57,994 nt of DNA from Candidatus Moranbacteria bacterium RIFOXYB1_FULL_43_19 (GTDB lineage Bacteria; Patescibacteriota; Minisyncoccia; Moranbacterales; UBA11712). The notes under the pieces are model-generated. The model was given only the letters and a program-made list of their open reading frames with translations. It searched no databases and was not told the origin of the DNA. The stretch lies in contig MFSH01000007.1 of the NCBI GenBank assembly GCA_001784875.1, positions 1-57,994 of the forward strand, given 5' to 3'. A program made the position numbers and the translations under genes. Shown here piece by piece: positions 1 through 57,994 of the stretch (position 1 is its first letter; each line of letters opens with the position of its first letter).

Positions 1-90
1 AACCTTAATTGTTAGCTATCTCCAAGGTTAGATTTTAAATGATAAATCGAATAGAAGGAAACTTAGGTTTTGGATGATTTACTGCGTTGT

Positions 91-121
91 TTGACATTGT
101 GCTTCGTATGTGCCATATTGT
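91..121 (+). promoter_or_regulatory. Candidate sigma70-type promoter for the small-gene block
   Basis: A perfect TTGACA at 91-96 is followed by CATATT (114-119, spacer 17) or TATTGT (116-121, spacer 19). It lies about 50 bases before the first strong-SD gene. The match is by eye only. The stretch before it (1-90) shows no gene; it has a weak AACCTT/AAGGTT dyad near its start. Confidence 0.4.
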
Positions 122-173
122 AATGCTAGAGTTTTTTGAAAATTAGCAATCAAATTTTCCAAGGGGGAAACAT

Positions 174-653
174 ATGATACCGAAAGATCAAGCTTTTCTA
201 CAAAAGGTCAGAGCCTTTATGGCGCAGATCCAACCCTATTACTATGAGTTTGCCGCGGAGATCGAGACGTGGCATTTGGGCCCGGGCGTCTTTGCATTTA
301 TGGCTCGTTACATGGAGTCCGGCGGGATTCTCCTTAATCCGGGGATTGATGAGGCGGGGAATATCATGCTTGATATTTTCTCCGGGAGAACCGATATCAC
401 CCGCGAGTGCTTCAAGCCTGATATCCCGATAGAAAGACATCGCCTCGACGTCGGTTTCCTGCCCTTTCTCCTTGAGAGAGGATCCAAGGATTCCTGGTGG
501 AAAAAAGATCCGCAGTGGAGCTTCGCGAATGGCCAACAAGCAATGGAAGTTGTCCGGGGAATAATCGTCCCCCCATTTGCGCTCTTCGACAAACCGCACT
601 TCATCAATCCTTCACTGCCTCGTGTGGTATATTTTGGGCCGAACTATCAATGA
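174..653 (+). CDS. Hypothetical protein, first gene of strong-SD block
   Basis: A 159-residue protein that I do not recognise. It is rich in aromatic residues (PYYYEF near the start, SWWKKDPQWSF near residue 115) and has no signal peptide, membrane segment or repeat. The start is supported by a purine-rich AAGGGGG site about 6 bases upstream and by the promoter-like sequence at 91-121. GC-rich codons (ATC, GAG, CCG, GGC) look unlike the AT-richer genes further on. Three more small genes with strong ribosome binding sites follow on the same strand, so this is probably one transcription unit ending at the terminator near 1870. Function unknown. Confidence 0.6.
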   Translation: MIPKDQAFLQKVRAFMAQIQPYYYEFAAEIETWHLGPGVFAFMARYMESGGILLNPGIDEAGNIMLDIFSGRTDITRECFKPDIPIERHRLDVGFLPFLLERGSKDSWWKKDPQWSFANGQQAMEVVRGIIVPPFALFDKPHFINPSLPRVVYFGPNYQ

Positions 654-682
654 GCTTCAAATAAAGGTAAGGAGAATAGAAG

Positions 683-1202
683 ATGACAAGATACACGGAA
701 ATGACTGCAAAGGAAGGAAGGAAGGAAGGAAGGAAGGAAGGAAGGAAGGAAGGAAGGAAGGAAGTTCCTGCCGAATGTCTGGAACCTGTTTTTCAAACCT
801 TTTACAGAAGCGAATTTCTTCGTCGAACCATGGGAAAACTGTGAGCTCGCCGACTGTGCCGATTTCCGAATGGATTCGGATGAAGTTTTTTTCTTCGTCA
901 CCGACGAAGGACTGATTAATTTCCTGAAAGAGGTTAAAGGAGAGCTTTGTCTCTTCGGCGCCTACAATCAGATCAATGTGTGTCAGATGAGGGCGCGGGG
1001 CCACGTCGCACTCGCAGAGGGGCATTCCGAAATCGAGCGGATCAGGAAGCGCCTACGCGACAGGATTGAATCCAGGGTGGGAGCACCGGTTCACAGGCTC
1101 AGCGAGAAGGAGGCCAAAGAGCGGTGTGTCATTCTTGAAAACGGTCTGCTGTTCCGATTCCTCGTCAGTTCCTACGCATACAGCATGTACGAACGTAGCT
1201 AA
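683..1202 (+). CDS. Putative phase-variable hypothetical protein (GGAA tract; out of frame as sequenced)
   Basis: An AAGGAG site (669-674) is placed 8 bases before ATG 683. The first nine codons read MTRYTEMTA, then the frame enters 13 perfect GGAA units (712-763), read as repeated KEGR. In the sequenced state this frame stops at 842-844 after residues EVPAECLEPV and so on. The long downstream open frame, ending at 1202, is in another register: it begins KFLPNVWNLFFKPF right after the tract and has no start of its own (the frame is closed by TGA at 702). Losing one unit or gaining two would join the two parts into a protein of about 170 residues. The position of the tract near codon 10 is typical of contingency genes. 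Product unrecognised. A wrong repeat count in the assembly is the alternative. Confidence 0.6.
712..763 (+). repeat. Tetranucleotide tract (GGAA)13
   Basis: Thirteen uninterrupted GGAA units lie near the 5' end of the gene that starts at 683. Because 4 is not a multiple of 3, each gain or loss of a unit changes the reading frame. The unit count was taken directly from the sequence. Confidence 0.95.
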
Positions 1203-1232
1203 AAATTTACGCGCTAAAAGGAGGCAGAAGTC

Positions 1233-1397
1233 GTGATAATCTTGATGAAAACGTCGGAAGGGTTTGTTTGGATGCCGATTCGCCGTTGCACGATATGCGG
1301 CCAGGAAAACCCCGACCAACTGAAAAAATGCATCGAGCAAAAGGAAAAGGGGCTCGCAGAATTTCTGAAAAATGGGGGAGAATTGAGAGCCGCATAA
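1233..1397 (+). CDS. Small Cys-containing hypothetical protein
   Basis: A 54-residue protein starting at GTG 1233, with a textbook AAGGAGG site (1218-1224) 8 bases upstream that decides the start. The middle reads RRCTICGQENPDQLKKCIEQ, so two cysteines sit in a CxxC knuckle with a third Cys 12 residues later; this could be a partial zinc knuckle but the fourth ligand is not obvious. It lies between the GGAA-tract gene and the next strong-SD gene, with short spacers. Function unknown. Confidence 0.6.
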   Translation: MIILMKTSEGFVWMPIRRCTICGQENPDQLKKCIEQKEKGLAEFLKNGGELRAA

Positions 1398-1416
1398 ATC
1401 TCAAGGAGGTGATCAC

Positions 1417-1800
1417 ATGGACTTTCGTCCACGAGTATTGGCAGTAGGGATGAACCTGCTCAAAGAGGAGGTTATGGATGAGGGACTAGTGCAAAGTCTG
1501 GAGAACATAACCATTGGTCATCTGAACGGGTGTACGCACATGGGTCTCCGAGGGGAAAATATTGTCTTCAACTTTTCGGTTGATCCTTCCGTCATGACGC
1601 CCGAGATCCCCGTCGTCTTCCGCATCAGTCTCCTGCCGTCCTGTCGGACAGACCTCACGAGGCTCGAAAGGGATGTCGTTGCGACCAAAATCGAGCGCGA
1701 CTTCCATCGCATTCTTTACAAGAGGCCGAATATTCTGGTTTTAGTGGAATGTCTAGGGGCCAAGCAGGTCGGAATGTCGGTTCCTGAAGAAAAGGAATAG
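1417..1800 (+). CDS. Hypothetical protein with an extended Shine-Dalgarno site
   Basis: A 127-residue protein of unknown family. Its start at ATG 1417 is preceded by AAGGAGGTGATC (1403-1414), a 12-base match to the complement of the 16S rRNA 3' end, the strongest such site in the window. The protein is acidic and mixed alpha/beta in appearance (segments such as VLAVGMNLL and NILVLVECLG), without a signal peptide. It is the last gene before the terminator near 1839-1877. No function is proposed. Confidence 0.6.
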   Translation: MDFRPRVLAVGMNLLKEEVMDEGLVQSLENITIGHLNGCTHMGLRGENIVFNFSVDPSVMTPEIPVVFRISLLPSCRTDLTRLERDVVATKIERDFHRILYKRPNILVLVECLGAKQVGMSVPEEKE

Positions 1801-1838
1801 CAGTAATTCTGCAGGAGCTAAGAAAAAAACACTCGTCG

Positions 1839-1877
1839 GCTCACTCTGGGTAAATCCTAGGGTGAGCTATTTTTTAT
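1839..1877 (+). terminator. Rho-independent terminator of the small-gene block
   Basis: GCTCAC (1839-1844) pairs with GTGAGC (1862-1867), and the inner TCTGGG/CCTAGG extends the stem with two wobble pairs. A T-rich run follows immediately (ATTTTTTATT). It closes the four-gene strong-SD block. Confidence 0.75.
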
Positions 1878-1927
1878 TACTCAAAAATAGACTATAATAG
1901 CTTAAGTTTTAATACTTTTCTCCATTC

Positions 1928-1949
1928 CCCGAAATACAAGGTTCTGACC
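1928..1949. repeat. 22-bp direct repeat, left copy
   Basis: The 22 bases 1928-1949 (beginning CCCGAAATACAAGG) recur perfectly and in the same orientation at 3467-3488. The two copies bracket the single gene 2055-3458. A TATAAT (1893-1898) lies just upstream of this copy and could be a promoter for the bracketed gene. Confidence 0.9.
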
Positions 1950-2054
1950 ACAATATCCTTGTATGATGGATCGGAAAAATGCCTTGTTTTGAGGTGTTTT
2001 TTTATTTGAAAATCTACTGTAAGATATATACAGTTAAACAAATATCTAAAGCCT

Positions 2055-3458
2055 ATGGGAATTGAAGATGAATCAAAGAAAAGCGAAACACCAATAGTCA
2101 ACGAAGTAAAGGAAGATGAGAAAGGAACGGTTAAAAAGAAAATCGATATTCTTGGTGTCGGCGAAATTGAATATACGGAAAAAACGGTGATGTTTCCGGA
2201 GAAAATTGTTCAGAAAACGGGCGGGGTGAAAGGGTATATTCGGAAGATGATTTCATGGGAAGAATTAATAAGATTTTGGGATCTTGATGAAAGTGAGTGG
2301 GAGAAAATAAAAGAAGGACAGGTTTATGATTCAAGAGAAGATTTAGAGGAAGAAAATAAACAAAAATTAGCAAGGGGTAGGATGGACTTATTGTGGGACG
2401 ACAATACTTTAGATAAACACCCTCGAAAAAAATCACTAGAAAATTTTTTAATGACCGACGGATTCAATAAAATTATTTCTGAGTTAACTAACGAGGAATT
2501 TATCAATCAGACATTTAATCATGTTGTATTAGGTCGGCGGGAAGGACAACGAGAGTTAACAAAAGAGCGCATGCTTGAAATGTTAAATACAAAGGAGCTT
2601 AATTTGCCTTTCGATTATTACGGATTATTCTATGATCTTGAGGATGATAGACTTCTTTCCAGCTACGAATTATTTGGCAAGGCGAATTTGTCAGATGATT
2701 TATTGAAAAAATATATTCTATGTTATGAAAGTGATAGACTAATAGATCACTATTATTCTAAGGGTGACAAAATTTTGGTTTATCTTAAGTCAGATGTTTC
2801 CGAGAATGATTATATTTTATTTGAAAAAGAAATTAAATATGACGAAAAAGAAGGACCGTTGTTGAGCATAAAAACCGAGAGAAATAAACATGACGATATA
2901 ATATTCCCGGACTTTGCTTTGTCAGAAGAAGAAAAGAAATTGATTATTGGTAAATTAGAAAAATGTAAGAATGTTTATTATTATTCAAGTTATGGTTTAA
3001 ATCTTACAAATCAACAGGAGTTTTGGAGGGGTTATCATTTTCATGGTAAATATAATGCAAATGGGATAAGTCCTAATAATATTGTCCTTGGTTTTAAGTT
3101 TGATACCCGAAATTCCGTTTTGCGAGATTATTGCACGAAAATTCTTAATTTGGTGAAAGAACAAAAGGCGAGAAAAAGCGAAAAGGATTCATATTATTAT
3201 CGAAAAAATTCAAGAGATAAAGATGCTCGAAGTCTTGCCATTAATACAGTGAAAAGTTTAGTGGAACCAATGAGAGAATGGAAAGGACAAAAGGTTTCTG
3301 CGACAGGGCGTATCGGCAACAGTCTCGAGCGAGGAGAGCATCCATACTTGCCAATAGTTGTGAATCATCCCAACCTTCCTGAACTTCGTTGGTGCCATGC
3401 AGATTATGCAGCTATTCCGACAAAAAACGGCTATAACATTATAGAAATGATAACTTAG
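2055..3458 (+). CDS. Hypothetical protein in a direct-repeat-bracketed cassette
   Basis: A 467-residue, highly charged soluble protein that I do not recognise. It is rich in Lys/Glu and has many Tyr-rich patches (YYYSSYGLN, YYYRKN). No signal peptide, membrane segment or clear catalytic motif is seen. The C-terminal part contains WCHADYAAIPTKNGYNIIEM, which resembles a small folded domain but matches nothing I can name. The start ATG has no Shine-Dalgarno site, unlike the block just upstream. The gene is AT-rich and lies alone between two 22-bp perfect direct repeats, with terminator-like hairpins outside on both sides. This looks like an inserted one-gene cassette; function unknown. Confidence 0.7.
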   Translation: MGIEDESKKSETPIVNEVKEDEKGTVKKKIDILGVGEIEYTEKTVMFPEKIVQKTGGVKGYIRKMISWEELIRFWDLDESEWEKIKEGQVYDSREDLEEENKQKLARGRMDLLWDDNTLDKHPRKKSLENFLMTDGFNKIISELTNEEFINQTFNHVVLGRREGQRELTKERMLEMLNTKELNLPFDYYGLFYDLEDDRLLSSYELFGKANLSDDLLKKYILCYESDRLIDHYYSKGDKILVYLKSDVSENDYILFEKEIKYDEKEGPLLSIKTERNKHDDIIFPDFALSEEEKKLIIGKLEKCKNVYYYSSYGLNLTNQQEFWRGYHFHGKYNANGISPNNIVLGFKFDTRNSVLRDYCTKILNLVKEQKARKSEKDSYYYRKNSRDKDARSLAINTVKSLVEPMREWKGQKVSATGRIGNSLERGEHPYLPIVVNHPNLPELRWCHADYAAIPTKNGYNIIEMIT

Positions 3459-3466
3459 GAGTATTT

Positions 3467-3488
3467 CCCGAAATACAAGGTTCTGACC
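3467..3488. repeat. 22-bp direct repeat, right copy
   Basis: Perfect copy of 1928-1949, beginning 9 bases after the stop codon of the bracketed gene. Distance between the two copies is about 1.54 kb. Confidence 0.9.
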
Positions 3489-3513
3489 CTCATATGTTGA
3501 TATTATATTCCCG

Positions 3514-3541
3514 CAAAACGCCTGAAATACGGCGGTTTTTG
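3514..3541 (+). terminator. Probable terminator after the cassette gene
   Basis: AAAACGCC, an 8-base loop, then GGCGGTTTTT: a short stem with one bulged G followed by a run of five T. It sits 55 bases after the stop codon at 3458. Confidence 0.5.
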
Positions 3542-3624
3542 TTTGGCTTTTTCTTTTTTCAAAAACATTGTATATTATAAAGCCAGGATGAAGACGCCTG
3601 ATTTACGAAAAACCAGGATAATAT

Positions 3625-3646
3625 CCACTACAACTAGTTGTAGTGG
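3625..3646. promoter_or_regulatory. Perfect 22-bp palindrome upstream of wall protein gene
   Basis: Positions 3625-3646 are identical to their own reverse complement (centre CTAG). The palindrome lies 18 bases before ATG 3664 and downstream of a TATTAT-like -10 near 3573. It could be an operator for a dimeric repressor or a 5' hairpin in the mRNA. No second copy was seen in the window. Confidence 0.5.
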
Positions 3647-3663
3647 AAAAATTGATAATTTTT

Positions 3664-4599
3664 ATGCGTTTTTATTTCAAAATATTCCTATTGGCAGTAG
3701 TTGCGGCGATACTGCTCTATTTCTTTTGGCCGTTTGGAAAGCGGAATTTTGACCGAGATATGGCTTTTGCGGTGGAATTTTCCGACAATGGAATGAATTT
3801 CGAGGCCAGCGCGGACAAAGAAACAGTCGGTGAATTTCTTGAAGAAACGGGCATCGAACTTGGAGAAAAGGATTTTGTTTTCCCCTCACCGGAAGCGAAA
3901 ATTTTTCCCGGAAGCCGAATAATCATCCGCCGCGCCTTGCCAATTGCAATCGCCGTTGACAACCAAAAAATAAGTCTCGACACACTCGGAACGACAGTCC
4001 GAGACGCGATAAACGAGGCCGATGTTGTTCTTTCCCACGCTGACAAAGTCAGTCCCGAAATCAATACTTTGTTGAAACCGAATCTCGACATCGTCGTCAC
4101 AAGAATAAATTTCGAAGAGGTGAAAATTGAAGAAGCTATCCCTTTCCAAACGGTTGAAAAAGAAGACAAGACAGTCCTATGGCGCAAGCGCGAAACCAAG
4201 CAAAAGGGAGAAAAAGGCATCCGGGAAAAAACTTATAAAATCACCTATACCAACGGCAAAGAAACCAACCGGCAATTGCTGGGAAGCAAAATCACGAAAA
4301 CACCCGTTTCCCAAATCGAAGTCGTCGGGACAAAAATCATTGTCGGAAAAACCCAGACGGGAGCAGCAACCTGGTATGTCTTTGGCGACGACCTCACTTG
4401 CGCGAGCCTTGATTTTGCTCGCGGAAAATACCTCCGCGTCACGAACCGCGCCAACGGGAAATCAGTTATCGTCCAGGTGAATGACTCGGGACCATACGGC
4501 AAAGGCCGCATCATCGACCTCAACAAAAAAGCTTTTCAGAAAATCGGCGATATCGGCGCGGGGGTGATCAATGTGAAGGTAGAAGAGATTTTAAATTGA
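3664..4599 (+). CDS. Membrane-anchored G5/DUF348 plus RlpA-like (double-psi beta-barrel) wall protein
   Basis: About 311 residues from ATG 3664. An upstream in-frame GTG at 3643 lies inside the palindrome, so 3664 is preferred. One N-terminal anchor segment (FKIFLLAVVAAILLYFFW) is followed by two YabE-like DUF348 modules (about residues 30-140), a G5-like stretch (about 140-230) and a C-terminal RlpA-type double-psi beta-barrel (GAATWYVFGDDLTCASLDF through VNDSGPYGKGRIIDL). In relatives such as YabE/Rpf-like proteins this barrel binds or cleaves peptidoglycan glycan chains. It is probably outside the membrane and acts in wall remodelling. It stands alone between terminator and repeat elements. 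The domain order is clear; enzymatic activity is inference. Confidence 0.75.
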   Translation: MRFYFKIFLLAVVAAILLYFFWPFGKRNFDRDMAFAVEFSDNGMNFEASADKETVGEFLEETGIELGEKDFVFPSPEAKIFPGSRIIIRRALPIAIAVDNQKISLDTLGTTVRDAINEADVVLSHADKVSPEINTLLKPNLDIVVTRINFEEVKIEEAIPFQTVEKEDKTVLWRKRETKQKGEKGIREKTYKITYTNGKETNRQLLGSKITKTPVSQIEVVGTKIIVGKTQTGAATWYVFGDDLTCASLDFARGKYLRVTNRANGKSVIVQVNDSGPYGKGRIIDLNKKAFQKIGDIGAGVINVKVEEILN

Positions 4600-4712
4600 C
4601 AGCTACGCTGTCATACCGAGCGAAGCCGAGGGATCTTTGCTAATAATCCAGTAGCTAGTTATTTGCTCATACACGCAGATTCCTCCGCTCGCTTTGCTCG
4701 GTCGGAATGACA
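4599..4712. repeat. Imperfect palindrome of the GTCATnCCGAGCGAAGC type
   Basis: The left arm (GTCATACCGAGCGAAGC, near 4612) matches the reverse complement of the right arm (GCTCGGTCGGAATGAC, ending 4711). The space between is AT-rich. Repeats with this wording are widespread in bacterial intergenic DNA. The right arm contains the ATG at 4707 that opens the rsmA frame, so that ATG belongs to the repeat and not to the ancestral gene. Confidence 0.75.
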
Positions 4713-4721
4713 AAAAATAAT

Positions 4722-5552
4722 ATGATTCCTAAAAAATCACTTGGTCAAAATTTTCTGATTAATGAAGAAATTGCCGAAAACATTGCGGATTCGGCTGATT
4801 TGTCAGGCAGAGACAACGTCCTTGAGATTGGTCCGGGAAAGGGAATTCTTACGAAATATCTTGCCCAGAAAGCAGAGAATGTTTTGGCGCTGGAAATTGA
4901 CTTTAATCTGGCCAAGAAACTGGACGGTGAAAATTATAAAAATACAAAAATCATCAAAGGGGATATTTTGAAAATAAATCTGCCGAAATTGATCGAGGAG
5001 AATCATTTCAAAAATTACAAAGTCGTTGCCAATCTTCCATATTACATCACTTCCAAAATAATCCGCCTGTTTCTCGAGACAAAATATCCGCCGAGCGAGA
5101 TGATTTTGATGGTTCAAAAGGAAGTCGGAGAGAGAATCATTGCCCTTGATAGAAAAGAAAGCATCCTGTCCATATCCGTGAAATTTTATGCCGATCCGGA
5201 AATTTTATTCTTCGTATCGAGGAAAAACTTCGACCCCGCGCCAGAGGTTGATTCAGCGGTCATAAAAATAACAAGAAAGAAAAAAATTCCAGATATTTAC
5301 CCTGTTAAATCCCGCGGAGCGGGGTCCCGCCAAAGCGGGACATTTAACAGGGTGAAGTTTTTCTCTCTCGTCCGCGCCGGATTTTCTTCAAAAAGAAAAA
5401 CGCTCGCGAACAATTTGTCCGCGAGTTTTTCCATTCCGAAAGTTGAGCTTTCGAAAGAATTGAAAAAGACCAACCTTGAGCCGGGAGTGCGGGCAGAGAG
5501 ACTGGAAGTGGAGGATTGGGTTAGGCTGTATAATATTTTTAACAGTTGGTAA
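4722..5552 (+). CDS. rsmA: 16S rRNA (adenine1518/1519-N6) dimethyltransferase RsmA/KsgA with in-frame insertion
   Basis: A methyltransferase of 276 residues that would dimethylate the two adjacent adenines of 16S helix 45 in late 30S assembly. Visible motifs are KSLGQNFL at the N terminus, the SAM motif VLEIGPGKG, LEID and the catalytic NLPYYITS. The C-terminal FFSLVRAGFSSKRKTL is also typical. ATG 4722 is chosen because family members start just before KSLGQNF; ATG 4707 lies in a repeat. Around residues 192-210 the sequence PVKSRGAGSRQSGTFNRV is extra to the family and is encoded by a palindromic element (5299-5353). The reading frame is kept, so the enzyme is probably functional with an exposed loop. 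Confidence 0.92.
   Translation: MIPKKSLGQNFLINEEIAENIADSADLSGRDNVLEIGPGKGILTKYLAQKAENVLALEIDFNLAKKLDGENYKNTKIIKGDILKINLPKLIEENHFKNYKVVANLPYYITSKIIRLFLETKYPPSEMILMVQKEVGERIIALDRKESILSISVKFYADPEILFFVSRKNFDPAPEVDSAVIKITRKKKIPDIYPVKSRGAGSRQSGTFNRVKFFSLVRAGFSSKRKTLANNLSASFSIPKVELSKELKKTNLEPGVRAERLEVEDWVRLYNIFNSW
5299..5353. repeat. Cloverleaf-like palindrome inserted in frame in rsmA
   Basis: Perfect 12-bp arms ACCCTGTTAAAT (5299-5310) and ATTTAACAGGGT (5342-5353) enclose two smaller hairpins (CCCGCGGAGCGGGG and TCCCGCCAAAGCGGGA). The layout resembles the Rickettsia palindromic elements that sit inside coding genes, but the sequence is unrelated as far as I can tell. Confidence 0.85.
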
Positions 5553-5692
5553 TGATGATTAATGGCAGTGAGTAACAAGGCAGTGAGCAGTGAGATTGGC
5601 AGTGGGTCATTAGTAGTGAGATTTTCGCTATACCTTAATTAAAAAACTCACAGCCAAAGACCAATGACCTGTCCCACAGCCAATAACCATTT
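5553..5692. repeat. Stuttering palindrome, family A, gene-less copy A1
   Basis: Left arm words GGCAGTGAGTAACAAGG, CAGTGAGCAGTGAG and CAGTGGGTCATTAG face right arm words CTCACAGCCAAAGACC and CAATGACCTGTCCCACAGC in inverted order. The core (about 5595-5663) is nearly identical to copy A3 (about 14967-15034), with two or three differences. It fills the whole space between rsmA and the convergent UbiA-family gene. Confidence 0.85.
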
Positions 5693-7360
5693 TTACCTAA
5701 GACTAAAACGAACCAAGGGCCAAAAAAGAAAGTAGGTCATTAAAGCAACGTATAAAAACAAAATGCCAAATACAAAAATATGCACCCTCCGGGCGCTTAT
5801 TTTTTTGTTCTGGAGAATCCAAAAGGAAACCGCGCCCAAAATCATAGCCGGAAAAAACAAAATCTTGGCGTTGAGCCAAACGACGCTCAAAGCGTAGGCG
5901 ATGAATATGCCAAGGCCAATAGAAAACCTTGCCCAGGTTTCGCCGAGCAGGACGGGAATTGTCCAAATCCCGTATTTTTTATCACTCTCGATGTCTTTGA
6001 GGTCCTTGATGGGGAGAGAAATCATGAAAGCGATGATGAGCAGCCAAAAAACCTTGGAGGGAAGCAGCGAAATGTCCTGGTTGTCAGCCAAAAGAATAAA
6101 ACCGCCCGAAAACAAGAGAACGAGAGCCAGAGCCGAAAGAAAACCAGCCACAATCGGGAATCTTTTGAGTCGGAAGGGCCAGCAGGAATACACCCAGCCA
6201 ATAACTTGATAGACGAGGATCAAAAGAAGAAATTTCACTCCGACCGTGAGAGACAGAACAAGGGATAAAAGAAAGCTGGCCAGAAAATAATGCTGGTATT
6301 CACCAGTTGAGACCTCGCCGGTCGCCGTCGGCCTATTTTTATTAGTGATTTTATCAATATCAAGGTCGACAATATCATTAAGGAACACTGAGGCCAGCCA
6401 AGCAAAAACCGCCGCGAGAATGAGATTGGAAAGGGCGAAAAAGGAGAAGATGTTGTCAGCCAGAGGCTGACCCCGCAAATCTGGGATATTTGCAGGGAAA
6501 TAAAAAGCGCCCAGTCCCGCGCCGAAAAGCACCAGACCGGCGTGAATCAGAATTTGGATCCAGCGAATGTTTTTCAAAACTGCGAAAAATTTTTCTTTGC
6601 TGAAAAAATAGAATAATGCGATGGCAGCGAAAACAACCAGAAACGCATAAATCAAATTCATCTTGGCGTTGAGCGCGTTCAGGATTTCGGTCCCCGAATA
6701 TGAGAAATAATGGATCGGGGAAAGAAAAAGTCCGGCCACATCAAGCCCTTCGATTTGAAACATGCTTTTTTGGGGCGCCAAAAAAAGAAAAGTGAGCCAG
6801 GAAGGAAACGACCCGAAAAGAAAAAGAATTGCGTAAGAAAGAAATCCTCCCAGAAACGCCTTCAGGGCGTTCCGGGTTTTGAGAAATATATATAAAATCA
6901 GAAAAATAACCGCCAGTGCCACCTCGATCCGGACGCCGTAAGTGATCCCAACCACCGGATCGCTCCCGAAAAAGGTGAGAAACCTTTTTCCGAGCCCCGC
7001 GAGGCTGTCAAAAGCGTAGAAACTCCAACAGCGCTGGGCCCCGCAAAAATATTTGTCGAGTATCGGAGGCGTGACAACCAAAAAAAATCCCCAGATCAAG
7101 AGATTCGCTATTTTTTGGAAAGATTCCCCAAGGTAAGCGCTTAAAAACAAAATCAGAAGGATTATCGAGAACAGGAAAAAGAGCCAGGCAGCCAGGAACG
7201 AACCGACAAGAAACTCGGGCGAATGGCTTTTGAGGCCGGAAATGAGATTTTCGCCCAAAACTCGCAGAGCTATGAGAGCCGAAAAAGCAAGAAGAAATTG
7301 GGGAAGAGAGAGAGGATATTCTTCAATTTTTTCCAAAATTTTTTTGGTCGTTGGTAACAT
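5693..7360 (-). CDS. UbiA-family membrane prenyltransferase with N-terminal membrane extension
   Basis: A very hydrophobic 555-residue protein. The C-terminal half carries both Asp-rich motifs of the UbiA superfamily: NDIVDLDIDK near residue 330 and DLKDIESDKKYG near residue 450. These bind Mg2+ and a polyprenyl diphosphate donor. The first ~270 residues add roughly eight further membrane segments not found in ordinary UbiA proteins (about 300 residues); I do not recognise this part. The acceptor is unknown; quinone, lipid or decaprenyl-phosphoribose-type roles are all possible. The annotated start ATG lies in the left arm of repeat element A2 (N terminus MLPTTKK), so the original start may have differed. 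Ends close to rsmA, convergent. Confidence 0.75.
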   Translation of the reverse strand: MLPTTKKILEKIEEYPLSLPQFLLAFSALIALRVLGENLISGLKSHSPEFLVGSFLAAWLFFLFSIILLILFLSAYLGESFQKIANLLIWGFFLVVTPPILDKYFCGAQRCWSFYAFDSLAGLGKRFLTFFGSDPVVGITYGVRIEVALAVIFLILYIFLKTRNALKAFLGGFLSYAILFLFGSFPSWLTFLFLAPQKSMFQIEGLDVAGLFLSPIHYFSYSGTEILNALNAKMNLIYAFLVVFAAIALFYFFSKEKFFAVLKNIRWIQILIHAGLVLFGAGLGAFYFPANIPDLRGQPLADNIFSFFALSNLILAAVFAWLASVFLNDIVDLDIDKITNKNRPTATGEVSTGEYQHYFLASFLLSLVLSLTVGVKFLLLILVYQVIGWVYSCWPFRLKRFPIVAGFLSALALVLLFSGGFILLADNQDISLLPSKVFWLLIIAFMISLPIKDLKDIESDKKYGIWTIPVLLGETWARFSIGLGIFIAYALSVVWLNAKILFFPAMILGAVSFWILQNKKISARRVHIFVFGILFLYVALMTYFLFWPLVRFSLR

Positions 7361-7853
7361 GGCTGTGGGCAGCGGGACAAGTCATTAGCTGTGAGTCTTT
7401 GGATTTTGACTTTAGCAAAACTTGTCCCAGCTTTGTTTCAGCTTATAAATTTGTTTGCCGATTATTTCATATTCTTCAATTATCTTTTGCACGGAATCTT
7501 TGTTGACATAACCAGAATAAATATCCCTGACATGGCAAAGGCTAACAACCGTTTCATTGTCTTCCGCTAAAGCATCGTCCAAATATTTTTGAAAGCCTTT
7601 TTTCTGATGTTTTTTCCCGAACCCTTCCGCAATCAATCTCGGTATGGCTTTGGAAGATCTTCTTAATTGATCGACTAAATCAAATTTCTCTTCGGCTGGC
7701 AATTTAAACACTATTTTAGTGCAGACAATAACAGACAATTTATAAGACCGCTGATAAACTTCAAGATCCCGATAACTCCTTATTTTATTCATAAAATACC
7801 CATGACTAATGACCAAAGACCAAACCCACCGCCCACTGCCTTGTTACTCACAG
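7348..7853. mobile_element. Family A element A2: inverted stuttering arms enclosing a four-helix-bundle gene
   Basis: Left arm 7348-7405 (GGTAACATGGCTGTGGGC, then GTCATTAGCTGTGAGTC) and right arm 7799-7853, whose reverse complement reads GAGTAACAAGGCAGTGGGC and then TCTTTGGTCATTAGTCATG. The arms are inverted and imperfect, and use the same words as the gene-less copies at 5553-5692, 14940-15075 and 15790-15906. The only gene inside is the four-helix-bundle gene on the minus strand. No transposase or reverse transcriptase is present. Confidence 0.7.
7412..7792 (-). CDS. Four-helix-bundle protein (S23/IVP family, TIGR02436-like)
   Basis: About 126 residues from ATG 7792 (MNKIRSYRDLEVYQRSYKLS). 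An upstream in-frame ATG (7816) lies in the repeat arm and would add only repeat-derived residues. The family signature is clear: RDLEVYQRS at the start, then DQLRRSSKAIPRLIAEGFG, then a third helix (FQKYLDDALAEDNETVVSL) and a fourth ending in KLKQSW. Proteins of this family were first known from intervening sequences in 23S rRNA genes and are related in fold to Avd of diversity-generating retroelements; their biochemical role is unsettled. It is the sole gene of element A2. Confidence 0.85.
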   Translation of the reverse strand: MNKIRSYRDLEVYQRSYKLSVIVCTKIVFKLPAEEKFDLVDQLRRSSKAIPRLIAEGFGKKHQKKGFQKYLDDALAEDNETVVSLCHVRDIYSGYVNKDSVQKIIEEYEIIGKQIYKLKQSWDKFC

Positions 7854-7906
7854 CATATATTTAAACCTTACCAACAAAACCCCAATTTATCAACACCCTT
7901 AAAGCT

Positions 7907-7935
7907 TTGTTGACAGCAAAAAATTATGGTATAAT
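7907..7935 (+). promoter_or_regulatory. Strong promoter with extended -10 for the secretion locus
   Basis: TATAAT at 7930-7935 is preceded by TGG (7927-7929), an extended -10. TTGTTG at 7907-7912 gives a 17-base spacer; a perfect TTGACA at 7910-7915 overlaps it but with only 14 bases. The 95-base leader before ATG 8030 contains CCCCG and CGGGG blocks that may pair. Confidence 0.65.
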
Positions 7936-8029
7936 TTTTGTATATTTACCCCGTCAGAAATTTGGCAAAAAATGAATCGGCGGGGGAGTTTTGCTGCAGA
8001 TATAAAACTAAATTAACCAAAACAAAAAT

Positions 8030-9166
8030 ATGATTTCAAACCGTCTCAAAAGAGCGAATAAGGCAAAAATTCTCGCGACGGGAATCGCCACTCTGGCTGT
8101 GTTTTTCTGGACGCTTTTTGCCGTTGCCGAAAACAAAAACAGTAACTCTCTTTTCCTTGACTCCGACCAGGACGGGCTTACCGACCAGGAAGAGCGAATG
8201 ATCGGCACCGATCCGCAAAACATTGACACGGACGGCGACGGATACTCCGACGGGAAAGAGGTTTCGAGCGGCTACAATCCCCTGAAGCCGGCTCCCGGCG
8301 ACCAGGTGGTGGCTGGAGCCGATCTTTCCGTCGGACAAAGCGGGAGCGGAGAGACCGCTGCCCCCAAAAACCCGCTGACTTCCTCCGGAGCAGTTGACCT
8401 GGCCGGACTTTCCGGCTCGGGCAGTCTTCTCGGTCTCGACAGCCCCGCTCTCACCAATGACACTTTGGCTGATCTTTCTTCCGACCCCCAAAACCCGAAT
8501 CTTACCAATGAGATGATCGGGCAACTTATGTCGCTCACCAAAACGAAAGCCGAGGGTTCTGAAGATTTCCTCAACAACCCGACTTTTTCCGCCGATGATC
8601 TTTCATCTGTAGCCCAAAATGCTCTCCAAACCACGAATATTACTGAAGAGCTTCCCGCTATCCGGGACGACGAAGTGAAGCTTCTCCCTCCCGTTGACGA
8701 CAAGAAGCTCGATCCGGAGGAGGTAAAAGAGGAGCAAAAAAAAGAGATCGAAAAATACTTGGCGTCTCTTGCTTTTGTTTTTGCCTCCAATTCACCTTTT
8801 TCAATCGACAACCCGGAAAATCTCGCTCCAAGCCTCGAGAAAGAACAGGAAAATCTTCTCACGGCTCTCACTACCGGAGACACATCCAAGATTGACGACT
8901 ATGCCCAAAAAGCCCGGACCGGAATCGAGCAGATCAAAAAAATAGAGGTGCCCTATGTTCTCGAAGACCTCCATAAGTCAGCATTGCAACTCGCGATATA
9001 CACTCTTGACCTTAAAGACAAAGCTGTTGTTGACCCCAATGATCCCTTGAAAAGCCTGGCCGCTTTCAGTTCAATCCGAGCGGTGGGGGATGCGGCCATG
9101 AAACTCGGCCAGGAGATGCAATCAGTCGCTGAACAGTATGGAATCAGCTTTATAAATTTTCCCTAA
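8030..9166 (+). CDS. Secreted/anchored protein with thrombospondin type 3-like Ca2+ repeat
   Basis: A 378-residue protein. An N-terminal hydrophobic segment (about residues 14-32) is followed by an acidic calcium-binding stretch, DSDQDGLTDQEERMIGTDP and then DTDGDGYSDGKE (about residues 44-80), typical of TSP3/dockerin-like repeats. The remainder is Ser/Asp-rich and helical, with a long coiled-coil-like part after residue 230 (EEVKEEQKKEIEKYLASLAF). No enzyme motif is seen. It opens the plus-strand locus that also encodes the VirB/PrgI proteins, under the promoter at 7907-7935. It may be an extracytoplasmic part of that machine; this is inference from position. Confidence 0.65.
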   Translation: MISNRLKRANKAKILATGIATLAVFFWTLFAVAENKNSNSLFLDSDQDGLTDQEERMIGTDPQNIDTDGDGYSDGKEVSSGYNPLKPAPGDQVVAGADLSVGQSGSGETAAPKNPLTSSGAVDLAGLSGSGSLLGLDSPALTNDTLADLSSDPQNPNLTNEMIGQLMSLTKTKAEGSEDFLNNPTFSADDLSSVAQNALQTTNITEELPAIRDDEVKLLPPVDDKKLDPEEVKEEQKKEIEKYLASLAFVFASNSPFSIDNPENLAPSLEKEQENLLTALTTGDTSKIDDYAQKARTGIEQIKKIEVPYVLEDLHKSALQLAIYTLDLKDKAVVDPNDPLKSLAAFSSIRAVGDAAMKLGQEMQSVAEQYGISFINFP

Positions 9167-9170
9167 AATA

Positions 9171-9660
9171 TCTGAAACCCTAAGCACTAAGCACTAAGCA
9201 CTAAATCCTAAATAATATCAAATGACCGAAATTCAAAGTTCAAGACGCGGATATGACCTCGAAGACAGAACTTTGAAATTTGCTAAAGAAGTTAGATTTT
9301 TCGTCAGAAAGCTACCCAGGACAATTTCAAATATTGAGGATGGTAAACAATTAGTCAGAGCTTCCGGATCCATAGGAGCAAATTATATAGAAGCAAACGA
9401 AGCGTTGAGTAAAAAAGATTTTGTGATGAGGATAAAAATTTGCCGGAAAGAAGCCAAAGAAAGCTGTTACTGGCTAAGCCTAATCTTCACTAATGAAAAA
9501 GTTGAATTAGACAATGAGAGAAATAGCCTTATAAAAGAAGCTTCGGAACTCACAAGAATATTTGGATCAATAGTTGAAAAATCAAAATAGTTTTGAGGAT
9601 TAAAACATTTGGATTTCGAAATTATTTTGGATTTAGATATTAGAATTTAGGATTTGAAAA
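9171..9660. mobile_element. Family B element B1: inverted stuttering arms enclosing a four-helix-bundle gene
   Basis: The left arm (9171-9240) stutters a 7-base word, TAAGCAC, three times, then TAAATCC, TAAATAA and AATGACCGAAATTCAAAG. The right arm (9591-9660) has the inverted words TTTGGATTTAGATATTAG and AATTTAGGATTTGAAA. The arms pair imperfectly over about 60 bases. The left arm continues into the first codons of the enclosed gene. Gene-less relatives lie at 14358-14496 and 30616-30747. Confidence 0.7.
9222..9590 (+). CDS. Four-helix-bundle protein (S23/IVP family), sole gene of element B1
   Basis: 122 residues. Typical features are RGYDLEDRTLKFAKEV in helix 1, LVRASGSIGANYIEANEA in helix 2, DFVMRIKICRKEAKESCYWL in helix 3 and a final helix ending FGSIVEKSK. 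The first codons (MTEIQSS) are made of the arm word ATGACCGAAATTCAAAG, so repeat and gene are one unit. The protein is only distantly like the other two family members in the window. It interrupts the secretion locus between the TSP3 protein and the next secreted protein. Role unknown. Confidence 0.85.
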   Translation: MTEIQSSRRGYDLEDRTLKFAKEVRFFVRKLPRTISNIEDGKQLVRASGSIGANYIEANEALSKKDFVMRIKICRKEAKESCYWLSLIFTNEKVELDNERNSLIKEASELTRIFGSIVEKSK

Positions 9661-9668
9661 ACAAAAAT

Positions 9669-10685
9669 ATGTTCAAAAAAATCACTGCGACAATTCTCCT
9701 CCTGGCGCTTTTAGGCCTCGCAATGCCGCGTCCGGCCCGGGCTGACGCCTGGGGAACAAATCTGGCCGCCGCCATCGAAGGCGTGACTCTCACCAAAATG
9801 CTCGACACGATTGAGAAAACAATGGTCGCCAATCTCAAGATCATGGCCATTCGGATCATCCAGGGAAGGCTTCAGGTGCTTCTCACCGGATCCTGCGGCG
9901 CCTATTGCATCGGCGGCTCGTCAGGATTCATCACCGACTGGCAGGACTATATTTTCGGCTCGGCCCAGCGCACAGCCGAAAACACCGTCAACACTTTTTT
10001 CAACGGGATGCGAAGCGGTGTCGGCTCGGGCATGGAGCGGGTCGTGAATAATGCCCAAAAGAGACTTGACGCCGAAGTCTTGAGTACAAAGAAGCCAAAT
10101 CTTCAGAATTATGTCAGCGAAGGAAAAGTTGAATATATTTTCGATCCGACAAAATCAGTAAATAATCGTTGGATCGCCTTTCGTAAAAGTTTCGAGCCAC
10201 AAAATGATGAAGGATATATAGCATTGGGGGGATATACAAAAATGATGGAAGCCTTTCGCCAACAAGAAGAGCTCCGAAAAACAAAGGCCACCTCCTACCA
10301 AGGCTTCACGGGAACGGAGAAAAAACCTTCCCAAGCGGGAAAATACGGTCCAATGGGATATGGCTCTGAAAACGAAGGCTACGAATCAGTTTCTGAAGAA
10401 GGACTCACCTCCCTCCCCGGATCAGTGACAAAAGATTTCACTTCGGAAATCTCTCTTATGGGAGTGAAAATGATTGAATTCGCCCGATCCATTCCGGAAG
10501 TGGTTGCCAATATGGTTGCCCAGACGATTACCAGCCTCATCAACTACGGCATACGCCAGGTGACAGATCCGATTGACAACGCCGTCATCAACGTCCGCAA
10601 CAAAGTCGGAACGAGCATTAACCAAACCCAGAGCGATATCCAGTCAGGGATGAGAGAGTCCATTTATTTCAATAAGAAGCAATAA
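9669..10685 (+). CDS. Secreted protein of the type IV secretion locus, unknown family
   Basis: 338 residues from ATG 9669; the open frame extends to a TTG inside the right arm of element B1, which I reject as start. A signal peptide is clear (FKKITATILLLALLGLAMP, cleavage near ARADA). The mature part is mostly helical, with a Cys pair (GSCGAYCIGG, about residues 75-84) and a final amphipathic region (VVANMVAQTITSLINYGIRQ). It directly precedes the VirB6-like gene. A VirB5-like or other periplasmic role in the channel is possible, but no family signature is visible. Confidence 0.6.
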   Translation: MFKKITATILLLALLGLAMPRPARADAWGTNLAAAIEGVTLTKMLDTIEKTMVANLKIMAIRIIQGRLQVLLTGSCGAYCIGGSSGFITDWQDYIFGSAQRTAENTVNTFFNGMRSGVGSGMERVVNNAQKRLDAEVLSTKKPNLQNYVSEGKVEYIFDPTKSVNNRWIAFRKSFEPQNDEGYIALGGYTKMMEAFRQQEELRKTKATSYQGFTGTEKKPSQAGKYGPMGYGSENEGYESVSEEGLTSLPGSVTKDFTSEISLMGVKMIEFARSIPEVVANMVAQTITSLINYGIRQVTDPIDNAVINVRNKVGTSINQTQSDIQSGMRESIYFNKKQ

Positions 10686-10731
10686 ACATGCTCTGCATTT
10701 TTCTTCAAAATCCGCGCTTAAAAAACCCTTA

Positions 10732-12942
10732 GTGAGCAAAAATAATCTCAAAAAAAATAAAATAATTCGCTTCGCTGTCATTTTTGTCTTAGCGCTTTTT
10801 TTCTTTTGCGGTAAACTAGAAATAAACATCATAAAATATAGCGGCTCTGATCCAACTCCGACAAAATATCGTATTCAGCTCTTTCAAAGCTCCCGAGCTC
10901 AGGAGTCAGCATTGCCAACGGGGGGCAGTCCTTTAATGGATACCTACCTAGAACAAACAAAAAATTCGCCCGGCATATGGGAAAGGATGATATCCGGAGG
11001 AATCATATTGGTCCTTGGAGGCATCCAGCTTGTTTGTGCATGGCTTGTGAATATCGCCGCCTATCTTTTGAATTCGATGCTTAGTCCAAGTCTCTATAAT
11101 TTTACTAGCGAACCTATTATCACGACTGGTTGGGCCGCAGTACGTGATGTTTGCAATCTTTTTTTTCTGCTCATTCTTCTTTTTATCGCTTTTTGTACTA
11201 TCCTCCAAATTGAAAAATACCACGCCAAAAAAACTCTTTTAACTTTCATTCTGATGGCCCTTCTCGTCAATTTCTCAAAACCCATCGCCATCTTCATCTT
11301 CGACGGCTCCCAGCTTCTTATGAACTTTTTTCTAGCAAAAATATCATCCGCCAGTGGCGGAGACTATGCGTCAAAAATTGCCGATATATCAGAAATTACT
11401 AAGATCTTTGGTAAATATAATTATGGATTTACAAAGGCGGAGGTTAACAGTTATCAGCTGGTTGCCAAATATATTTTCGCGATTATATTTCTATTTATGT
11501 TTGGCATAGCTCTACTTGTCATGGCCCTTTATCTTCTCATTCGAATAATTGCTCTCTGGCTTTTGATTATTGTGTCTCCTTTCGCCTTTCTATTCAATGC
11601 CGTTCCGGATTTCAAGAAAATATCCTCTGATTGGTGGGATGCTCTTTTCAAATATTCCTATGTTGGTCCATCAATAGCCTTTTTCTTATGGCTTTCTACT
11701 TTTCTTGCTACCTCTAGTATGAAGTCAAGTATAGAGAAATCGAGCCCTGGATCAAGCCAGGGTGATCCTCTTTTTACTACGGTAATTGCGGCTATTCTGC
11801 CTTATCTGGTCGTTCTTGTTTTTCTCTATGCCGCCATCATCATCTCCCAAAAATTCGGCATTGCTTTTGCCGGCGCTATCACCAGCCGGGCGAACAAGGC
11901 CTTGTCCTTCTTCCCGCGTAAAGGCTGGCAGGGAACGAAATATGCAGCGAGGGGCGCAGCGAAATGGGGGGAGAGAAAATTTCTTATGCCAGGCGGAAAA
12001 GAGGGTGGCTGGAATTTGAGCCCGCGGTCTTGGGTTCAGGGGTGGAAAGAAAGAGCTGCTGAAGTTGACCGAAGAGCGCTTTCGCAAGCCACCGCAGACT
12101 CACGCGACAAGCTGGGAGGATTTTTCAAAGACGGAAAAAATCCCAATTATCACCGGGAACTGGCTTACGCCCAGCTGGAAGGGGAAAAAAGGAAAGAGCT
12201 TGAAAGTATTTCCACGGAATCTAATCGTATGATTGATGAAATCAAAAAAATAGAGGCTAAAAAAGCGCAAGGAAAGACTCTTACCAAAGAAGAACAAGCT
12301 TCTGTCACTGCGGCGCTCAAAATAATATTCGATAACAATGATCAAGATGATTTCATGTTGGATGGAAGAGGCAAAAAAGACTTTGACCCATTCGAACTAA
12401 GGGAAGAGCTCAGAAAAACGCTTACTGGCATAGGGTTATCGGAGGAAGAATCCGCCAGACACGCCTACCATATGCAAAATACCGCCCTAATGCGCGGAAA
12501 TCTCGGTCATTTTGGTATGGCCTCCTTCAAGAATGGCAAATACTCTTTTAATAATGATGAACAACAACTAGCCAAAATTCTTGGAAAATACGGAACGATG
12601 GAATCCCAACAAAAAGCAAAAATTTTACACAGAAATGCGCTTATGCGAGAGGGTAGGGTATTGGCTGGTGAAACAAATCCGATCACTGGCGAGATTGCCA
12701 GTGATTATCAGCGCATATTCACTGAGATGCACAAGGTTGGAAGAGCTTTAGCCGCCGCCACAAACAAAGCCGAATTAGAACAATTGAACAGGGCCCGAGG
12801 AGATACTTTGGCCGCTGTTGGAAAATCGAAACATCTGATCGACGAGCAGGTTGATATCATAGAATCTCCGCAAGTAGCTGCGAAAATAAAAGAATTCACC
12901 AAAAGAATGGAAGATCTCCAATTTAAGGGAAATAAAAAATGA
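10732..12942 (+). CDS. VirB6/TrbL-like polytopic membrane protein
   Basis: 736 residues, GTG start. After an N-terminal signal/anchor there are about six to seven membrane segments between residues 85 and 380, including the pair VAKYIFAIIFLFMFGIALLV and YLLIRIIALWLLIIVSPFAF that is typical of VirB6/TrbL channel proteins. Residues 400-736 are soluble, charged and probably cytoplasmic, with long helical stretches. VirB6 proteins form the inner-membrane pore of type IV secretion systems. The stop overlaps the next start (ATGA), so the two are co-translated. Assignment rests on topology and neighbours, not on a diagnostic motif. Confidence 0.65.
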   Translation: MSKNNLKKNKIIRFAVIFVLALFFFCGKLEINIIKYSGSDPTPTKYRIQLFQSSRAQESALPTGGSPLMDTYLEQTKNSPGIWERMISGGIILVLGGIQLVCAWLVNIAAYLLNSMLSPSLYNFTSEPIITTGWAAVRDVCNLFFLLILLFIAFCTILQIEKYHAKKTLLTFILMALLVNFSKPIAIFIFDGSQLLMNFFLAKISSASGGDYASKIADISEITKIFGKYNYGFTKAEVNSYQLVAKYIFAIIFLFMFGIALLVMALYLLIRIIALWLLIIVSPFAFLFNAVPDFKKISSDWWDALFKYSYVGPSIAFFLWLSTFLATSSMKSSIEKSSPGSSQGDPLFTTVIAAILPYLVVLVFLYAAIIISQKFGIAFAGAITSRANKALSFFPRKGWQGTKYAARGAAKWGERKFLMPGGKEGGWNLSPRSWVQGWKERAAEVDRRALSQATADSRDKLGGFFKDGKNPNYHRELAYAQLEGEKRKELESISTESNRMIDEIKKIEAKKAQGKTLTKEEQASVTAALKIIFDNNDQDDFMLDGRGKKDFDPFELREELRKTLTGIGLSEEESARHAYHMQNTALMRGNLGHFGMASFKNGKYSFNNDEQQLAKILGKYGTMESQQKAKILHRNALMREGRVLAGETNPITGEIASDYQRIFTEMHKVGRALAAATNKAELEQLNRARGDTLAAVGKSKHLIDEQVDIIESPQVAAKIKEFTKRMEDLQFKGNKK

Positions 12943-14357
12943 ACAACCTCAATCCCCAAAATAAATTTGAAAATTTTCACGGGCTTCCGGATCCGGAATG
13001 TGCTCTTATCATTGAACGCTATCTCCTCCAGGCGATTGAAAGCGACGTTTATATAGAATGGGAAATAGTCACCAAATTTTTGGAAGCTCCCTATGAAATG
13101 CGTGAGGCAATGAGCAAGCTTTTCAACGCCTCCCTCCGAAGAAATCTCCAGTCAATTGGCAACCTTACCATAAGTAGCTGGCTCAATAAGTATCTTAACA
13201 GATTTGCAAATATCGAGCGCTCTGCAACTTCATTTTTTGAGTTTGTTATGAATGACCCGGACGCAAAAGAATTATCCGCAACCGAAAAAATAAAACTTAT
13301 GCGGGTTTTGAGAATGTATGATTATCTTTTCGTCACTCCCATTTTTGATCTTGAAGATCCGCCGGCCGAAGCTCTGCTTCAATTTCCGATGTACCTAAAT
13401 CAAAATATAGCTGAGATCCAAGCTGAAATATCTTCTCTCGGGTTCAGAGACTCTGCCACCCCACAAGAAATATCGGAAAAACTTCAGCTTAAAGAAGCCT
13501 TGAGGCAATATCCAAAAATCGGAGAGCAGACAATCAGTTCAGCGCCGCTCAACATCAAGATTTTTGACCGTCCCGTTCGGCCTTCGATCCGAAATTGGCT
13601 CTACGATTACACTTCCCAGCTGGGCCAGGAGCCCCACGATTCAATGCAAAGAACCAATTTCCTTTTCCGGTCAGAGAACACGAAGAATTTGAGCTCGACC
13701 GAGAGGGAAAAATTGGGTATAATACTGAAGTCATTCGATGAAAACACGCCTCTTCCGATTGACACGGAGAACAACGAAGTTGTATTTGAAAATCTCGGGG
13801 CGCAGAAACTATCTGGCGGAGGGTATGACTCAGAACATATAACTCCGGTCTCTTACCAAAATCTGGCGGAAGAGTCATTTATCCAGGCTTATCCTAGGAT
13901 CGGCTCAGAGCCAACCGTCCGGCCCAGGCCTGTTCAGAATAATTTTGTCATGACTTTCCAGCCGCCAGAGACGAGGCCACCCATTTCGCCACAACCGGTC
14001 CAAACACAAAAACCAGATACAAAATACGAAATACGAGATACGAATAAAATCCAGTTCGTGAACCCATATCCAGCGCCGGAAACTCATAAAATGTCGTCAG
14101 TCAAACCAGAAATGGCCGGCGAGGCTCCCGTGAAGCTCAAGGGGTTTTCAGAGGGCGTTTTGAAACTAGCTGCTTCACCAACTGTGAAACAGACACAATT
14201 CTCAAAACCGAAGACGCCAACCCCTGCTAAACAGCCATGGTCCTATGCCCCAAGTCACCCCAAAAACATCATTTACCCTCATTACGGATCCGGCAGAGAA
14301 AGGAAACCGGATCCGAAGGTTGAGGGAAACATTGTTGATCTATCAGGAGAGAAATAA
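12939..14357 (+). CDS. Hypothetical protein of the secretion locus, with repeat-derived segment
   Basis: 472 residues, no signal peptide or membrane segment. Residues 1-200 look helical (MREAMSKLFNASLRRNLQSI); the C-terminal third is Pro/Gln-rich and probably disordered. Around residues 359-370 the sequence DTKYEIRDTNK is encoded by the stuttering word ATACGAAATACGAGATACG (14013-14046), so a repeat arm has been absorbed into the coding sequence. ATGA overlap with the VirB6-like gene points to a joint function. Family unknown. Confidence 0.6.
   Translation: MNNLNPQNKFENFHGLPDPECALIIERYLLQAIESDVYIEWEIVTKFLEAPYEMREAMSKLFNASLRRNLQSIGNLTISSWLNKYLNRFANIERSATSFFEFVMNDPDAKELSATEKIKLMRVLRMYDYLFVTPIFDLEDPPAEALLQFPMYLNQNIAEIQAEISSLGFRDSATPQEISEKLQLKEALRQYPKIGEQTISSAPLNIKIFDRPVRPSIRNWLYDYTSQLGQEPHDSMQRTNFLFRSENTKNLSSTEREKLGIILKSFDENTPLPIDTENNEVVFENLGAQKLSGGGYDSEHITPVSYQNLAEESFIQAYPRIGSEPTVRPRPVQNNFVMTFQPPETRPPISPQPVQTQKPDTKYEIRDTNKIQFVNPYPAPETHKMSSVKPEMAGEAPVKLKGFSEGVLKLAASPTVKQTQFSKPKTPTPAKQPWSYAPSHPKNIIYPHYGSGRERKPDPKVEGNIVDLSGEK
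14013..14048. repeat. Stuttering word (ATACGA-type) inside a coding gene
   Basis: Four imperfect tandem copies of a 7-9 base word (GATACAAA, ATACGAA, ATACGAG, ATACGAAT). The complementary wording (GCGTATTGCGTAT) occurs inside the gene at 25625-26977. Single arm; no partner arm nearby. Confidence 0.65.
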
Positions 14358-14496
14358 TTTGAAACCCTAAGCACTAAATCCTAAACTCTAAACAATACCA
14401 AATGACCAAAATTAAAAATTCAAAAAGTTTTTGACATTTGTATTTTGAGTTTTGGATTTATTTAGGATTTAGGAATTAGAATTTAGGATTTGAAAC
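14358..14496. repeat. Stuttering palindrome, family B, gene-less copy B2
   Basis: The left half (GAAACCCTAAGCACTAAATC, then CAAATGACCAAAATT) follows the left arm of B1 almost word for word, up to and including the would-be start codon ATGACCAAAATT. The right half (TTTAGGATTTAGGAATTAG, AATTTAGGATTTGAAA) matches the right arm of B1. The gene between is gone, so this looks like an internal deletion derivative. Confidence 0.85.
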
Positions 14497-14497
14497 C

Positions 14498-14914
14498 ATG
14501 CATGCCAATGTCCCCCAATTTATAGAGATGGAAGACAAGATCGCTTTCGGACTTACCTCGAAGCAGCTTTTGTGGATGGGCGGAATGGCCGCCTGCCTCA
14601 TTGTCCTTTATAGCGTCGTTGAGCGCCAGATTTTTCTTTTCGTCGCCATTCCCATCATAATCATTTTCGGAACTTTCACTTTTTACCGCCCGCAGGGAAT
14701 ATCCTTTTTGGCTTTTTTCGGTTTCATGATCCAGTATTTCACCCGCCCCAAAAAATATATCTGGAAAAGAGTGTACGAAAAGAACGGATCAGCTTTCGCC
14801 AAGTCCCTCCAGGAAGCCCAGAAAAGAAAATCCGCCCCCGCGGCACAGGTGAAAATATTTCCCAGCCGGAGCCAGCTCAAGAAAGTCGCCTGGGTGCTGG
14901 ACACGAAGAAATAG
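14498..14914 (+). CDS. PrgI-family membrane protein
   Basis: 138 residues with two close membrane segments (QLLWMGGMAACLIVLYSVV and FLFVAIPIIIIFGTFTFY), preceded by the short conserved N terminus VPQFIEMEDKIAFGLTSKQL that marks the PrgI family. PrgI proteins occur next to VirB4 in Gram-positive and CPR type IV systems, where they probably take the place of VirB3. Followed by repeat A3 and then the TraC/VirB4 genes, in keeping with that order. Confidence 0.85.
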   Translation: MHANVPQFIEMEDKIAFGLTSKQLLWMGGMAACLIVLYSVVERQIFLFVAIPIIIIFGTFTFYRPQGISFLAFFGFMIQYFTRPKKYIWKRVYEKNGSAFAKSLQEAQKRKSAPAAQVKIFPSRSQLKKVAWVLDTKK

Positions 14915-14939
14915 TTATTGATTACGGTGTTTAACAGAG

Positions 14940-15075
14940 GTGGGCAACAGGGCAATGAGCAATGAGATTGGCAGTGGGTCATTAGTAGTGGGATTTTCGC
15001 TATACTTTAATCTAAAAAACTCACAGCCAAAGACCCAAGACTTGTCCCACAGCCCACAGCCTTGTAACCAAAGAC
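14940..15075. repeat. Stuttering palindrome, family A, gene-less copy A3
   Basis: Left arm GGGCAATGAGCAATGAG plus CAGTGGGTCATTAGTAG; right arm CTCACAGCCAAAGACCC, CTTGTCCCACAGCCCACAGC, CTTGTAACC. The core, with GATTTTCGCTATAC in the middle, is shared with copy A1 (5595-5663), whereas the outer words differ. It lies between prgI and the TraC-like gene. Confidence 0.85.
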
Positions 15076-15085
15076 TAAAAATATC

Positions 15086-15781
15086 ATGGAAAGCCTACAC
15101 TCCAAAAATTTAACCAAAAACGAAGCCCTTGGGAAATCGACCCAGGAGTTTGTTGATATCGCCGAAATCAAAGACGGAGTGGTTATTCTCAAAAACAACT
15201 CCCTCCGGGCAGTGCTTATGGTATCTTCTATTAATTTTGACTTGAAATCTACCCAGGAGCAGGAGGCTATCGTCGCCGCCTACCAGGGTTTTTTGAATTC
15301 TCTTGATTTCCCGCTCCAGATCATCATCAGCACCCGGAAGTTGGACATCAGCCCCTATATAGAATTGCTAACCGAACAAGAACGTATTCAGGAAAATGAT
15401 CTGCTTCGCTTCCAGATCAGTGAATACCGCGGTTTCATCAAAAACCTGGTCGGCACAGCCAATATCATGACCAAAACTTTCTATATCGTTGTTCCGTTCG
15501 CCCTCACCGAAGGAAAAAAAGGAGGATTTCTAGAAAAAATGAAAATTGCTCTCAATCCCAAGCAGGCCAAAATCGAGCGGGAAATGGAATTTGAAAATTA
15601 CAAAAGCCAGCTTTGGCAAAGAGTGGACCATATCACAGCCGGACTTTCCGGGACCGGAATAAAGATCGCCCCCCTGGGGACGGAAGAGCTTGTCGAGCTT
15701 TTCTACAACGCCTATAACCCGAAAGTGACCGAATCGGCAGAAAAAATAGAAACGGAGAAGCTGGAGATGGGGAGAATTTAA
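15086..15781 (+). CDS. TraC-like/VirB4 N-terminal-type protein
   Basis: 231 residues, soluble. The start STQEFVDIAEIKDGVVILKN and the strand pattern that follows (LRAVLMVSSINFDLKSTQEQ, LDFPLQIIISTRKLD) are those of the VirB4/TraC N-terminal domain, here encoded as a separate protein without the ATPase domain. In CPR loci such proteins precede a VirB4 ATPase. It ends LGTEELVELFYNAYNP, also typical. Separated from the ATPase gene by repeat A4. Role in the secretion motor is inferred from the family. Confidence 0.75.
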   Translation: MESLHSKNLTKNEALGKSTQEFVDIAEIKDGVVILKNNSLRAVLMVSSINFDLKSTQEQEAIVAAYQGFLNSLDFPLQIIISTRKLDISPYIELLTEQERIQENDLLRFQISEYRGFIKNLVGTANIMTKTFYIVVPFALTEGKKGGFLEKMKIALNPKQAKIEREMEFENYKSQLWQRVDHITAGLSGTGIKIAPLGTEELVELFYNAYNPKVTESAEKIETEKLEMGRI

Positions 15782-15789
15782 AATATATC

Positions 15790-15906
15790 CGTGGGTAACA
15801 AGGTCATTGGCAGTGAGCCTGGCTGTGGGTCATAAGTCTCTGGATATTTTCCAAGGACCCAAGACCAATGACCTGTCCCACAGCCCAAAACCTAGTTACC
15901 AATGAC
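15790..15906. repeat. Stuttering palindrome, family A, gene-less copy A4
   Basis: Left arm GTGGGTAACAAGGTCATTGG, GGCTGTGGGTCATAAG; right arm CCAAGGACCCAAGACC, AATGACCTGTCCCACAGCCC, TAGTTACCAATGAC. Shorter core than A1/A3 and different word order. It occupies the space between the TraC-like and VirB4 genes. Confidence 0.85.
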
Positions 15907-15916
15907 TTAAACATAA

Positions 15917-17743
15917 ATGTTAGATTTTCTCAAAAACAAAAAAGGGGAGAAAAAGAAACCGGAGGAGCTTTTTACCGAAGGCGCTGACGCGGAAAAAATT
16001 TTCCGAGAAGGCCTCGCCACCGTCACCGACCTCATTGCTCCATCGGCTCTTGATATTGGATCGAATTTCATCCAGGTTGGGGAGACTTTCGCCAAGACGA
16101 TCTTTGTGACCACTTATCCGCGATACCTCCACACGGCCTGGTTTTCACCGATCATCAATCTCGATGTCCCGATGGATATCGCCATGTCCATTTATCCCGT
16201 GGAAAGCGTCAACGTGATGAAAAGCCTCCGGCGCCGGATCACCCAGGTGGAGTCGGAAATCCATCTTGAAGCCGAAGCCGGAAAAGTCCGCGATCCGGCT
16301 CTCGAAACGGCGCTTCAGGACATTGAACAGCTTCGCGACCAGCTCCAGCAGGGAACGGAACGCTTTTTCCGATTCGGTCTTTATCTCACGATCTATGGCG
16401 CAAGCAAAGCCGAAGTTGAAAAATCAGCCCAGTTCATCGAATCCCTCCTGGAGTCAAGGCTGACCTACGTCAAAGAGGCCGTTTTTCGTTCCGAACAGGG
16501 ATTTGTTTCCACTTTGCCGCTGGCCAACGACGAACTGAACGTGAACAACAACATGAACAGCCAGCCGCTTTCGACCACTTTCCCTTTTGTCTCTTCGGAC
16601 CTTTCTTCTTCGCGGGGGGTCCTTTATGGCATCAATCGCCACAACAACAGCCTGGTCCTTTTCGACCGATTTGACATGGAAAATGCCAACATGGTTATTT
16701 TCGCCAAGTCCGGCGCGGGAAAAAGCTATGCCGTGAAGCTCGAAATTCTCCGTTCTCTCATGTTCGGAACGGATGTGATTGTCATTGATCCGGAAAATGA
16801 ATACCAATTTCTTTGTGAAGCGGTTGGCGGAAGTTTCATAAATATTTCTCTCACTTCCAACTATCACCTCAATCCTTTCGACCTTCCTAATCTCGGAGAG
16901 GGCGAGGATTTGAGAGATGTTCTCCGGAGCAACATTGCGAGCCTTCTGGGACTTCTGCATATCATGCTCGGAAACATCACTCCCGAAGAAGATTCCATTC
17001 TTGACCGGGCGATCAGCGAAACCTACGCCATAAAAGACATCACTTTAGACAGCAGTATCCGCATTTTTCCGCGCGATCAGATTCCAACCATGTCCGATCT
17101 TTATGAAGTTCTCCGGAACATGGAGGGCGGGGAAGACCTGGCAACGCGCCTTGAAAAATATACCCAGGGAATTTTTTCCGGTTTTCTCAACAACCAAAGC
17201 AACATCAGCCTTGAAAATCAGATGGTCGTCTTCAATATCCGCGATATGGAAGAGGAACTGCGTCCGGTGGCGATGTATGTCGTTTTGCATTTCATTTGGA
17301 ATGAAATCCGCTCCAAACTCAAAAAAAGGATGGTCGTCGTTGATGAGGCTTGGGTGATGATGCAGCACGAGGACGCCGGGTCTTTCATGTTTTCAATCGC
17401 CAAGCGCTGCCGAAAATATTTTGCCGGCCTCACGACCATCACTCAGGACATCTCTGATTTTCTTGCCTCCCGCTACGGAAAACCGATCGTTACCAACTCA
17501 TCAATCCAGCTCCTTCTTAAGCAGTCTCCGGCAGCAATTGACGTCATCGGCGATACTTTCTATCTCACCGACCAGGAGAAATTCATGCTCCTTGAATGCA
17601 ACGTCGGAGAAGGAATATTTTTCGCCGGCACGAAGCACGTGGCTATCCAGGTGGTGGCCTCCTATTCGGAGGATCAGCTCGTGACCACCAACCCCGAGCA
17701 AATTCTCCAGAGAAAAGAGGAAGCAAAAGAGAAAGCAAGCTGA
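15917..17743 (+). CDS. VirB4/TraC-type secretion ATPase
   Basis: 608 residues. Walker A AKSGAGKSYAVK is near residue 265, with the downstream IDPENEYQFLCEAVGG typical of VirB4/TraC proteins; Walker B RMVVVDEAWVMM is near residue 470, followed by FAGLTTITQDISDFL. The N-terminal 230 residues hold the VirB4 N-terminal domain (FAKTIFVTTYPRYLHTAWFS). VirB4 powers pilus biogenesis and substrate transfer at the inner membrane. No coupling protein (VirD4), VirB11 or relaxase is seen in the window, so the system may serve pilus formation, DNA uptake or host contact and not conjugation. Confidence 0.92.
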   Translation: MLDFLKNKKGEKKKPEELFTEGADAEKIFREGLATVTDLIAPSALDIGSNFIQVGETFAKTIFVTTYPRYLHTAWFSPIINLDVPMDIAMSIYPVESVNVMKSLRRRITQVESEIHLEAEAGKVRDPALETALQDIEQLRDQLQQGTERFFRFGLYLTIYGASKAEVEKSAQFIESLLESRLTYVKEAVFRSEQGFVSTLPLANDELNVNNNMNSQPLSTTFPFVSSDLSSSRGVLYGINRHNNSLVLFDRFDMENANMVIFAKSGAGKSYAVKLEILRSLMFGTDVIVIDPENEYQFLCEAVGGSFINISLTSNYHLNPFDLPNLGEGEDLRDVLRSNIASLLGLLHIMLGNITPEEDSILDRAISETYAIKDITLDSSIRIFPRDQIPTMSDLYEVLRNMEGGEDLATRLEKYTQGIFSGFLNNQSNISLENQMVVFNIRDMEEELRPVAMYVVLHFIWNEIRSKLKKRMVVVDEAWVMMQHEDAGSFMFSIAKRCRKYFAGLTTITQDISDFLASRYGKPIVTNSSIQLLLKQSPAAIDVIGDTFYLTDQEKFMLLECNVGEGIFFAGTKHVAIQVVASYSEDQLVTTNPEQILQRKEEAKEKAS

Positions 17744-17783
17744 TTTCTTTCTTATCAACAAACAATTTATAAACGTCCGGTTT

Positions 17784-18620
17784 ATGCCCTCAGAATCTTA
17801 TCCCAACCAAAAACATTACTCCGGTTCTAATCAGGATGATAAATTTGAAGGACACGATCCTTCAAATAATCCGTTTTCCTTTAAACACCCTTGGGATGAT
17901 GCGATGTTTTTAAATTATTCAGATAAAGAAAAACATGCAATAAAAAATGCAACAGGTCCAAATAATTTATGGAAGGCATTCGATGAAAGACTTAATTCTC
18001 CAAATGCACTTGATTTCGAAAGAAACGCAAGAAGTGAAAATTTGAGGGTGAATCATCCGCAGAGCGGAAATTATGTCTCGTCCCAACATCAATCCGATGT
18101 TGGAAATATGCTGAACCAGCAAAGACGGCAAGAAAACAGCGCAAGCGGATCCGGACAGGCGCAAAGCGTCTCTCCCAACGTACAAAATCTAGCCAAGGAA
18201 GCGGCAAAAAGTCCGCAATCAGCCGGAAAAAAAGCTGCTAAACTGGTTTTCAGCGTGTTCCGGCAAATCAGGGCCCAGGACTGGCCCTATCTCTGCCTTC
18301 TTTTACCCCTCTCTCTTTTGAAAGATATATTCGACATCGCTTTTGCGGCTATCCCGGGGGTAGGAATCGTAATTTCCTTCATCGGCACAGTTCTCCTCAC
18401 AATTTTTACAGCCGTTTGCCTCATCCTCATCGGAGAAAAAGTAATGTCGCGAAAAAGCGGAAAATACATCGCCGGTCTTTCAGTCGAATTCATCACAGAA
18501 GCCCTTCCGGCCATTGGTTGGCTGCCCCTCGCTTTCATTGAAACACTCGTGATTTATGGCTTTGTCCTTTGTGACCGAGCCGCTGCGCCCCAACCGGAAG
18601 GCGCAGAAGCATCGGCTTAG
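17784..18620 (+). CDS. Hypothetical membrane protein of the secretion locus
   Basis: 278 residues. The first ~155 residues are polar, Asn/Gln/Ser-rich and probably disordered; the C-terminal part has three to four membrane segments (PYLCLLLPLSLLKDIFDIAF, GVGIVISFIGTVLLTIFTAV, LPAIGWLPLAFIETLVIYGF). No motif recognised. It follows virB4 closely (40 bases) and is probably a membrane partner of the machine; this rests on context only. Confidence 0.6.
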   Translation: MPSESYPNQKHYSGSNQDDKFEGHDPSNNPFSFKHPWDDAMFLNYSDKEKHAIKNATGPNNLWKAFDERLNSPNALDFERNARSENLRVNHPQSGNYVSSQHQSDVGNMLNQQRRQENSASGSGQAQSVSPNVQNLAKEAAKSPQSAGKKAAKLVFSVFRQIRAQDWPYLCLLLPLSLLKDIFDIAFAAIPGVGIVISFIGTVLLTIFTAVCLILIGEKVMSRKSGKYIAGLSVEFITEALPAIGWLPLAFIETLVIYGFVLCDRAAAPQPEGAEASA

Positions 18621-18700
18621 TCCGAGCCCGAATACGCCGACGGCTATTCACAGCAGAAAGCAGCCTGAGAGAAAAAATTTTTATCAATAAACAAAAATGA

Positions 18701-18807
18701 ATCCCGTACCACAGGCTTACGCATGTGGAATCAAAAAAAATTACTCTTCGGGATTTCAAATACAGTATTCTATGGATTTTCATCCATAGTCTCCTGTGGT
18801 ACAGGAT
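18701..18807. repeat. MITE-like element with 15-bp terminal inverted repeats
   Basis: ATCCCGTACCACAGG (18701-18715) and CCTGTGGTACAGGAT (18793-18807) are inverted copies with one mismatch. An inner hairpin is seen near 18771-18788 (TATGGATTTTCATCCATA). The right end supplies the ATG (18806) of the following gene. With the remaining bases of 18621-18805, no gene is seen here. Confidence 0.75.
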
Positions 18808-19486
18808 GAACATAAACCTCAAAACTCTATCCCCGAAAAACCATTTCCTAAAAAAGCACCAGCGCGAAATTCTGATCGGTTTTTGCGCTCTTCTGATCCT
18901 TCTTGTCAGATTCATTTTCCCAGCCAATTTGAGCGGGGAGGTTTTCTGGATGGTTTTGACACTATTTTTCATTTTCCCTTTTCTCGTTGTCCGTTTTGTC
19001 CTCAAAGAAAATTCGAAAGATTTTGGGATGAAATTTGGAAACATTCGAAACGGCATTCTTTTCGCTGCAATTCTTTTCTTTATCCTCGCTGCTGCCAGCT
19101 ATTTCATCGTTTCAAAAGGAGCTTGGCGCAACCAGCTTCTTCTCCCTTCCGGAATTGCCAGAAGCTTTTGGTATTTCCTCTGGTTTGAGCTTCTCATTGC
19201 CCTTCCTATCCATTTTTTCTGGGAATTTTTCTTCCGGGGCTTCGTTCAGCTGGGGCTTGAAAAAAAATTGGGGATATTTTCTCTTTTTCTTCAGGGGCTT
19301 CTCCAAACCTTGCTCGCCGTCAGGAGCCCGCGGCCAATGATTTTTCTTGTTCTGGCATCCTCGCTCCTTGCTGGCTTTGTCGTATATAAAAGCCGGTCAA
19401 TATACTATTCCGCCGCGGCTATGTGGCTCGTTTCTCTGGGCTTGGATATAATACTCATAAGATACATAAATTTTGGAGGCTTATAA
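18806..19486 (+). CDS. Integral membrane protein, degenerate CPBP (CAAX protease-like) candidate
   Basis: About 226 residues from ATG 18806. Six or seven membrane segments. The segment FFWEFFFRGFVQLGLEK resembles the EExxxR motif of CPBP-family intramembrane proteases, but the first Glu is Trp, and the downstream His-containing motifs (FxxxH and the last HxxxN/D) are not evident. It may be an inactive relative or an unrelated membrane protein. The start lies on the end of a MITE-like repeat; earlier in-frame starts lie inside the repeat and are rejected. Followed 14 bases later by the large surface-protein gene. Confidence 0.5.
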   Translation: MNINLKTLSPKNHFLKKHQREILIGFCALLILLVRFIFPANLSGEVFWMVLTLFFIFPFLVVRFVLKENSKDFGMKFGNIRNGILFAAILFFILAAASYFIVSKGAWRNQLLLPSGIARSFWYFLWFELLIALPIHFFWEFFFRGFVQLGLEKKLGIFSLFLQGLLQTLLAVRSPRPMIFLVLASSLLAGFVVYKSRSIYYSAAAMWLVSLGLDIILIRYINFGGL

Positions 19487-19500
19487 GCACACTAAACATT

Positions 19501-22500
19501 ATGAAAACGAAAAGAAACAAAAAATTATTTTCCGCCCTAACTGCATTTTTTCTTATTGTATTTAATGTTTTCTCGTTCAATCCAAAAGCCGCTCAAGCAT
19601 TTTCCTGTTATCTTCCGGGTATTTGCAACGTTGATGTAGCCGAGGAAACCGACAACGCCCTGAACCAAACCCTGACTCGCACGGATGATATTTTCAGTTC
19701 CGTTGAAGAAAGGTACGGCTTTTCCAAAGACATTTGGCGAGTGGCTCAGCGCAAAGAAACTGCCCCTCGGGTGGAATTATTTTTTGATAACACCAACCCA
19801 AAGCCCGGTGAAAAAGTGACGGCCCATGCCATGCCTGAATTTTTCAAAAACGACCCGCAAAACCTTTACTACACCTGGTACCTGATTCATACCGATGATG
19901 GAACGCCCCAAGCCGCTAAAAACTCTATTGGTTCCGGAAAAAGGGAAGCCGCCAAAATTATGGCTCGGGGAGACTATGACCCCGAATTGGACGGACAAAA
20001 TTATGCTGATTCCAACAATGACCCTGATCAGGATGGCTGGCCAATGATTGATGACAGCTACGACGAGGATGCGGTTGCTGCCCCGATGGGAGGCGCGGAC
20101 GGAGTTGGAGGACTTGGGAACGGCAGTGAAAACACGGATCCAGGCCTTTCAGAGTATTGCGGAACGCACCCCACATCTGCCAATTGCAGCCTATACACAA
20201 CGACAAGTAGCTTCGATTTATATTATCGCTTCAACGGGACTCAATCCAACATATATTGCAACAGCTGCTCGTCTCAAAGCCTTCCTTGGGGAACACTTTC
20301 TTCCAACAATGAGTGCTGTTATCTGATTTCAAATCCGGGAGACCCTACTCTTATAAGCTACGACAGCGGGATAAATTATTGCCCAAGTTTCTACAACGCG
20401 GCTTATGAAAGCTGTTTTGATTATGCCTCGCTTCAAGCGACCAACGAAGGCGTGATCAACGCTTGTCTTGACAGCGAATATGCGACCTGCGAGGACTCCT
20501 ATGAAGATATTCATTCCGGCAGCGACAATGTGTCCCAAGGAGAATCAACCAGCTCATTTTCCCGCTGTTACAAACACAAATTCGGAACCAACGCTGGGGC
20601 ATCCGGATTTAGAGGTTTTGAAGGTTCTAGCAACACTTATGGAAATGATGACACCGGCTTGGATTATGACGTTTCCTGCAGACATAAATGGGAAAGCGCT
20701 CCAACCACCGGTTCAAACGGATGCACTAGCGATGATTGCGCCAGCGGATCGGGAAGGTTTCCTAATGGAGAAGAAAAGTACTGGAGGACTGACCCGAATG
20801 ATCCCGACACAGATGGTGACGGATTCAATGATGAAGCTGATGTTATTGGATTGGGACAGCAAGATTTTACCTGGACCTACCAAGCCGGAGATCGAGTTGG
20901 CGTAACTGTTGAAGGAACCTCGATGATTCCAACTGATGAGCAAAATGCTTATTATAAAATAATGTGGGGCTATCTTGATGTATGCGACTCGACAAAAGCT
21001 AAGCTTCTAAATGATGATTTGTGTGATGGATCCAGCGATTACGGTTTCGGCTTTTTAGCCACAATGTCCCCGAACGAGCAGGAAAACGAAAAACTGAAAC
21101 TTTCTCTTTCTTATTCTCCTGATAATCCCGTGGCTGATCCAAGCGGTGAAAACAGCGAGAATATTGAGGACGACGGAAGCATTCTCAACGCCGACCAAAT
21201 TTCAGTCACTTCTTCCCTCGATAATACCCAATACAATCCAAATCTTCTTTACTACACTTGGCAAATTCAGAGAGGCGACCCCGTAACTGACGATTGGGGA
21301 AGCGCCTTGGACATCGGCGACAATTTTGACACGACTTCCAGCTCCTCCGGGCTGGGGTTAACCGACTTTAGCTTCACTCCCAAAAAAGAAGCCCTGACAA
21401 CCTCAGATAATGGTATTATATACTTCAAAGTCACTGCCACTGCAGCCCAAGCGTCGGGTGTTGAAATAAACCGAGGAAGGTCAAGCGTAGTTGTACCAGT
21501 CAACAAAAATGGAGTTCGGATTGATCTTTATAAGGTCAACGTGTCCGGCGGAGAAGCAACCCTGGGAGAAAAAATATGCACGGAAGGTCTCTATGCCGCT
21601 CTTTGTCCGGCTGTTAAGGGCCAGATGCTCGCCGCTAAAATTTCAGGAAGCCGTTACAACGCCACGAACAGCGAATTTTCCTGGCAAACCAATGGAAACG
21701 TTCTCAATACGCCGACAAATGTCTCTGAATATTTCGATGGGTGGTCGAGCACGACTGTCTTTTTCCCAATCACCAGGGAGCAACAACAACTCGAGGAGGT
21801 TTCGGTCACGGTGACTCCTACGGATAAGCTCGAACCAGTGAAAGCTGGCCGGCTAATCACGGTGGTTGAACCGGTCGCCCTTGTCCGTTCGTCTGATACG
21901 AACACTGCCTGGCCAAAAACCCAGATCGTGCAGAGCGGCTCAACCAAAAATTCATATCAAACGGTAAACAATCTCAACATGCTGGAAACTTTTCCCGGCT
22001 CAGATGTTTCCCTTTACCTCGATTTTGTTCCCGATTATCTTCTGGCTGATGATGAAAACACCACGGTCGACTGGCAAATCGGCGGGATAAGCATCAATGA
22101 CGAAGCTTTTGATGAAACATACGGCGATCTCAATGTGCTCACGGTTGAAGGAACAGACCTTCTTTTCACCGCACCTGAAACTGTCGGCGCCTATTATGAC
22201 ATTTCAGTTAATCTCAAAAAATACTGGTCCCAGGAGGAAGCAGATATCATGTCCAGCGTTTGGGGCATAGTTCCACGACCGCTGGAAAGCGATAGGGGCA
22301 TTACAATCACAACCGTTGAAAAACCGGCTGTTGACGCAACTTCCTTAAACAGCCCGACTCAGCTCCTGGCTGCCGTTGGAACCCACCTGCCACATTACGT
22401 AATGTATAATCTTCGCTTGGCGCTTACTCTTCTGGTCATGGTTTTCACAAGCTTCTGGTTTTATGCCCTAATCCAAAAATTTACAAATTATGAAGAAAAA

Positions 22501-22503
22501 TAG
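19501..22503 (+). CDS. Large Cys-rich surface protein with TSP3 repeats and C-terminal membrane anchor
   Basis: 1000 residues from ATG 19501 (an upstream extension to 19423 overlaps the previous gene and is rejected). Signal peptide near residues 9-36 (ending PKAAQAFS). Two acidic calcium-binding clusters are seen: DSNNDPDQDGWPMIDDSYDE near residue 170 and DPNDPDTDGDGFNDEADV near 440. Between them is a Cys-rich stretch with more than ten cysteines. Residues 500-950 look like several beta-sandwich modules. A membrane segment (LRLALTLLVMVFTSFWFYAL) is near residue 975. The end overlaps the start of the pilin gene. It is the best candidate for a tip, adhesin or scaffold of the pilus; no close family is recognised. 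Confidence 0.6.
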   Translation: MKTKRNKKLFSALTAFFLIVFNVFSFNPKAAQAFSCYLPGICNVDVAEETDNALNQTLTRTDDIFSSVEERYGFSKDIWRVAQRKETAPRVELFFDNTNPKPGEKVTAHAMPEFFKNDPQNLYYTWYLIHTDDGTPQAAKNSIGSGKREAAKIMARGDYDPELDGQNYADSNNDPDQDGWPMIDDSYDEDAVAAPMGGADGVGGLGNGSENTDPGLSEYCGTHPTSANCSLYTTTSSFDLYYRFNGTQSNIYCNSCSSQSLPWGTLSSNNECCYLISNPGDPTLISYDSGINYCPSFYNAAYESCFDYASLQATNEGVINACLDSEYATCEDSYEDIHSGSDNVSQGESTSSFSRCYKHKFGTNAGASGFRGFEGSSNTYGNDDTGLDYDVSCRHKWESAPTTGSNGCTSDDCASGSGRFPNGEEKYWRTDPNDPDTDGDGFNDEADVIGLGQQDFTWTYQAGDRVGVTVEGTSMIPTDEQNAYYKIMWGYLDVCDSTKAKLLNDDLCDGSSDYGFGFLATMSPNEQENEKLKLSLSYSPDNPVADPSGENSENIEDDGSILNADQISVTSSLDNTQYNPNLLYYTWQIQRGDPVTDDWGSALDIGDNFDTTSSSSGLGLTDFSFTPKKEALTTSDNGIIYFKVTATAAQASGVEINRGRSSVVVPVNKNGVRIDLYKVNVSGGEATLGEKICTEGLYAALCPAVKGQMLAAKISGSRYNATNSEFSWQTNGNVLNTPTNVSEYFDGWSSTTVFFPITREQQQLEEVSVTVTPTDKLEPVKAGRLITVVEPVALVRSSDTNTAWPKTQIVQSGSTKNSYQTVNNLNMLETFPGSDVSLYLDFVPDYLLADDENTTVDWQIGGISINDEAFDETYGDLNVLTVEGTDLLFTAPETVGAYYDISVNLKKYWSQEEADIMSSVWGIVPRPLESDRGITITTVEKPAVDATSLNSPTQLLAAVGTHLPHYVMYNLRLALTLLVMVFTSFWFYALIQKFTNYEEK

Positions 22504-22948
22504 ACCTCATACCAAAAACTTGCGCCTATGCCTTTGCGATCATCCCCTGGCCAAAATCACCGGGCGCTTTGTGGTATTGGGAAAAAAAATATTTCTTTAC
22601 GTAATAGTCTGTCTTTTTATCCTTGTCAATTTTGGATCACCCGCTTTAGCCCAATACAAAAACCAGGAAAAAATTCCGGGTGCCTCCCAGCAACAATCGG
22701 ATTTTGTCCCGTATATTAAAGACATTATCGGTTTTGGTTATGCAACCATTGGTATTCTAGCCATGTTTATGCTCTGCATAGGAGCTTATCAATACTTGAT
22801 GGCTGCCGGCAATATCGGCAAAGTAGAAAGTGCTCGGAACACAATTGGCTCGGCTATTTTTGGTCTTGTTCTTGGGCTTCTTTCCTGGATAATCCTTTCC
22901 AAAATCCACCCGGATTTGGTTTCTTTCAAGGCTATCTCGGGAGGTTGA
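22490..22948 (+). CDS. VirB2/TrbC-like type IV secretion pilin
   Basis: 152 residues. A long N-terminal leader and signal segment (IFLYVIVCLFILVNFGSPALA, cut near ALAQ) precedes a short mature pilin with two hydrophobic helices: DIIGFGYATIGILAMFMLCI and SAIFGLVLGLLSWIILSKI. This is the VirB2/TrbC layout. The coding start overlaps the end of the surface-protein gene by 14 bases. The mature domain is about two-thirds identical to the N-terminal domain of the next gene, a tandem duplication. Confidence 0.85.
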   Translation: MKKNRPHTKNLRLCLCDHPLAKITGRFVVLGKKIFLYVIVCLFILVNFGSPALAQYKNQEKIPGASQQQSDFVPYIKDIIGFGYATIGILAMFMLCIGAYQYLMAAGNIGKVESARNTIGSAIFGLVLGLLSWIILSKIHPDLVSFKAISGG

Positions 22949-22980
22949 TAAAGGGGGATCTTTTTGCAAAAAAATCTAGA

Positions 22981-23868
22981 ATGAGGGAAACAAAAAACAA
23001 AAAAACAATTCTGCTGGCGCTCGCTATTTTTTTTATGAGTATTTTCATTCTTCAGCCGGTTTTCGCTGATGTCAATCTCTATTCCAACCAGCAGATGATT
23101 CCCGGAGCGACTGAAAAAACCTGCGACATATCCACCTATATCCAGCAGATCATCGGCTTTGGCTACGCGACCATCGGAATCCTGACCATGTTCATGCTCG
23201 GCATCGGCGCTTTTCAGTATATTATGTCTATCGGAAATACAGCCAAGATGACCAGCGCCAAAAATACGGTCAACTATGCCATTCTCGGCCTCGTTCTCGG
23301 GCTTCTCTCCTGGATAATCCTCTACACCATCAACCCCAATCTCGTGAAAGTCAGCCTCGGCGAAACGGTCCCGTGCACGATTACCACCAGCACGACTACA
23401 ACCACAAACGGAAAATATGATGCCATTTCTCTTAAAAAATCGGTTAAAGAGCGGATTAAAGCCTACTGCAACATCATTCAAGAAGCTGCTGGAAAATATG
23501 GAGTTCCTGAATATCTGATAATGGCTATCATTGACCAGGAAAGCCGGGGAATTTACAACGCCCAAAGTCCTGCTGGCGCCACTGGCCTGATGCAACTTAT
23601 GCCTGGGACGGCAAATGATCTTGGAGTCACGGACCGGACAGACCCATACCAAAATATTATGGGAGGGACAAAGCACTTGGCTTGGTTGCACAAAACGTAT
23701 GGAAACGGCAACTGGGAACGAACGCTCATCGCCTATAACTGGGGGCAAGGTAATCTGACAAAAAAATATGATAAGAACGGCTGGCTTCCAAATGAAACAA
23801 AAAACTATATACCAAGTGTTTTGGGAAAAGCCGAATCTTATAAAAACGATGGTTGTTCAACTAATTGA
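22981..23868 (+). CDS. Fusion of VirB2-like pilin domain and SLT lytic transglycosylase (VirB1-like)
   Basis: 295 residues from ATG 22981 (a TTG at 22945 is rejected). Signal peptide (TILLALAIFFMSIFILQPVFA), then a pilin domain nearly parallel to the preceding gene (IIGFGYATIGILTMFMLGIG, ILGLVLGLLSWIILYTI), a Thr-rich linker (TTSTTTTTNG), then an SLT/lysozyme-like domain with PEYLIMAIIDQESRG (catalytic Glu in ESRG), AGATGLMQLMPGTA and AYNWGQGN. VirB1-type enzymes open the peptidoglycan for the secretion channel. Here the enzyme is tied to a pilin-like membrane module, which would hold it at the machine. Confidence 0.85.
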   Translation: MRETKNKKTILLALAIFFMSIFILQPVFADVNLYSNQQMIPGATEKTCDISTYIQQIIGFGYATIGILTMFMLGIGAFQYIMSIGNTAKMTSAKNTVNYAILGLVLGLLSWIILYTINPNLVKVSLGETVPCTITTSTTTTTNGKYDAISLKKSVKERIKAYCNIIQEAAGKYGVPEYLIMAIIDQESRGIYNAQSPAGATGLMQLMPGTANDLGVTDRTDPYQNIMGGTKHLAWLHKTYGNGNWERTLIAYNWGQGNLTKKYDKNGWLPNETKNYIPSVLGKAESYKNDGCSTN

Positions 23869-23892
23869 TGGTCTACGTTTAAAAATAAAATT

Positions 23893-24441
23893 ATGCCTGG
23901 TGTATTGAAAAAATTTTCTTTTATTGTTTTTATCTCCCTGGCGATTTTTGCCATTGCGCTGGGCTTGATTTTTTTCATGTCAAAAAAAGGTGAAAATATC
24001 CCCGATAAACAAGTTTCCAATGAAGCCGATCAACTCATTCCGCTTCCTCCTTCTTCCTATTCTTCCGAATGGGCAAAAAAGAAACAGGAAAACAAATATC
24101 AGCCTTACAAATTAGAACAATATTCCTATGATATCCTCAAAGAAAATCCGGACGTCGTCAATCAAGTAAAGGAACTGCTGAAAAGTTTTTCGACTTCTAA
24201 AATGGCAGTATCAACTCCAGCCGCGAATATGAAGTTGAGCGACGGACGGGAAGTGCTCCTTCTCTTCGGATGCGAAGAACATAATTGCGGCGGAACGGGA
24301 ATTGTTATCGCCTATGACAAAACCAATTCCAAGGCTTATCTTCTCTCCGAAAACACCAGAACTGAAGAAGAATACAAAATTTTGGGGAATCCTGACGAAG
24401 AAATCCGGAACTTGCTTGTGGATTACTATTATAATGAATAA
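23893..24441 (+). CDS. Membrane-anchored protein with Ivy-like C-x4-C loop (possible transglycosylase inhibitor)
   Basis: 182 residues. N-terminal signal anchor (FIVFISLAIFAIALGLIFFM), then a soluble domain. The segment LLLFGCEEHNCGGTGIVIAY recalls the Ivy lysozyme-inhibitor loop, in which CKPHDC binds the active site of lysozyme; here the loop is CEEHNC with the following strand and AY D-type turn in place. Ivy proteins are also known to inhibit lytic transglycosylases. The gene lies 24 bases after the pilin-transglycosylase fusion, so an autolysis-control role is attractive. The match is a single motif seen by eye; confidence in the family is moderate to low, in the gene high. Confidence 0.55.
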   Translation: MPGVLKKFSFIVFISLAIFAIALGLIFFMSKKGENIPDKQVSNEADQLIPLPPSSYSSEWAKKKQENKYQPYKLEQYSYDILKENPDVVNQVKELLKSFSTSKMAVSTPAANMKLSDGREVLLLFGCEEHNCGGTGIVIAYDKTNSKAYLLSENTRTEEEYKILGNPDEEIRNLLVDYYYNE

Positions 24442-24461
24442 AAAAACACTTTTTTACCCGA

Positions 24462-25628
24462 ATGACTAAAAAAATATTTGCCATATCGACTCTTCTTCTT
24501 GTGCTTGTAACCGGGTCTATTTTTGCCTACAATTTCCTTTTTAAGAAACCGGACTCTCAAGATAGCGGGGACGAAACGGCTAAAACCAGTGAAGAAGGGC
24601 AACTCAAAGAGACAAAACCAAGCCAAATAGCGGGTGGAGAAAAAGCTTCCATTCAGGCTCTTTCCGAGGAGTCGGTTTTCGGGGCAACTCTTTCGCCCGA
24701 TGGCGGCTATCTATATGTTTTTCTCGCCGAAAACGGACAGCTCAACCAAATCGATCTTTCCGGAAAACTGGAAAAGGTCATCTCTACCGAAAAATTCCAA
24801 AATATCAAAAATGTCATTTGGAATAAGCCTAGAAACAAGGCCATTATCAAAACCGAGCCCAGCCCGGGCACAGTAAAATTCCTTTATTTCGACATTTCCG
24901 GAAAAAAAGTTTCCGTTCTCAAGGAAAATATTGATTCTGTCACCTGGTCAAATTTGGGTGACAAGATCATCTACACGCATTATGACCCTAAAACCCAAAA
25001 AAGAACTGTGAATATAGCCGATCCTAATGGAAGCAATTGGAAAGTTATTGCTGAAATCGGGTATCGTAGCGCTGAAGTGGCTCCCGTGCCCGGGTCATCT
25101 GACCTTTCTTTCTGGCCCATTCCTAATGCTTTCACCGCTGCTTCTCTGGTCTCCGTTTCTTTCGGGGGAGAAAACCAAAAAGAAATTCTCAAGGATCGCT
25201 ATGGAGCGGATTTTCTCTGGGCGCCAAACGGCACCCGCGCCGCCATGAGCGCATCGGACCAAAAGGGCGGCCACAAAATTGATCTTCTCGTTATGAACCG
25301 GCAGGGAGGCGAAGTCCAGTCTCTTATGCTTCCGACTTTTGCTTCGAAGTGCGCCTGGTCGTCCGACTCGAAATATTTGTATTGCGCTATGCCAGGAAAC
25401 ATTCCTGATTCGGCGATTCTTCCCAACGACTGGCAGGAAGGCAAAATAGCTCCTTCGGATACTTTTTGGAAAGTTGACGCTTCCAACGGGAAAAGAGAGA
25501 GACTGGTTGACCCGGAAAAAATCGGCGGCACTTACGACGCGCTGAATCCCTTCCTTTCTTCAGACGAAAAATCGCTCTTCTTTGTTTCGAAAAGCGATGG
25601 AAAACTTTATAGGCTGACATTAAATTAG
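24462..25628 (+). CDS. Membrane-anchored TolB-like beta-propeller protein
   Basis: 388 residues. N-terminal anchor (IFAISTLLLVLVTGSIFAYN), polar linker to about residue 60, then six or more repeats of the TolB/WD40-like type: FGATLSPDGGYLYVF, WSNLGDKIIYTHY, WAPNGTRAAMSASD, WSSDSKYLYCAMPG, LSSDEKSLFFVSKSDG. Such propellers bind proteins or glycans; no catalytic site is evident. It ends the plus-strand secretion locus and overlaps the convergent O-antigen ligase gene by 4 bases. Confidence 0.75.
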   Translation: MTKKIFAISTLLLVLVTGSIFAYNFLFKKPDSQDSGDETAKTSEEGQLKETKPSQIAGGEKASIQALSEESVFGATLSPDGGYLYVFLAENGQLNQIDLSGKLEKVISTEKFQNIKNVIWNKPRNKAIIKTEPSPGTVKFLYFDISGKKVSVLKENIDSVTWSNLGDKIIYTHYDPKTQKRTVNIADPNGSNWKVIAEIGYRSAEVAPVPGSSDLSFWPIPNAFTAASLVSVSFGGENQKEILKDRYGADFLWAPNGTRAAMSASDQKGGHKIDLLVMNRQGGEVQSLMLPTFASKCAWSSDSKYLYCAMPGNIPDSAILPNDWQEGKIAPSDTFWKVDASNGKRERLVDPEKIGGTYDALNPFLSSDEKSLFFVSKSDGKLYRLTLN

Positions 25629-26977
25629 TTTTTTTCTAATCGTTTTTCCGCTAAAAATAAATTTACCGCCACTATCGTCCAAAAAATCACCGCCATATCG
25701 TTTCTCCAGTAGGTCGTATCAACGAGACCGTGAATGAGAAAATAAAGAATTATCGCAAGAAATATAGATCCATAAAAATCGCGGGCCCCTTCACCAAAAT
25801 TATTTTTTTCAGACGGGCTTTCCTGGGTCTGTTTTTTTGTTTTATGGACCAGGGCATTATGGTGTTCACTAATTTTGGTGAGTGGGTAAATTTTTTTGTT
25901 ATCTTTGAAAAACAACCAAACTACCCAAAAAAATCCAGCGAGACCCGCGAGTCCCGACTCAAGCCAAAAGGCAAGATACAAATTGTGGGGCTGGGGAACT
26001 GCCCATTCAAGATAAGGCGGAAAATATTTTTGGTATTCCAGGTATTTTTCTTGGAAATTTCCCGGACCGATCCCCAAAACAGGATTTTTCTCAATCATCA
26101 GCCCGGCTGATTTCCAGATCATTTCTCGCGACGCCAGAGACGAGCGCTCGCCAAGTTTTTTTATGTTTTCGAATTTTCCGAAGCTCGCAGCGGCTATAAA
26201 GATTATTAAAATTATAATGGTTATAGCCAGATATTTTATCGGCCATAATTTCCTATATTTAAGCCAAAATACGATCATTAGCACAAGACCAATCGCCAGC
26301 CATGCCCCATAAGATTTTGTAAGATAAAGGTTGAATGAAATTAATAGCATCCCTACGATTGCAAAATATTTTTCCCAAAGCTCGGCTTTTTTTCCAAAGC
26401 TCGGCTTTTCTCTTGCCCCGACTAAGTCGGGGCAATTCATCAAAGCCAAGCTTTCGCCGAACTTTATCAGCCCGATCAAGAACGCCGGCGCTAGGAACAT
26501 CGCCAGCTGGTTAGGCGAGTCGAAAAATATTCGGAGGCGCCCGTCATAGGCCAAAAGCCCAAACAGCCAATAATATATTCCTTCAATCGCCGTGAAAGCG
26601 CCCGAGGCAAAAAGAACAACGAATACTCTGTCCAGCAGTTTTTCATCTTTTTTGAGATTATTGTATAAAATAACCGCGAAAATTATCGGAAGAACAAACC
26701 AGCCCTTGAGAATGCCGAGGCCAACGTAGTAATTCTTGTTAATTAATATAGATAATATTAACCCAGTGATAATTAGCGCTGTTGGTATTGCGTATTGCGT
26801 ATAGCGTATTGCGTATTTTATTTCTTTATTCGAAAACCAAACAAGAAAGAGCGCGATTACCAAAATTTCAACCAAGCTCAAAGAAATCCAATCGTGTTTG
26901 AACTTTATAAAATAAAAAGGAAGGAAAAACAAAGTTGAGAGGATCAGAATTTGTTGTGAACGTTTTATCAATGACAT
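25625..26977 (-). CDS. O-antigen ligase/polymerase-like membrane protein (Wzy_C type)
   Basis: About 450 residues, around ten membrane segments. Wzy_C-type loop motifs are visible: GIGPGNFQEKY and QPHNLYLAFWLESGLAGLAG. Such proteins polymerise or ligate lipid-linked oligosaccharides outside the membrane. ATG 26977 (MSLIKRSQQ) is preferred to 26986. Two repeat insertions sit in frame: a stuttering word giving KYAIRYTQYAIP (26784-26818) near residue 60, and a cloverleaf-like palindrome (26396-26454) giving the extra loop NCPDLVGAREKPSFGKKAEL near residue 185. Next to a second ligase-like gene, a glycosyltransferase and a flippase. Confidence 0.8.
   Translation of the reverse strand: MSLIKRSQQILILSTLFFLPFYFIKFKHDWISLSLVEILVIALFLVWFSNKEIKYAIRYTQYAIPTALIITGLILSILINKNYYVGLGILKGWFVLPIIFAVILYNNLKKDEKLLDRVFVVLFASGAFTAIEGIYYWLFGLLAYDGRLRIFFDSPNQLAMFLAPAFLIGLIKFGESLALMNCPDLVGAREKPSFGKKAELWEKYFAIVGMLLISFNLYLTKSYGAWLAIGLVLMIVFWLKYRKLWPIKYLAITIIILIIFIAAASFGKFENIKKLGERSSLASREMIWKSAGLMIEKNPVLGIGPGNFQEKYLEYQKYFPPYLEWAVPQPHNLYLAFWLESGLAGLAGFFWVVWLFFKDNKKIYPLTKISEHHNALVHKTKKQTQESPSEKNNFGEGARDFYGSIFLAIILYFLIHGLVDTTYWRNDMAVIFWTIVAVNLFLAEKRLEKN
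26396..26454. repeat. Cloverleaf-like palindrome inserted in frame in an O-antigen ligase gene
   Basis: Arms AAAGCTCGGCTTT (26396-26408) and AAAGCCAAGCTTT (26442-26454) pair with one mismatch and enclose the perfect palindrome GCCCCGACTAAGTCGGGGC (26415-26433). A further direct copy of AAAGCTCGGCTTT lies just to the left (26377-26389). The reading frame is kept. Confidence 0.8.
26784..26818. repeat. Stuttering word (GCGTATT-type) inside a coding gene
   Basis: Tandem GTATTGC/GTATTGC/GTATAGC/GTATTGC/GTATTTT words read through by the ligase gene. Complementary to the wording at 14013-14048. Confidence 0.65.
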
Positions 26978-27026
26978 ATAATGCAAGAGATTTTAGTTTT
27001 ACATTGTCGCTTTTCGCTTTTAGTTT

Positions 27027-28322
27027 TTAATTTTTAGTTTTAGCGCAAAACCGCTTTACCATTTTTGGCTCAGAGGATTGAGACACTCCTATAGCTAAAA
27101 TAACCAGGAGCATCACCATCACCTGCGGCGACCAGATCGACGTGTCGAAAATTCCGTGGACGAGAAAATATACCAGCCCCGAGGCAATCCCTAGATTCAG
27201 GATATTTTTTGATGCAATGTTTCGCCAAAGACTGACCAGAATCAGCGAGAGAAAAACAAGCCCGTTCAAAATTCCCGTCTCTGCCGATATATCGAGAAAT
27301 GTGTTGTGGGCGTAAATTGACGATCTCTCTCCCGAAATTGGATCCACGTATGAGGCATAGCTGCCCATACCAATTCCCAAGAGGGGATAATCCCTCACTA
27401 CTCCCACCGCTTGCTCCCAATTCTTCAGCCGCTGCGCGTTGGAGCCCTCTTTCAAATTGAAAGCCGACGCCAACCGATTTCGCGCCGTCCCCGGAAAAAT
27501 GACAGCCGATAAAATAATCAGCCCGGCAGCCACGGCTGCAAATTTAACAAGTTCTTTTGATCTTGAAAGATGGGCAACCAGAAAAAACAAGCTTCCTGCG
27601 GCCGCTCCGAGATAAGCCCCCCTTGAAAAGGAAAAAAATATTCCAAAAAACATAAGGACTACAGCTGCCAACGCCAGAGCTTTCCACTTTCGTTTTTTTT
27701 CCCAAGCGAAATATCCTATCCCGACGAAGAAACACAGACTAACGAAAAAAGAAAACATGTGAGGATCGGGGAAGAATCCAAAAGCTCTCATCCAGGTATT
27801 CCCGGAAATATTCACCAGCCAGCTCGGGTTTCCAGCAACTAGCTTCCCGAAAGAATTTCCCAAAAAAAACGGAGCCATTTTTTTCCAAATTGCGACCGTC
27901 GAATCGAGCCCCGCTAAAAAGGGGAACAGGAACTGCGCGATTCCAACTGCAGCTGCCAATGATCCGCTTGCCCATATTGTTTTTATCATTTTTATCCTAA
28001 ATTTCGCATCCCGCGCCAGATCAGCAGCTACAAAATAAATTGGAAAAATTGAGAGCAGGTACAGAATTTTTCTTATTCCTTTATCAGGATCTAGCCCGGC
28101 CCAAAGCGAAAACGATGATAGGAACAAAAAAGAAATCAGCAGCCAAGTTTCCGATCTGTTGGCTATCCAGATTCTTTTGCGGGCGAGGCCGCTTGAGATC
28201 CAAAGTAAAAAAATAGCCGGTACCAGAATCCGGGTTGTGGCTAAATCAATGTTATCGCCGACATTGAGCGCAAACTGAAGAGGAAGAAGAAATATTATTA
28301 TTATAAAAAAAATTTGAATCAT
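27027..28322 (-). CDS. Second O-antigen ligase/polymerase-like membrane protein
   Basis: About 431 residues with ten or more membrane segments. Motifs GIGMGSYASYVDPISG and YAHNTFLDISAETGILNGLV mark the Wzy_C loop. ATG 28322 (MIQIFFIIII) is chosen because it overlaps the stop of the upstream glycosyltransferase (ATGA); the longer frame to 28382 would overlap that gene by more than 60 bases. It probably acts on the same glycan as the neighbouring ligase-like protein. The 40 bases before the next gene contain weak TTTTAGTTTTTAA words. Confidence 0.8.
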   Translation of the reverse strand: MIQIFFIIIIFLLPLQFALNVGDNIDLATTRILVPAIFLLWISSGLARKRIWIANRSETWLLISFLFLSSFSLWAGLDPDKGIRKILYLLSIFPIYFVAADLARDAKFRIKMIKTIWASGSLAAAVGIAQFLFPFLAGLDSTVAIWKKMAPFFLGNSFGKLVAGNPSWLVNISGNTWMRAFGFFPDPHMFSFFVSLCFFVGIGYFAWEKKRKWKALALAAVVLMFFGIFFSFSRGAYLGAAAGSLFFLVAHLSRSKELVKFAAVAAGLIILSAVIFPGTARNRLASAFNLKEGSNAQRLKNWEQAVGVVRDYPLLGIGMGSYASYVDPISGERSSIYAHNTFLDISAETGILNGLVFLSLILVSLWRNIASKNILNLGIASGLVYFLVHGIFDTSIWSPQVMVMLLVILAIGVSQSSEPKMVKRFCAKTKN

Positions 28323-29107
28323 CCTAGCCATACATTTTTTATATAGAATGGAAATCTTGCCGCCTTCACAATCCAGCCCCAAGGCGACCCGAAATTCTTT
28401 TTTATGTAGTAGCTTTGCGAATTATAATAATATTTTTTCTTTTTCCGTTTGCCTGAAAAGCTCTGCCCGCTTTTGTGGAAAATTTTCGCCTCCGGGCAAA
28501 CAGCGATTTTCCATCCTCTTTTTTTAGCCTGGAGACAAAGATCTACATCTTCAAAATACATGAAGTAATTTTCATCAAATCCGCCAAGCTCTGAAAACAA
28601 ACTCCTTCTTATCATCATCGCTCCGCCGCTTACCCAATCCGTTTCAAAGTATTTTTGCCTGTCTGATTTTTCCTTTTCGCGAAAAATTTTTGTTCTGATC
28701 GTCGAGAGTGGAGTCTTCCGAAATCCGAAATGTTCTTCGTCTGAAATTCTGCCATCCTCAACATGGATAGGGCCGACTATTCCAATTTTTTCATCGGCTG
28801 AAAAAACTTCCATTATTTTTTCAACTGTTCCTGGAAAAAGTTTCGTGTCCGGGTTGAGAAAAAGAATATATTTTCCTTTGGATTTTTTGAAACCAAGGTT
28901 ATGGGCTTTTCCAAACCCTATATTTTCTTTTTTTTCGATTATTTCGACCTTGAATCCATCCAAAAAATTACCTAGTTCCTCTTTATCATTGTTGACAACA
29001 ACAATCTGGGCGTTTTCGATACCATGAACGTTTTTCTGTATCGACTGGAGGCAGGTCATAAGGTTGCCGCGGCTGTTGTAGTTTACGATTTGGATAGTAA
29101 GAAACAT
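28319..29107 (-). CDS. Family 2 glycosyltransferase (rhamnosyltransferase-like)
   Basis: 262 residues, soluble GT-A fold. It begins TIQIVNYNSRGNLMTCLQSI with the nucleotide-binding first strand; the metal site is LFLNPDTKLFPG near residue 87, and the acceptor region is DWVSGGAMMIRRSLF followed by GGFDENYFMYFEDVDLCLQ, as in rhamnosyl- and related transferases. It would transfer a sugar from a nucleotide donor to a lipid-linked glycan on the inner face of the membrane. Translationally coupled to the downstream ligase-like gene. Confidence 0.85.
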   Translation of the reverse strand: MFLTIQIVNYNSRGNLMTCLQSIQKNVHGIENAQIVVVNNDKEELGNFLDGFKVEIIEKKENIGFGKAHNLGFKKSKGKYILFLNPDTKLFPGTVEKIMEVFSADEKIGIVGPIHVEDGRISDEEHFGFRKTPLSTIRTKIFREKEKSDRQKYFETDWVSGGAMMIRRSLFSELGGFDENYFMYFEDVDLCLQAKKRGWKIAVCPEAKIFHKSGQSFSGKRKKKKYYYNSQSYYIKKNFGSPWGWIVKAARFPFYIKNVWLG

Positions 29108-29115
29108 TTTTTGAA

Positions 29116-29158
29116 CCTAAGATACTATCTTAGGAGCGTCCTGAGATAGCATCTTAGG
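29116..29158. repeat. Double palindrome between glycosyltransferase and flippase genes
   Basis: CCTAAGATACTATCTTAGG (29116-29134) is itself an inverted repeat, and CCTGAGATAGCATCTTAGG (29140-29158) is an inverted copy of it with two mismatches. It can fold as two small hairpins or one long one. No T-run follows, so it is not a classic terminator. Confidence 0.8.
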
Positions 29159-29161
29159 AAT

Positions 29162-30610
29162 TTACGCCATTGGCTCGTACTCCTGCAACTCCGGACCCCT
29201 TCGGCTGATGAGACTCAAAACTTCGCTGGTACTGACCGCCCGAAAAATCCAAAGAAACACAAAATAGAGAGCGACACTTGCCACCGCCCGCACTAAAAAA
29301 TTAAGATCCGAAAAAATATACAAAAATCCTCCCATCATGAGTCCCGAAAAGGAAATGGCGAACAATTTTTCAAAAGAAGGCGTGTACTTGAGTAGTCTCC
29401 AGCAGGCCACTCCGGAAAGAATGGCCACTAGGAATTCCGTGAGACTTGATGCCACTGCCGCGCCCTTGTAGGAAAACCGCGGAATCAGGAAAAGGTTCAG
29501 GGTGATGTTGAAAACGGCGCAAAAAAGCAAAATGGCAATCAGTTTTTTCTGCTGATTTCCGGCAATTATCACATTGGTGAAAAAGTTCCCAAAAAATATG
29601 AAGGCCATGGCAAAAGCCAATATTTTGAGAACTAGCACCGAATCTTCGTATCCTGACCCGCCGATAAGGCCAATAATATTTTTAGCGAAAAAGACCGCTC
29701 CAATCACCAGCGGCACAGCCAGAATCAAAAAAACCTTGAAGGTTTTGTCGGCTACTCTTTCAAATTTTTTCCTTTCGTGAAAAATATAGCGAGACATTAT
29801 CGGCATAACCAGCCCCACAAACATCGCCGGAAAAAAGGCTACGTTTTCAACCACTTTGTAAGCCGCGCTATAAATTCCTACATCGGCGTTTGTTTTGAGA
29901 ATTGAAAGAAGAATCGTGTCCAGCTTGAAATAGGCAAAAATAATAATCGCTGAAATTCCAACGGGATACGATTCTTTCAAAAATTTTTTCCAAGCCTGCA
30001 CGTCAAAGCGAAGGGAAAAAGCAATATATTTTTTCGAGAAAAGATAGATGACGGCAAAGCTCGCCAACATATTGAAAAGTAGCGAACTTACGATGGCTAA
30101 AAACCCAAAATCGCTCTTGACTGCCAGCACGACTATGGTCAGCTGGACTACCTTTCCAATGAATTCCCCGATGGCCACCTTGTCCATGGCCAGTCTTTTC
30201 TGAAAAAGGCCGATTAGGACTGAATATCCCGAAGCAAAAAAATAGGCCGAAGCGGCAATTACCACTCCGACTTTCACGCCTCCGGAATAGGGGAAAAAAA
30301 GAATGAAAAGGGGAGAAGCCAGAAGAATAAAAAAAGAAACGGCCAGCCGGATAGCAAAAACATTCCCGAGAATATTTCTTTCATCACTTTCCGGCCTTGA
30401 TATTTCCCGCGTCGAAATGGCATAAAGCCCAAGATCAGCGATAGCTGAAAAAAAAGCAAAAAAAGCGAGAACAGTAGAATAATCCCCAAAGCCTTCTTTG
30501 CCTAAATAGCGGGTGATGAATCCGATACTGACAAGTGCCAAAACAGTGCCGAGAATTTTAGCTCCGGAAGTGAAAACAGCGTTGTAGGCAATGCGACGAG
30601 GAAGAGACAT
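29162..30610 (-). CDS. Polysaccharide flippase (Wzx/MurJ-like, MOP superfamily)
   Basis: 482 residues with 12 to 14 membrane segments. It begins RIAYNAVFTSGAKILGTVLA and carries FITRYLGKEGFGDYSTVLAF near the start, the usual signature of Wzx-type flippases (YLG..GFG.Y). It would move lipid-linked oligosaccharides across the membrane for the two ligase-like proteins downstream. Three other genes of the pathway follow on the same strand. Upstream lies repeat B3. Confidence 0.85.
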   Translation of the reverse strand: MSLPRRIAYNAVFTSGAKILGTVLALVSIGFITRYLGKEGFGDYSTVLAFFAFFSAIADLGLYAISTREISRPESDERNILGNVFAIRLAVSFFILLASPLFILFFPYSGGVKVGVVIAASAYFFASGYSVLIGLFQKRLAMDKVAIGEFIGKVVQLTIVVLAVKSDFGFLAIVSSLLFNMLASFAVIYLFSKKYIAFSLRFDVQAWKKFLKESYPVGISAIIIFAYFKLDTILLSILKTNADVGIYSAAYKVVENVAFFPAMFVGLVMPIMSRYIFHERKKFERVADKTFKVFLILAVPLVIGAVFFAKNIIGLIGGSGYEDSVLVLKILAFAMAFIFFGNFFTNVIIAGNQQKKLIAILLFCAVFNITLNLFLIPRFSYKGAAVASSLTEFLVAILSGVACWRLLKYTPSFEKLFAISFSGLMMGGFLYIFSDLNFLVRAVASVALYFVFLWIFRAVSTSEVLSLISRRGPELQEYEPMA

Positions 30611-30615
30611 AAAAG

Positions 30616-30747
30616 AAAAATCCTAATTTCTAAATACTAAATCCTAAAAAATATCAAAATTAAAAATTCAAATGACCAAACTTTCGGGTTTTTAATTTCG
30701 GTAATTTGAGTTTGTCTAGGATTTAGTGCTTAGGATTTTGGATTTCT
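30616..30747. repeat. Stuttering palindrome, family B, gene-less copy B3
   Basis: Left words AAATCCTAATTTCTAAATAC, TAAATCCTAAAAAATATC, CAAATGACC; right words GTCTAGGATTTAGTGC and TTAGGATTTTGGATTT. Same vocabulary as B1 and B2, with the words AATTAAAAATTCAAATGACC in a different order in the middle. Confidence 0.8.
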
Positions 30748-30763
30748 GGCTAGCGAGAAACCG

Positions 30764-31267
30764 CTATGTTTGCTCAAAAACACTCTGCTCTTCCAAAGAG
30801 CCGACTGGTTTTACCACAACCTTTCTCTCGTCTCCTTCTCCGATGCTTTCTGTTTGCACTTCGTCATTCTCGGCTAAAGCCAAATGGATGATTCTCCGTT
30901 CATAGGCGGTCATCGGCCGCAAAACCGCCGGGCGCTTGTCGTTTATAGCTTGCTGGGCCATGTTCTTTGCCAAATCTTCGAGAGAGCCGACCTTACTTTT
31001 GTTATAGTCATTCACATCCACTGAAAATTTCAGCTTTTCTTCTGTTTTTTTTCGAGCCATTGCCCGAAGGATATGCTGAAGGGCCCGCAGATTCACCCCA
31101 TATTGGCCAATGAGAATATCTGACTCGCGCAGGCTGATATTGAAGACCAGGCTTTCTCCGCTTGGATCTGCTTCTTCCCCTATTCCCAGCGTAAAGTCAG
31201 AAAAAGTCATTTTTTCAAGTGTCTCTTTTATGAGATTTTTGAGCATTTCCACGTTTTCCGGCTTCAT
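30764..31267 (-). CDS. khpB: KhpB/Jag-type RNA-binding protein (KH plus R3H)
   Basis: 167 residues. A type II KH-like domain (SDILIGQYGVNLRALQHILR, with an IGxxG-type loop) is followed by an R3H domain (LRPMTAYERRIIHLALAE). The N-terminal Jag domain of Firmicutes proteins is absent, as usual in short versions. KhpB/EloR binds RNA and, in streptococci, helps to control cell elongation. Position next to yidC and rnpA is the conserved one near the origin. Confidence 0.88.
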   Translation of the reverse strand: MKPENVEMLKNLIKETLEKMTFSDFTLGIGEEADPSGESLVFNISLRESDILIGQYGVNLRALQHILRAMARKKTEEKLKFSVDVNDYNKSKVGSLEDLAKNMAQQAINDKRPAVLRPMTAYERRIIHLALAENDEVQTESIGEGDERKVVVKPVGSLEEQSVFEQT

Positions 31268-31283
31268 AATGATTTTACTAAGG

Positions 31284-32006
31284 CTACTTATCTTGAGCCG
31301 GAACCGGCTCTGGCTTTTTCATTGTTAGATACTGCTGGACAATAGCGAAAAGAGTGTTTACGACCCAGTAAAGAGCTAGACCTGCCGGAAACTTCATGCC
31401 GATAAAGAGAGTGAGCAACGGGCCGAGATATAGCATTTGCTGGTTCATAATTGAGGAAAAATCGCCTTTTTTTGCCGGCGCTGGGTTTTTGGTCATCATC
31501 ATTTTGGTCTGGACAAATTGTCCGGCTGCCGCAATGACGGCCAGAACTATGTTGGGCTTTGCGAGATCAAGTATCTTGAAAAAATTCACATTTATGCTGC
31601 TTGGGCAAGAAACGAAAGCGTAAAGATCATTGCAGGCTGAATCGAAGTTTATCCCGGCGATAAAAGCCCGGTAAAGCGCGATAAAAAAAATGATTTGGAC
31701 AACCAGCGGCAGACATCCGGAAGCCGGATTCACTTTTTTTTCTTTGTAAAATTCCATCAGCGCCCGTCCCTGTTTTTCCTTGTCGCCTTTATGCTTGTCC
31801 TGTAGTTTTTTGATTTCCGGCTGGAGATCCTGGAGCTTTTTCTGCGATTCTATCTGCTTTTTTGAAATGGGATAAAGAAGAAAACGGACAACTATAGTCA
31901 GCAAAATAATGGCCACGCCCAAATCATGGCCCGGAATAACGTTGTAAAGCAAAATCAGCGCATTATAGATCGGCTGGTATATGAAAGAATGAAAGATTTG
32001 ACTCAT
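31284..32006 (-). CDS. yidC: YidC/Oxa1 membrane protein insertase
   Basis: 240 residues, short form without the large periplasmic domain of proteobacteria. Five membrane helices, with the charged hairpin QIESQKKLQDLQPEIKKLQD between the first two and NPASGCLPLVVQIIFFIALY in the third. It inserts proteins into the inner membrane alone or with SecYEG. It overlaps rnpA by 4 bases and lies in the khpB-yidC-rnpA-rpmH block. Confidence 0.92.
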   Translation of the reverse strand: MSQIFHSFIYQPIYNALILLYNVIPGHDLGVAIILLTIVVRFLLYPISKKQIESQKKLQDLQPEIKKLQDKHKGDKEKQGRALMEFYKEKKVNPASGCLPLVVQIIFFIALYRAFIAGINFDSACNDLYAFVSCPSSINVNFFKILDLAKPNIVLAVIAAAGQFVQTKMMMTKNPAPAKKGDFSSIMNQQMLYLGPLLTLFIGMKFPAGLALYWVVNTLFAIVQQYLTMKKPEPVPAQDK

Positions 32007-32350
32007 TTAAGTAATTTCGCCCGCGTAAGCAGATCCTCCAATTTCTCTTTTATAAGCGAATAACTCATCTGCTTGTATGGGAACTTGGAATTAACCAAAA
32101 ATATAATTTGATAGCCTCTTTTTATTTTCCCCAAAAGAGGTCTTACTGCTTCCCGCATCCATCTTTTTACTCTATTCCTCTCTGATGATTTTTTGGAATA
32201 CTTCAGGCCTACTGAAAATCCAATTTTGAGTTCACCGGCCCCGGCTTCATCATATTTCATTATCAAGGCTTCATTTGATACTGTCTTTCCCTGCCGAAAA
32301 GCCTTGCTAAAGTTTTTTTTGTTTTTCAGCCTGAATCTTGCTGTGAGCAT
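32003..32350 (-). CDS. rnpA: Ribonuclease P protein component
   Basis: 115 residues, basic. RLKNKKNFSKAFRQGKTVSN at the start and the RNR signature SERNRVKRWMREAVR in the middle, then KRGYQIIFLVNSKF, are diagnostic. Together with the RNase P RNA it matures tRNA 5' ends. The RNA gene was not found in the window. Separated from rpmH by a ~110-bp repeat, which is unusual for this tight gene pair. Confidence 0.92.
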   Translation of the reverse strand: MLTARFRLKNKKNFSKAFRQGKTVSNEALIMKYDEAGAGELKIGFSVGLKYSKKSSERNRVKRWMREAVRPLLGKIKRGYQIIFLVNSKFPYKQMSYSLIKEKLEDLLTRAKLLK

Positions 32351-32352
32351 TT

Positions 32353-32461
32353 ACCCGGTAGCACAACCTTGCTTTTACCTAAAGGCGAAAGAGGTTGCGT
32401 GCTAAAAATTATGTTAGTCGCCCCCCCCGGCACAACTTTTCTGAAAGTTGTATTACCGGGT
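32353..32461. repeat. Palindromic element between rnpA and rpmH
   Basis: ACCCGGTA (32353-32360) and TACCGGGT (32454-32461) are perfect inverted ends. Inside are two more dyads: GCACAACC against GGTTGCGTGC, and ACAACTTT against GAAAGTTGT; a run of eight C (32421-32428) lies between them. The right end supplies the stop codon of rpmH. Confidence 0.75.
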
Positions 32462-32596
32462 TGCCACACTTAGTTTCTTGCGGCCTTTTTTGCGCCTCCG
32501 AGCCAAAACTGCCCGGCCGTCTTTGGTTCTCATTCTTTTCCGAAATCCATGTCTTTTCATCCTTTTTCTCTTTTTTGGCTGGTAAGTCCTTTTCAT
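32453..32596 (-). CDS. rpmH: 50S ribosomal protein L34 with repeat-derived C-terminal tail
   Basis: 47 residues: [20 protein letters not shown] at the start and ending [11 protein letters not shown]34 normally ends at or just after KLSV; the extra ATR and the TAA stop come from the inverted repeat at 32353-32461, so the element has replaced the native stop. The gene stands head to head with dnaA, as in most bacteria. Too short for ordinary open-frame lists but unmistakable. Confidence 0.93.
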
Positions 32597-32718
32597 TTTA
32601 GTTGTTTTTCTCTTAATCTATTATTCACTTTTGAAAGTTTAGCAATTAAAAAGGCTTTGGTCAACGCGGCAAACAGCGTCTTGATTTTTTCACGCTACTC
32701 CGCTAACATTTCAACAGG

Positions 32719-32739
32719 TTATCAACATAATTATCAACA
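32719..32739. promoter_or_regulatory. Two DnaA-box-like sites upstream of dnaA
   Basis: TTATCAACA occurs at 32719-32727 and again at 32731-32739, one base off the TTATCCACA consensus. They lie directly upstream of the dnaA promoter and may mediate autoregulation or belong to the origin. Confidence 0.6.
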
Positions 32740-32766
32740 CATTCCCACTTTTCTTTATTTTCTTTG

Positions 32767-32775
32767 TGCTATAAT
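32767..32775 (+). promoter_or_regulatory. dnaA promoter (extended -10)
   Basis: TGCTATAAT: an extended TGn motif plus a perfect TATAAT (32770-32775), 25 bases before ATG 32800. No good -35 is seen, as is usual for extended -10 promoters. Confidence 0.65.
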
Positions 32776-32799
32776 TAGGGGACTCAATTTCTTCAAACA

Positions 32800-34191
32800 A
32801 TGAATAACAATGAAATTTGGCAGGCCGTATTGGGAGAAGTAGAGCTGGATGTTTCACCAGCCAGTTTTACTACTTGGTTTAGGAATACTTCCATAATCGA
32901 ATTTGAAAATGACTCTGTCGTAGTAAGTGTCCCCAATGGCTTTGCTAAAGAGTGGCTGGAAAACAAATACAACCAGTTTATACTAAAAGCTATAAAAAAT
33001 TTCCGGGATAATATTCGAAAGGTCCGCTGTATCGTTTCCGCAAAAAATATCTCGAAAGCCTCTAAGGTCTCCGAAAAAGAAATTGATTCTGTCCTTAGTA
33101 GAGAGGTGGGCTTGGTGGACCTTCGGAGCGCGGAAGCACCTGACCAGCGGTCAGAGGGAGGGCATATCGGCCTGAATCACCGCTATGCCTTTGAAAATTT
33201 CATTGTGGGATCAAATAACGAATTGGCTCATGCGGCTTGCCTGGCGGTTTCAAAAAATTCCGGCCGGGTGTACAATCCTCTCTTTATTTATGGGGGGGTG
33301 GGTCTTGGCAAAACTCATCTTCTGCAGTCGGTGGCCAATTCAATTTTGGCCCAAGATCCCAAAAAAAAGATTATCTATTCCACAGCTGAATTTTTCACTA
33401 ATCGCTATATTGATATGGTGAAAAACCAGCAAGCCCGAGAATTCAAGGCCTCATACCTCGACACGGATCTTCTCATTATAGACGACATCCAGTTCATAGC
33501 CGGAAAAGAAAAAACTCAGGAGGAATTTTTTCATATTTTCAATACCCTTTACCAGCTGAATAAGCAAATTATCCTGTCAAGCGACCGGCCGCCAAAGGCC
33601 ATTGCCACTCTGGAAGATCGCCTCAGATCGCGCTTCGAAGGCGGAATGATCGCCGATGTGACCCGTCCGGACCTTGAAACAAGGATCGCTATCCTGCAAT
33701 ATAAGGCTGCCCAAAAAGACTTTGAAATAGAAAATGAGGTGCTTCATTATATTGCTTCAAATATTCAAAACAATATCAGGGAGCTTGAGGGAGCCTTGAG
33801 CCGGATAATTGTTACCTGCGAGTTGAAAAATGCCGAGCCCACCCTAAGCTACGTAAAAAAAACCCTGTCCGACATTATTCATTCCGGAAGGAAGAAGGGG
33901 ATCGGATTTAAGCAGGTTATTGAGGCTGTCTCTGATTTTTACGACATAAACTCCCAGGAGCTCGTGAATCGATCGAGGCGCAAAGATATTGTGAAGCCCC
34001 GACAAGTAGCGATGTTTCTTATGAGGGAAGAGCTTCGAGCCTCCTTTCCGGGCATCGGCGAACAGCTGGGAGGAAGGGATCATTCTACAGCTATGCATGC
34101 CTACGAAAAAATTAGCCGAGGGATTGAACAAGATGAGGTGTTGGAGCAGGAATTAAATAATATCAAAAGCAAGATGTACAGCAACATCTGA
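32800..34191 (+). CDS. dnaA: Chromosomal replication initiator DnaA
   Basis: 463 residues. Domain I is recognisable (EIWQAVLGEVE, SFTTWFRNT). A short linker around residues 95-125 contains a small dyad (TGACC/GGTCA at 33141-33153) and may hold a repeat remnant. Domain III has Walker A GGVGLGKTHL and Walker B LLIIDDIQF, with SDRPPKAIATLEDRLRSRFEGG. Domain IV ends with GGRDHSTAMHAYEKI, the DnaA-box-binding signature. Divergent from rpmH. No Shine-Dalgarno site. Confidence 0.97.
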   Translation: MNNNEIWQAVLGEVELDVSPASFTTWFRNTSIIEFENDSVVVSVPNGFAKEWLENKYNQFILKAIKNFRDNIRKVRCIVSAKNISKASKVSEKEIDSVLSREVGLVDLRSAEAPDQRSEGGHIGLNHRYAFENFIVGSNNELAHAACLAVSKNSGRVYNPLFIYGGVGLGKTHLLQSVANSILAQDPKKKIIYSTAEFFTNRYIDMVKNQQAREFKASYLDTDLLIIDDIQFIAGKEKTQEEFFHIFNTLYQLNKQIILSSDRPPKAIATLEDRLRSRFEGGMIADVTRPDLETRIAILQYKAAQKDFEIENEVLHYIASNIQNNIRELEGALSRIIVTCELKNAEPTLSYVKKTLSDIIHSGRKKGIGFKQVIEAVSDFYDINSQELVNRSRRKDIVKPRQVAMFLMREELRASFPGIGEQLGGRDHSTAMHAYEKISRGIEQDEVLEQELNNIKSKMYSNI

Positions 34192-34473
34192 AAATCCGGC
34201 TAAAAGTGGGGATAAGGTGGGGAAAAACGCCAAATAACATCTTTTTCTGTTGATGTTTAAGTGGAAGAAACGGTTGATTAAATCGGGAAAAACACTGCAA
34301 ATGGACGACACGCGAAAAAATACCCATCTTATCCCCAGTTATCTCTAGCCTTATCCGCTATCTACCCAGCCAAAAATATCCTTATTTAAGCCGTTATATT
34401 GACTTAACCCCATAAACATGCATCTAATACTATAATAACTAAATAAATTTATAATTATTTATATTTCAATAAA
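34192..34473. other. Probable replication origin (oriC) between dnaA and dnaN
   Basis: 282 bases without a gene. DnaA-box-like sites: TGGGGATAA and TTATCCCCA (inverted to each other, near 34210 and 34328), TTATCTCTA and TTATCCGCT nearby. The last 60 bases are almost pure A/T (ATAATAACTAAATAAATT and onward), a suitable unwinding element. The position between dnaA and dnaN is a common origin location. Confidence 0.65.
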
Positions 34474-35625
34474 ATGAAATTACAAGCTCTATCGGAAAAT
34501 TTTAAAAAGGGAATACTAATTGCTGAAAAGGTAATTGGCAAAAACCTGACTCTTCCTATTTTATCAAACATTCTTTTGGAGGCAGAAAAAAGCAAGTTGA
34601 AGGTGTCAGCCACAAATCTGGAGATAGGGGTTGTTTGTTTTCTTCGAGCAAAAATTGAAAAAGAGGGCAAAGTCGCGGTCCCGGGCAGAATTATCGGGAG
34701 CTATCTAAATAATATTTCCGAAGGAGCAAAAATGGGCGTAGAGACAAAAAATCAAACCCTTTATTTAACTAGTGAGGGAAACCGGGCGGCGATAAAGGGT
34801 GTTGACGCAAAAGATTTTCCGATTATTCCCAAACCACAATCTGAACCCCTGTTTGAGGTGGAGAGCGCTGTTTTCCAAAAAAACGCAGCAAAAGTGATTG
34901 GCTCCGCCGCTGTTTCAGAGACAAGACAGGAATTAACGGGAGTCTATTTTGGCTTTGAAAGGGATAGTTTTGTTTTGGCAGCCACGGATAGTTTTCGGCT
35001 GGCAGAAGCTAATATAAAAATGGGCAAGGGCGATACGGGTACCGGCTATCAGAAATTTATAGCCAAAAATCCTTCCATCATTGTTCCGGCCAGAACCTTA
35101 CAGGAGGTGATAAGAAGTATTGGCGATGAAAGCAGCAAAATGAAAATTTATATCGGCGAAAGCCAGATATTTTTCGAGGTTGATGACACAATATTTGTCT
35201 CGAGACTCATCGATGGGAAATACCCGGAGTACAAGCAAGTAATACCCAAGGATTTTTCTTCCGGCGTTTTTGTAAATCGGGAAAGTTTGGCCAAAGCAGT
35301 CCGGACGGCCAGTATTTTTTCGGATAGCAAAAGCCGAGAAGTAAAACTTCTCATAAAGGGGGATAGCAATAAAATGAAAATCGAATCCCAGTCAGTCGAA
35401 ACTGGTGAAAACACAGCTGAAGTTTCTTGTCAAAGCCAAGCTAAAGGAGAAAGCTCAATAGCCTTTAACAATCGTTATCTCATAGATGCCCTTAGCTCCT
35501 TTTCAAGCGAAACCATCTATATTGGGTTCAATGATAGTTTTGGGCCGGTGGTTTTTCGGGAAGTCTTAGAAAAAGATAAGCCGGAAGATAACCATCTTCA
35601 CATCGTGATGCCAATCCGGAGCTAG
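34474..35625 (+). CDS. dnaN: DNA polymerase III beta sliding clamp
   Basis: 383 residues with three clamp domains. Family features include LPILSNILLEA near residue 28, GVYFGFERDSFVLAATDSFR in domain 2, FFEVDDTIFVSRLIDGKYPEY and the C-terminal HLHIVMPIR. It encircles DNA and tethers the replicative polymerase. It follows the presumed origin, with no Shine-Dalgarno site. Confidence 0.95.
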   Translation: MKLQALSENFKKGILIAEKVIGKNLTLPILSNILLEAEKSKLKVSATNLEIGVVCFLRAKIEKEGKVAVPGRIIGSYLNNISEGAKMGVETKNQTLYLTSEGNRAAIKGVDAKDFPIIPKPQSEPLFEVESAVFQKNAAKVIGSAAVSETRQELTGVYFGFERDSFVLAATDSFRLAEANIKMGKGDTGTGYQKFIAKNPSIIVPARTLQEVIRSIGDESSKMKIYIGESQIFFEVDDTIFVSRLIDGKYPEYKQVIPKDFSSGVFVNRESLAKAVRTASIFSDSKSREVKLLIKGDSNKMKIESQSVETGENTAEVSCQSQAKGESSIAFNNRYLIDALSSFSSETIYIGFNDSFGPVVFREVLEKDKPEDNHLHIVMPIRS

Positions 35626-35694
35626 AAGAGGGTTTGGCTTTGAGGAGTTGCGAGCTTTAGTAAGCGAGGAAAAAGTCGAATTTTTGGCAATACA

Positions 35695-35985
35695 ATGAAG
35701 CCAATCGCCTATTTATTAGACAAAAAAAAGAGCCTTAGGAATCACAGGAGAGAAGTTGATCAAAAATCCATCGAGAGCGTTTTTTTTAAGGTGTTGGAAA
35801 AAGAGCTGCCAAACATTGGACGGGCGGATGTCCCCTATTTCGAAGTCAAGGATAAAAAAACAATATATTGTAAAACAGCTCACCCGGCAATTTCCAGTGA
35901 AATTTGGAGGAAGAAAGAGAAGATAAAAAAAGAGATCAATAAATTTTTCGGAAGCGAAAGCATCAGCGATATAAAAGTAAAATAA
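35695..35985 (+). CDS. DUF721 protein (DciA-like)
   Basis: 96 residues. The arrangement of an N-terminal helix (SIESVFFKVLEKELPNIGRA) and a strand pair (VPYFEVKDKKTIYCKTAHPA) followed by ISSEIWRKKEKIKKEINKFF fits the DUF721 fold, whose member DciA loads or assists the replicative helicase in bacteria without DnaC/DnaI. The position directly after dnaN strengthens this. Ends at a strong terminator. Confidence 0.65.
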   Translation: MKPIAYLLDKKKSLRNHRREVDQKSIESVFFKVLEKELPNIGRADVPYFEVKDKKTIYCKTAHPAISSEIWRKKEKIKKEINKFFGSESISDIKVK

Positions 35986-36016
35986 AAATTTCCCGGACAT
36001 CTGTCCGGGAAATTTT
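35985..36016. terminator. Bidirectional terminator between DUF721 and PBP genes
   Basis: A 15-bp perfect stem: AAAATTTCCCGGACA at 35985-35999 and its complement TGTCCGGGAAATTTT at 36002-36016, with a tiny loop. Runs of A and T at both ends let it work for both convergent genes. Confidence 0.85.
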
Positions 36017-36041
36017 ATAGACGCTTCAAAATAGTATACTA

Positions 36042-38276
36042 TTAAAAATCGCTTGATTTGCACTCTTCCAAATCATCTTGGACATCAAGTTCTTTTTTTT
36101 CTGCCCATTTCTGGACACCTTTTTCCCAGGCGCTAAACTGAGGATCTTTTTGGGGCTGTTTTGGGATTTCGCCGCGCGGATTGTCTTTGTCAACCCAGTA
36201 AAGGATTGAGTGGGCGGCAAAGAAGCTTTTCCCCCTTTTCTTTTTGTCGCTTGGGCACTTGTCATTGGCGAGGCAATATTTCCCATCTTTTATTTTGCAA
36301 ACGGTTACCTCTTTTTCCTCGCCTTGGACTGTTCCATCAAGAACCGCTTTTCCAACTTTTTCATCTTTCGCTTCCGGAAAACGTTCAATAGCCATGTTAG
36401 AAAGCGCTTTGTCCATAAACTCCCTCCAAATCGGTGCGGCGACAAACACACCGTCGGCGCCAGCCGTCATTGGGGCGTTGTCGTTGTTTCCTACCCAGAC
36501 GCCAGCGACAAGGTTCGGCGCATAGCCAACTGTCCAGGCATCCCGCCACTCGTTTGTTGTGCCTGTTTTCACTGCTACCGGTCGGCTATCGAAACGGAGA
36601 GGACTATTTGATCCAAAAACGGAGGAGCGCAAGCTATTGTCAGAAAGGATAGAATCGATTTTTGCGCAGATTTCCGTGTCGAGCACTTTTTCGCCGGAAG
36701 AGTTTTTATACTCATCTAAAACATTTCCCTGGGAGTCGGTGATTTTAAGAATAGCTGTCTTGTCGTGTCGGACTCCTCCGGTAGCAAAGGTTCCAAAAGC
36801 GCCCACATGGTCGATGAGCTTCACCTCTCCTCCGCCAAGGACAAGAGCCAGCCCGTACCGGCTCGGGTTCTTGAGGGTGGTGATCCCCATTGATTGGGCA
36901 GTATTAATTGCGTTTTGAACACCGGCCAGGTAAAGTGTTTTCACTGCAGGGATATTAAGCGAGCGGGCAAGAGCCTCTTTCATTTTCACCGGGCCGCTGA
37001 ATTTGTTTGAGTAGTTTTGAGGAGTATACGGCTGGTCTTTCGTCCCGAAATTTGTTTCGACGTCGAAAATAGTCGTGTTGGGCGTGTAGCCCTTTTTAAA
37101 AGCTGTTGCGTAAACATAGGGCTTGAAGGATGAACCTGGCTGGCGATCGCGGATAGTCACGTTTACGTTTCCATCGATGGATTTATCAAAATAATCACGC
37201 GAGCCGACCATAGCCAGAATTTGTCCCGTTTTGGGATCAATAGCGACAAGAGCCGCGTTCGATGCTCGGTATTTGGCATTGCTTGCTACTCCTTTTTTCA
37301 CCGCCTCGTCCGCCATCTGCTGCTTGTTCCAGTCAAGGGTAGTATAAACTTTCATTCCGCCCTCCTCCACCTGTTGCTCGCCATATTTATTCACCAAAAG
37401 GTCTTTCACATACATAACAAAATGAGGCGCCTGGATACTCTCCTGGAAAGGACGGATTTCTGAAATTATATCAACTTTTTTGGCCCCTTCCGCTTCTTCG
37501 CTGGTTATGTAGCCAAGTTTTTCCAGCTGATCGATGACGTATTTCTGCCGGCCCTCAAGTTCATCGGTGTTTGTCCCGTAGGGGGAATAGTAGGTCGGCG
37601 CTTTCGGGAGAGAAGCAAGAAGCGCTGCCTCAGCAAGGGTGAGATTTTTGGCGTCTTTTCCAAAAAAAGTCTGGGCCGCAGCTTGGACTCCGTAGGCGTT
37701 GGATCCGTACGGAATTTCATTGAGGTACATCTCAAGAATCTCATCTTTCGAAAATCTTTGTTCAAGTTCGACGGCGAGGATAACTTCTTTCACTTTCCGG
37801 GTAAAAGTTTGTTCCGGAGTGAGCACCGTATTTTTGATGAGCTGCTGGGTGATGGTGGAGCCTCCCTGGCTGACGTGGCGGCCGATAAGGTCATAAATCG
37901 CGGCTCGAGCGATAGATTTGAAATAAATTCCGTGATGCTGATAGAAACTCTGGTCTTCAGCAGAAAGGGTAGCGGCCTTGATTACCTCGCCCATATCTTT
38001 TATGGAAATAGCGGTGCGCTTTTCCTCACCGTGGATCTCATAGAGAAGATGGTCTCCCGTGCGGTCGTATATTTTGGTGGATTCAACCACCTGCCTTTTA
38101 TTAAGTTTCCCGGGACTCGGGAGGTCTTTCGCGTAATAGGCAAAAACGCCGATGGCGAAAAGAAGCCCGGCCACAAAGCACCAGACAAAAAATTTGAAAA
38201 TCCGCCACAGCCATTTGCGCTTCTTTTTTGGCTTTTTCAGGGCGTTTTTCGTGTTATCGACGAGTTCGTTTTTCAT
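36042..38276 (-). CDS. Class A penicillin-binding protein (PBP1A-type)
   Basis: 744 residues. Membrane anchor near residues 25-48 (IFKFFVWCFVAGLLFAIGVF). Glycosyltransferase domain GT51 with EDQSFYQHHG near residue 105 and QGGSTITQQLIKN. Transpeptidase domain with PGSSFKP (active Ser) near 385, SLN near 435 and KTGTTNEW near 575. The C-terminal ~100 residues are Lys-rich with a Cys pair region. It polymerises and cross-links peptidoglycan. Its first ~18 codons and upstream sequence are duplicated 1.3 kb upstream (39526-39656), beyond the inserted ATPase gene. Confidence 0.95.
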   Translation of the reverse strand: MKNELVDNTKNALKKPKKKRKWLWRIFKFFVWCFVAGLLFAIGVFAYYAKDLPSPGKLNKRQVVESTKIYDRTGDHLLYEIHGEEKRTAISIKDMGEVIKAATLSAEDQSFYQHHGIYFKSIARAAIYDLIGRHVSQGGSTITQQLIKNTVLTPEQTFTRKVKEVILAVELEQRFSKDEILEMYLNEIPYGSNAYGVQAAAQTFFGKDAKNLTLAEAALLASLPKAPTYYSPYGTNTDELEGRQKYVIDQLEKLGYITSEEAEGAKKVDIISEIRPFQESIQAPHFVMYVKDLLVNKYGEQQVEEGGMKVYTTLDWNKQQMADEAVKKGVASNAKYRASNAALVAIDPKTGQILAMVGSRDYFDKSIDGNVNVTIRDRQPGSSFKPYVYATAFKKGYTPNTTIFDVETNFGTKDQPYTPQNYSNKFSGPVKMKEALARSLNIPAVKTLYLAGVQNAINTAQSMGITTLKNPSRYGLALVLGGGEVKLIDHVGAFGTFATGGVRHDKTAILKITDSQGNVLDEYKNSSGEKVLDTEICAKIDSILSDNSLRSSVFGSNSPLRFDSRPVAVKTGTTNEWRDAWTVGYAPNLVAGVWVGNNDNAPMTAGADGVFVAAPIWREFMDKALSNMAIERFPEAKDEKVGKAVLDGTVQGEEKEVTVCKIKDGKYCLANDKCPSDKKKRGKSFFAAHSILYWVDKDNPRGEIPKQPQKDPQFSAWEKGVQKWAEKKELDVQDDLEECKSSDF

Positions 38277-38304
38277 TGGGGTATATTATGAAATTGGCAA
38301 ATTT
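38227..38304. repeat. Long direct repeat, copy 1 (PBP gene 5' end)
   Basis: About 78 bases covering the first codons of the PBP gene and its upstream DNA. The same stretch recurs in the same orientation at 39533-39656 with about five substitutions and one palindromic insertion. It reaches into the stop codon of the ATPase gene. Confidence 0.85.
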
Positions 38305-39439
38305 ATTTCCCGGCTTCCAAAAAAGCCAGGTAATTTTCGGAATTAACGATTTCAATTTTGGAGCCGGGATAGATCTTGGAAAAATCTCGCGCAATCCTGG
38401 TTGCTTTTTTTGAAAACTTGAATTCAAACCCGAAAAGTTTCCCTTCCCGCTCCTCGATCCAGTCGACTTCTTTTTGGTCCCATGTCCGCCAGAAGTAATT
38501 ATTGGCGGAAATTTTTCGGTATTCCTGCGCTTTGAGTCTTTCCGCCGCGAGAAAATTTTCCCAGAGCTTCCCGACGTCATCGCGCAGTTCCAGATCGTTG
38601 AAATTGGAAATAACGGCGTTTCTGATTCCGGTGTCAAAAAAATAATATTTGCTTTTTTTGGTTATTTCTTTCCGGAGGTTTTTTGAAAATCCCCGCAAGC
38701 TGAAAATAACAAAAGATTTCTCCAAAAGATCAAGATACCGCCCCACCGTTTTGTAGTCCAGCGCCAGTTTTTCTCCCAATTCCGTGAGAGAGACTTCACT
38801 TCCGATTTGGAATGCCAGAAGGCGCAAAAGATCAAGCAGAATTTTCGACCCTTTCACTTTTTCCAGCTCCAGAATATCCTTGAGCAGATAAGAATTCACG
38901 ATTTCCTCCAGCGCCCCTTTTTTCTCTTGGCGGGTTTTGGCGGTGACAGCTTCGGGGTATCCTCCGAAAACAAGCCATTCCGGCAGGCGCTCTTTGATCT
39001 CATGAGGATTATAAATTTCGGAAAGCTCGATCTGGGAAAGAGGGAAGAGAGTGAGCGTTCGTTTTCTTCCGGTGAGCGGCTCCCCGATTTGGCCGGCCAG
39101 CTCAAAAGAAGATGATCCAGTGGCGATGACCTTGATTCCGGGAACCTGGTCCACGATTATTTTCAGCCCCTGTCCGACGTTGGGAATCCTTTGGGCTTCG
39201 TCAACGGCCAGCAATTCATAGCCGGAAACATACTCGGTTATTTTGGAAAAATCCTGCGAGTTCAGAATTTCCTGGGTTTTCAGGCTGTCTCCCGAATCCA
39301 GCTTGTATTTCAATTTTGTCCTGGCCAAAAAGCTTTTGAGAAGGGTGGTTTTTCCGGCTTGGCGGGAGCCATAAATAACCAGAACCTTGTTCGGCTTGAG
39401 GTATTTTTCCAGATTTTGATAAAAACGGGGCAGTTTCAT
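38303..39439 (-). CDS. AAA-type ATPase with C-terminal DUF4143 domain
   Basis: 378 residues, soluble. Walker A YGSRQAGKTTLL near residue 23, Walker B LLAVDEAQ near residue 76, sensor-like VIATGSSSFEL. Then the winged-helix-like middle (LTELGEKLALDYKTVGRYLD) and DUF4143 end (EVDWIEEREGKLFGFEFKFS), which resembles a PD-(D/E)xK nuclease-like fold. Such ATPases are common in patchy distribution in bacteria and archaea; the function is not established. The gene is bracketed by direct repeats of the PBP 5' end, so it appears to have been inserted there. Confidence 0.85.
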   Translation of the reverse strand: MKLPRFYQNLEKYLKPNKVLVIYGSRQAGKTTLLKSFLARTKLKYKLDSGDSLKTQEILNSQDFSKITEYVSGYELLAVDEAQRIPNVGQGLKIIVDQVPGIKVIATGSSSFELAGQIGEPLTGRKRTLTLFPLSQIELSEIYNPHEIKERLPEWLVFGGYPEAVTAKTRQEKKGALEEIVNSYLLKDILELEKVKGSKILLDLLRLLAFQIGSEVSLTELGEKLALDYKTVGRYLDLLEKSFVIFSLRGFSKNLRKEITKKSKYYFFDTGIRNAVISNFNDLELRDDVGKLWENFLAAERLKAQEYRKISANNYFWRTWDQKEVDWIEEREGKLFGFEFKFSKKATRIARDFSKIYPGSKIEIVNSENYLAFLEAGK

Positions 39440-39525
39440 GCTTTCGTTATATACCCAATCCTTGAAATTGTCAAATTACGAGGATTCGAAATACTGCAAA
39501 TAAGGATATTCGCCTGTGGCTGTCC

Positions 39526-39582
39526 CTACTTCTTTGGCTTTTTCAGGGCGTTTTTCGTATTATCGACGAGTTCGTTTTTCAT
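39526..39582 (-). pseudogene. Truncated duplicate of the PBP gene start
   Basis: The 18-residue frame MKNELVDNTKNALKKPKK and a TAG stop duplicates the PBP N terminus. It is left in front of the ATPase gene by the duplication. Whether the original PBP promoter lies upstream of this copy cannot be seen. Confidence 0.7.
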
Positions 39583-39656
39583 GCTTGCTTGTCCCACACC
39601 ACAAGAAGTAGGCATTAATTTGTGGTGTGGGGTTTATTACGAAGTTGGCAAGTTTA
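39533..39656. repeat. Long direct repeat, copy 2, interrupted by a palindrome
   Basis: Same sequence as 38227-38304 apart from an insertion of about 45 bases with the inverted arms CCCACACCACAAG (39593-39605) and TTGTGGTGTGGG (39620-39631). Removing this insert restores alignment with copy 1. Confidence 0.8.
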
Positions 39657-39695
39657 TATTTTCTGCCAATTTTTCACTTATGTCAACATTCTACA

Positions 39696-41033
39696 CTATT
39701 TTTCCAGATTCTCTAAATCTTCATCATTTATTGCTAGTTGTTCAAGGAGCCAAATGTGCCTTGGATTCGTTGGGTCATATTTGCCTATCGAAAATTTTAT
39801 TTCTGCGCCTGGCCTTTCTTTTAGTAATTGCCACACACCAATATTTCCCTCTCTGTAAACCATATCCCTTGAAAGACATGCGCCAGGAGTTTTGCAAGTT
39901 GTCCCTCGAAAAATTCTGACACAATCATTCCAGGCATCATTTTTTGATGTTTCGAGCGCGCTAACCTTTTCTTTTTTTGATCTGATAAAATAATAGTCCT
40001 TTAAAATTTCAAATACCTGGCGAAAATCCCTCTTTTTACCGTCCATTCCTCGAGCTAAGGAAATGGCAAAATGGTAGTCCAATCCGCGAAAGCTCTTTAC
40101 TCCCTTTATTTTTTGCTCCCGATACGTGGCAATCCCTTCCTCGCCTTTCGGCGACCTGTCAAGTCCCAAAGCAAGCAATTTAAGCTTTGAGCGTTCTCCT
40201 TTTTCCCTTTGCAAGACATGCGTTCCAAGCTCATGCTCCATCAGCGCCAGTAAGTCTGAATGCTTTAGCTTTCTTGTTGAAGGTATGTTTACGACTCTCT
40301 TATGCTGGCTGACGCTAAGATTGGTAATTTTGCCTTCTTTTTCGACAACCACTTTCCATCCAGCTAACTGAAATTTTTGCAAATACTCTTCGAAAGCAGA
40401 CTTTATTTCTTCGGCCGAATATACTTTTTCATCTCCAAAGGATTTTGCCTCTGGCAGGTTGAACTCCTCGGGCCTTATCGTGTTTTCATTGTTCATCAAA
40501 ACTTCGAACAATTCCGCGTTGAGTCGTTTTGCTGCAGAAGAAATCTCTGGATCAGGGTCAGATATTTTCTGGTCGATGACCTCTTTTATTTGATAAATTG
40601 TATGTTGATAAAACTCGCTATCCGGTTTTCCGTAAATGAAGTTTGAATATCTTGCAAATCTTCGATCATCGCCATCACGCGCGGCTTTCAACATGCGCAC
40701 TACAGCAAGTTGTTCGTTGACACGAGTGCGATAAGATTCTCTAACCGCCAGATTCTTTTCTTGGGAAAGAATGTTTCCTCTCAACAATAAGAGTCTTTGC
40801 TCCTTCTGATCAAAGTCGAAGTTTCCCAGGTCAGGGAAATCGAGGGACGGGTTTTCAATTTCTCCTGAAAGAAATTTATTTTTTTGCTGACTGCGGATTT
40901 CTTTCTTTCCGGATAAATATTCAAAATCCATAAAGGCTCCCACGCTTTTGAATCTTTTATACCACATGTCATCAAACGCACCCGGAATATTTTCCGGCTT
41001 TTCGCGATGTGCTAGAGTTTCAAATTTGTTCAT
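39696..41033 (-). CDS. DUF1704/MATCAP-like metallopeptidase (QEGLA-motif family)
   Basis: 445 residues, soluble. The zinc site HELGTH near residue 269 is an HExxxH motif, preceded by LLALMEHE, and followed by KGEEGIATYREQKI near 296-309, the QEGLA-type motif whose Glu may be the third ligand. These are the marks of DUF1704, the family of the eukaryotic tubulin tyrosine carboxypeptidase MATCAP. A role in trimming a C-terminal amino acid from a peptide or protein is suggested by the family. It is the last gene of an operon with four ATP-grasp ligases, which would perform the opposite reaction. Substrate unknown. Confidence 0.8.
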   Translation of the reverse strand: MNKFETLAHREKPENIPGAFDDMWYKRFKSVGAFMDFEYLSGKKEIRSQQKNKFLSGEIENPSLDFPDLGNFDFDQKEQRLLLLRGNILSQEKNLAVRESYRTRVNEQLAVVRMLKAARDGDDRRFARYSNFIYGKPDSEFYQHTIYQIKEVIDQKISDPDPEISSAAKRLNAELFEVLMNNENTIRPEEFNLPEAKSFGDEKVYSAEEIKSAFEEYLQKFQLAGWKVVVEKEGKITNLSVSQHKRVVNIPSTRKLKHSDLLALMEHELGTHVLQREKGERSKLKLLALGLDRSPKGEEGIATYREQKIKGVKSFRGLDYHFAISLARGMDGKKRDFRQVFEILKDYYFIRSKKEKVSALETSKNDAWNDCVRIFRGTTCKTPGACLSRDMVYREGNIGVWQLLKERPGAEIKFSIGKYDPTNPRHIWLLEQLAINDEDLENLEK

Positions 41034-41649
41034 AGGTGATCAAATCAAAGCGCCGGATTATATTTTTGAATTGCCGGCTTTTTAGTATTTCTTGTTCAAC
41101 TTCCCGCTGTTTATTGTAACTGGCGGTTGCTTTCGGGTCGAAATAACCGGGATGGCATAGCAGTTCGATTGTCCGGCTCTTTGCACTTTTCAAATCCTTG
41201 AATAATTTTGCTTTTCTGTCTGGATGCCAGCTGATGAATTGATCAGGGGTTTTTATTCCCGCCTCCCGCATTATTTTTCGATCGTCGGAAGATGTTGATC
41301 GAACCGGCAATTCGTATTTTTTTGCGATTTTGAGAACTTTTGAAAAATTGCTGGGAAGCAGGTGATAATATTTATGCCCGTCGAGGTGAGAAGGAAATCG
41401 CCCGAATAATTTGCTGAATACTTTTATTTGCTGCTCCATTTCCTCCGCCGGTGTTTCGAGAGAGAGTTCTAGATGAAGACCGATAGAAACATGTTTTTGC
41501 TCTAATAAGTCTTTCGGCTTTATAAATTCCCGCTTTATCATCACTGTTGTGCTGGTCACGATTCCCTTTCCAATCAATTCCAAAATTCCTCCGTTAAATT
41601 TTTTTGACAGGCCGTAATCGTCCGCGTTAATAATTAATTTTCTTTTCAT
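41020..41649 (-). CDS. ChbG/YdjC-family carbohydrate deacetylase-like protein
   Basis: 209 residues. NADDYGLS at residues 8-15, GLHLELSL, HLDGHKYYHLLP and LLCHPGYFD carry the Asp and His ligands of the ChbG/HpnK fold (a TIM-barrel-like metal-dependent deacetylase). Known members remove acetyl groups from chitooligosaccharides or a hopanoid intermediate. It overlaps the DUF1704 gene by 14 bases and the ATP-grasp gene by 4. Its place in an amidoligase operon suggests removal of an N-acyl group, which is inference. Confidence 0.85.
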   Translation of the reverse strand: MKRKLIINADDYGLSKKFNGGILELIGKGIVTSTTVMIKREFIKPKDLLEQKHVSIGLHLELSLETPAEEMEQQIKVFSKLFGRFPSHLDGHKYYHLLPSNFSKVLKIAKKYELPVRSTSSDDRKIMREAGIKTPDQFISWHPDRKAKLFKDLKSAKSRTIELLCHPGYFDPKATASYNKQREVEQEILKSRQFKNIIRRFDLITYEQI

Positions 41650-42551
41650 ATCTTATTCTTTAGTAGGTTTACAATTTCCCTGGCGACATTTATTTTCGGA
41701 TGGACTTCCTCAAATCCTTCGAAGCAGGGGAACAGGTTTATCTCAATCACAAGATAGCCTTTTTTAATCTTAAAGACATCTATTCCGGCTAAGTCTAATC
41801 CAATCTTTTTACAAATAGATTCAGCAAATCTTTCCATAGCGGGTTCAATGAACTTTTCTATGCGTCCTCCGAGGCTAAAATTATTTTTCCAATTTCCTTT
41901 ATTGGCGGTTCGTTTCATTATGCCCAGAGATTTGCCCTTGCAGACAATGATTCTATAATCACAAGTATTTTCAATAAAGGGCTGGAAGATCAAGTTTTTA
42001 GATCTTCTATTTTTCAAGATAGATCCTAACCCCGCTTGGTCATCAACTCGATAAACCCCGCGTCCCATCCCAGTATCACTCTCTTTAATTACTAAAGGAT
42101 AATGTAGCCCCAAAACGTTAAGCTTTTCAACAATTTTTTTTATGGAATTATCGACAAAATGCATTGTTGGAATGGTCGGAATATTGTTGAGGGTGAAGAT
42201 CTGGGATTGATTAAACTTATCATTGTAAGGGTATTTGATAAAAAATTTACCGTTTGCCACGGGTATGTTCTTTTCCAGGAGGTATGTTGTCAAAAAATGC
42301 AGTTCGTTTGTTATATAAAAAAACAACCTCTTGTCTCTTTCTAATATGCTATAACAAGGCGAGTCGAAGAAAGCGGCTGTATATTTTTTTGTTTCAATTA
42401 ATTTTGTGCTGTTTATAATAGTATTCAGTCCGAAAGCTAAATCGCTCCAGCCGATAAAATCGGATTTGATCCTCAGCCTTTTCAGCTCTTGGCGCATTCT
42501 CTTTATTGTATGATCTTTTCTGTTGACGCCGATTAGCAGTATGCTCTGCAT
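41646..42551 (-). CDS. RimK-like ATP-grasp ligase
   Basis: 301 residues. N-terminal pre-ATP-grasp part (SILLIGVNRKDHTIKRM), then the ATP-grasp fold with YPLVIKESDTGMGRGVYRV (Lys and Gly-rich loop), LIFQPFIE, DYRIIVCKGKSLGIMKR, and the metal site GIDVFKIKKGYLVIEINLFP. Enzymes of this family join an amino acid to a carboxylate by an acyl phosphate. Substrates are unknown. Four-base overlap with the deacetylase gene. Confidence 0.85.
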   Translation of the reverse strand: MQSILLIGVNRKDHTIKRMRQELKRLRIKSDFIGWSDLAFGLNTIINSTKLIETKKYTAAFFDSPCYSILERDKRLFFYITNELHFLTTYLLEKNIPVANGKFFIKYPYNDKFNQSQIFTLNNIPTIPTMHFVDNSIKKIVEKLNVLGLHYPLVIKESDTGMGRGVYRVDDQAGLGSILKNRRSKNLIFQPFIENTCDYRIIVCKGKSLGIMKRTANKGNWKNNFSLGGRIEKFIEPAMERFAESICKKIGLDLAGIDVFKIKKGYLVIEINLFPCFEGFEEVHPKINVAREIVNLLKNKI

Positions 42552-42554
42552 AGG

Positions 42555-43505
42555 CTATAATTTTTTAAATATTTTTATTAATTCTTCATACATTTTTTGC
42601 ATCAGTAACTCTTTCCCTGGATGTATCAATAATCCGGGCATAGAGTTTAGTTCTACTATCCATGGACGATTGTGTCTGTCGAACATAAAGTCAATCGAAT
42701 ACACGCAGGGATTAAATGTGCGGAAAAGGTGGTTGGCAAAAGAGATTATTGGGCACAGTGATTTTGGAATATTTTCAGTTGGAATGGCAGTGAGTGTGCC
42801 GCCTTGTGATAAATTAGATAAATAACTGTCCTTGCGAGGTTCTCTTATGTGAGAATAGATAATTTTGTTATCCACGATGACAACTCTCAAGTCGTGCGTG
42901 TTTTTGTTCAGCCCAGGGACCCCTCTTGACGAGTCTATAAACTCCTGGACTATATAATTTTTCCCGACCCTAATTTTGCTTTTTGAAATAGCTGATTCAG
43001 CTTTCAAGATCTGCACATCTTTCCCTTCGCTTTCGTCAAGCGGCTTGATAACAACCATCCTTGTCTTTATTTTCAGAATTGTGTTCTCTAGGTCGCTCTT
43101 GCTGGATATGAGCCAGGATTTTTTTGTCCATTCTTTGAATAAAAGACTAATTGTTAATTTGTTGTCTATCAGCTGGGTAAACAGCAAATTATTTATGAAG
43201 CGGAAGTTTTTCGAAATAACCTCTTTTTTATAATAGACCTCTGCTGATGAAGGGGTTTTATCATATATAAAGTCAGGGCTACATCGATAGGATCTTGCCC
43301 ATCCCCTTTTTCTATCAAACGCCCACGCGAACTTAAACACTTTTTTTTTGTAGTCATACCATTCATAGGAAGCGCGATACATTTTTATGCCGTTATCTTC
43401 GCACAAAGAATACATCCTTTCATAGGACTGGCGCGCGATTTTTTTCTGGAAGGGGTTTTTTCTTTTCCAGTTACTTTTTCCGAAAAGAATAAGAACTTTC
43501 TTCAT
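42555..43505 (-). CDS. ATP-grasp ligase, tandem paralog 1
   Basis: 316 residues. MKKVLILFGKSNWKRKNPFQ at the start; ATP-grasp elements VVIKPLDESEGKDVQIL, YIVQEFIDSSRGVPGL, DLRVVIVDNKIIYSHIREPR and VYSIDFMFDRHNRPWIVELN (metal-binding Glu and Asn). It is a paralog of the next gene upstream in the operon: both share the start MKKVLILF, the IYDK(T/S)P motif and the SQGG(T/S)LT motif. Probably a peptide-bond-forming enzyme; substrate unknown. Confidence 0.85.
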   Translation of the reverse strand: MKKVLILFGKSNWKRKNPFQKKIARQSYERMYSLCEDNGIKMYRASYEWYDYKKKVFKFAWAFDRKRGWARSYRCSPDFIYDKTPSSAEVYYKKEVISKNFRFINNLLFTQLIDNKLTISLLFKEWTKKSWLISSKSDLENTILKIKTRMVVIKPLDESEGKDVQILKAESAISKSKIRVGKNYIVQEFIDSSRGVPGLNKNTHDLRVVIVDNKIIYSHIREPRKDSYLSNLSQGGTLTAIPTENIPKSLCPIISFANHLFRTFNPCVYSIDFMFDRHNRPWIVELNSMPGLLIHPGKELLMQKMYEELIKIFKKL

Positions 43506-43507
43506 GA

Positions 43508-44431
43508 TTATTTCAGAAAAAAATTAATAACGCGGGTATAGAAATATTCCCTGTAGTCCAATTCTTCCTCGTCGATCGTGATGCCCGGCCGAGAGTTCAT
43601 CTCCAGAATCCAAGGCTTTTGGTCGTTATCGAAAATAAAATCGATAGAGTATAATTTCTTTCCGTAAGGAGATAATTTTTTTGAAATATAGCGCGTGATC
43701 GCAAATATTTTTTTTGGTATTTTGGAAGCAGGAAGAGGGGTCAGGGATCCGCCTTGGGAATAATTAGCTATCAACTTTCCTTCCTTTGGGGTTCTGATGT
43801 AGGAATAAAATGGCTTTCCGTTTTTTGTGAGAAATACTCTAAGATCATGCGGTCCGTCTACTATTCCAGGGATGCCTTTTTCGGCAGAAATAAACTCCTG
43901 GGCAATAAAAGGATATTTGATAGGCTTTATTTTATTTTTGGGATAAACCTTTATTCCCTTTCCTCCTGATCCGAAAAGGGGCTTTAGCAACACGAGATTG
44001 CTTTTTATTTTTTTAATTTTTACCAAATCTTTTTTTCGATTTATCAAAACAGTTCTGGGAGAAAACTCTGGAAATTTCCTATGGGTCATCCATTTATTGC
44101 TCAAAAGACGACTCAGCTTTAGGCTATTTATGAAGGTGAAGTCTCTTTCAATTTTTTGCCGGATGGCGTGTAAGCGCTTGCTGACCACGAGAGGACTCTT
44201 GTCATAAATTATATCCGGGACGATGTTTTTCCCCCATTGCCAGTTACCTTTTTTATGAAATTCAGCTTTTGCGAATAAGCGTTTTTGCGGATCGTAAGCT
44301 CCGATAGGGGCTCTGAAAAATTCAACCCCTTTTTTCTCTGCAAATGAATAAAGGTCGGCAAATTGTCGTCGACTTTTGCGTGACAACCCTATTCGCCCTG
44401 TCTTATCGAATAATATTAGAACTTTTTTCAT
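43508..44431 (-). CDS. ATP-grasp ligase, tandem paralog 2
   Basis: 307 residues. MKKVLILFDKTGRIGLSRKS, then LVLLKPLFGSGGKGIKVYP, FIAQEFISAEKGIPGIVDGP, DLRVFLTKNGKPFYSYIRTP and LYSIDFIFDNDQKPWILEMN. Similar along its whole length to the preceding paralog but clearly diverged. Two bases separate the two genes. The pair may add different residues to the same acceptor, or form a heterodimer; both are inference. Confidence 0.85.
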   Translation of the reverse strand: MKKVLILFDKTGRIGLSRKSRRQFADLYSFAEKKGVEFFRAPIGAYDPQKRLFAKAEFHKKGNWQWGKNIVPDIIYDKSPLVVSKRLHAIRQKIERDFTFINSLKLSRLLSNKWMTHRKFPEFSPRTVLINRKKDLVKIKKIKSNLVLLKPLFGSGGKGIKVYPKNKIKPIKYPFIAQEFISAEKGIPGIVDGPHDLRVFLTKNGKPFYSYIRTPKEGKLIANYSQGGSLTPLPASKIPKKIFAITRYISKKLSPYGKKLYSIDFIFDNDQKPWILEMNSRPGITIDEEELDYREYFYTRVINFFLK

Positions 44432-45837
44432 TATTTCACTTCAATTAAAAATTTCTTAAGGTCGCGTTTCCCGATTATCATGGGATATTTGAGGTTTTTC
44501 CGGTCTACTAAATTTATTTTTGAGAGTATTCTCTCCTCGTCCATTTCAAATTCAACTTTCACCACCGGGCGAATTGAATTTCCGCTGGCGGAAAAGATGA
44601 TGGCGACATCTTCAAGATCCGGAATTGAATCCTTGTATTTTTCCAGAAGATCTTTTTTGATTGAATTCTCGTTTTCTGGGGCCAGTTTATATTGCGACAA
44701 ATCAATTGCAGAAAATTTGTTGATTATTTCCTCATAGCCCAGTTGCTTTGCAATTTCGATGTCAATTGATGATGACTGGGCTCCCGTGTCGATTTTTGCC
44801 TCAACCTTGATTTCCTTTTCATTTTTCCCGATCAGTTTTATCTTTTCCACTGTTCCGATTATTTTCTTTCCCGAAATCCCCTCAATTTCATCTTCAATTT
44901 CTCCGCCAAAGAGATTCATACCGACCGCCACACCCTTTTCAGCCGTTTTTATTTTGAGGTCTTCAACCCGGCGCAGGCGCCCGAGGAGTCCGTCGGTATT
45001 CGCGATTTGAATGGAAAGCCCTGGGCGGGCGTTGAGCTCCAAAAATACCGGTCCCCGGTCGCGGTCGATGGCGACGTCGGCACCCAAAAATCCAAGGCCG
45101 GAAATCTCTTGGGCCCGAACAGCCATCCGGAGCATATCTTTCCAGTAGGGAATTCTGATTCCGGAGAGAAGAAGGCGAGTTCCTGGTATGTATTCGATCA
45201 TCCTGCCTTTTCCGAGCACCGATGTTGTTGTCACTCCTGTCGCCATATCAATCCCGACTCCAATAGCCCCCTGCTGAAGGTTGGCTTTTCCGTCTGATTC
45301 GCGGGTCGGCAGACGCAGCATTGCCATCACGGGCACCTTGTTGTACACGATTATCCGGATGTCGGGAATGCCTTTGAAGGCATAAGGCTTGAAGAGTTTG
45401 AGGAGCTTGAGGCGCTCTTCAAAAAAGGCTACATCCGGAACGCCTGCCAGGGAAAAACTGCCGTCTAAGATATTTCTCGCGTGTGTCTTTATGTCATCCG
45501 CCGTCACGATTGACCCGTCAGCCTTGATCCAAGTATTTTCGAGATGCTTCTTTTTTCCGTAAACGACCAGAATTCCCTCGCCGCCAAATCCGCGGTTCGG
45601 TTTCAAAACAAAACTTTCCGGAAGAAGGCTCCAATCAAAATTTTCGAGTTCTTCGAAACTTTTTATCTTCGCTATAAGTTTCGGGACGGGAAGCTCGGCT
45701 TTTGCGAGAAATTTTTTGCTCAAGAGCTTGTCATCCGCCAGTTTTTTTGCTCGGCGAAGATTGTTCGGACGGATAAACCGAAGATTGCGGGCGTTCATTC
45801 CCAATATATTTCGTCGAGCCTTGAAATATGAAATCAT
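44431..45837 (-). CDS. Alpha-L-glutamate ligase-like ATP-grasp fused to retropepsin-like domain
   Basis: 468 residues. Residues 1-300 are a RimK-type ATP-grasp: SFVLKPNRGFGGEGILVVYG, DIRIIVYNKVPVMAMLRLPT, GAIGVGIDMATG, LGADVAIDRDRGPVFLELNA. Residues ~320-468 are a retropepsin-like aspartyl protease domain with the catalytic motif KIDTGAQSSSID near residue 350, as in the RimK-linked ATP-dependent protease family (PF05618-like). In relatives the ligase and the 7TM protein are neighbours, as here. A ligase and a peptidase in one chain suggests build-and-trim control of a peptide tag. Confidence 0.88.
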   Translation of the reverse strand: MISYFKARRNILGMNARNLRFIRPNNLRRAKKLADDKLLSKKFLAKAELPVPKLIAKIKSFEELENFDWSLLPESFVLKPNRGFGGEGILVVYGKKKHLENTWIKADGSIVTADDIKTHARNILDGSFSLAGVPDVAFFEERLKLLKLFKPYAFKGIPDIRIIVYNKVPVMAMLRLPTRESDGKANLQQGAIGVGIDMATGVTTTSVLGKGRMIEYIPGTRLLLSGIRIPYWKDMLRMAVRAQEISGLGFLGADVAIDRDRGPVFLELNARPGLSIQIANTDGLLGRLRRVEDLKIKTAEKGVAVGMNLFGGEIEDEIEGISGKKIIGTVEKIKLIGKNEKEIKVEAKIDTGAQSSSIDIEIAKQLGYEEIINKFSAIDLSQYKLAPENENSIKKDLLEKYKDSIPDLEDVAIIFSASGNSIRPVVKVEFEMDEERILSKINLVDRKNLKYPMIIGKRDLKKFLIEVK

Positions 45838-46487
45838 TTAGGTTTGATAATTTGGCGAAAGCGCAAATATTCGGAAAGGCGAAGCCCTGTCCACTTGCCG
45901 AGAAAAATGTTTATTGGGATTGTCAGAAGGCTCATCCAGGGATAACTCAAAATCATTTTGATAAGCTGGGGCCAGCTGGCGATATAGTAGCCGATGACGG
46001 AAATGAAAAGTGTTTCCAATGAGAGAATAATAGCGGCCCGGTTTCCTTTTTCGATTTGAACAGTGATGAATTTTTCCACCAGGGTGATCATTATGAGAAT
46101 AGGAAAAATTGAGACACTGGCGAGGCCTGTCCGGTTCCAGGTTCCGCCGATAAAAAGCAAAAAAAGAATCGAAAAACCAACGATGGTGATCATAATGGCC
46201 ACCCTTGGAAGATAAAGGAGCCTCGCTTTTTTAAGGAGATAGCGGGTAATTGTGCCAACCAAGATGACGGTAACGAAGATTGTGATGCCGTATTTTATTT
46301 CATTGGTCGCCAGAAAGGCAAAAGTTATGATGGCCGGTGTATAGATGCCAAAAGCCTTGATGCCGATGACTTGCCGGAAAAAGGCGATCATAGTGACGAT
46401 AATAGGCAGAATCAAAACCAAAACCAACGTGTCGAGAGGCACCCCGTTGGCAGCAGCCAGGGTAATGAACGAATTTATGTTTTCCAT
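45834..46487 (-). CDS. 7TM membrane protein of the RimK-linked (inactive transglutaminase-7TM) family
   Basis: 217 residues with seven hydrophobic segments. VPLDTLVLVLILPIIVTMIA, FFRQVIGIKAFGIYTPAIIT and LPRVAIMITIVGFSILFLLF match the 7TM half of the family in which an inactive transglutaminase-like domain is fused to 7 helices; the soluble half is absent here. It heads the operon and overlaps the ligase-retropepsin gene by 4 bases. It probably anchors the ligase system at the membrane or moves its product. Confidence 0.8.
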   Translation of the reverse strand: MENINSFITLAAANGVPLDTLVLVLILPIIVTMIAFFRQVIGIKAFGIYTPAIITFAFLATNEIKYGITIFVTVILVGTITRYLLKKARLLYLPRVAIMITIVGFSILFLLFIGGTWNRTGLASVSIFPILIMITLVEKFITVQIEKGNRAAIILSLETLFISVIGYYIASWPQLIKMILSYPWMSLLTIPINIFLGKWTGLRLSEYLRFRQIIKPK

Positions 46488-46521
46488 GTGGTTTTTGCTT
46501 AAATTTAGGTTAAAGACTAAC

Positions 46522-46546
46522 TAAAAAATACCGCTTTTTAGCGGTG
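46522..46546 (-). terminator. Rho-independent terminator downstream of ruvC
   Basis: On the minus strand ACCGC, a short A-rich loop, GCGGT and then ATTTTTTAG. It lies between ruvC and the 7TM gene start and would end transcription from ruvC. Confidence 0.7.
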
Positions 46547-46560
46547 TTGTCAATGGATTT

Positions 46561-46646
46561 TCGAGTAACCCGTAACACGAAACATGACTCACGATTGGAA
46601 GATTTATCCTTTAGTGTGTCGTGTTATGAGCATCGTGTGTCGAGAA
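46561..46646. repeat. Stuttering palindrome, family C, gene-less copy C2
   Basis: Left arm TCGAGTAACCCGTAACACG, AAACATGACTCACG; right arm TAGTGTGTCGTGTTATGAGC, ATCGTGTGTCGAGA, inverted to it. An 18-base spacer separates them. The right arm encodes the last residues of ruvC (SRHTMLITRHTKG). Confidence 0.8.
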
Positions 46647-47140
46647 TTGAGATGACATATCGCAATTGCCACTGCGTCGGCAGCGTCATCTGGCTTTGGA
46701 GCACACTTGAGCTTCAAAATATTCTTTACCATAATTTGAATTTGTTTTTTTTCGGCCCGGCCGTATCCAGTGAGAGCCTGTTTTACCTGAAGAGGGGTAT
46801 AGTTTGAAAGAGGAACTCCGTTCTTCTTTATCTCATATAAGATAACCCCGCGGGCTTGGGCGACCGTAACCGCAGTCTTCAAGTTTTTGAAAAAGAAAAG
46901 ATCTTCAATGGCGGCTTCATCGGGTTTGAATTTTTTGACGAGCGATTGAATGTCGCGTCCAATTTCAACCAGCCGCTCCGCATCAGAGTTAATTTTCGAA
47001 GTGTTGATACATCCGCAAGCCACCAGCCGCGGATTTTTTTTGTTTTCTTCAACCACGGCCCAGCCGGTCGTGGCCGTGCCGGGATCAACTCCCATAACAC
47101 GAAACCCGTAACATGACTCGCGAGAGGACTTATTTTTCAT
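46604..47140 (-). CDS. ruvC: Holliday junction resolvase RuvC, both termini altered by repeats
   Basis: 178 residues. The acidic catalytic residues are in place: VMGVDPGTATTGWAV, AIEDLFFFKN, and KPDDAADAVAIAICH. RuvC cuts four-way DNA junctions with RuvAB. The N-terminal residues (MKNKSSRESCYGFR) come from the left arm of repeat element C1, and the C-terminal SRHTMLITRHTKG from copy C2. The start at 47140 overlaps the stop of the four-helix-bundle gene; a start at 47095 would remove the first beta strand and is less likely. Confidence 0.9.
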   Translation of the reverse strand: MKNKSSRESCYGFRVMGVDPGTATTGWAVVEENKKNPRLVACGCINTSKINSDAERLVEIGRDIQSLVKKFKPDEAAIEDLFFFKNLKTAVTVAQARGVILYEIKKNGVPLSNYTPLQVKQALTGYGRAEKKQIQIMVKNILKLKCAPKPDDAADAVAIAICHLNSRHTMLITRHTKG

Positions 47141-47516
47141 TTCTTATAATGCCAAAGAGCATGGCGCCTATTTCGTCGGCCAGATTCAAGGCTTTTTTAT
47201 AATCGTCATTTGATAAATATTTTTCGACTAGGGCAAAATGGAGAAGATATTTTAATTCCTTTAAAGATGCATAAGAAATTCTAAAAAAGTTTTGCTTAGA
47301 TTTTTCCCTATATCTAGCGAATCCCTCGATGTAATTCAAGATAATGGATAAAGCCGCTCGTCGAATTTGTGAAGTAACTCCGTAAAGTTCTTCTCGAGGG
47401 AATTCTCTTGTGATTTTATAAACGAAGTGGACATAATCATCCATTATCTTTCTAAGTTTTTTATGAAATAGTTCTTCCATTTGTGTGTCGAGTTACGTGT
47501 TACGAGATGCGTGACT
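47093..47516. mobile_element. Family C element C1: inverted stuttering arms enclosing a four-helix-bundle gene
   Basis: Left arm 47093-47125 (TAACACGAAACCCGTAACAT, GACTCGCGAG) and right arm 47480-47516, whose reverse complement reads GTCACGCATCTCGTAACACG, TAACTCGACACAC. The sole gene is the four-helix-bundle gene on the minus strand. One end is fused to the start of ruvC and the other abuts the stop codon of yebC, so the element has been inserted exactly between two genes. Confidence 0.7.
47130..47480 (-). CDS. Four-helix-bundle protein (S23/IVP family), sole gene of element C1
   Basis: 116 residues. Helix 1 LFHKKLRKIMDDYVHFVYKI; the family core TREFPREELYGVTSQIRRAALSIILNYIEG; helix 3 FFRISYASLKELKYLLHFAL; helix 4 LADEIGAMLFGIIRNEK. 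The core is the classic S23 motif (FPREE..GLTSQIRRA..SI..N..EG). The start ATG 47480 directly follows the repeat arm. Stop overlaps the ruvC start. Confidence 0.88.
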   Translation of the reverse strand: MEELFHKKLRKIMDDYVHFVYKITREFPREELYGVTSQIRRAALSIILNYIEGFARYREKSKQNFFRISYASLKELKYLLHFALVEKYLSNDDYKKALNLADEIGAMLFGIIRNEK

Positions 47517-48231
47517 AAAGATTATCATATATTTCTTGAACATCATCCAATTCATCCAATTTTTCCAGAAGTTTTTCATAATCAATTTTTGTTTCCATGT
47601 CAATTTGAATCGAAGAAAGGGGCATAAACATCAGCCCGGCATTGTCGATTCGGATGCCTTTTTGCTCCAGATTTTCCTTGATTTCTTTGAGATCGCGCGG
47701 GTCGGTGAAGATTTGTAAAACCTCGCCCTGAAAAACAGTATCTGTCGCTCCAGAGTCAATAGCCTTGAGTTCGATATCGTTGGCGTTGTCTTTATTCGTT
47801 GTCACATATATCACGCCTATATTTTTGAACAGATATTGCAAGCTTCCGGACGATGCCATTTTGCCGCCTGACTTCTCAATTATATTCCGTATTTCTCCGA
47901 GAGTCCGATTTTTGTTGTCTGTTGCCGTTTTGATGAGCATAGCAATGTTCCCTGGAGCAATAGCTTCATAAACAACCTCCTCAATCGCGGCCGCATCCTT
48001 GAGTTCGCCGATCCCGCGCTTTATCGCCCGGTCAATATTGTCTTTGGGCATGTTCACCGCCCGCGCCTGGTCAATAGCGAGGCGCAGCTTGAAATTCGTC
48101 GCTGGATCTCCCCCGCCATCTTTCGCGGCGAGCGTCACGAGCCGCGCGACCTTCGTGAAAACCGAAGCGCGTTTGGCATCTTGGATTGCTTTTTTGTGCT
48201 TGATTCCCGCGAAATGTGAGTGTCCGGACAT
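47515..48231 (-). CDS. yebC: YebC/PmpR-family protein (TACO1-like)
   Basis: 238 residues. SGHSHFAGIKHKKAIQDAKR at the N terminus is diagnostic; GGGDPATNFKLRLAIDQARA, MPKDNIDRAIKRG and EAIAPGNIAMLIKTATDNKN follow. YebC-type proteins act in transcriptional control or, as shown for TACO1/YebC2, in easing translation of proline stretches. It is often next to ruvC; here the four-helix-bundle element separates them. Confidence 0.93.
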   Translation of the reverse strand: MSGHSHFAGIKHKKAIQDAKRASVFTKVARLVTLAAKDGGGDPATNFKLRLAIDQARAVNMPKDNIDRAIKRGIGELKDAAAIEEVVYEAIAPGNIAMLIKTATDNKNRTLGEIRNIIEKSGGKMASSGSLQYLFKNIGVIYVTTNKDNANDIELKAIDSGATDTVFQGEVLQIFTDPRDLKEIKENLEQKGIRIDNAGLMFMPLSSIQIDMETKIDYEKLLEKLDELDDVQEIYDNL

Positions 48232-48310
48232 ACAATATAAATGATTGATTTATTAGCCGTTTGCCTTTACTCTATATAGTAGGAGGATTAAGGAATTATT
48301 TCAAATATAT

Positions 48311-49192
48311 ATGGAAAAATTAGACGATTTCCAAAAATTTGGTGGCGAGGAAGGAGTTTTAAATCTAGAGGTGGCCGATGAATATCAGGAGAAGAGAATT
48401 GAAATTGTTGAAGATATCCGTGATAAATATCAAATCCTGCTAATTTCCCTTCAAACGGAAGCGAACAAACTAATGGGACTTCCGGACGATCAGGAAATGT
48501 TTAGCAAGGCCTTGGGTTTGCCAAAAGGGTCAAAAAGTTTTACGACAAAATATTTATTGGACAGAAGCGACCAATTGCCAGATACGGTTGAAGAAGCAGG
48601 AGTTATAATTGGGGGTGCAGCGGCTTCAGTGTATGAAGATGAGCCCTGGATAAGAAAATTGGAAGAATTCATTCGTATAATGCTTCAGAAAAAAGTCCCC
48701 ATATTAGGGGTTTGTTTTGGTCATCAAGTGGTTGCTCAATCTCTAGGCGGAAAAGTTGAAAAAAATCCCTTAGGAAGGGAATTTGGAACTATAAACATCG
48801 ATTTGAACGAAGAGGGCGCAGCAGACAGACTGTTTGAGCAGGTGCCAAAAAAATTTGTATCCTCAACCAGTCATCAGGATATTGTGACAGGTCTGCCGGA
48901 GCTGGAAAGAGTAACGGTTTTAGCGAGAACTGACATGGATCCTTATGACGCGCTGGCGATCGGAGACAGCATCCGGACGGTTCAATTTCATCCTGAAATC
49001 ACAACGGAACTTTTAACTAAAGTAGCGGAATTCAGAAAAGCCGCGCTTGCAGAGCAAGGATATTTTAAAGATGAGGAAGGATTTAAAGAATTTGTTAAAA
49101 ATTTAAAAGATGATCCGGAAGCGCGAAAAGTATTGTCAAATTTTGTAAGAAATTTTGTCATTGAATATCATCTAAAAAAACACGGCGTATGA
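48311..49192 (+). CDS. Class I glutamine amidotransferase-like protein
   Basis: 293 residues. The nucleophile elbow is PILGVCFGHQVVAQSLGG (Cys near residue 136) and the His-Glu pair lies in VQFHPEI near residue 226, with STSHQDIV between; the catalytic triad is therefore complete. The C-terminal ~60 residues are extra and helical. Such domains supply ammonia to a partner enzyme or cleave gamma-glutamyl bonds. It heads a tightly coupled run with a GCS2-type ligase, so it may hydrolyse or transfer gamma-glutamyl groups made by that enzyme; that is inference. Confidence 0.85.
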   Translation: MEKLDDFQKFGGEEGVLNLEVADEYQEKRIEIVEDIRDKYQILLISLQTEANKLMGLPDDQEMFSKALGLPKGSKSFTTKYLLDRSDQLPDTVEEAGVIIGGAAASVYEDEPWIRKLEEFIRIMLQKKVPILGVCFGHQVVAQSLGGKVEKNPLGREFGTINIDLNEEGAADRLFEQVPKKFVSSTSHQDIVTGLPELERVTVLARTDMDPYDALAIGDSIRTVQFHPEITTELLTKVAEFRKAALAEQGYFKDEEGFKEFVKNLKDDPEARKVLSNFVRNFVIEYHLKKHGV

Positions 49193-49386
49193 GCAAGCAA
49201 GAATTTTTGAAAAATATAAAAAGTCTGTTGCCCGAATCCGAAGTATTTCCGGAAGATATAAAAGAAATGCTTTCGAAAAGCTTGGGCTCTTTAACTAATG
49301 GCCAACTGGAATTACTCACAAAAATACTGAAGGAGGAAAAAGAAAAGGTCGACGCCTTGAGGAAAAAGTTTGGCGTTAAGAGCTAA
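49189..49386 (+). CDS. Small hypothetical protein
   Basis: 65 residues, helical, charged (LLPESEVFPEDIKEMLSKSL, then GQLELLTKILKEEKEKVDAL). Start overlaps the amidotransferase stop (ATGA), so it is co-translated. Family not recognised; it may be a small helper of the ligase system. Confidence 0.65.
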   Translation: MSKQEFLKNIKSLLPESEVFPEDIKEMLSKSLGSLTNGQLELLTKILKEEKEKVDALRKKFGVKS

Positions 49387-49404
49387 GAATTAAATGCAAT
49401 TTCC

Positions 49405-49578
49405 ATGAAAAGAAAAACGCTTAAAGAAATTGAAAAATATATAATCGGCAATGAAAATTTGCCCGAGTATTTCAAATATCTCGCGCAAGAAAAAAGAAAA
49501 AAAGGAAAGACATCAGAATATTGGTTTCGGAAGACTTACGAAACGTTAATTCGACTAGAAAAATATTTTAAGCCATGA
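49405..49578 (+). CDS. Very small hypothetical protein, coupled to the GCS2-type ligase
   Basis: 57 residues from ATG 49405: MKRKTLKEIEKYIIGNENLP and on to KTYETLIRLEKYFKP. Basic and helical. The stop overlaps the next start by ATGA, which is the main support for its being a real gene. Function unknown. Confidence 0.6.
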   Translation: MKRKTLKEIEKYIIGNENLPEYFKYLAQEKRKKGKTSEYWFRKTYETLIRLEKYFKP

Positions 49579-50996
49579 GAGAAGCGGGAACAAAAGATCT
49601 GACAAATTTTGAAAAACGCTTGGTTGGTCTTGAGTTTGAAAACCAGATTATTGGCGATAATCTGCGCCCGATAACATTTGAGAGGATGCAAAAAGTCTGG
49701 AAAGATTTCGAAAAATTAGGCTGGAAAATTAATACGGATCCTGTTCTGAGAGTTATCGGTAGTCTTGATAAAAACTTTGGTAACGGCAATGTTAATTTAT
49801 CTTCCGACTCTGCGGCGGGGAATTTGGAAAGAGCCTTTCCTCCCGTTCAAAATTTAGGTGAAGCAGAGAAGCTCTTAAGCAAAGTTCATGCTGATGCGCT
49901 GAAAGTTTTGGGAAAAAACAAATTGCGTATGCTGGGAACCGGATTACAACCCGGTATTTTTTCAAGTCCAAAGAAGATGAGGACGAAAAATACCATATAT
50001 CTCGCTTTGGAGAAAATGGGAGCAAGCGATTATTTTGATAACGCCATGATGATGGCAAACAGCGCCCATCAAGCAGGAATCAGCTTGAGAATCGAAGAAG
50101 TTATTGACGTTACAAACGAGTTGACGAAGGTTACCGGTTTGATTGTGTCTCTTTTCGCTAACTCATGTATCCAGAGTTGGAAATTATTGCCCTGGCAAGA
50201 GTGGAGAATGATTTGCTGGGACTTGAGATTCATCGGGGCTGAGCCAGGCTTTTATAAATTAACGGGATTTCCCCCGAAGCCGTTTAAATCACTTACTGAT
50301 TATTTCAAATATTACTGGGACCTTCCCCACATGATACTCCCACCAACAAGAGAAGAAGTATGGTGTGTGCCCGTAAAGAAAATAAATTACTTTGGATATT
50401 TCAGCGGTAAAGAATTTGAAGCAAGAAGTCTATTGGGGAAAAGGACAAAACTAGAACCATCCGTAAAAGATATTAATTTAGCCATGATTTCAATGTGGCC
50501 ACACGCGAAACCCCATCTTGTTATTGATTCTGAACAAGCAACTGTTTCCGATTTTATGGAAAATTTGCGAAAAAACACGCTGGAGAAATATCTCAAAGGC
50601 AAATTGCTAAATTGTTATATGGAATATCGTGGTGCGGCAGCTTCCCCACCAAATGAAGAAATGGCACTTCCGGCTTTTGTTCTTGGTCTTGTAGAAAATA
50701 TCAGCGAAGTCAAAAAATTTACAAAACAATACTCTTGGAATGAGTGGAAGGAATTAGTTTATAAAGCGTCTGTTTATGGGATGGATATAAAAATAAACGG
50801 AAAAAGTATTTATGGTTTGCTGAAGAAATTATTGGAGATTGCGGAAGAGGGCCTCAACGGAAGAAAAATGAATGAAGCAAAATATTTGAAAGTCCCCTGG
50901 AAGAGATTGGCAAATAAAGAAAACCCAGCTAGCCAATCAGCATTAGCTTTCAAAAAAAGTAAAAAAGATTTTTTGAAACTTATTACATATAAATGA
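49575..50996 (+). CDS. GCS2-type glutamate-cysteine ligase-like carboxylate-amine ligase
   Basis: 473 residues. GTGLQPGIF, SAHQAGISLRIEEVIDVTNE (substrate region), RFIGAEPGFYKL, ARSLLGKR and MEYRGAAASPPNEEMALPAF are all in the places expected for the GCS2 (YbdK/EgtA-like) fold. These enzymes form an amide with the gamma-carboxylate of glutamate. The amine partner here is unknown: cysteine, another amino acid or a flavin-related amine. Four-base overlaps on both sides link it to the small gene before and the riboflavin kinase after. Confidence 0.8.
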   Translation: MREAGTKDLTNFEKRLVGLEFENQIIGDNLRPITFERMQKVWKDFEKLGWKINTDPVLRVIGSLDKNFGNGNVNLSSDSAAGNLERAFPPVQNLGEAEKLLSKVHADALKVLGKNKLRMLGTGLQPGIFSSPKKMRTKNTIYLALEKMGASDYFDNAMMMANSAHQAGISLRIEEVIDVTNELTKVTGLIVSLFANSCIQSWKLLPWQEWRMICWDLRFIGAEPGFYKLTGFPPKPFKSLTDYFKYYWDLPHMILPPTREEVWCVPVKKINYFGYFSGKEFEARSLLGKRTKLEPSVKDINLAMISMWPHAKPHLVIDSEQATVSDFMENLRKNTLEKYLKGKLLNCYMEYRGAAASPPNEEMALPAFVLGLVENISEVKKFTKQYSWNEWKELVYKASVYGMDIKINGKSIYGLLKKLLEIAEEGLNGRKMNEAKYLKVPWKRLANKENPASQSALAFKKSKKDFLKLITYK

Positions 50997-51322
50997 AAGT
51001 CTTTGGAAAGGTGAAAAAAGGCGAGGGGAAAGGAGCGAAGTTGGGGTTTCCGACGGTTAATGTTGAATTAGAAGAAAAAACGAGAAACGGGGTTTATGCA
51101 GGTTCCGCAAAATTAGGTGATAAAAATTATAAAGCTGGAATTTTTGTCAATCTGGACGGAAAATTGTTAGAAGCACATCTCGTTGGATTTTCGGGAGATT
51201 TATATGGTGAAGAGATTGAGATAAAGATTGGGAAGAAGATTAGAAACGTAATGAAATTCAAAAGCGAGGAAGAGTTGGAAAGGCAGATAAAAAAAGATAT
51301 AAGTATAATTTCCAATTTCTAA
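50993..51322 (+). CDS. Stand-alone riboflavin kinase domain
   Basis: 109 residues. VFGKVKKGEGKGAKLGFPTV, then GVYAGSAKLGDKNYKAGIFV and LYGEEIEIKIGKKIRNVMKF are the flavokinase part of RibF, without the FAD-synthetase domain. It makes FMN from riboflavin and ATP. It overlaps the GCS2-type gene by 4 bases, a physical link between glutamyl ligation and flavin. The last codons (SIISNF and stop) are encoded by a stuttering repeat arm, so the native C terminus may have been different. Confidence 0.88.
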   Translation: MKVFGKVKKGEGKGAKLGFPTVNVELEEKTRNGVYAGSAKLGDKNYKAGIFVNLDGKLLEAHLVGFSGDLYGEEIEIKIGKKIRNVMKFKSEEELERQIKKDISIISNF

Positions 51323-51396
51323 TTCCCAATTTCCAATGAAAATCCAAATCGCTAATGTCAAAATTTAAAATTTTGATATTGGATATTAGAAATTTA
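51307..51396. repeat. Stuttering palindrome (CCAATTTC-type), between riboflavin genes
   Basis: Left words AATTTCCAATTTCTAATTCC and CAATTTCCAATGAAAATCC; right words ATTTTGATATTGG, ATATTAGAAATTTAAATG. Related in style to family B. It supplies the stop codon of the kinase gene. Confidence 0.7.
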
Positions 51397-51403
51397 AATG
51401 TCT

Positions 51404-52075
51404 ATGTTTACGGGGATTGTAAAGAAAGTTTCTAAAGTTGAAAAAAAAACTTGGCAAAGGGGAAGTCTTTTTGTTGAGATAAAAATTCCAAAGGGATGGA
51501 AAACAAAAATAGGAGAAAGTATTTCTGTTAACGGTGTTTGTTCAACAGTCAAAAAAGTTTGCAAAAATAGTTTCACAGTTGAATACATGCCGGAGACCAT
51601 TGAGAAAACAACAGTCGGTAGTTTTAGAAAAGGGCAAGACATAAATTTAGAGCGAAGTTTGTGTGTCGGGGATCTCATGCACGGGCACATTGTGCAGGGG
51701 CACGTGGATTGCGTGGGAAAAATTATTGAAATAAAAAAAGTGAAAGAATCATTAGTGATAAAAATAAAAGTACCGAAAGAATTTATGAAATTTATGGCTC
51801 CGAAGGGGTCGGTTTCTGTTGATGGCATCAGTCTGACCATTGTAGATTCGAAAAAAGACTGGCTTGTCCCGCATCATAATTTCAGTAAAAATAAGAATTC
51901 CAAGAATAATGCGAGAAAATTTGGTGCGGGATTTACGGTCTCGCTCGTGAGCCATACGCTTGAAAATACGAATCTGGGAAAAATAAAAGTGGGAGAAAAG
52001 GTGAATATTGAGACTGACGCAATCGCGAAATATATTTTTAATATTTTAAAAAATACCGGACATGCTAAATGCTAA
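51404..52075 (+). CDS. ribE: Riboflavin synthase alpha subunit with in-frame palindromic insertion
   Basis: About 223 residues from ATG 51404 (MFTGIV is the canonical start; ATG 51398 is two codons earlier). Two similar barrels: INGVCSTV-like SVNGVCSTVKK and GHIVQGHVDCVG in the first, KGSVSVDGISLTIVD and SHTLENTNLG in the second. It makes riboflavin from two lumazine molecules. Between DSKKDW and FTVSLVSHTLE there are about 22 extra residues (LVPHHNFSKNKNSKNNARKF) encoded by an imperfect palindrome at 51867-51931. Overlaps ribH by 14 bases. Confidence 0.92.
   Translation: MFTGIVKKVSKVEKKTWQRGSLFVEIKIPKGWKTKIGESISVNGVCSTVKKVCKNSFTVEYMPETIEKTTVGSFRKGQDINLERSLCVGDLMHGHIVQGHVDCVGKIIEIKKVKESLVIKIKVPKEFMKFMAPKGSVSVDGISLTIVDSKKDWLVPHHNFSKNKNSKNNARKFGAGFTVSLVSHTLENTNLGKIKVGEKVNIETDAIAKYIFNILKNTGHAKC
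51867..51931. repeat. Imperfect palindrome inserted in frame in ribE
   Basis: TCCCGCATCATAATTT (from 51867) and AAATTTGGTGCGGGA (to 51931) are inverted, with perfect outer 7 bp TCCCGCA/TGCGGGA. The inside is A-rich with repeated AATAA/AAGAATTC words. Frame is kept. Confidence 0.6.
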
Positions 52076-52517
52076 AAAAGGGCACTCGAAAAAAATTGAC
52101 GGGTCAAAACTGAAAATTGGCATCGTTGTTTCAAAGTTTAATGACAATATCACCAAGCCTATGTTTGATGGTTCGCTGGAAACTCTCAAGGAAAATAAAG
52201 TTAAAGTGGAAAATATAAAAACTGTCTGGGTTCCGGGGTCGTTTGAAATTCCGCTGGCTTGCCAGAGACTCGCCGAAACGAAAAAATTTGACGCTCTAGT
52301 GGCGATTGGGTGTGTGATCAAAGGCGAAACGGATCATTTCTATTATATTTGCAATGAAGTTTCGCGGGGAACAATGGATGTAATGCTGAAATTCGATATT
52401 CCCATAGGATTCGGGGTGCTCACGACTCAAAACCTGAAACAAGCCCGAGTCCGCTCCCGCGGAAAAGAAAACAAAGGCCGCGAAGCCGCCGAAGCGGCGC
52501 TTGCAGTGGTAGATTAA
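52062..52517 (+). CDS. ribH: 6,7-dimethyl-8-ribityllumazine synthase
   Basis: 151 residues. IVVSKFNDNITKPMFDGSLE, VWVPGSFEIPLACQRLA, AIGCVIKGETDHFYYICNEV and FGVLTTQNLKQA are all typical. It joins the aminopyrimidine and the butanone phosphate to lumazine, the substrate of RibE. The other riboflavin enzymes (RibA, RibB, RibD) are not in the window. Confidence 0.95.
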   Translation: MLNAKKGHSKKIDGSKLKIGIVVSKFNDNITKPMFDGSLETLKENKVKVENIKTVWVPGSFEIPLACQRLAETKKFDALVAIGCVIKGETDHFYYICNEVSRGTMDVMLKFDIPIGFGVLTTQNLKQARVRSRGKENKGREAAEAALAVVD

Positions 52518-52587
52518 AGGAAAATTTAGTGGAAGTGGACGCAGATCGTAGTATAATCAAGATAATAAAAAGGAAAAAATAGTGTCA

Positions 52588-53505
52588 ATGGAAAAAGAAA
52601 AAAATCTTGATAGCAAGGAAAAAGTGACTTTGAGAGTTATTGTTTTCCGGCATGGGCCGAAATTGAGCGCGGCGGGAGAAAAAAATGCGAAGGCCGCGTA
52701 TTTTGATGATTCAGTCAGACAAGGCTTTGAAAAGTTGGATGCCAAAGATGGGATTGGGCTTGCGAGAGTAGCCACAAGCCCGGTACAAAGAGCTGTGGAT
52801 ACAGCGAATATTACTCGGAACGAATTGAGTGGCACGAGCCATCGGACCAAAGAATATATCAGAAAAGATGAAAAACTTGAAGTGCCATTTCAACCGCTCG
52901 AAGACGCCAAAGAAAAAAAGTTCGCAGCGGATCTTGGCAGGATTGTCGCTATGCAAAAAGAAATGCAGCCGATATTCGTGGAAGAAATAGAAAAGAATCA
53001 TCCTGAACTTCATGGAGAAACAAAAGAAGCTGAAATCAGAAACAGAATTGATATGGCGGTTTTGTCCGAAATGTTTGATGAAGAAAATTATCCGCTTTCT
53101 GCCAGGCGCTTTGAAACGACCTGCAGCGAGCTTGCAGATATTTTTGCAAAGCGCTATTTGGGATTTAGCAATCATCTGAATTTATTGGACAGGCAAAAAG
53201 AAGCCGGAGGCAAACAGCCCGTCGGCGAGCCGTATCTCCAGATTGATGTGACGCATTCATTCCCGGTGATGACATTTCTCAAAAAATATTTGGTTTTTGA
53301 AGACGGTAAGCAAGCTGAAGCCATGGACTCCCGGGAGTTTTTTGAAAGAACAGGCGGAATAATCAGAGAATCGGGATCATTCGAGATGGATTTTATAAAT
53401 TCCAGTCCGCCGAAGATAAAAGTGAAAGGAGAATTTGAGCCGGGGAAAAAATTTGAGGGATTAATTGATTTAGAAAAAATGAAACATGGCCAAGAAAAAA
53501 AATAG
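52588..53505 (+). CDS. Histidine phosphatase superfamily protein
   Basis: About 305 residues from ATG 52588 (a GTG at 52582 is two codons earlier). VIVFRHGPKLSAAGE carries the RHG motif; LARVATSPVQRAVDTANITR is the second arginine segment, and DVTHSFPVMTFLKKYL holds the second catalytic His. It removes phosphate from an unknown substrate. A TATAAT lies at 52552-52557. The end overlaps the PEP-utilising gene by 20 bases, so the phosphatase and the phosphotransferase pair are linked. Confidence 0.8.
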   Translation: MEKEKNLDSKEKVTLRVIVFRHGPKLSAAGEKNAKAAYFDDSVRQGFEKLDAKDGIGLARVATSPVQRAVDTANITRNELSGTSHRTKEYIRKDEKLEVPFQPLEDAKEKKFAADLGRIVAMQKEMQPIFVEEIEKNHPELHGETKEAEIRNRIDMAVLSEMFDEENYPLSARRFETTCSELADIFAKRYLGFSNHLNLLDRQKEAGGKQPVGEPYLQIDVTHSFPVMTFLKKYLVFEDGKQAEAMDSREFFERTGGIIRESGSFEMDFINSSPPKIKVKGEFEPGKKFEGLIDLEKMKHGQEKK

Positions 53506-55066
53506 CAAAAAAATAAACTGGTTCTGGGCGCATCGGAGAAATGCCAGTCTCCATCATTTCAGTTTTCTTATGCACGGTATGAAAGGCAGGGGCTGGTCGC
53601 CGGCGGTAAATTTTTGGTTTGATAACCAAATTGTCATTGGAGTGCCGGGAAAGAGTTGCTACGTTTTTTATGATAAAAACCAACTTTCAAGCAGGGATAA
53701 ATATAAAGATATACAAAAAAGCATTGATAGCAATCCCAATTTTACCAAAGATTTCGAAAGGAGAACAAGTGAAATATTTGGTGCGGTATTTTTCAAATGC
53801 ATGGAAATTGATCAGGATAACTTATCCTTGTTGTCAAATCAGGAACTTAAAAAATTATACGACGGATTTATTGAGACGATGATGGCTTGTCCACTCATAA
53901 CGGTTCAACTTTGGGGAATTGAAGCGTGCTTTGATGAAAAATGGCGGATAATCAAATTTTTGAGAAAACGTCTGGAAGAACTCAAAAAAGAAAATGAATT
54001 TCAGGTCTATAAAGAGAATCTTTCAATAAACACAGGGGAAACAGTTGCTTTCACGGAAAAGAAGAATTTCTATCAGGTTGCTGTGGAGCTTTATAAAAAT
54101 AAAAAAACAAAAGAGTTGTTTGAAAAAGAAAGCAAAGGAGGCATTTCAGAAAAACTAAAAAAATATAAACGAGAAAATATATTGTTTGAAAAGCATACTC
54201 AAAAATATGAGTGGATTAATACGGAATATGTGAGTGGGGGTTGGTCTAGAGAGAAGTGGATTGAGTTGTTCAAGCAGGCTATTGTGGCTAAGCAAACACC
54301 AGAAAAAAAGCTAAAAGAAATTCTCGGTAATTTTTCAGAGCTTAACTCGCAAAGGAAAAAAATTATTGCAGAGCTGAAGCCGCCAAAAGATGTCGCGCAT
54401 GCGCTTGATGCTCTTTCCGAACTCATCGCTCAGAGAGACTGGGCAAAGGGATATTTTACAAAGGCTCTCCTTAGCTATAATAATCTTCTTGATGAAATAT
54501 CAAAGAGATTCGGAATAACCCGAAGTGATATTTTGTATTGTTCGTATCAAGAAGTTGAAGATTTCTTTAGGAGCGGGAAAATAATTTCAAAAAAAGAGAT
54601 TGCCGACAGGCAAAAAAACGGATTTGGAATTGTCATAAAGAGAGGAGAAATGAACATCGTTTCTGGAAAGAAAAATATAGAAACACTGATTAAAAAAGAA
54701 AATATCAGCGAACCTTTCAAGAAATATGCCAATATTTACGAATTCAGGGGCCTGGCTGCCTCCAGAGGAAAAATCAAGGGAATTGCCAGGGTTCTCGAAG
54801 ACGCCTCGGGAATTTCGGGATTCAAAGACGGAGAAATTATTGTCACCTATATGACCACCATCGAATTCACTCCGGTGTTCAGAAAGGCTGCGGCCGTGGT
54901 CACTGACGAAGGGGGCATGTCTTGTCACGCGGCAATCGTGAGTCGAGAATTCAAAATACCTTGCATCGTTGGCACCAAAATCGCAACTCGAGTTTTAAAG
55001 ACGGGAGATGAGATTGAAGTGGATGCGGATAAAGGAGTTGTGAAAATTTTGAAAAAAGCAAAATGA
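53486..55066 (+). CDS. PEP-synthase-like protein carrying the phosphohistidine domain
   Basis: 526 residues. The last ~95 residues are the swivelling phosphohistidine domain: GLAASRGKIKGIARVL, VTYMTTIEFTPVFRKAAAVV and GGMSCHAAIVSRE with the phosphorylated His near residue 481. Residues 1-430 are helical and I do not recognise them; their position matches the substrate-binding part of rifampin phosphotransferase-type enzymes. No PEP-binding TIM barrel follows. The ATP-binding half is the next gene. Confidence 0.8.
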   Translation: MAKKKNSKKINWFWAHRRNASLHHFSFLMHGMKGRGWSPAVNFWFDNQIVIGVPGKSCYVFYDKNQLSSRDKYKDIQKSIDSNPNFTKDFERRTSEIFGAVFFKCMEIDQDNLSLLSNQELKKLYDGFIETMMACPLITVQLWGIEACFDEKWRIIKFLRKRLEELKKENEFQVYKENLSINTGETVAFTEKKNFYQVAVELYKNKKTKELFEKESKGGISEKLKKYKRENILFEKHTQKYEWINTEYVSGGWSREKWIELFKQAIVAKQTPEKKLKEILGNFSELNSQRKKIIAELKPPKDVAHALDALSELIAQRDWAKGYFTKALLSYNNLLDEISKRFGITRSDILYCSYQEVEDFFRSGKIISKKEIADRQKNGFGIVIKRGEMNIVSGKKNIETLIKKENISEPFKKYANIYEFRGLAASRGKIKGIARVLEDASGISGFKDGEIIVTYMTTIEFTPVFRKAAAVVTDEGGMSCHAAIVSREFKIPCIVGTKIATRVLKTGDEIEVDADKGVVKILKKAK

Positions 55067-55067
55067 T

Positions 55068-56072
55068 ATGATCACAAAAACATTCAAAGAAATCTCAAAA
55101 AAAGATGTCGGGATTGCCGGTGGGAAGGGAGCATCGTTGGGTGAGATGACCAGTGTAGGGATTCCGGTGCCGCCGGGATTTGTTATTCTTGCTGAAGCCT
55201 TTGACCGGTTTTTGGAAGAAACGGATTTGGGGGTCGATATCGTTTCCCTTCTCAAAAAAATAAATTACAAGGATCTCAATTCAGTTGATCGGGCGTCGCA
55301 CGAAATTCGGGATATGATTCACGATGTCCCCATGCCGAAAGACCTCGCCAAATTATTTTTAAACGAATTTAAAAAACTAAAGGCCCCGTACGTCGCGGTT
55401 CGCAGCAGCGCAACGGCTGAAGATTCGGCGGTCGCTTCCTGGGCGGGGGAGCTGGAAACCTATCTCAACACCACCGAAAAAAATATTTTTGAAAACATCA
55501 AAAAATGCTGGTCTTCACTTTTCACGCAAAGAGCTTTGTTTTACGCCTTTGAAAAAGGAGTATTTTTAAAAAAACACCAGCAAAAAATCCGGGCTGGCAC
55601 ATCTAAAATTAAAGACTCTTACCCGGTGAGCGTGGCAGTAGTCGTCCAAAAAATGATCCAGTCGGAGATATCAGGAATTTGTTTCACGGTGCATCCAGTC
55701 ACGCAGGATCGAAACCAAATGGTTATCGAAGCCGGATATGGGCTTGGAGAAGCAATCGTTTCCGGTCAGATAACGCCAGACACCTATGTCGTTGCCAAAC
55801 GAGACTGGAGCATTGCTGACATCAATTTTTCCAAACAAACGCGGATGATTGTCAAAAATAAGAGAGGGGGAGTGGAATGGAAACCAGTACCGAAGAAAAA
55901 ACAAAATCAGCAGAAGCTGAATGGGCGTCAAATTATTGGTCTTGCCAAACTTTGCGATCACCTCGAAAAACACTATAAGCATCCGCAAGACATCGAATGG
56001 GCACTTGAGAAAGGCAAATTCTATATCACGCAAAGTAGGCCGATAACGACGTTAAATTCACGTAACACATAA
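55068..56072 (+). CDS. PEP-synthase/PPDK-type ATP-binding domain protein
   Basis: 334 residues. GGKGASLGEMTSVGIPVPPG, YVAVRSSATAEDSAVASWAG, ISGICFTVHPVTQDRNQMVI, AGYGLGEAIVSGQITPDTYV and IEWALEKGKFYITQSRPITT make a complete pyruvate-phosphate-dikinase N-terminal (PF01326-like) domain. It would phosphorylate the His of the preceding gene's protein from ATP. The gene order is the reverse of the fused enzyme. The last residues and following bases carry family C words (ACGTAACACATAACGCG). Confidence 0.88.
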   Translation: MITKTFKEISKKDVGIAGGKGASLGEMTSVGIPVPPGFVILAEAFDRFLEETDLGVDIVSLLKKINYKDLNSVDRASHEIRDMIHDVPMPKDLAKLFLNEFKKLKAPYVAVRSSATAEDSAVASWAGELETYLNTTEKNIFENIKKCWSSLFTQRALFYAFEKGVFLKKHQQKIRAGTSKIKDSYPVSVAVVVQKMIQSEISGICFTVHPVTQDRNQMVIEAGYGLGEAIVSGQITPDTYVVAKRDWSIADINFSKQTRMIVKNKRGGVEWKPVPKKKQNQQKLNGRQIIGLAKLCDHLEKHYKHPQDIEWALEKGKFYITQSRPITTLNSRNT

Positions 56073-56092
56073 CGCGAAACACGCAACAAAGA
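56058..56092. repeat. Single arm of family C words
   Basis: TCACGTAACACATAACGCG then AAACACGCAAC. Same vocabulary as 46561-46646 and 47093-47516 but without a visible inverted partner. It encodes the last residues of the ATP-binding gene (SRNT). Confidence 0.6.
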
Positions 56093-56095
56093 AGA

Positions 56096-57994
56096 TTATA
56101 TATTGGCAAAAAGCAATGGGGAGTTATTTATGGGGCAATAGTTTTTTTCTCTTGGTTGATAACCCAGCAAGCCGAAAAATTTGAAAAAAATAAATTTATC
56201 CTCGGAGGTGTATAAGGTTAATTTTGGAGCAAAATCTGTTTGATTTTCATCCATTGCGCCAAGAATCTCTCCGTCATCATTCGAATTATTCTCCTCATTT
56301 TCAGCATTATTAGAATCTTCTTTGGAGGGCTCTTCTTTTTTCGGAGAATTATCCGATGGGGTGATCCATTGCCACTCTCCATCGATTTTCACATAAGCTT
56401 CTTCCTCAGCAATCTTCTCCTTCGAGTATTCAACCTCGTCGATAATATTTTCGTCGGGAGAGAGAAGACGCACCTTCCCGGCTTTGTTATTGAGGGAAAA
56501 TTTAGACGCTGCTCGGGTGATTGTTTTTATTTCTCCTGGGGCCAAAGTTATCCCAGCGCCTATTGAGTGATTATACATTTTATCCTCCGATCCGGTCGCG
56601 ATTTTCCAGTCCTCAAGATTAACTTCCCCCCCCGAGTTGTTTTTTGCGTCAATGGTTTCTCCCTCCGAATCATTTCCGGCGGGGTTGGGAATGATTTTCA
56701 CGATCTCGAGATCGGGCAAGGGATAGTTTTTCACTGTTAGGACAAAACTTTTTTCAACTGTCTGGGAAACGTCGCAGACTGAAAGCATCACGGTGTATTT
56801 TCCGGTGCCTTGATATCTGTGCGAGGCTTTTGCGAGGTAACTCTTTTTTCCGTCGCCAAAATCCCAGACGTACTTCAGCTTTTTTGTTTCTTTGTCTTTG
56901 GCCTTGGCGGAAAATTTCGTATAAATATCTTTATAGGTATTTTTCGGCTTATTGATTTTTACTGTCGGAGCCGAGTCGAATTTATTTTTTTCTCCGGGAG
57001 TGAGGTATCTGCTCCATCGCCAGCCTTTTCCATCGAAATTATATGAAGAATTCTTTTGGGATTTTTCATATGAAACGCTGGAGACGACTTTTCCTTCAGG
57101 ATTATATAAATATACAGACTCGTTAGAATTATTAAGCGCGATTTTGGATTCGGGGCGGTAAACTGCCAGATATCCGCCAGGTTTAATTTCAATATGTTCC
57201 TTAAAAACATGCTTTCCTGATTTTGAAGCGTCGCCAATCATCCAGCCATTCAAATCAGCCGGACCGCTTTCACCGCTGGCGATTTCAATATACTCGCCAT
57301 TTGAATCTTTTTTGGGATTGGGAAAGATTTCGTTGAGATATATGTTTTCAGCCGGAGACTGACCTTCTCCGGAAATGGTGTCGGATGCGCTTTCGTCGGA
57401 ATCTGAAGGCGTGATGGCGTTTTCCTCCCCGGGAGTAGTGGTCAATGTCCACTGCCAGTTTTCTTTGCCGAAAGAATATGAAAAATCTTTCTGGGCTTTT
57501 TCGAAATTTTGGCTATCTAGTGCTTCATTTTTTGAGCCCCCGTCTTTTCCCAAGAGATATACCGTATCGGAATCATTATTTAAATAAAGATTTCCCCCTA
57601 AAAATATATATTCTCCCGGATCCAGAATTGAATTTTCTGGAAATTCTTTCTTGTGGCCGGCTTCATCCATTATTTTCCAGCCGGAAACATCCACACAGCT
57701 TTCTCCGGTATTTATGACTTCAACAAATTCTTCTCCACTGGCTGGATATGGAAAAATTTCATTGAGATTTATGTTTGGTGATTCCGAAACGCAGGAGCCC
57801 GATGCATCCGAAAAAGCATCTTCAATATCTCCAACATCTTCAATATCTGCCGGTGATTCTCCGTCATCTAAATCCGAAAGTTCTTCATTGTTGCTTCCGG
57901 CAAAACTGCTGTTTTGAGGTGAGGGAGAGTTAGATATTGAAAAATCAGCTGCATTGTCATCCGTGTCTATGAAATTTGTTCTGCATAGGCTCTG
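56096..57994 (-). CDS. Surface protein with lamin-tail (LTD) and PKD domains, 5' end beyond the window
   Basis: At least 633 residues; the frame stays open to the window edge, so the true start lies outside. The first visible residues (CRTNFIDTDDNAADFS) are the end of one LTD. Further LTDs follow at about 57770-57500 (INLNEIFPYPASGEEFVEVI), 57335-57010 (IYLNEIFPNPKKDSNGEYIE) and 56700-56430 (LEIVKIIPNPAGNDSEG). A PKD domain lies at about 56940-56720 (YVWDFGDGKKSYLAKASHRY). The C terminus (KFIFFKFFGLLGYQP) may be a degenerate anchor. Probably secreted and cell-surface; LTDs in bacteria are often found on such proteins. Confidence 0.8.
   Translation of the reverse strand, partial: QSLCRTNFIDTDDNAADFSISNSPSPQNSSFAGSNNEELSDLDDGESPADIEDVGDIEDAFSDASGSCVSESPNINLNEIFPYPASGEEFVEVINTGESCVDVSGWKIMDEAGHKKEFPENSILDPGEYIFLGGNLYLNNDSDTVYLLGKDGGSKNEALDSQNFEKAQKDFSYSFGKENWQWTLTTTPGEENAITPSDSDESASDTISGEGQSPAENIYLNEIFPNPKKDSNGEYIEIASGESGPADLNGWMIGDASKSGKHVFKEHIEIKPGGYLAVYRPESKIALNNSNESVYLYNPEGKVVSSVSYEKSQKNSSYNFDGKGWRWSRYLTPGEKNKFDSAPTVKINKPKNTYKDIYTKFSAKAKDKETKKLKYVWDFGDGKKSYLAKASHRYQGTGKYTVMLSVCDVSQTVEKSFVLTVKNYPLPDLEIVKIIPNPAGNDSEGETIDAKNNSGGEVNLEDWKIATGSEDKMYNHSIGAGITLAPGEIKTITRAASKFSLNNKAGKVRLLSPDENIIDEVEYSKEKIAEEEAYVKIDGEWQWITPSDNSPKKEEPSKEDSNNAENEENNSNDDGEILGAMDENQTDFAPKLTLYTSEDKFIFFKFFGLLGYQPREKNYCPINNSPLLFANI

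What the first reader, a model, noticed from the sequence alone, without database searches (positions are those of the whole stretch)
683..1202. Putative phase-variable gene switched by (GGAA)13
A good ribosome binding site and start lead into 13 perfect GGAA units at codon 10. With 13 units the frame stops at 842; with 12 or 15 it would read through a 140-codon frame that has no start of its own. This is the arrangement of contingency loci known from Haemophilus and Neisseria. I know of no well-described case in Patescibacteria.
Basis: partly seen in the sequence, partly recalled or inferred. Interest (0 to 1): 0.8.

Follow-up and report, generated by a model that had tools for sequence, protein, structure and literature searches.

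The report
GGAA-repeat on/off switch, Patescibacteria orphan gene
A run of thirteen identical four-letter DNA repeats lies just after the start of an unknown gene in a tiny uncultured bacterium, exactly where adding or losing one repeat would turn the gene's protein on or off, a trick well known in Haemophilus but not described for this large bacterial group; the switching itself has not been seen.

Summary
(GGAA)13 is perfect at 712-763 and begins at codon 10 of a frame opened by ATG 683, which has a good Shine-Dalgarno. With 13 units translation stops at 842-844 (53 aa). With 9, 12, 15 or 18 units it runs to 1202 (167-179 aa). One correction: the downstream frame does hold an ATG, at 870, but it has no ribosome-binding site.

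The tract is an extreme outlier. It is the only tetranucleotide array above 3 copies in 201 kb of this genome, and the only (GGAA)6 among 380 Patescibacteria genomes. The 145-codon body looks coding and sits in a four-gene operon with its own promoter-like site and terminator. Similar strong-SD, GC-richer small-gene operons occur elsewhere in the genome and family.

The protein has no relative in the Patescibacteria genomes searched, GTDB contigs, viral contigs, phages, Pfam, PHROGs or NCBIfam. So neither the homologue test nor the read-length test could be run.

The same arrangement occurs in other phyla. Two Planctomycetota homologues (75% identical) carry 10.75 and 7.25 units.

Best reading: a translational contingency locus caught OFF. 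It is a new member of a known kind in a phylum where I found no described on/off case. Length variation is inferred, not shown.

The parts
91..119 (+). sigma-70-like promoter of the operon (TTGACA, 17 nt, CATATT, extended TG)
   Evidence: 10 of 12 matches; similar numbers occur in shuffles, so position upstream of the first gene is the main support
174..653 (+). gene 1 of the operon, 159 aa orphan protein, strong SD
   Evidence: no Pfam, PHROG or NCBIfam family, no credible relative in 124 genomes of the order
669..674 (+). Shine-Dalgarno AAGGAG for the switch gene
   Evidence: -9.2 kcal/mol
683..844 (+). reading frame as assembled (13 units): 53 aa, ends TGA 842-844 = OFF product
712..763 (+). 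(GGAA)13 tract, perfect; encodes (EGRK)n in every frame
765..1202 (+). 145-codon body of the switch gene plus stop (TAA 1200-1202), in frame with ATG 683 only at 12, 9, 15... units
   Evidence: GC by codon position 0.57/0.35/0.63, as in the neighbour genes; frame open by chance about 1%
870..872 (+). first in-frame ATG of the body, no SD; possible weak internal or re-initiation start (110 aa)
1233..1397 (+). gene 3 of the operon, 54 aa, CxxC...C motif, GTG start with strong SD
   Evidence: -11.6 kcal/mol
1417..1800 (+). gene 4 of the operon, 127 aa orphan protein, strongest SD (AAGGAGGTGAT)
   Evidence: -12.7 kcal/mol; no credible relative in the order
1838..1878 (+). intrinsic terminator closing the operon; its sequence recurs in a family member
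   Evidence: 13 pairs, T-run; 86% identity to G004:C36, where it closes another strong-SD orphan gene

Best explanation
This is a translational on/off (phase-variable) gene. Slipped-strand mispairing during replication adds or removes GGAA units in the tract at codons 10-27. Each unit shifts the reading frame by one base. One length class in three (12, 15, 9 ... units) joins ATG 683 to the 145-codon body and makes a protein of about 170 aa with a charged, flexible EGRK N-terminal tail. The other two classes give 50-80 aa nonsense peptides. The assembled genome holds the OFF state (13 units). Shown here: tract, SD, start, frames, coding character of the body, operon context, uniqueness. Inferred: that the length varies in the population, that the protein is made and functional, and that the variation is selected. 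The product has no evident signal peptide or membrane segment, so it is probably cytoplasmic. What it does is not known.
For: Perfect 13-unit tract within the first 10 codons after an SD and ATG. The frames switch exactly as required. The body is coding-like in only that + frame: codon-position GC 0.57/0.35/0.63 and a codon score of 0.15 bits per codon, close to genes 1 and 4. It contains no further stop or frameshift, which argues against a decayed gene. No other array above 3 copies in 201 kb, and no (GGAA)6 in 379 other Patescibacteria. The same layout (SD, ATG, GGAA tract, long body out of frame by one unit) occurs before an acyltransferase in Eubacteriales, lipoprotein-like genes in Thermaceae and long exported proteins in Planctomycetota. 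Two Planctomycetota homologues 75% identical carry different tract lengths, 10.75 and 7.25 units, and sit in opposite OFF frames. No MutS in this genome or its family (0 of 8, against 11 of 14 controls), so repair of slippage is likely poor. In H. influenzae, tetranucleotide tracts sit just after the start and change at about 1e-4 per generation (PMC2651432).
Against: No direct evidence of length variation: one assembly, no reads, no second strain. The body has no homologue anywhere searched, so conservation of the frame cannot be tested. A 145-codon frame would stay open by chance about 1% of the time. It is the only such tract found, whereas classical phase-variable species carry many. The product shows no surface or restriction-modification signature.
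Confidence: 0.62

Rival explanations
1. A recent, neutral or harmful microsatellite expansion has broken an orphan gene in this strain; the tract is a lesion, not a switch.
For: The gene is out of frame in the only sequence known. The gene and its neighbours 1 and 4 are not conserved even in the same genus, so loss may cost little. The genome lacks MutS, so runaway expansion is plausible.
Against: The body has no other stop or frameshift in 145 codons and keeps codon structure. The tract is exactly at the N-terminus, where contingency tracts sit, and no comparable expansion exists in 201 kb.
Confidence: 0.2
2. The 13-unit state is not OFF: the body is still made by re-initiation at ATG 870 after the stop at 842-844, or by +1 ribosomal frameshifting in the tract, and the repeat tunes amount or N-terminus rather than switching.
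For: ATG 870 is in frame and lies 25 nt after the OFF stop. A terminating ribosome could scan forward.
Against: No SD at ATG 870 (+0.3 kcal/mol), and the coding signal extends upstream of 870 to the tract, so a 110-aa product would lack 35 coding codons. No known slippery site was identified.
Confidence: 0.1
3. The repeat count in the assembly is wrong or a popped bubble of a mixed population; the true major form is ON (12 or 15).
For: Multi-contig assembly, probably metagenome-derived; the site lies 0.7 kb from a contig end, and that end is a repeated sequence (window 8-86 equals contig C6 1-79).
Against: 52 bp is shorter than a usual short read, so the count can be read directly. A mixed population would itself be phase variation.
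Confidence: 0.05
4. The first 1.9 kb is foreign or chimeric sequence joined to the contig.
For: GC about 50% in 174-1800 against 30-37% just after, and no relatives.
Against: The terminator is shared with a family member and closes the same kind of operon there. The downstream intergenic repeat at 1924-2003 is also family-wide. Similar GC-richer strong-SD small-gene operons lie inside other contigs of this genome and of its genus.
Confidence: 0.03

Closest known systems
Tetranucleotide contingency loci of Haemophilus influenzae (lic, lex2A, lav, modA; PMC2651432, PMC9022572)
   Same: Perfect tetranucleotide tract immediately after the start codon; loss or gain of a unit shifts the frame between a full protein and an early stop; hydrophilic, positively charged repeat peptide
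   Different: GGAA is not among the eight in-ORF units listed for H. influenzae; the product is an orphan without surface or methyltransferase features; only one such locus found; length variation not shown
GGAA-led genes in Planctomycetota, Eubacteriales and Thermaceae found here (L042, L043, L052, L060, L068, L069)
   Same: SD, ATG, GGAA tract within the first codons, long body one unit out of frame; tract length differs between homologues (L043, L068)
   Different: Bodies unrelated to this one; several carry acyltransferase or exported-protein features
Hypervariable PTD-repeat surface gene of a Gracilibacterium (PMC6851277)
   Same: Repeat-bearing hypervariable gene in a Patescibacterium, with slippage discussed
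   Different: 9-base in-frame repeats, synonymous variation, no on/off frame change; surface protein

Membership tests
SSR-mediated translational phase-variable (contingency) locus | Perfect short tandem repeat far longer than the genomic background | tested here: met
   13 units; next longest tetranucleotide array in 201 kb has 3
SSR-mediated translational phase-variable (contingency) locus | Unit length not divisible by 3, tract inside the 5' end of an ORF with SD and start | tested here: met
   ATG 683 with AAGGAG, tract from codon 10
SSR-mediated translational phase-variable (contingency) locus | One length class gives a full-length coding frame, the others early stops | tested here: met
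SSR-mediated translational phase-variable (contingency) locus | Tract length differs between cells, strains or homologues | not testable with these tools
   No reads, no second strain, no homologue of the body
SSR-mediated translational phase-variable (contingency) locus | Body is a real protein, conserved in frame in a relative | tested here: inconclusive
   Coding-like composition but no relative found
SSR-mediated translational phase-variable (contingency) locus | Typical product: surface structure, adhesin, LOS enzyme or DNA methyltransferase (usual, not obligatory) | tested here: not met
   No family match at the curated score cut-offs; no hydrophobic segment, best 19-residue mean hydropathy 1.15. 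Not a defining feature, so it does not exclude membership
In-frame hypervariable repeat gene as in Gracilibacteria BD1-5 | Repeat unit a multiple of 3, frame kept | tested here: not met
   Unit is 4 bases

The most novel reading that the evidence does not exclude
A functioning slipped-strand on/off switch in a Patescibacterium, controlling a lineage-unique, probably cytoplasmic protein in a strong-SD orphan operon. To my knowledge it would be the first frame-switching contingency locus described in this phylum.
Probability: 0.55. Interest if true: 0.65.

Novelty: new member of a known kind. Interest (0 to 1): 0.52.

Why it matters
Phase variation by simple repeats is known mainly from pathogens and commensals with many such loci. 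A clean case in an ultra-small, probably host-dependent Patescibacterium would show that these cells, with about 1 Mb genomes and no MutS, also hedge by frame switching. It would also mark an orphan protein as one whose expression is worth randomising, for example in encounters with hosts or phages. It can be checked directly in existing metagenome reads.

Tried and rejected
Homologues of the body: own genome, family (8), order (131), class (384) and phylum (380) genomes (overlapping sets), GTDB contigs, IMG/VR contigs and phage records gave none; one hit at E 8e-4 with four stops inside is chance. Pfam E 0.005 to an FAD oxidoreductase is below the cut-off. AlphaFold on the single sequence gave pLDDT 36, not usable, so no fold search was made. 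Hits of genes 1 and 4 in the order (E 0.004-0.005, with stops) were judged chance. The Uhrbacteria (GGAA)7 hit, the only Patescibacteria record among 37, is intergenic with no body. The terminator motif found nothing in viral contigs. Tract as SD for ATG 775: that frame scores as non-coding.

Full report
What is there. The window is contig C7 (57,994 bp) of a 1.0 Mb, 23-contig, 96% complete genome. It starts with a compact operon on the + strand: promoter-like site 91-119, gene 1 at 174-653, the switch gene from 683, gene 3 at 1233-1397, gene 4 at 1417-1800, and a 13-pair intrinsic terminator at 1838-1868 with its T-run. All four genes have Shine-Dalgarno sequences (-9 to -13 kcal/mol). GC is about 50% against 43% for the window.

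The tract. Bases 712-763 are exactly 13 GGAA units. The frame from ATG 683 meets the tract at codon 10 and, with 13 units, stops at TGA 842-844 after 53 aa. Counts of 9, 12, 15 and 18 give 167, 171, 175 and 179 aa ending at 1202; the remaining counts between 8 and 19 give 49-82 aa.

Is the body a gene? In the frame that 12 units would join, 765-1199 has no stop, codon-position GC of 0.57/0.35/0.63 and a positive codon score, matching genes 1 and 4; the other + frames have 3 and 7 stops and negative scores. An order-1 simulation leaves such a frame open about 1% of the time. The evidence for coding is good but not overwhelming, because no homologue exists to confirm it.

How unusual is it? In 201,566 bases of the same genome there are 611 two-copy and 4 three-copy tetranucleotide arrays, and one 13-copy array. 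(GGAA)6 occurs in no other of 380 Patescibacteria genomes. In the GTDB collection (84,980 species) the pattern SD-ATG-(GGAA)5 gave 37 records, one of them from a Patescibacterium (Uhrbacteria), and that one is intergenic without a coding body. In several others the tract is followed by a long body one unit out of frame: an Acyl_transf_3 protein in Eubacteriales, lipoprotein-like genes in Thermaceae, and long exported-looking proteins in Planctomycetota. Two Planctomycetota proteins 75% identical over 912 residues have tracts of 10.75 and 7.25 units, one needing a gain and the other a loss to come into frame. This shows that N-terminal GGAA tracts change length between relatives in environmental bacteria. 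It is evidence for the mechanism, not for this locus.

Context. Comparable operons of short, GC-richer, strong-SD orphan genes occur elsewhere in this genome (L032, L033, L034) and in its family (L027 in the same genus, L023 in G004). The terminator of L023 is 86% identical to the one here. One such orphan protein (L034 119-421) is conserved in the genus and family but nowhere else in the order genomes searched, so such genes can be real and lineage-bound. The switch gene is still rarer: absent even from two genomes of the same genus. MutS (PF00488) is absent from all 8 family genomes and present in 11 of 14 controls. From general knowledge, tetranucleotide slippage in H. influenzae does not depend strongly on mismatch repair, so this is permissive rather than decisive.

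Mechanism. The most likely reading is a translational contingency locus in its OFF state. Tract, start, frames, coding body and operon are shown. Length variation, expression and benefit are inferred. The ON product would carry a hydrophilic EGRK tail, in line with the hydrophilic repeat peptides of H. influenzae tracts (PMC2651432), and has no evident signal or membrane segment. Its function is unknown.

Known or new. It works like Haemophilus tetranucleotide contingency loci and meets every membership feature that one sequence can show. The defining one, length variation, was not testable. No paper found in the searched open-access library describes a frame-switching repeat in Patescibacteria; the nearest is an in-frame hypervariable gene in a Gracilibacterium. 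That library lacks most subscription papers. I therefore file it as a likely new member of a known kind in a new phylum, of moderate interest.

Noticed in passing
window 1-86 and G000:C6:1-79: Contigs C6 and C7 of the same genome begin with the same 79 bases (100% identity, same direction) and then diverge: a repeated leader or promoter-like region where the assembly broke.
   Followed up: partly
window 1924-1984 and 3463-3523; copies in G001, G003, G004, G006, G007: A family-wide intergenic repeat (CCCGAAATACAAGGTTCTGACC...) flanks the AT-rich 467-aa ORF 2055-3458 on both sides and recurs around genes in related genomes, as if marking inserted genes.
   Followed up: partly
L027:5298-6198, L023:972-1478, L032:12836-13302, L033:11286-11513, L034:119-424: A recurring class of operons of short, GC-richer, often cysteine-rich orphan genes with very strong Shine-Dalgarno sites in this Patescibacteria family; some carry near-identical terminators.
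   Followed up: partly
L043, L068, L052, L060: Groundwater and lake Planctomycetota with GGAA tracts at the N-terminus of large exported-looking proteins, all assembled out of frame, with tract length differing between homologues: likely phase-variable surface proteins.
   Followed up: partly
L042:4590-5729: Eubacteriales acyltransferase (Acyl_transf_3) with an N-terminal (GGAA)9.5 tract, assembled one unit out of frame.
   Followed up: partly
window 865-880: Small hairpin (TCCGAA-TGGA-TTCGGA) overlapping ATG 870 and followed by a T-run; could give polarity when translation stops at 842, but such sites are expected by chance.
   Followed up: no
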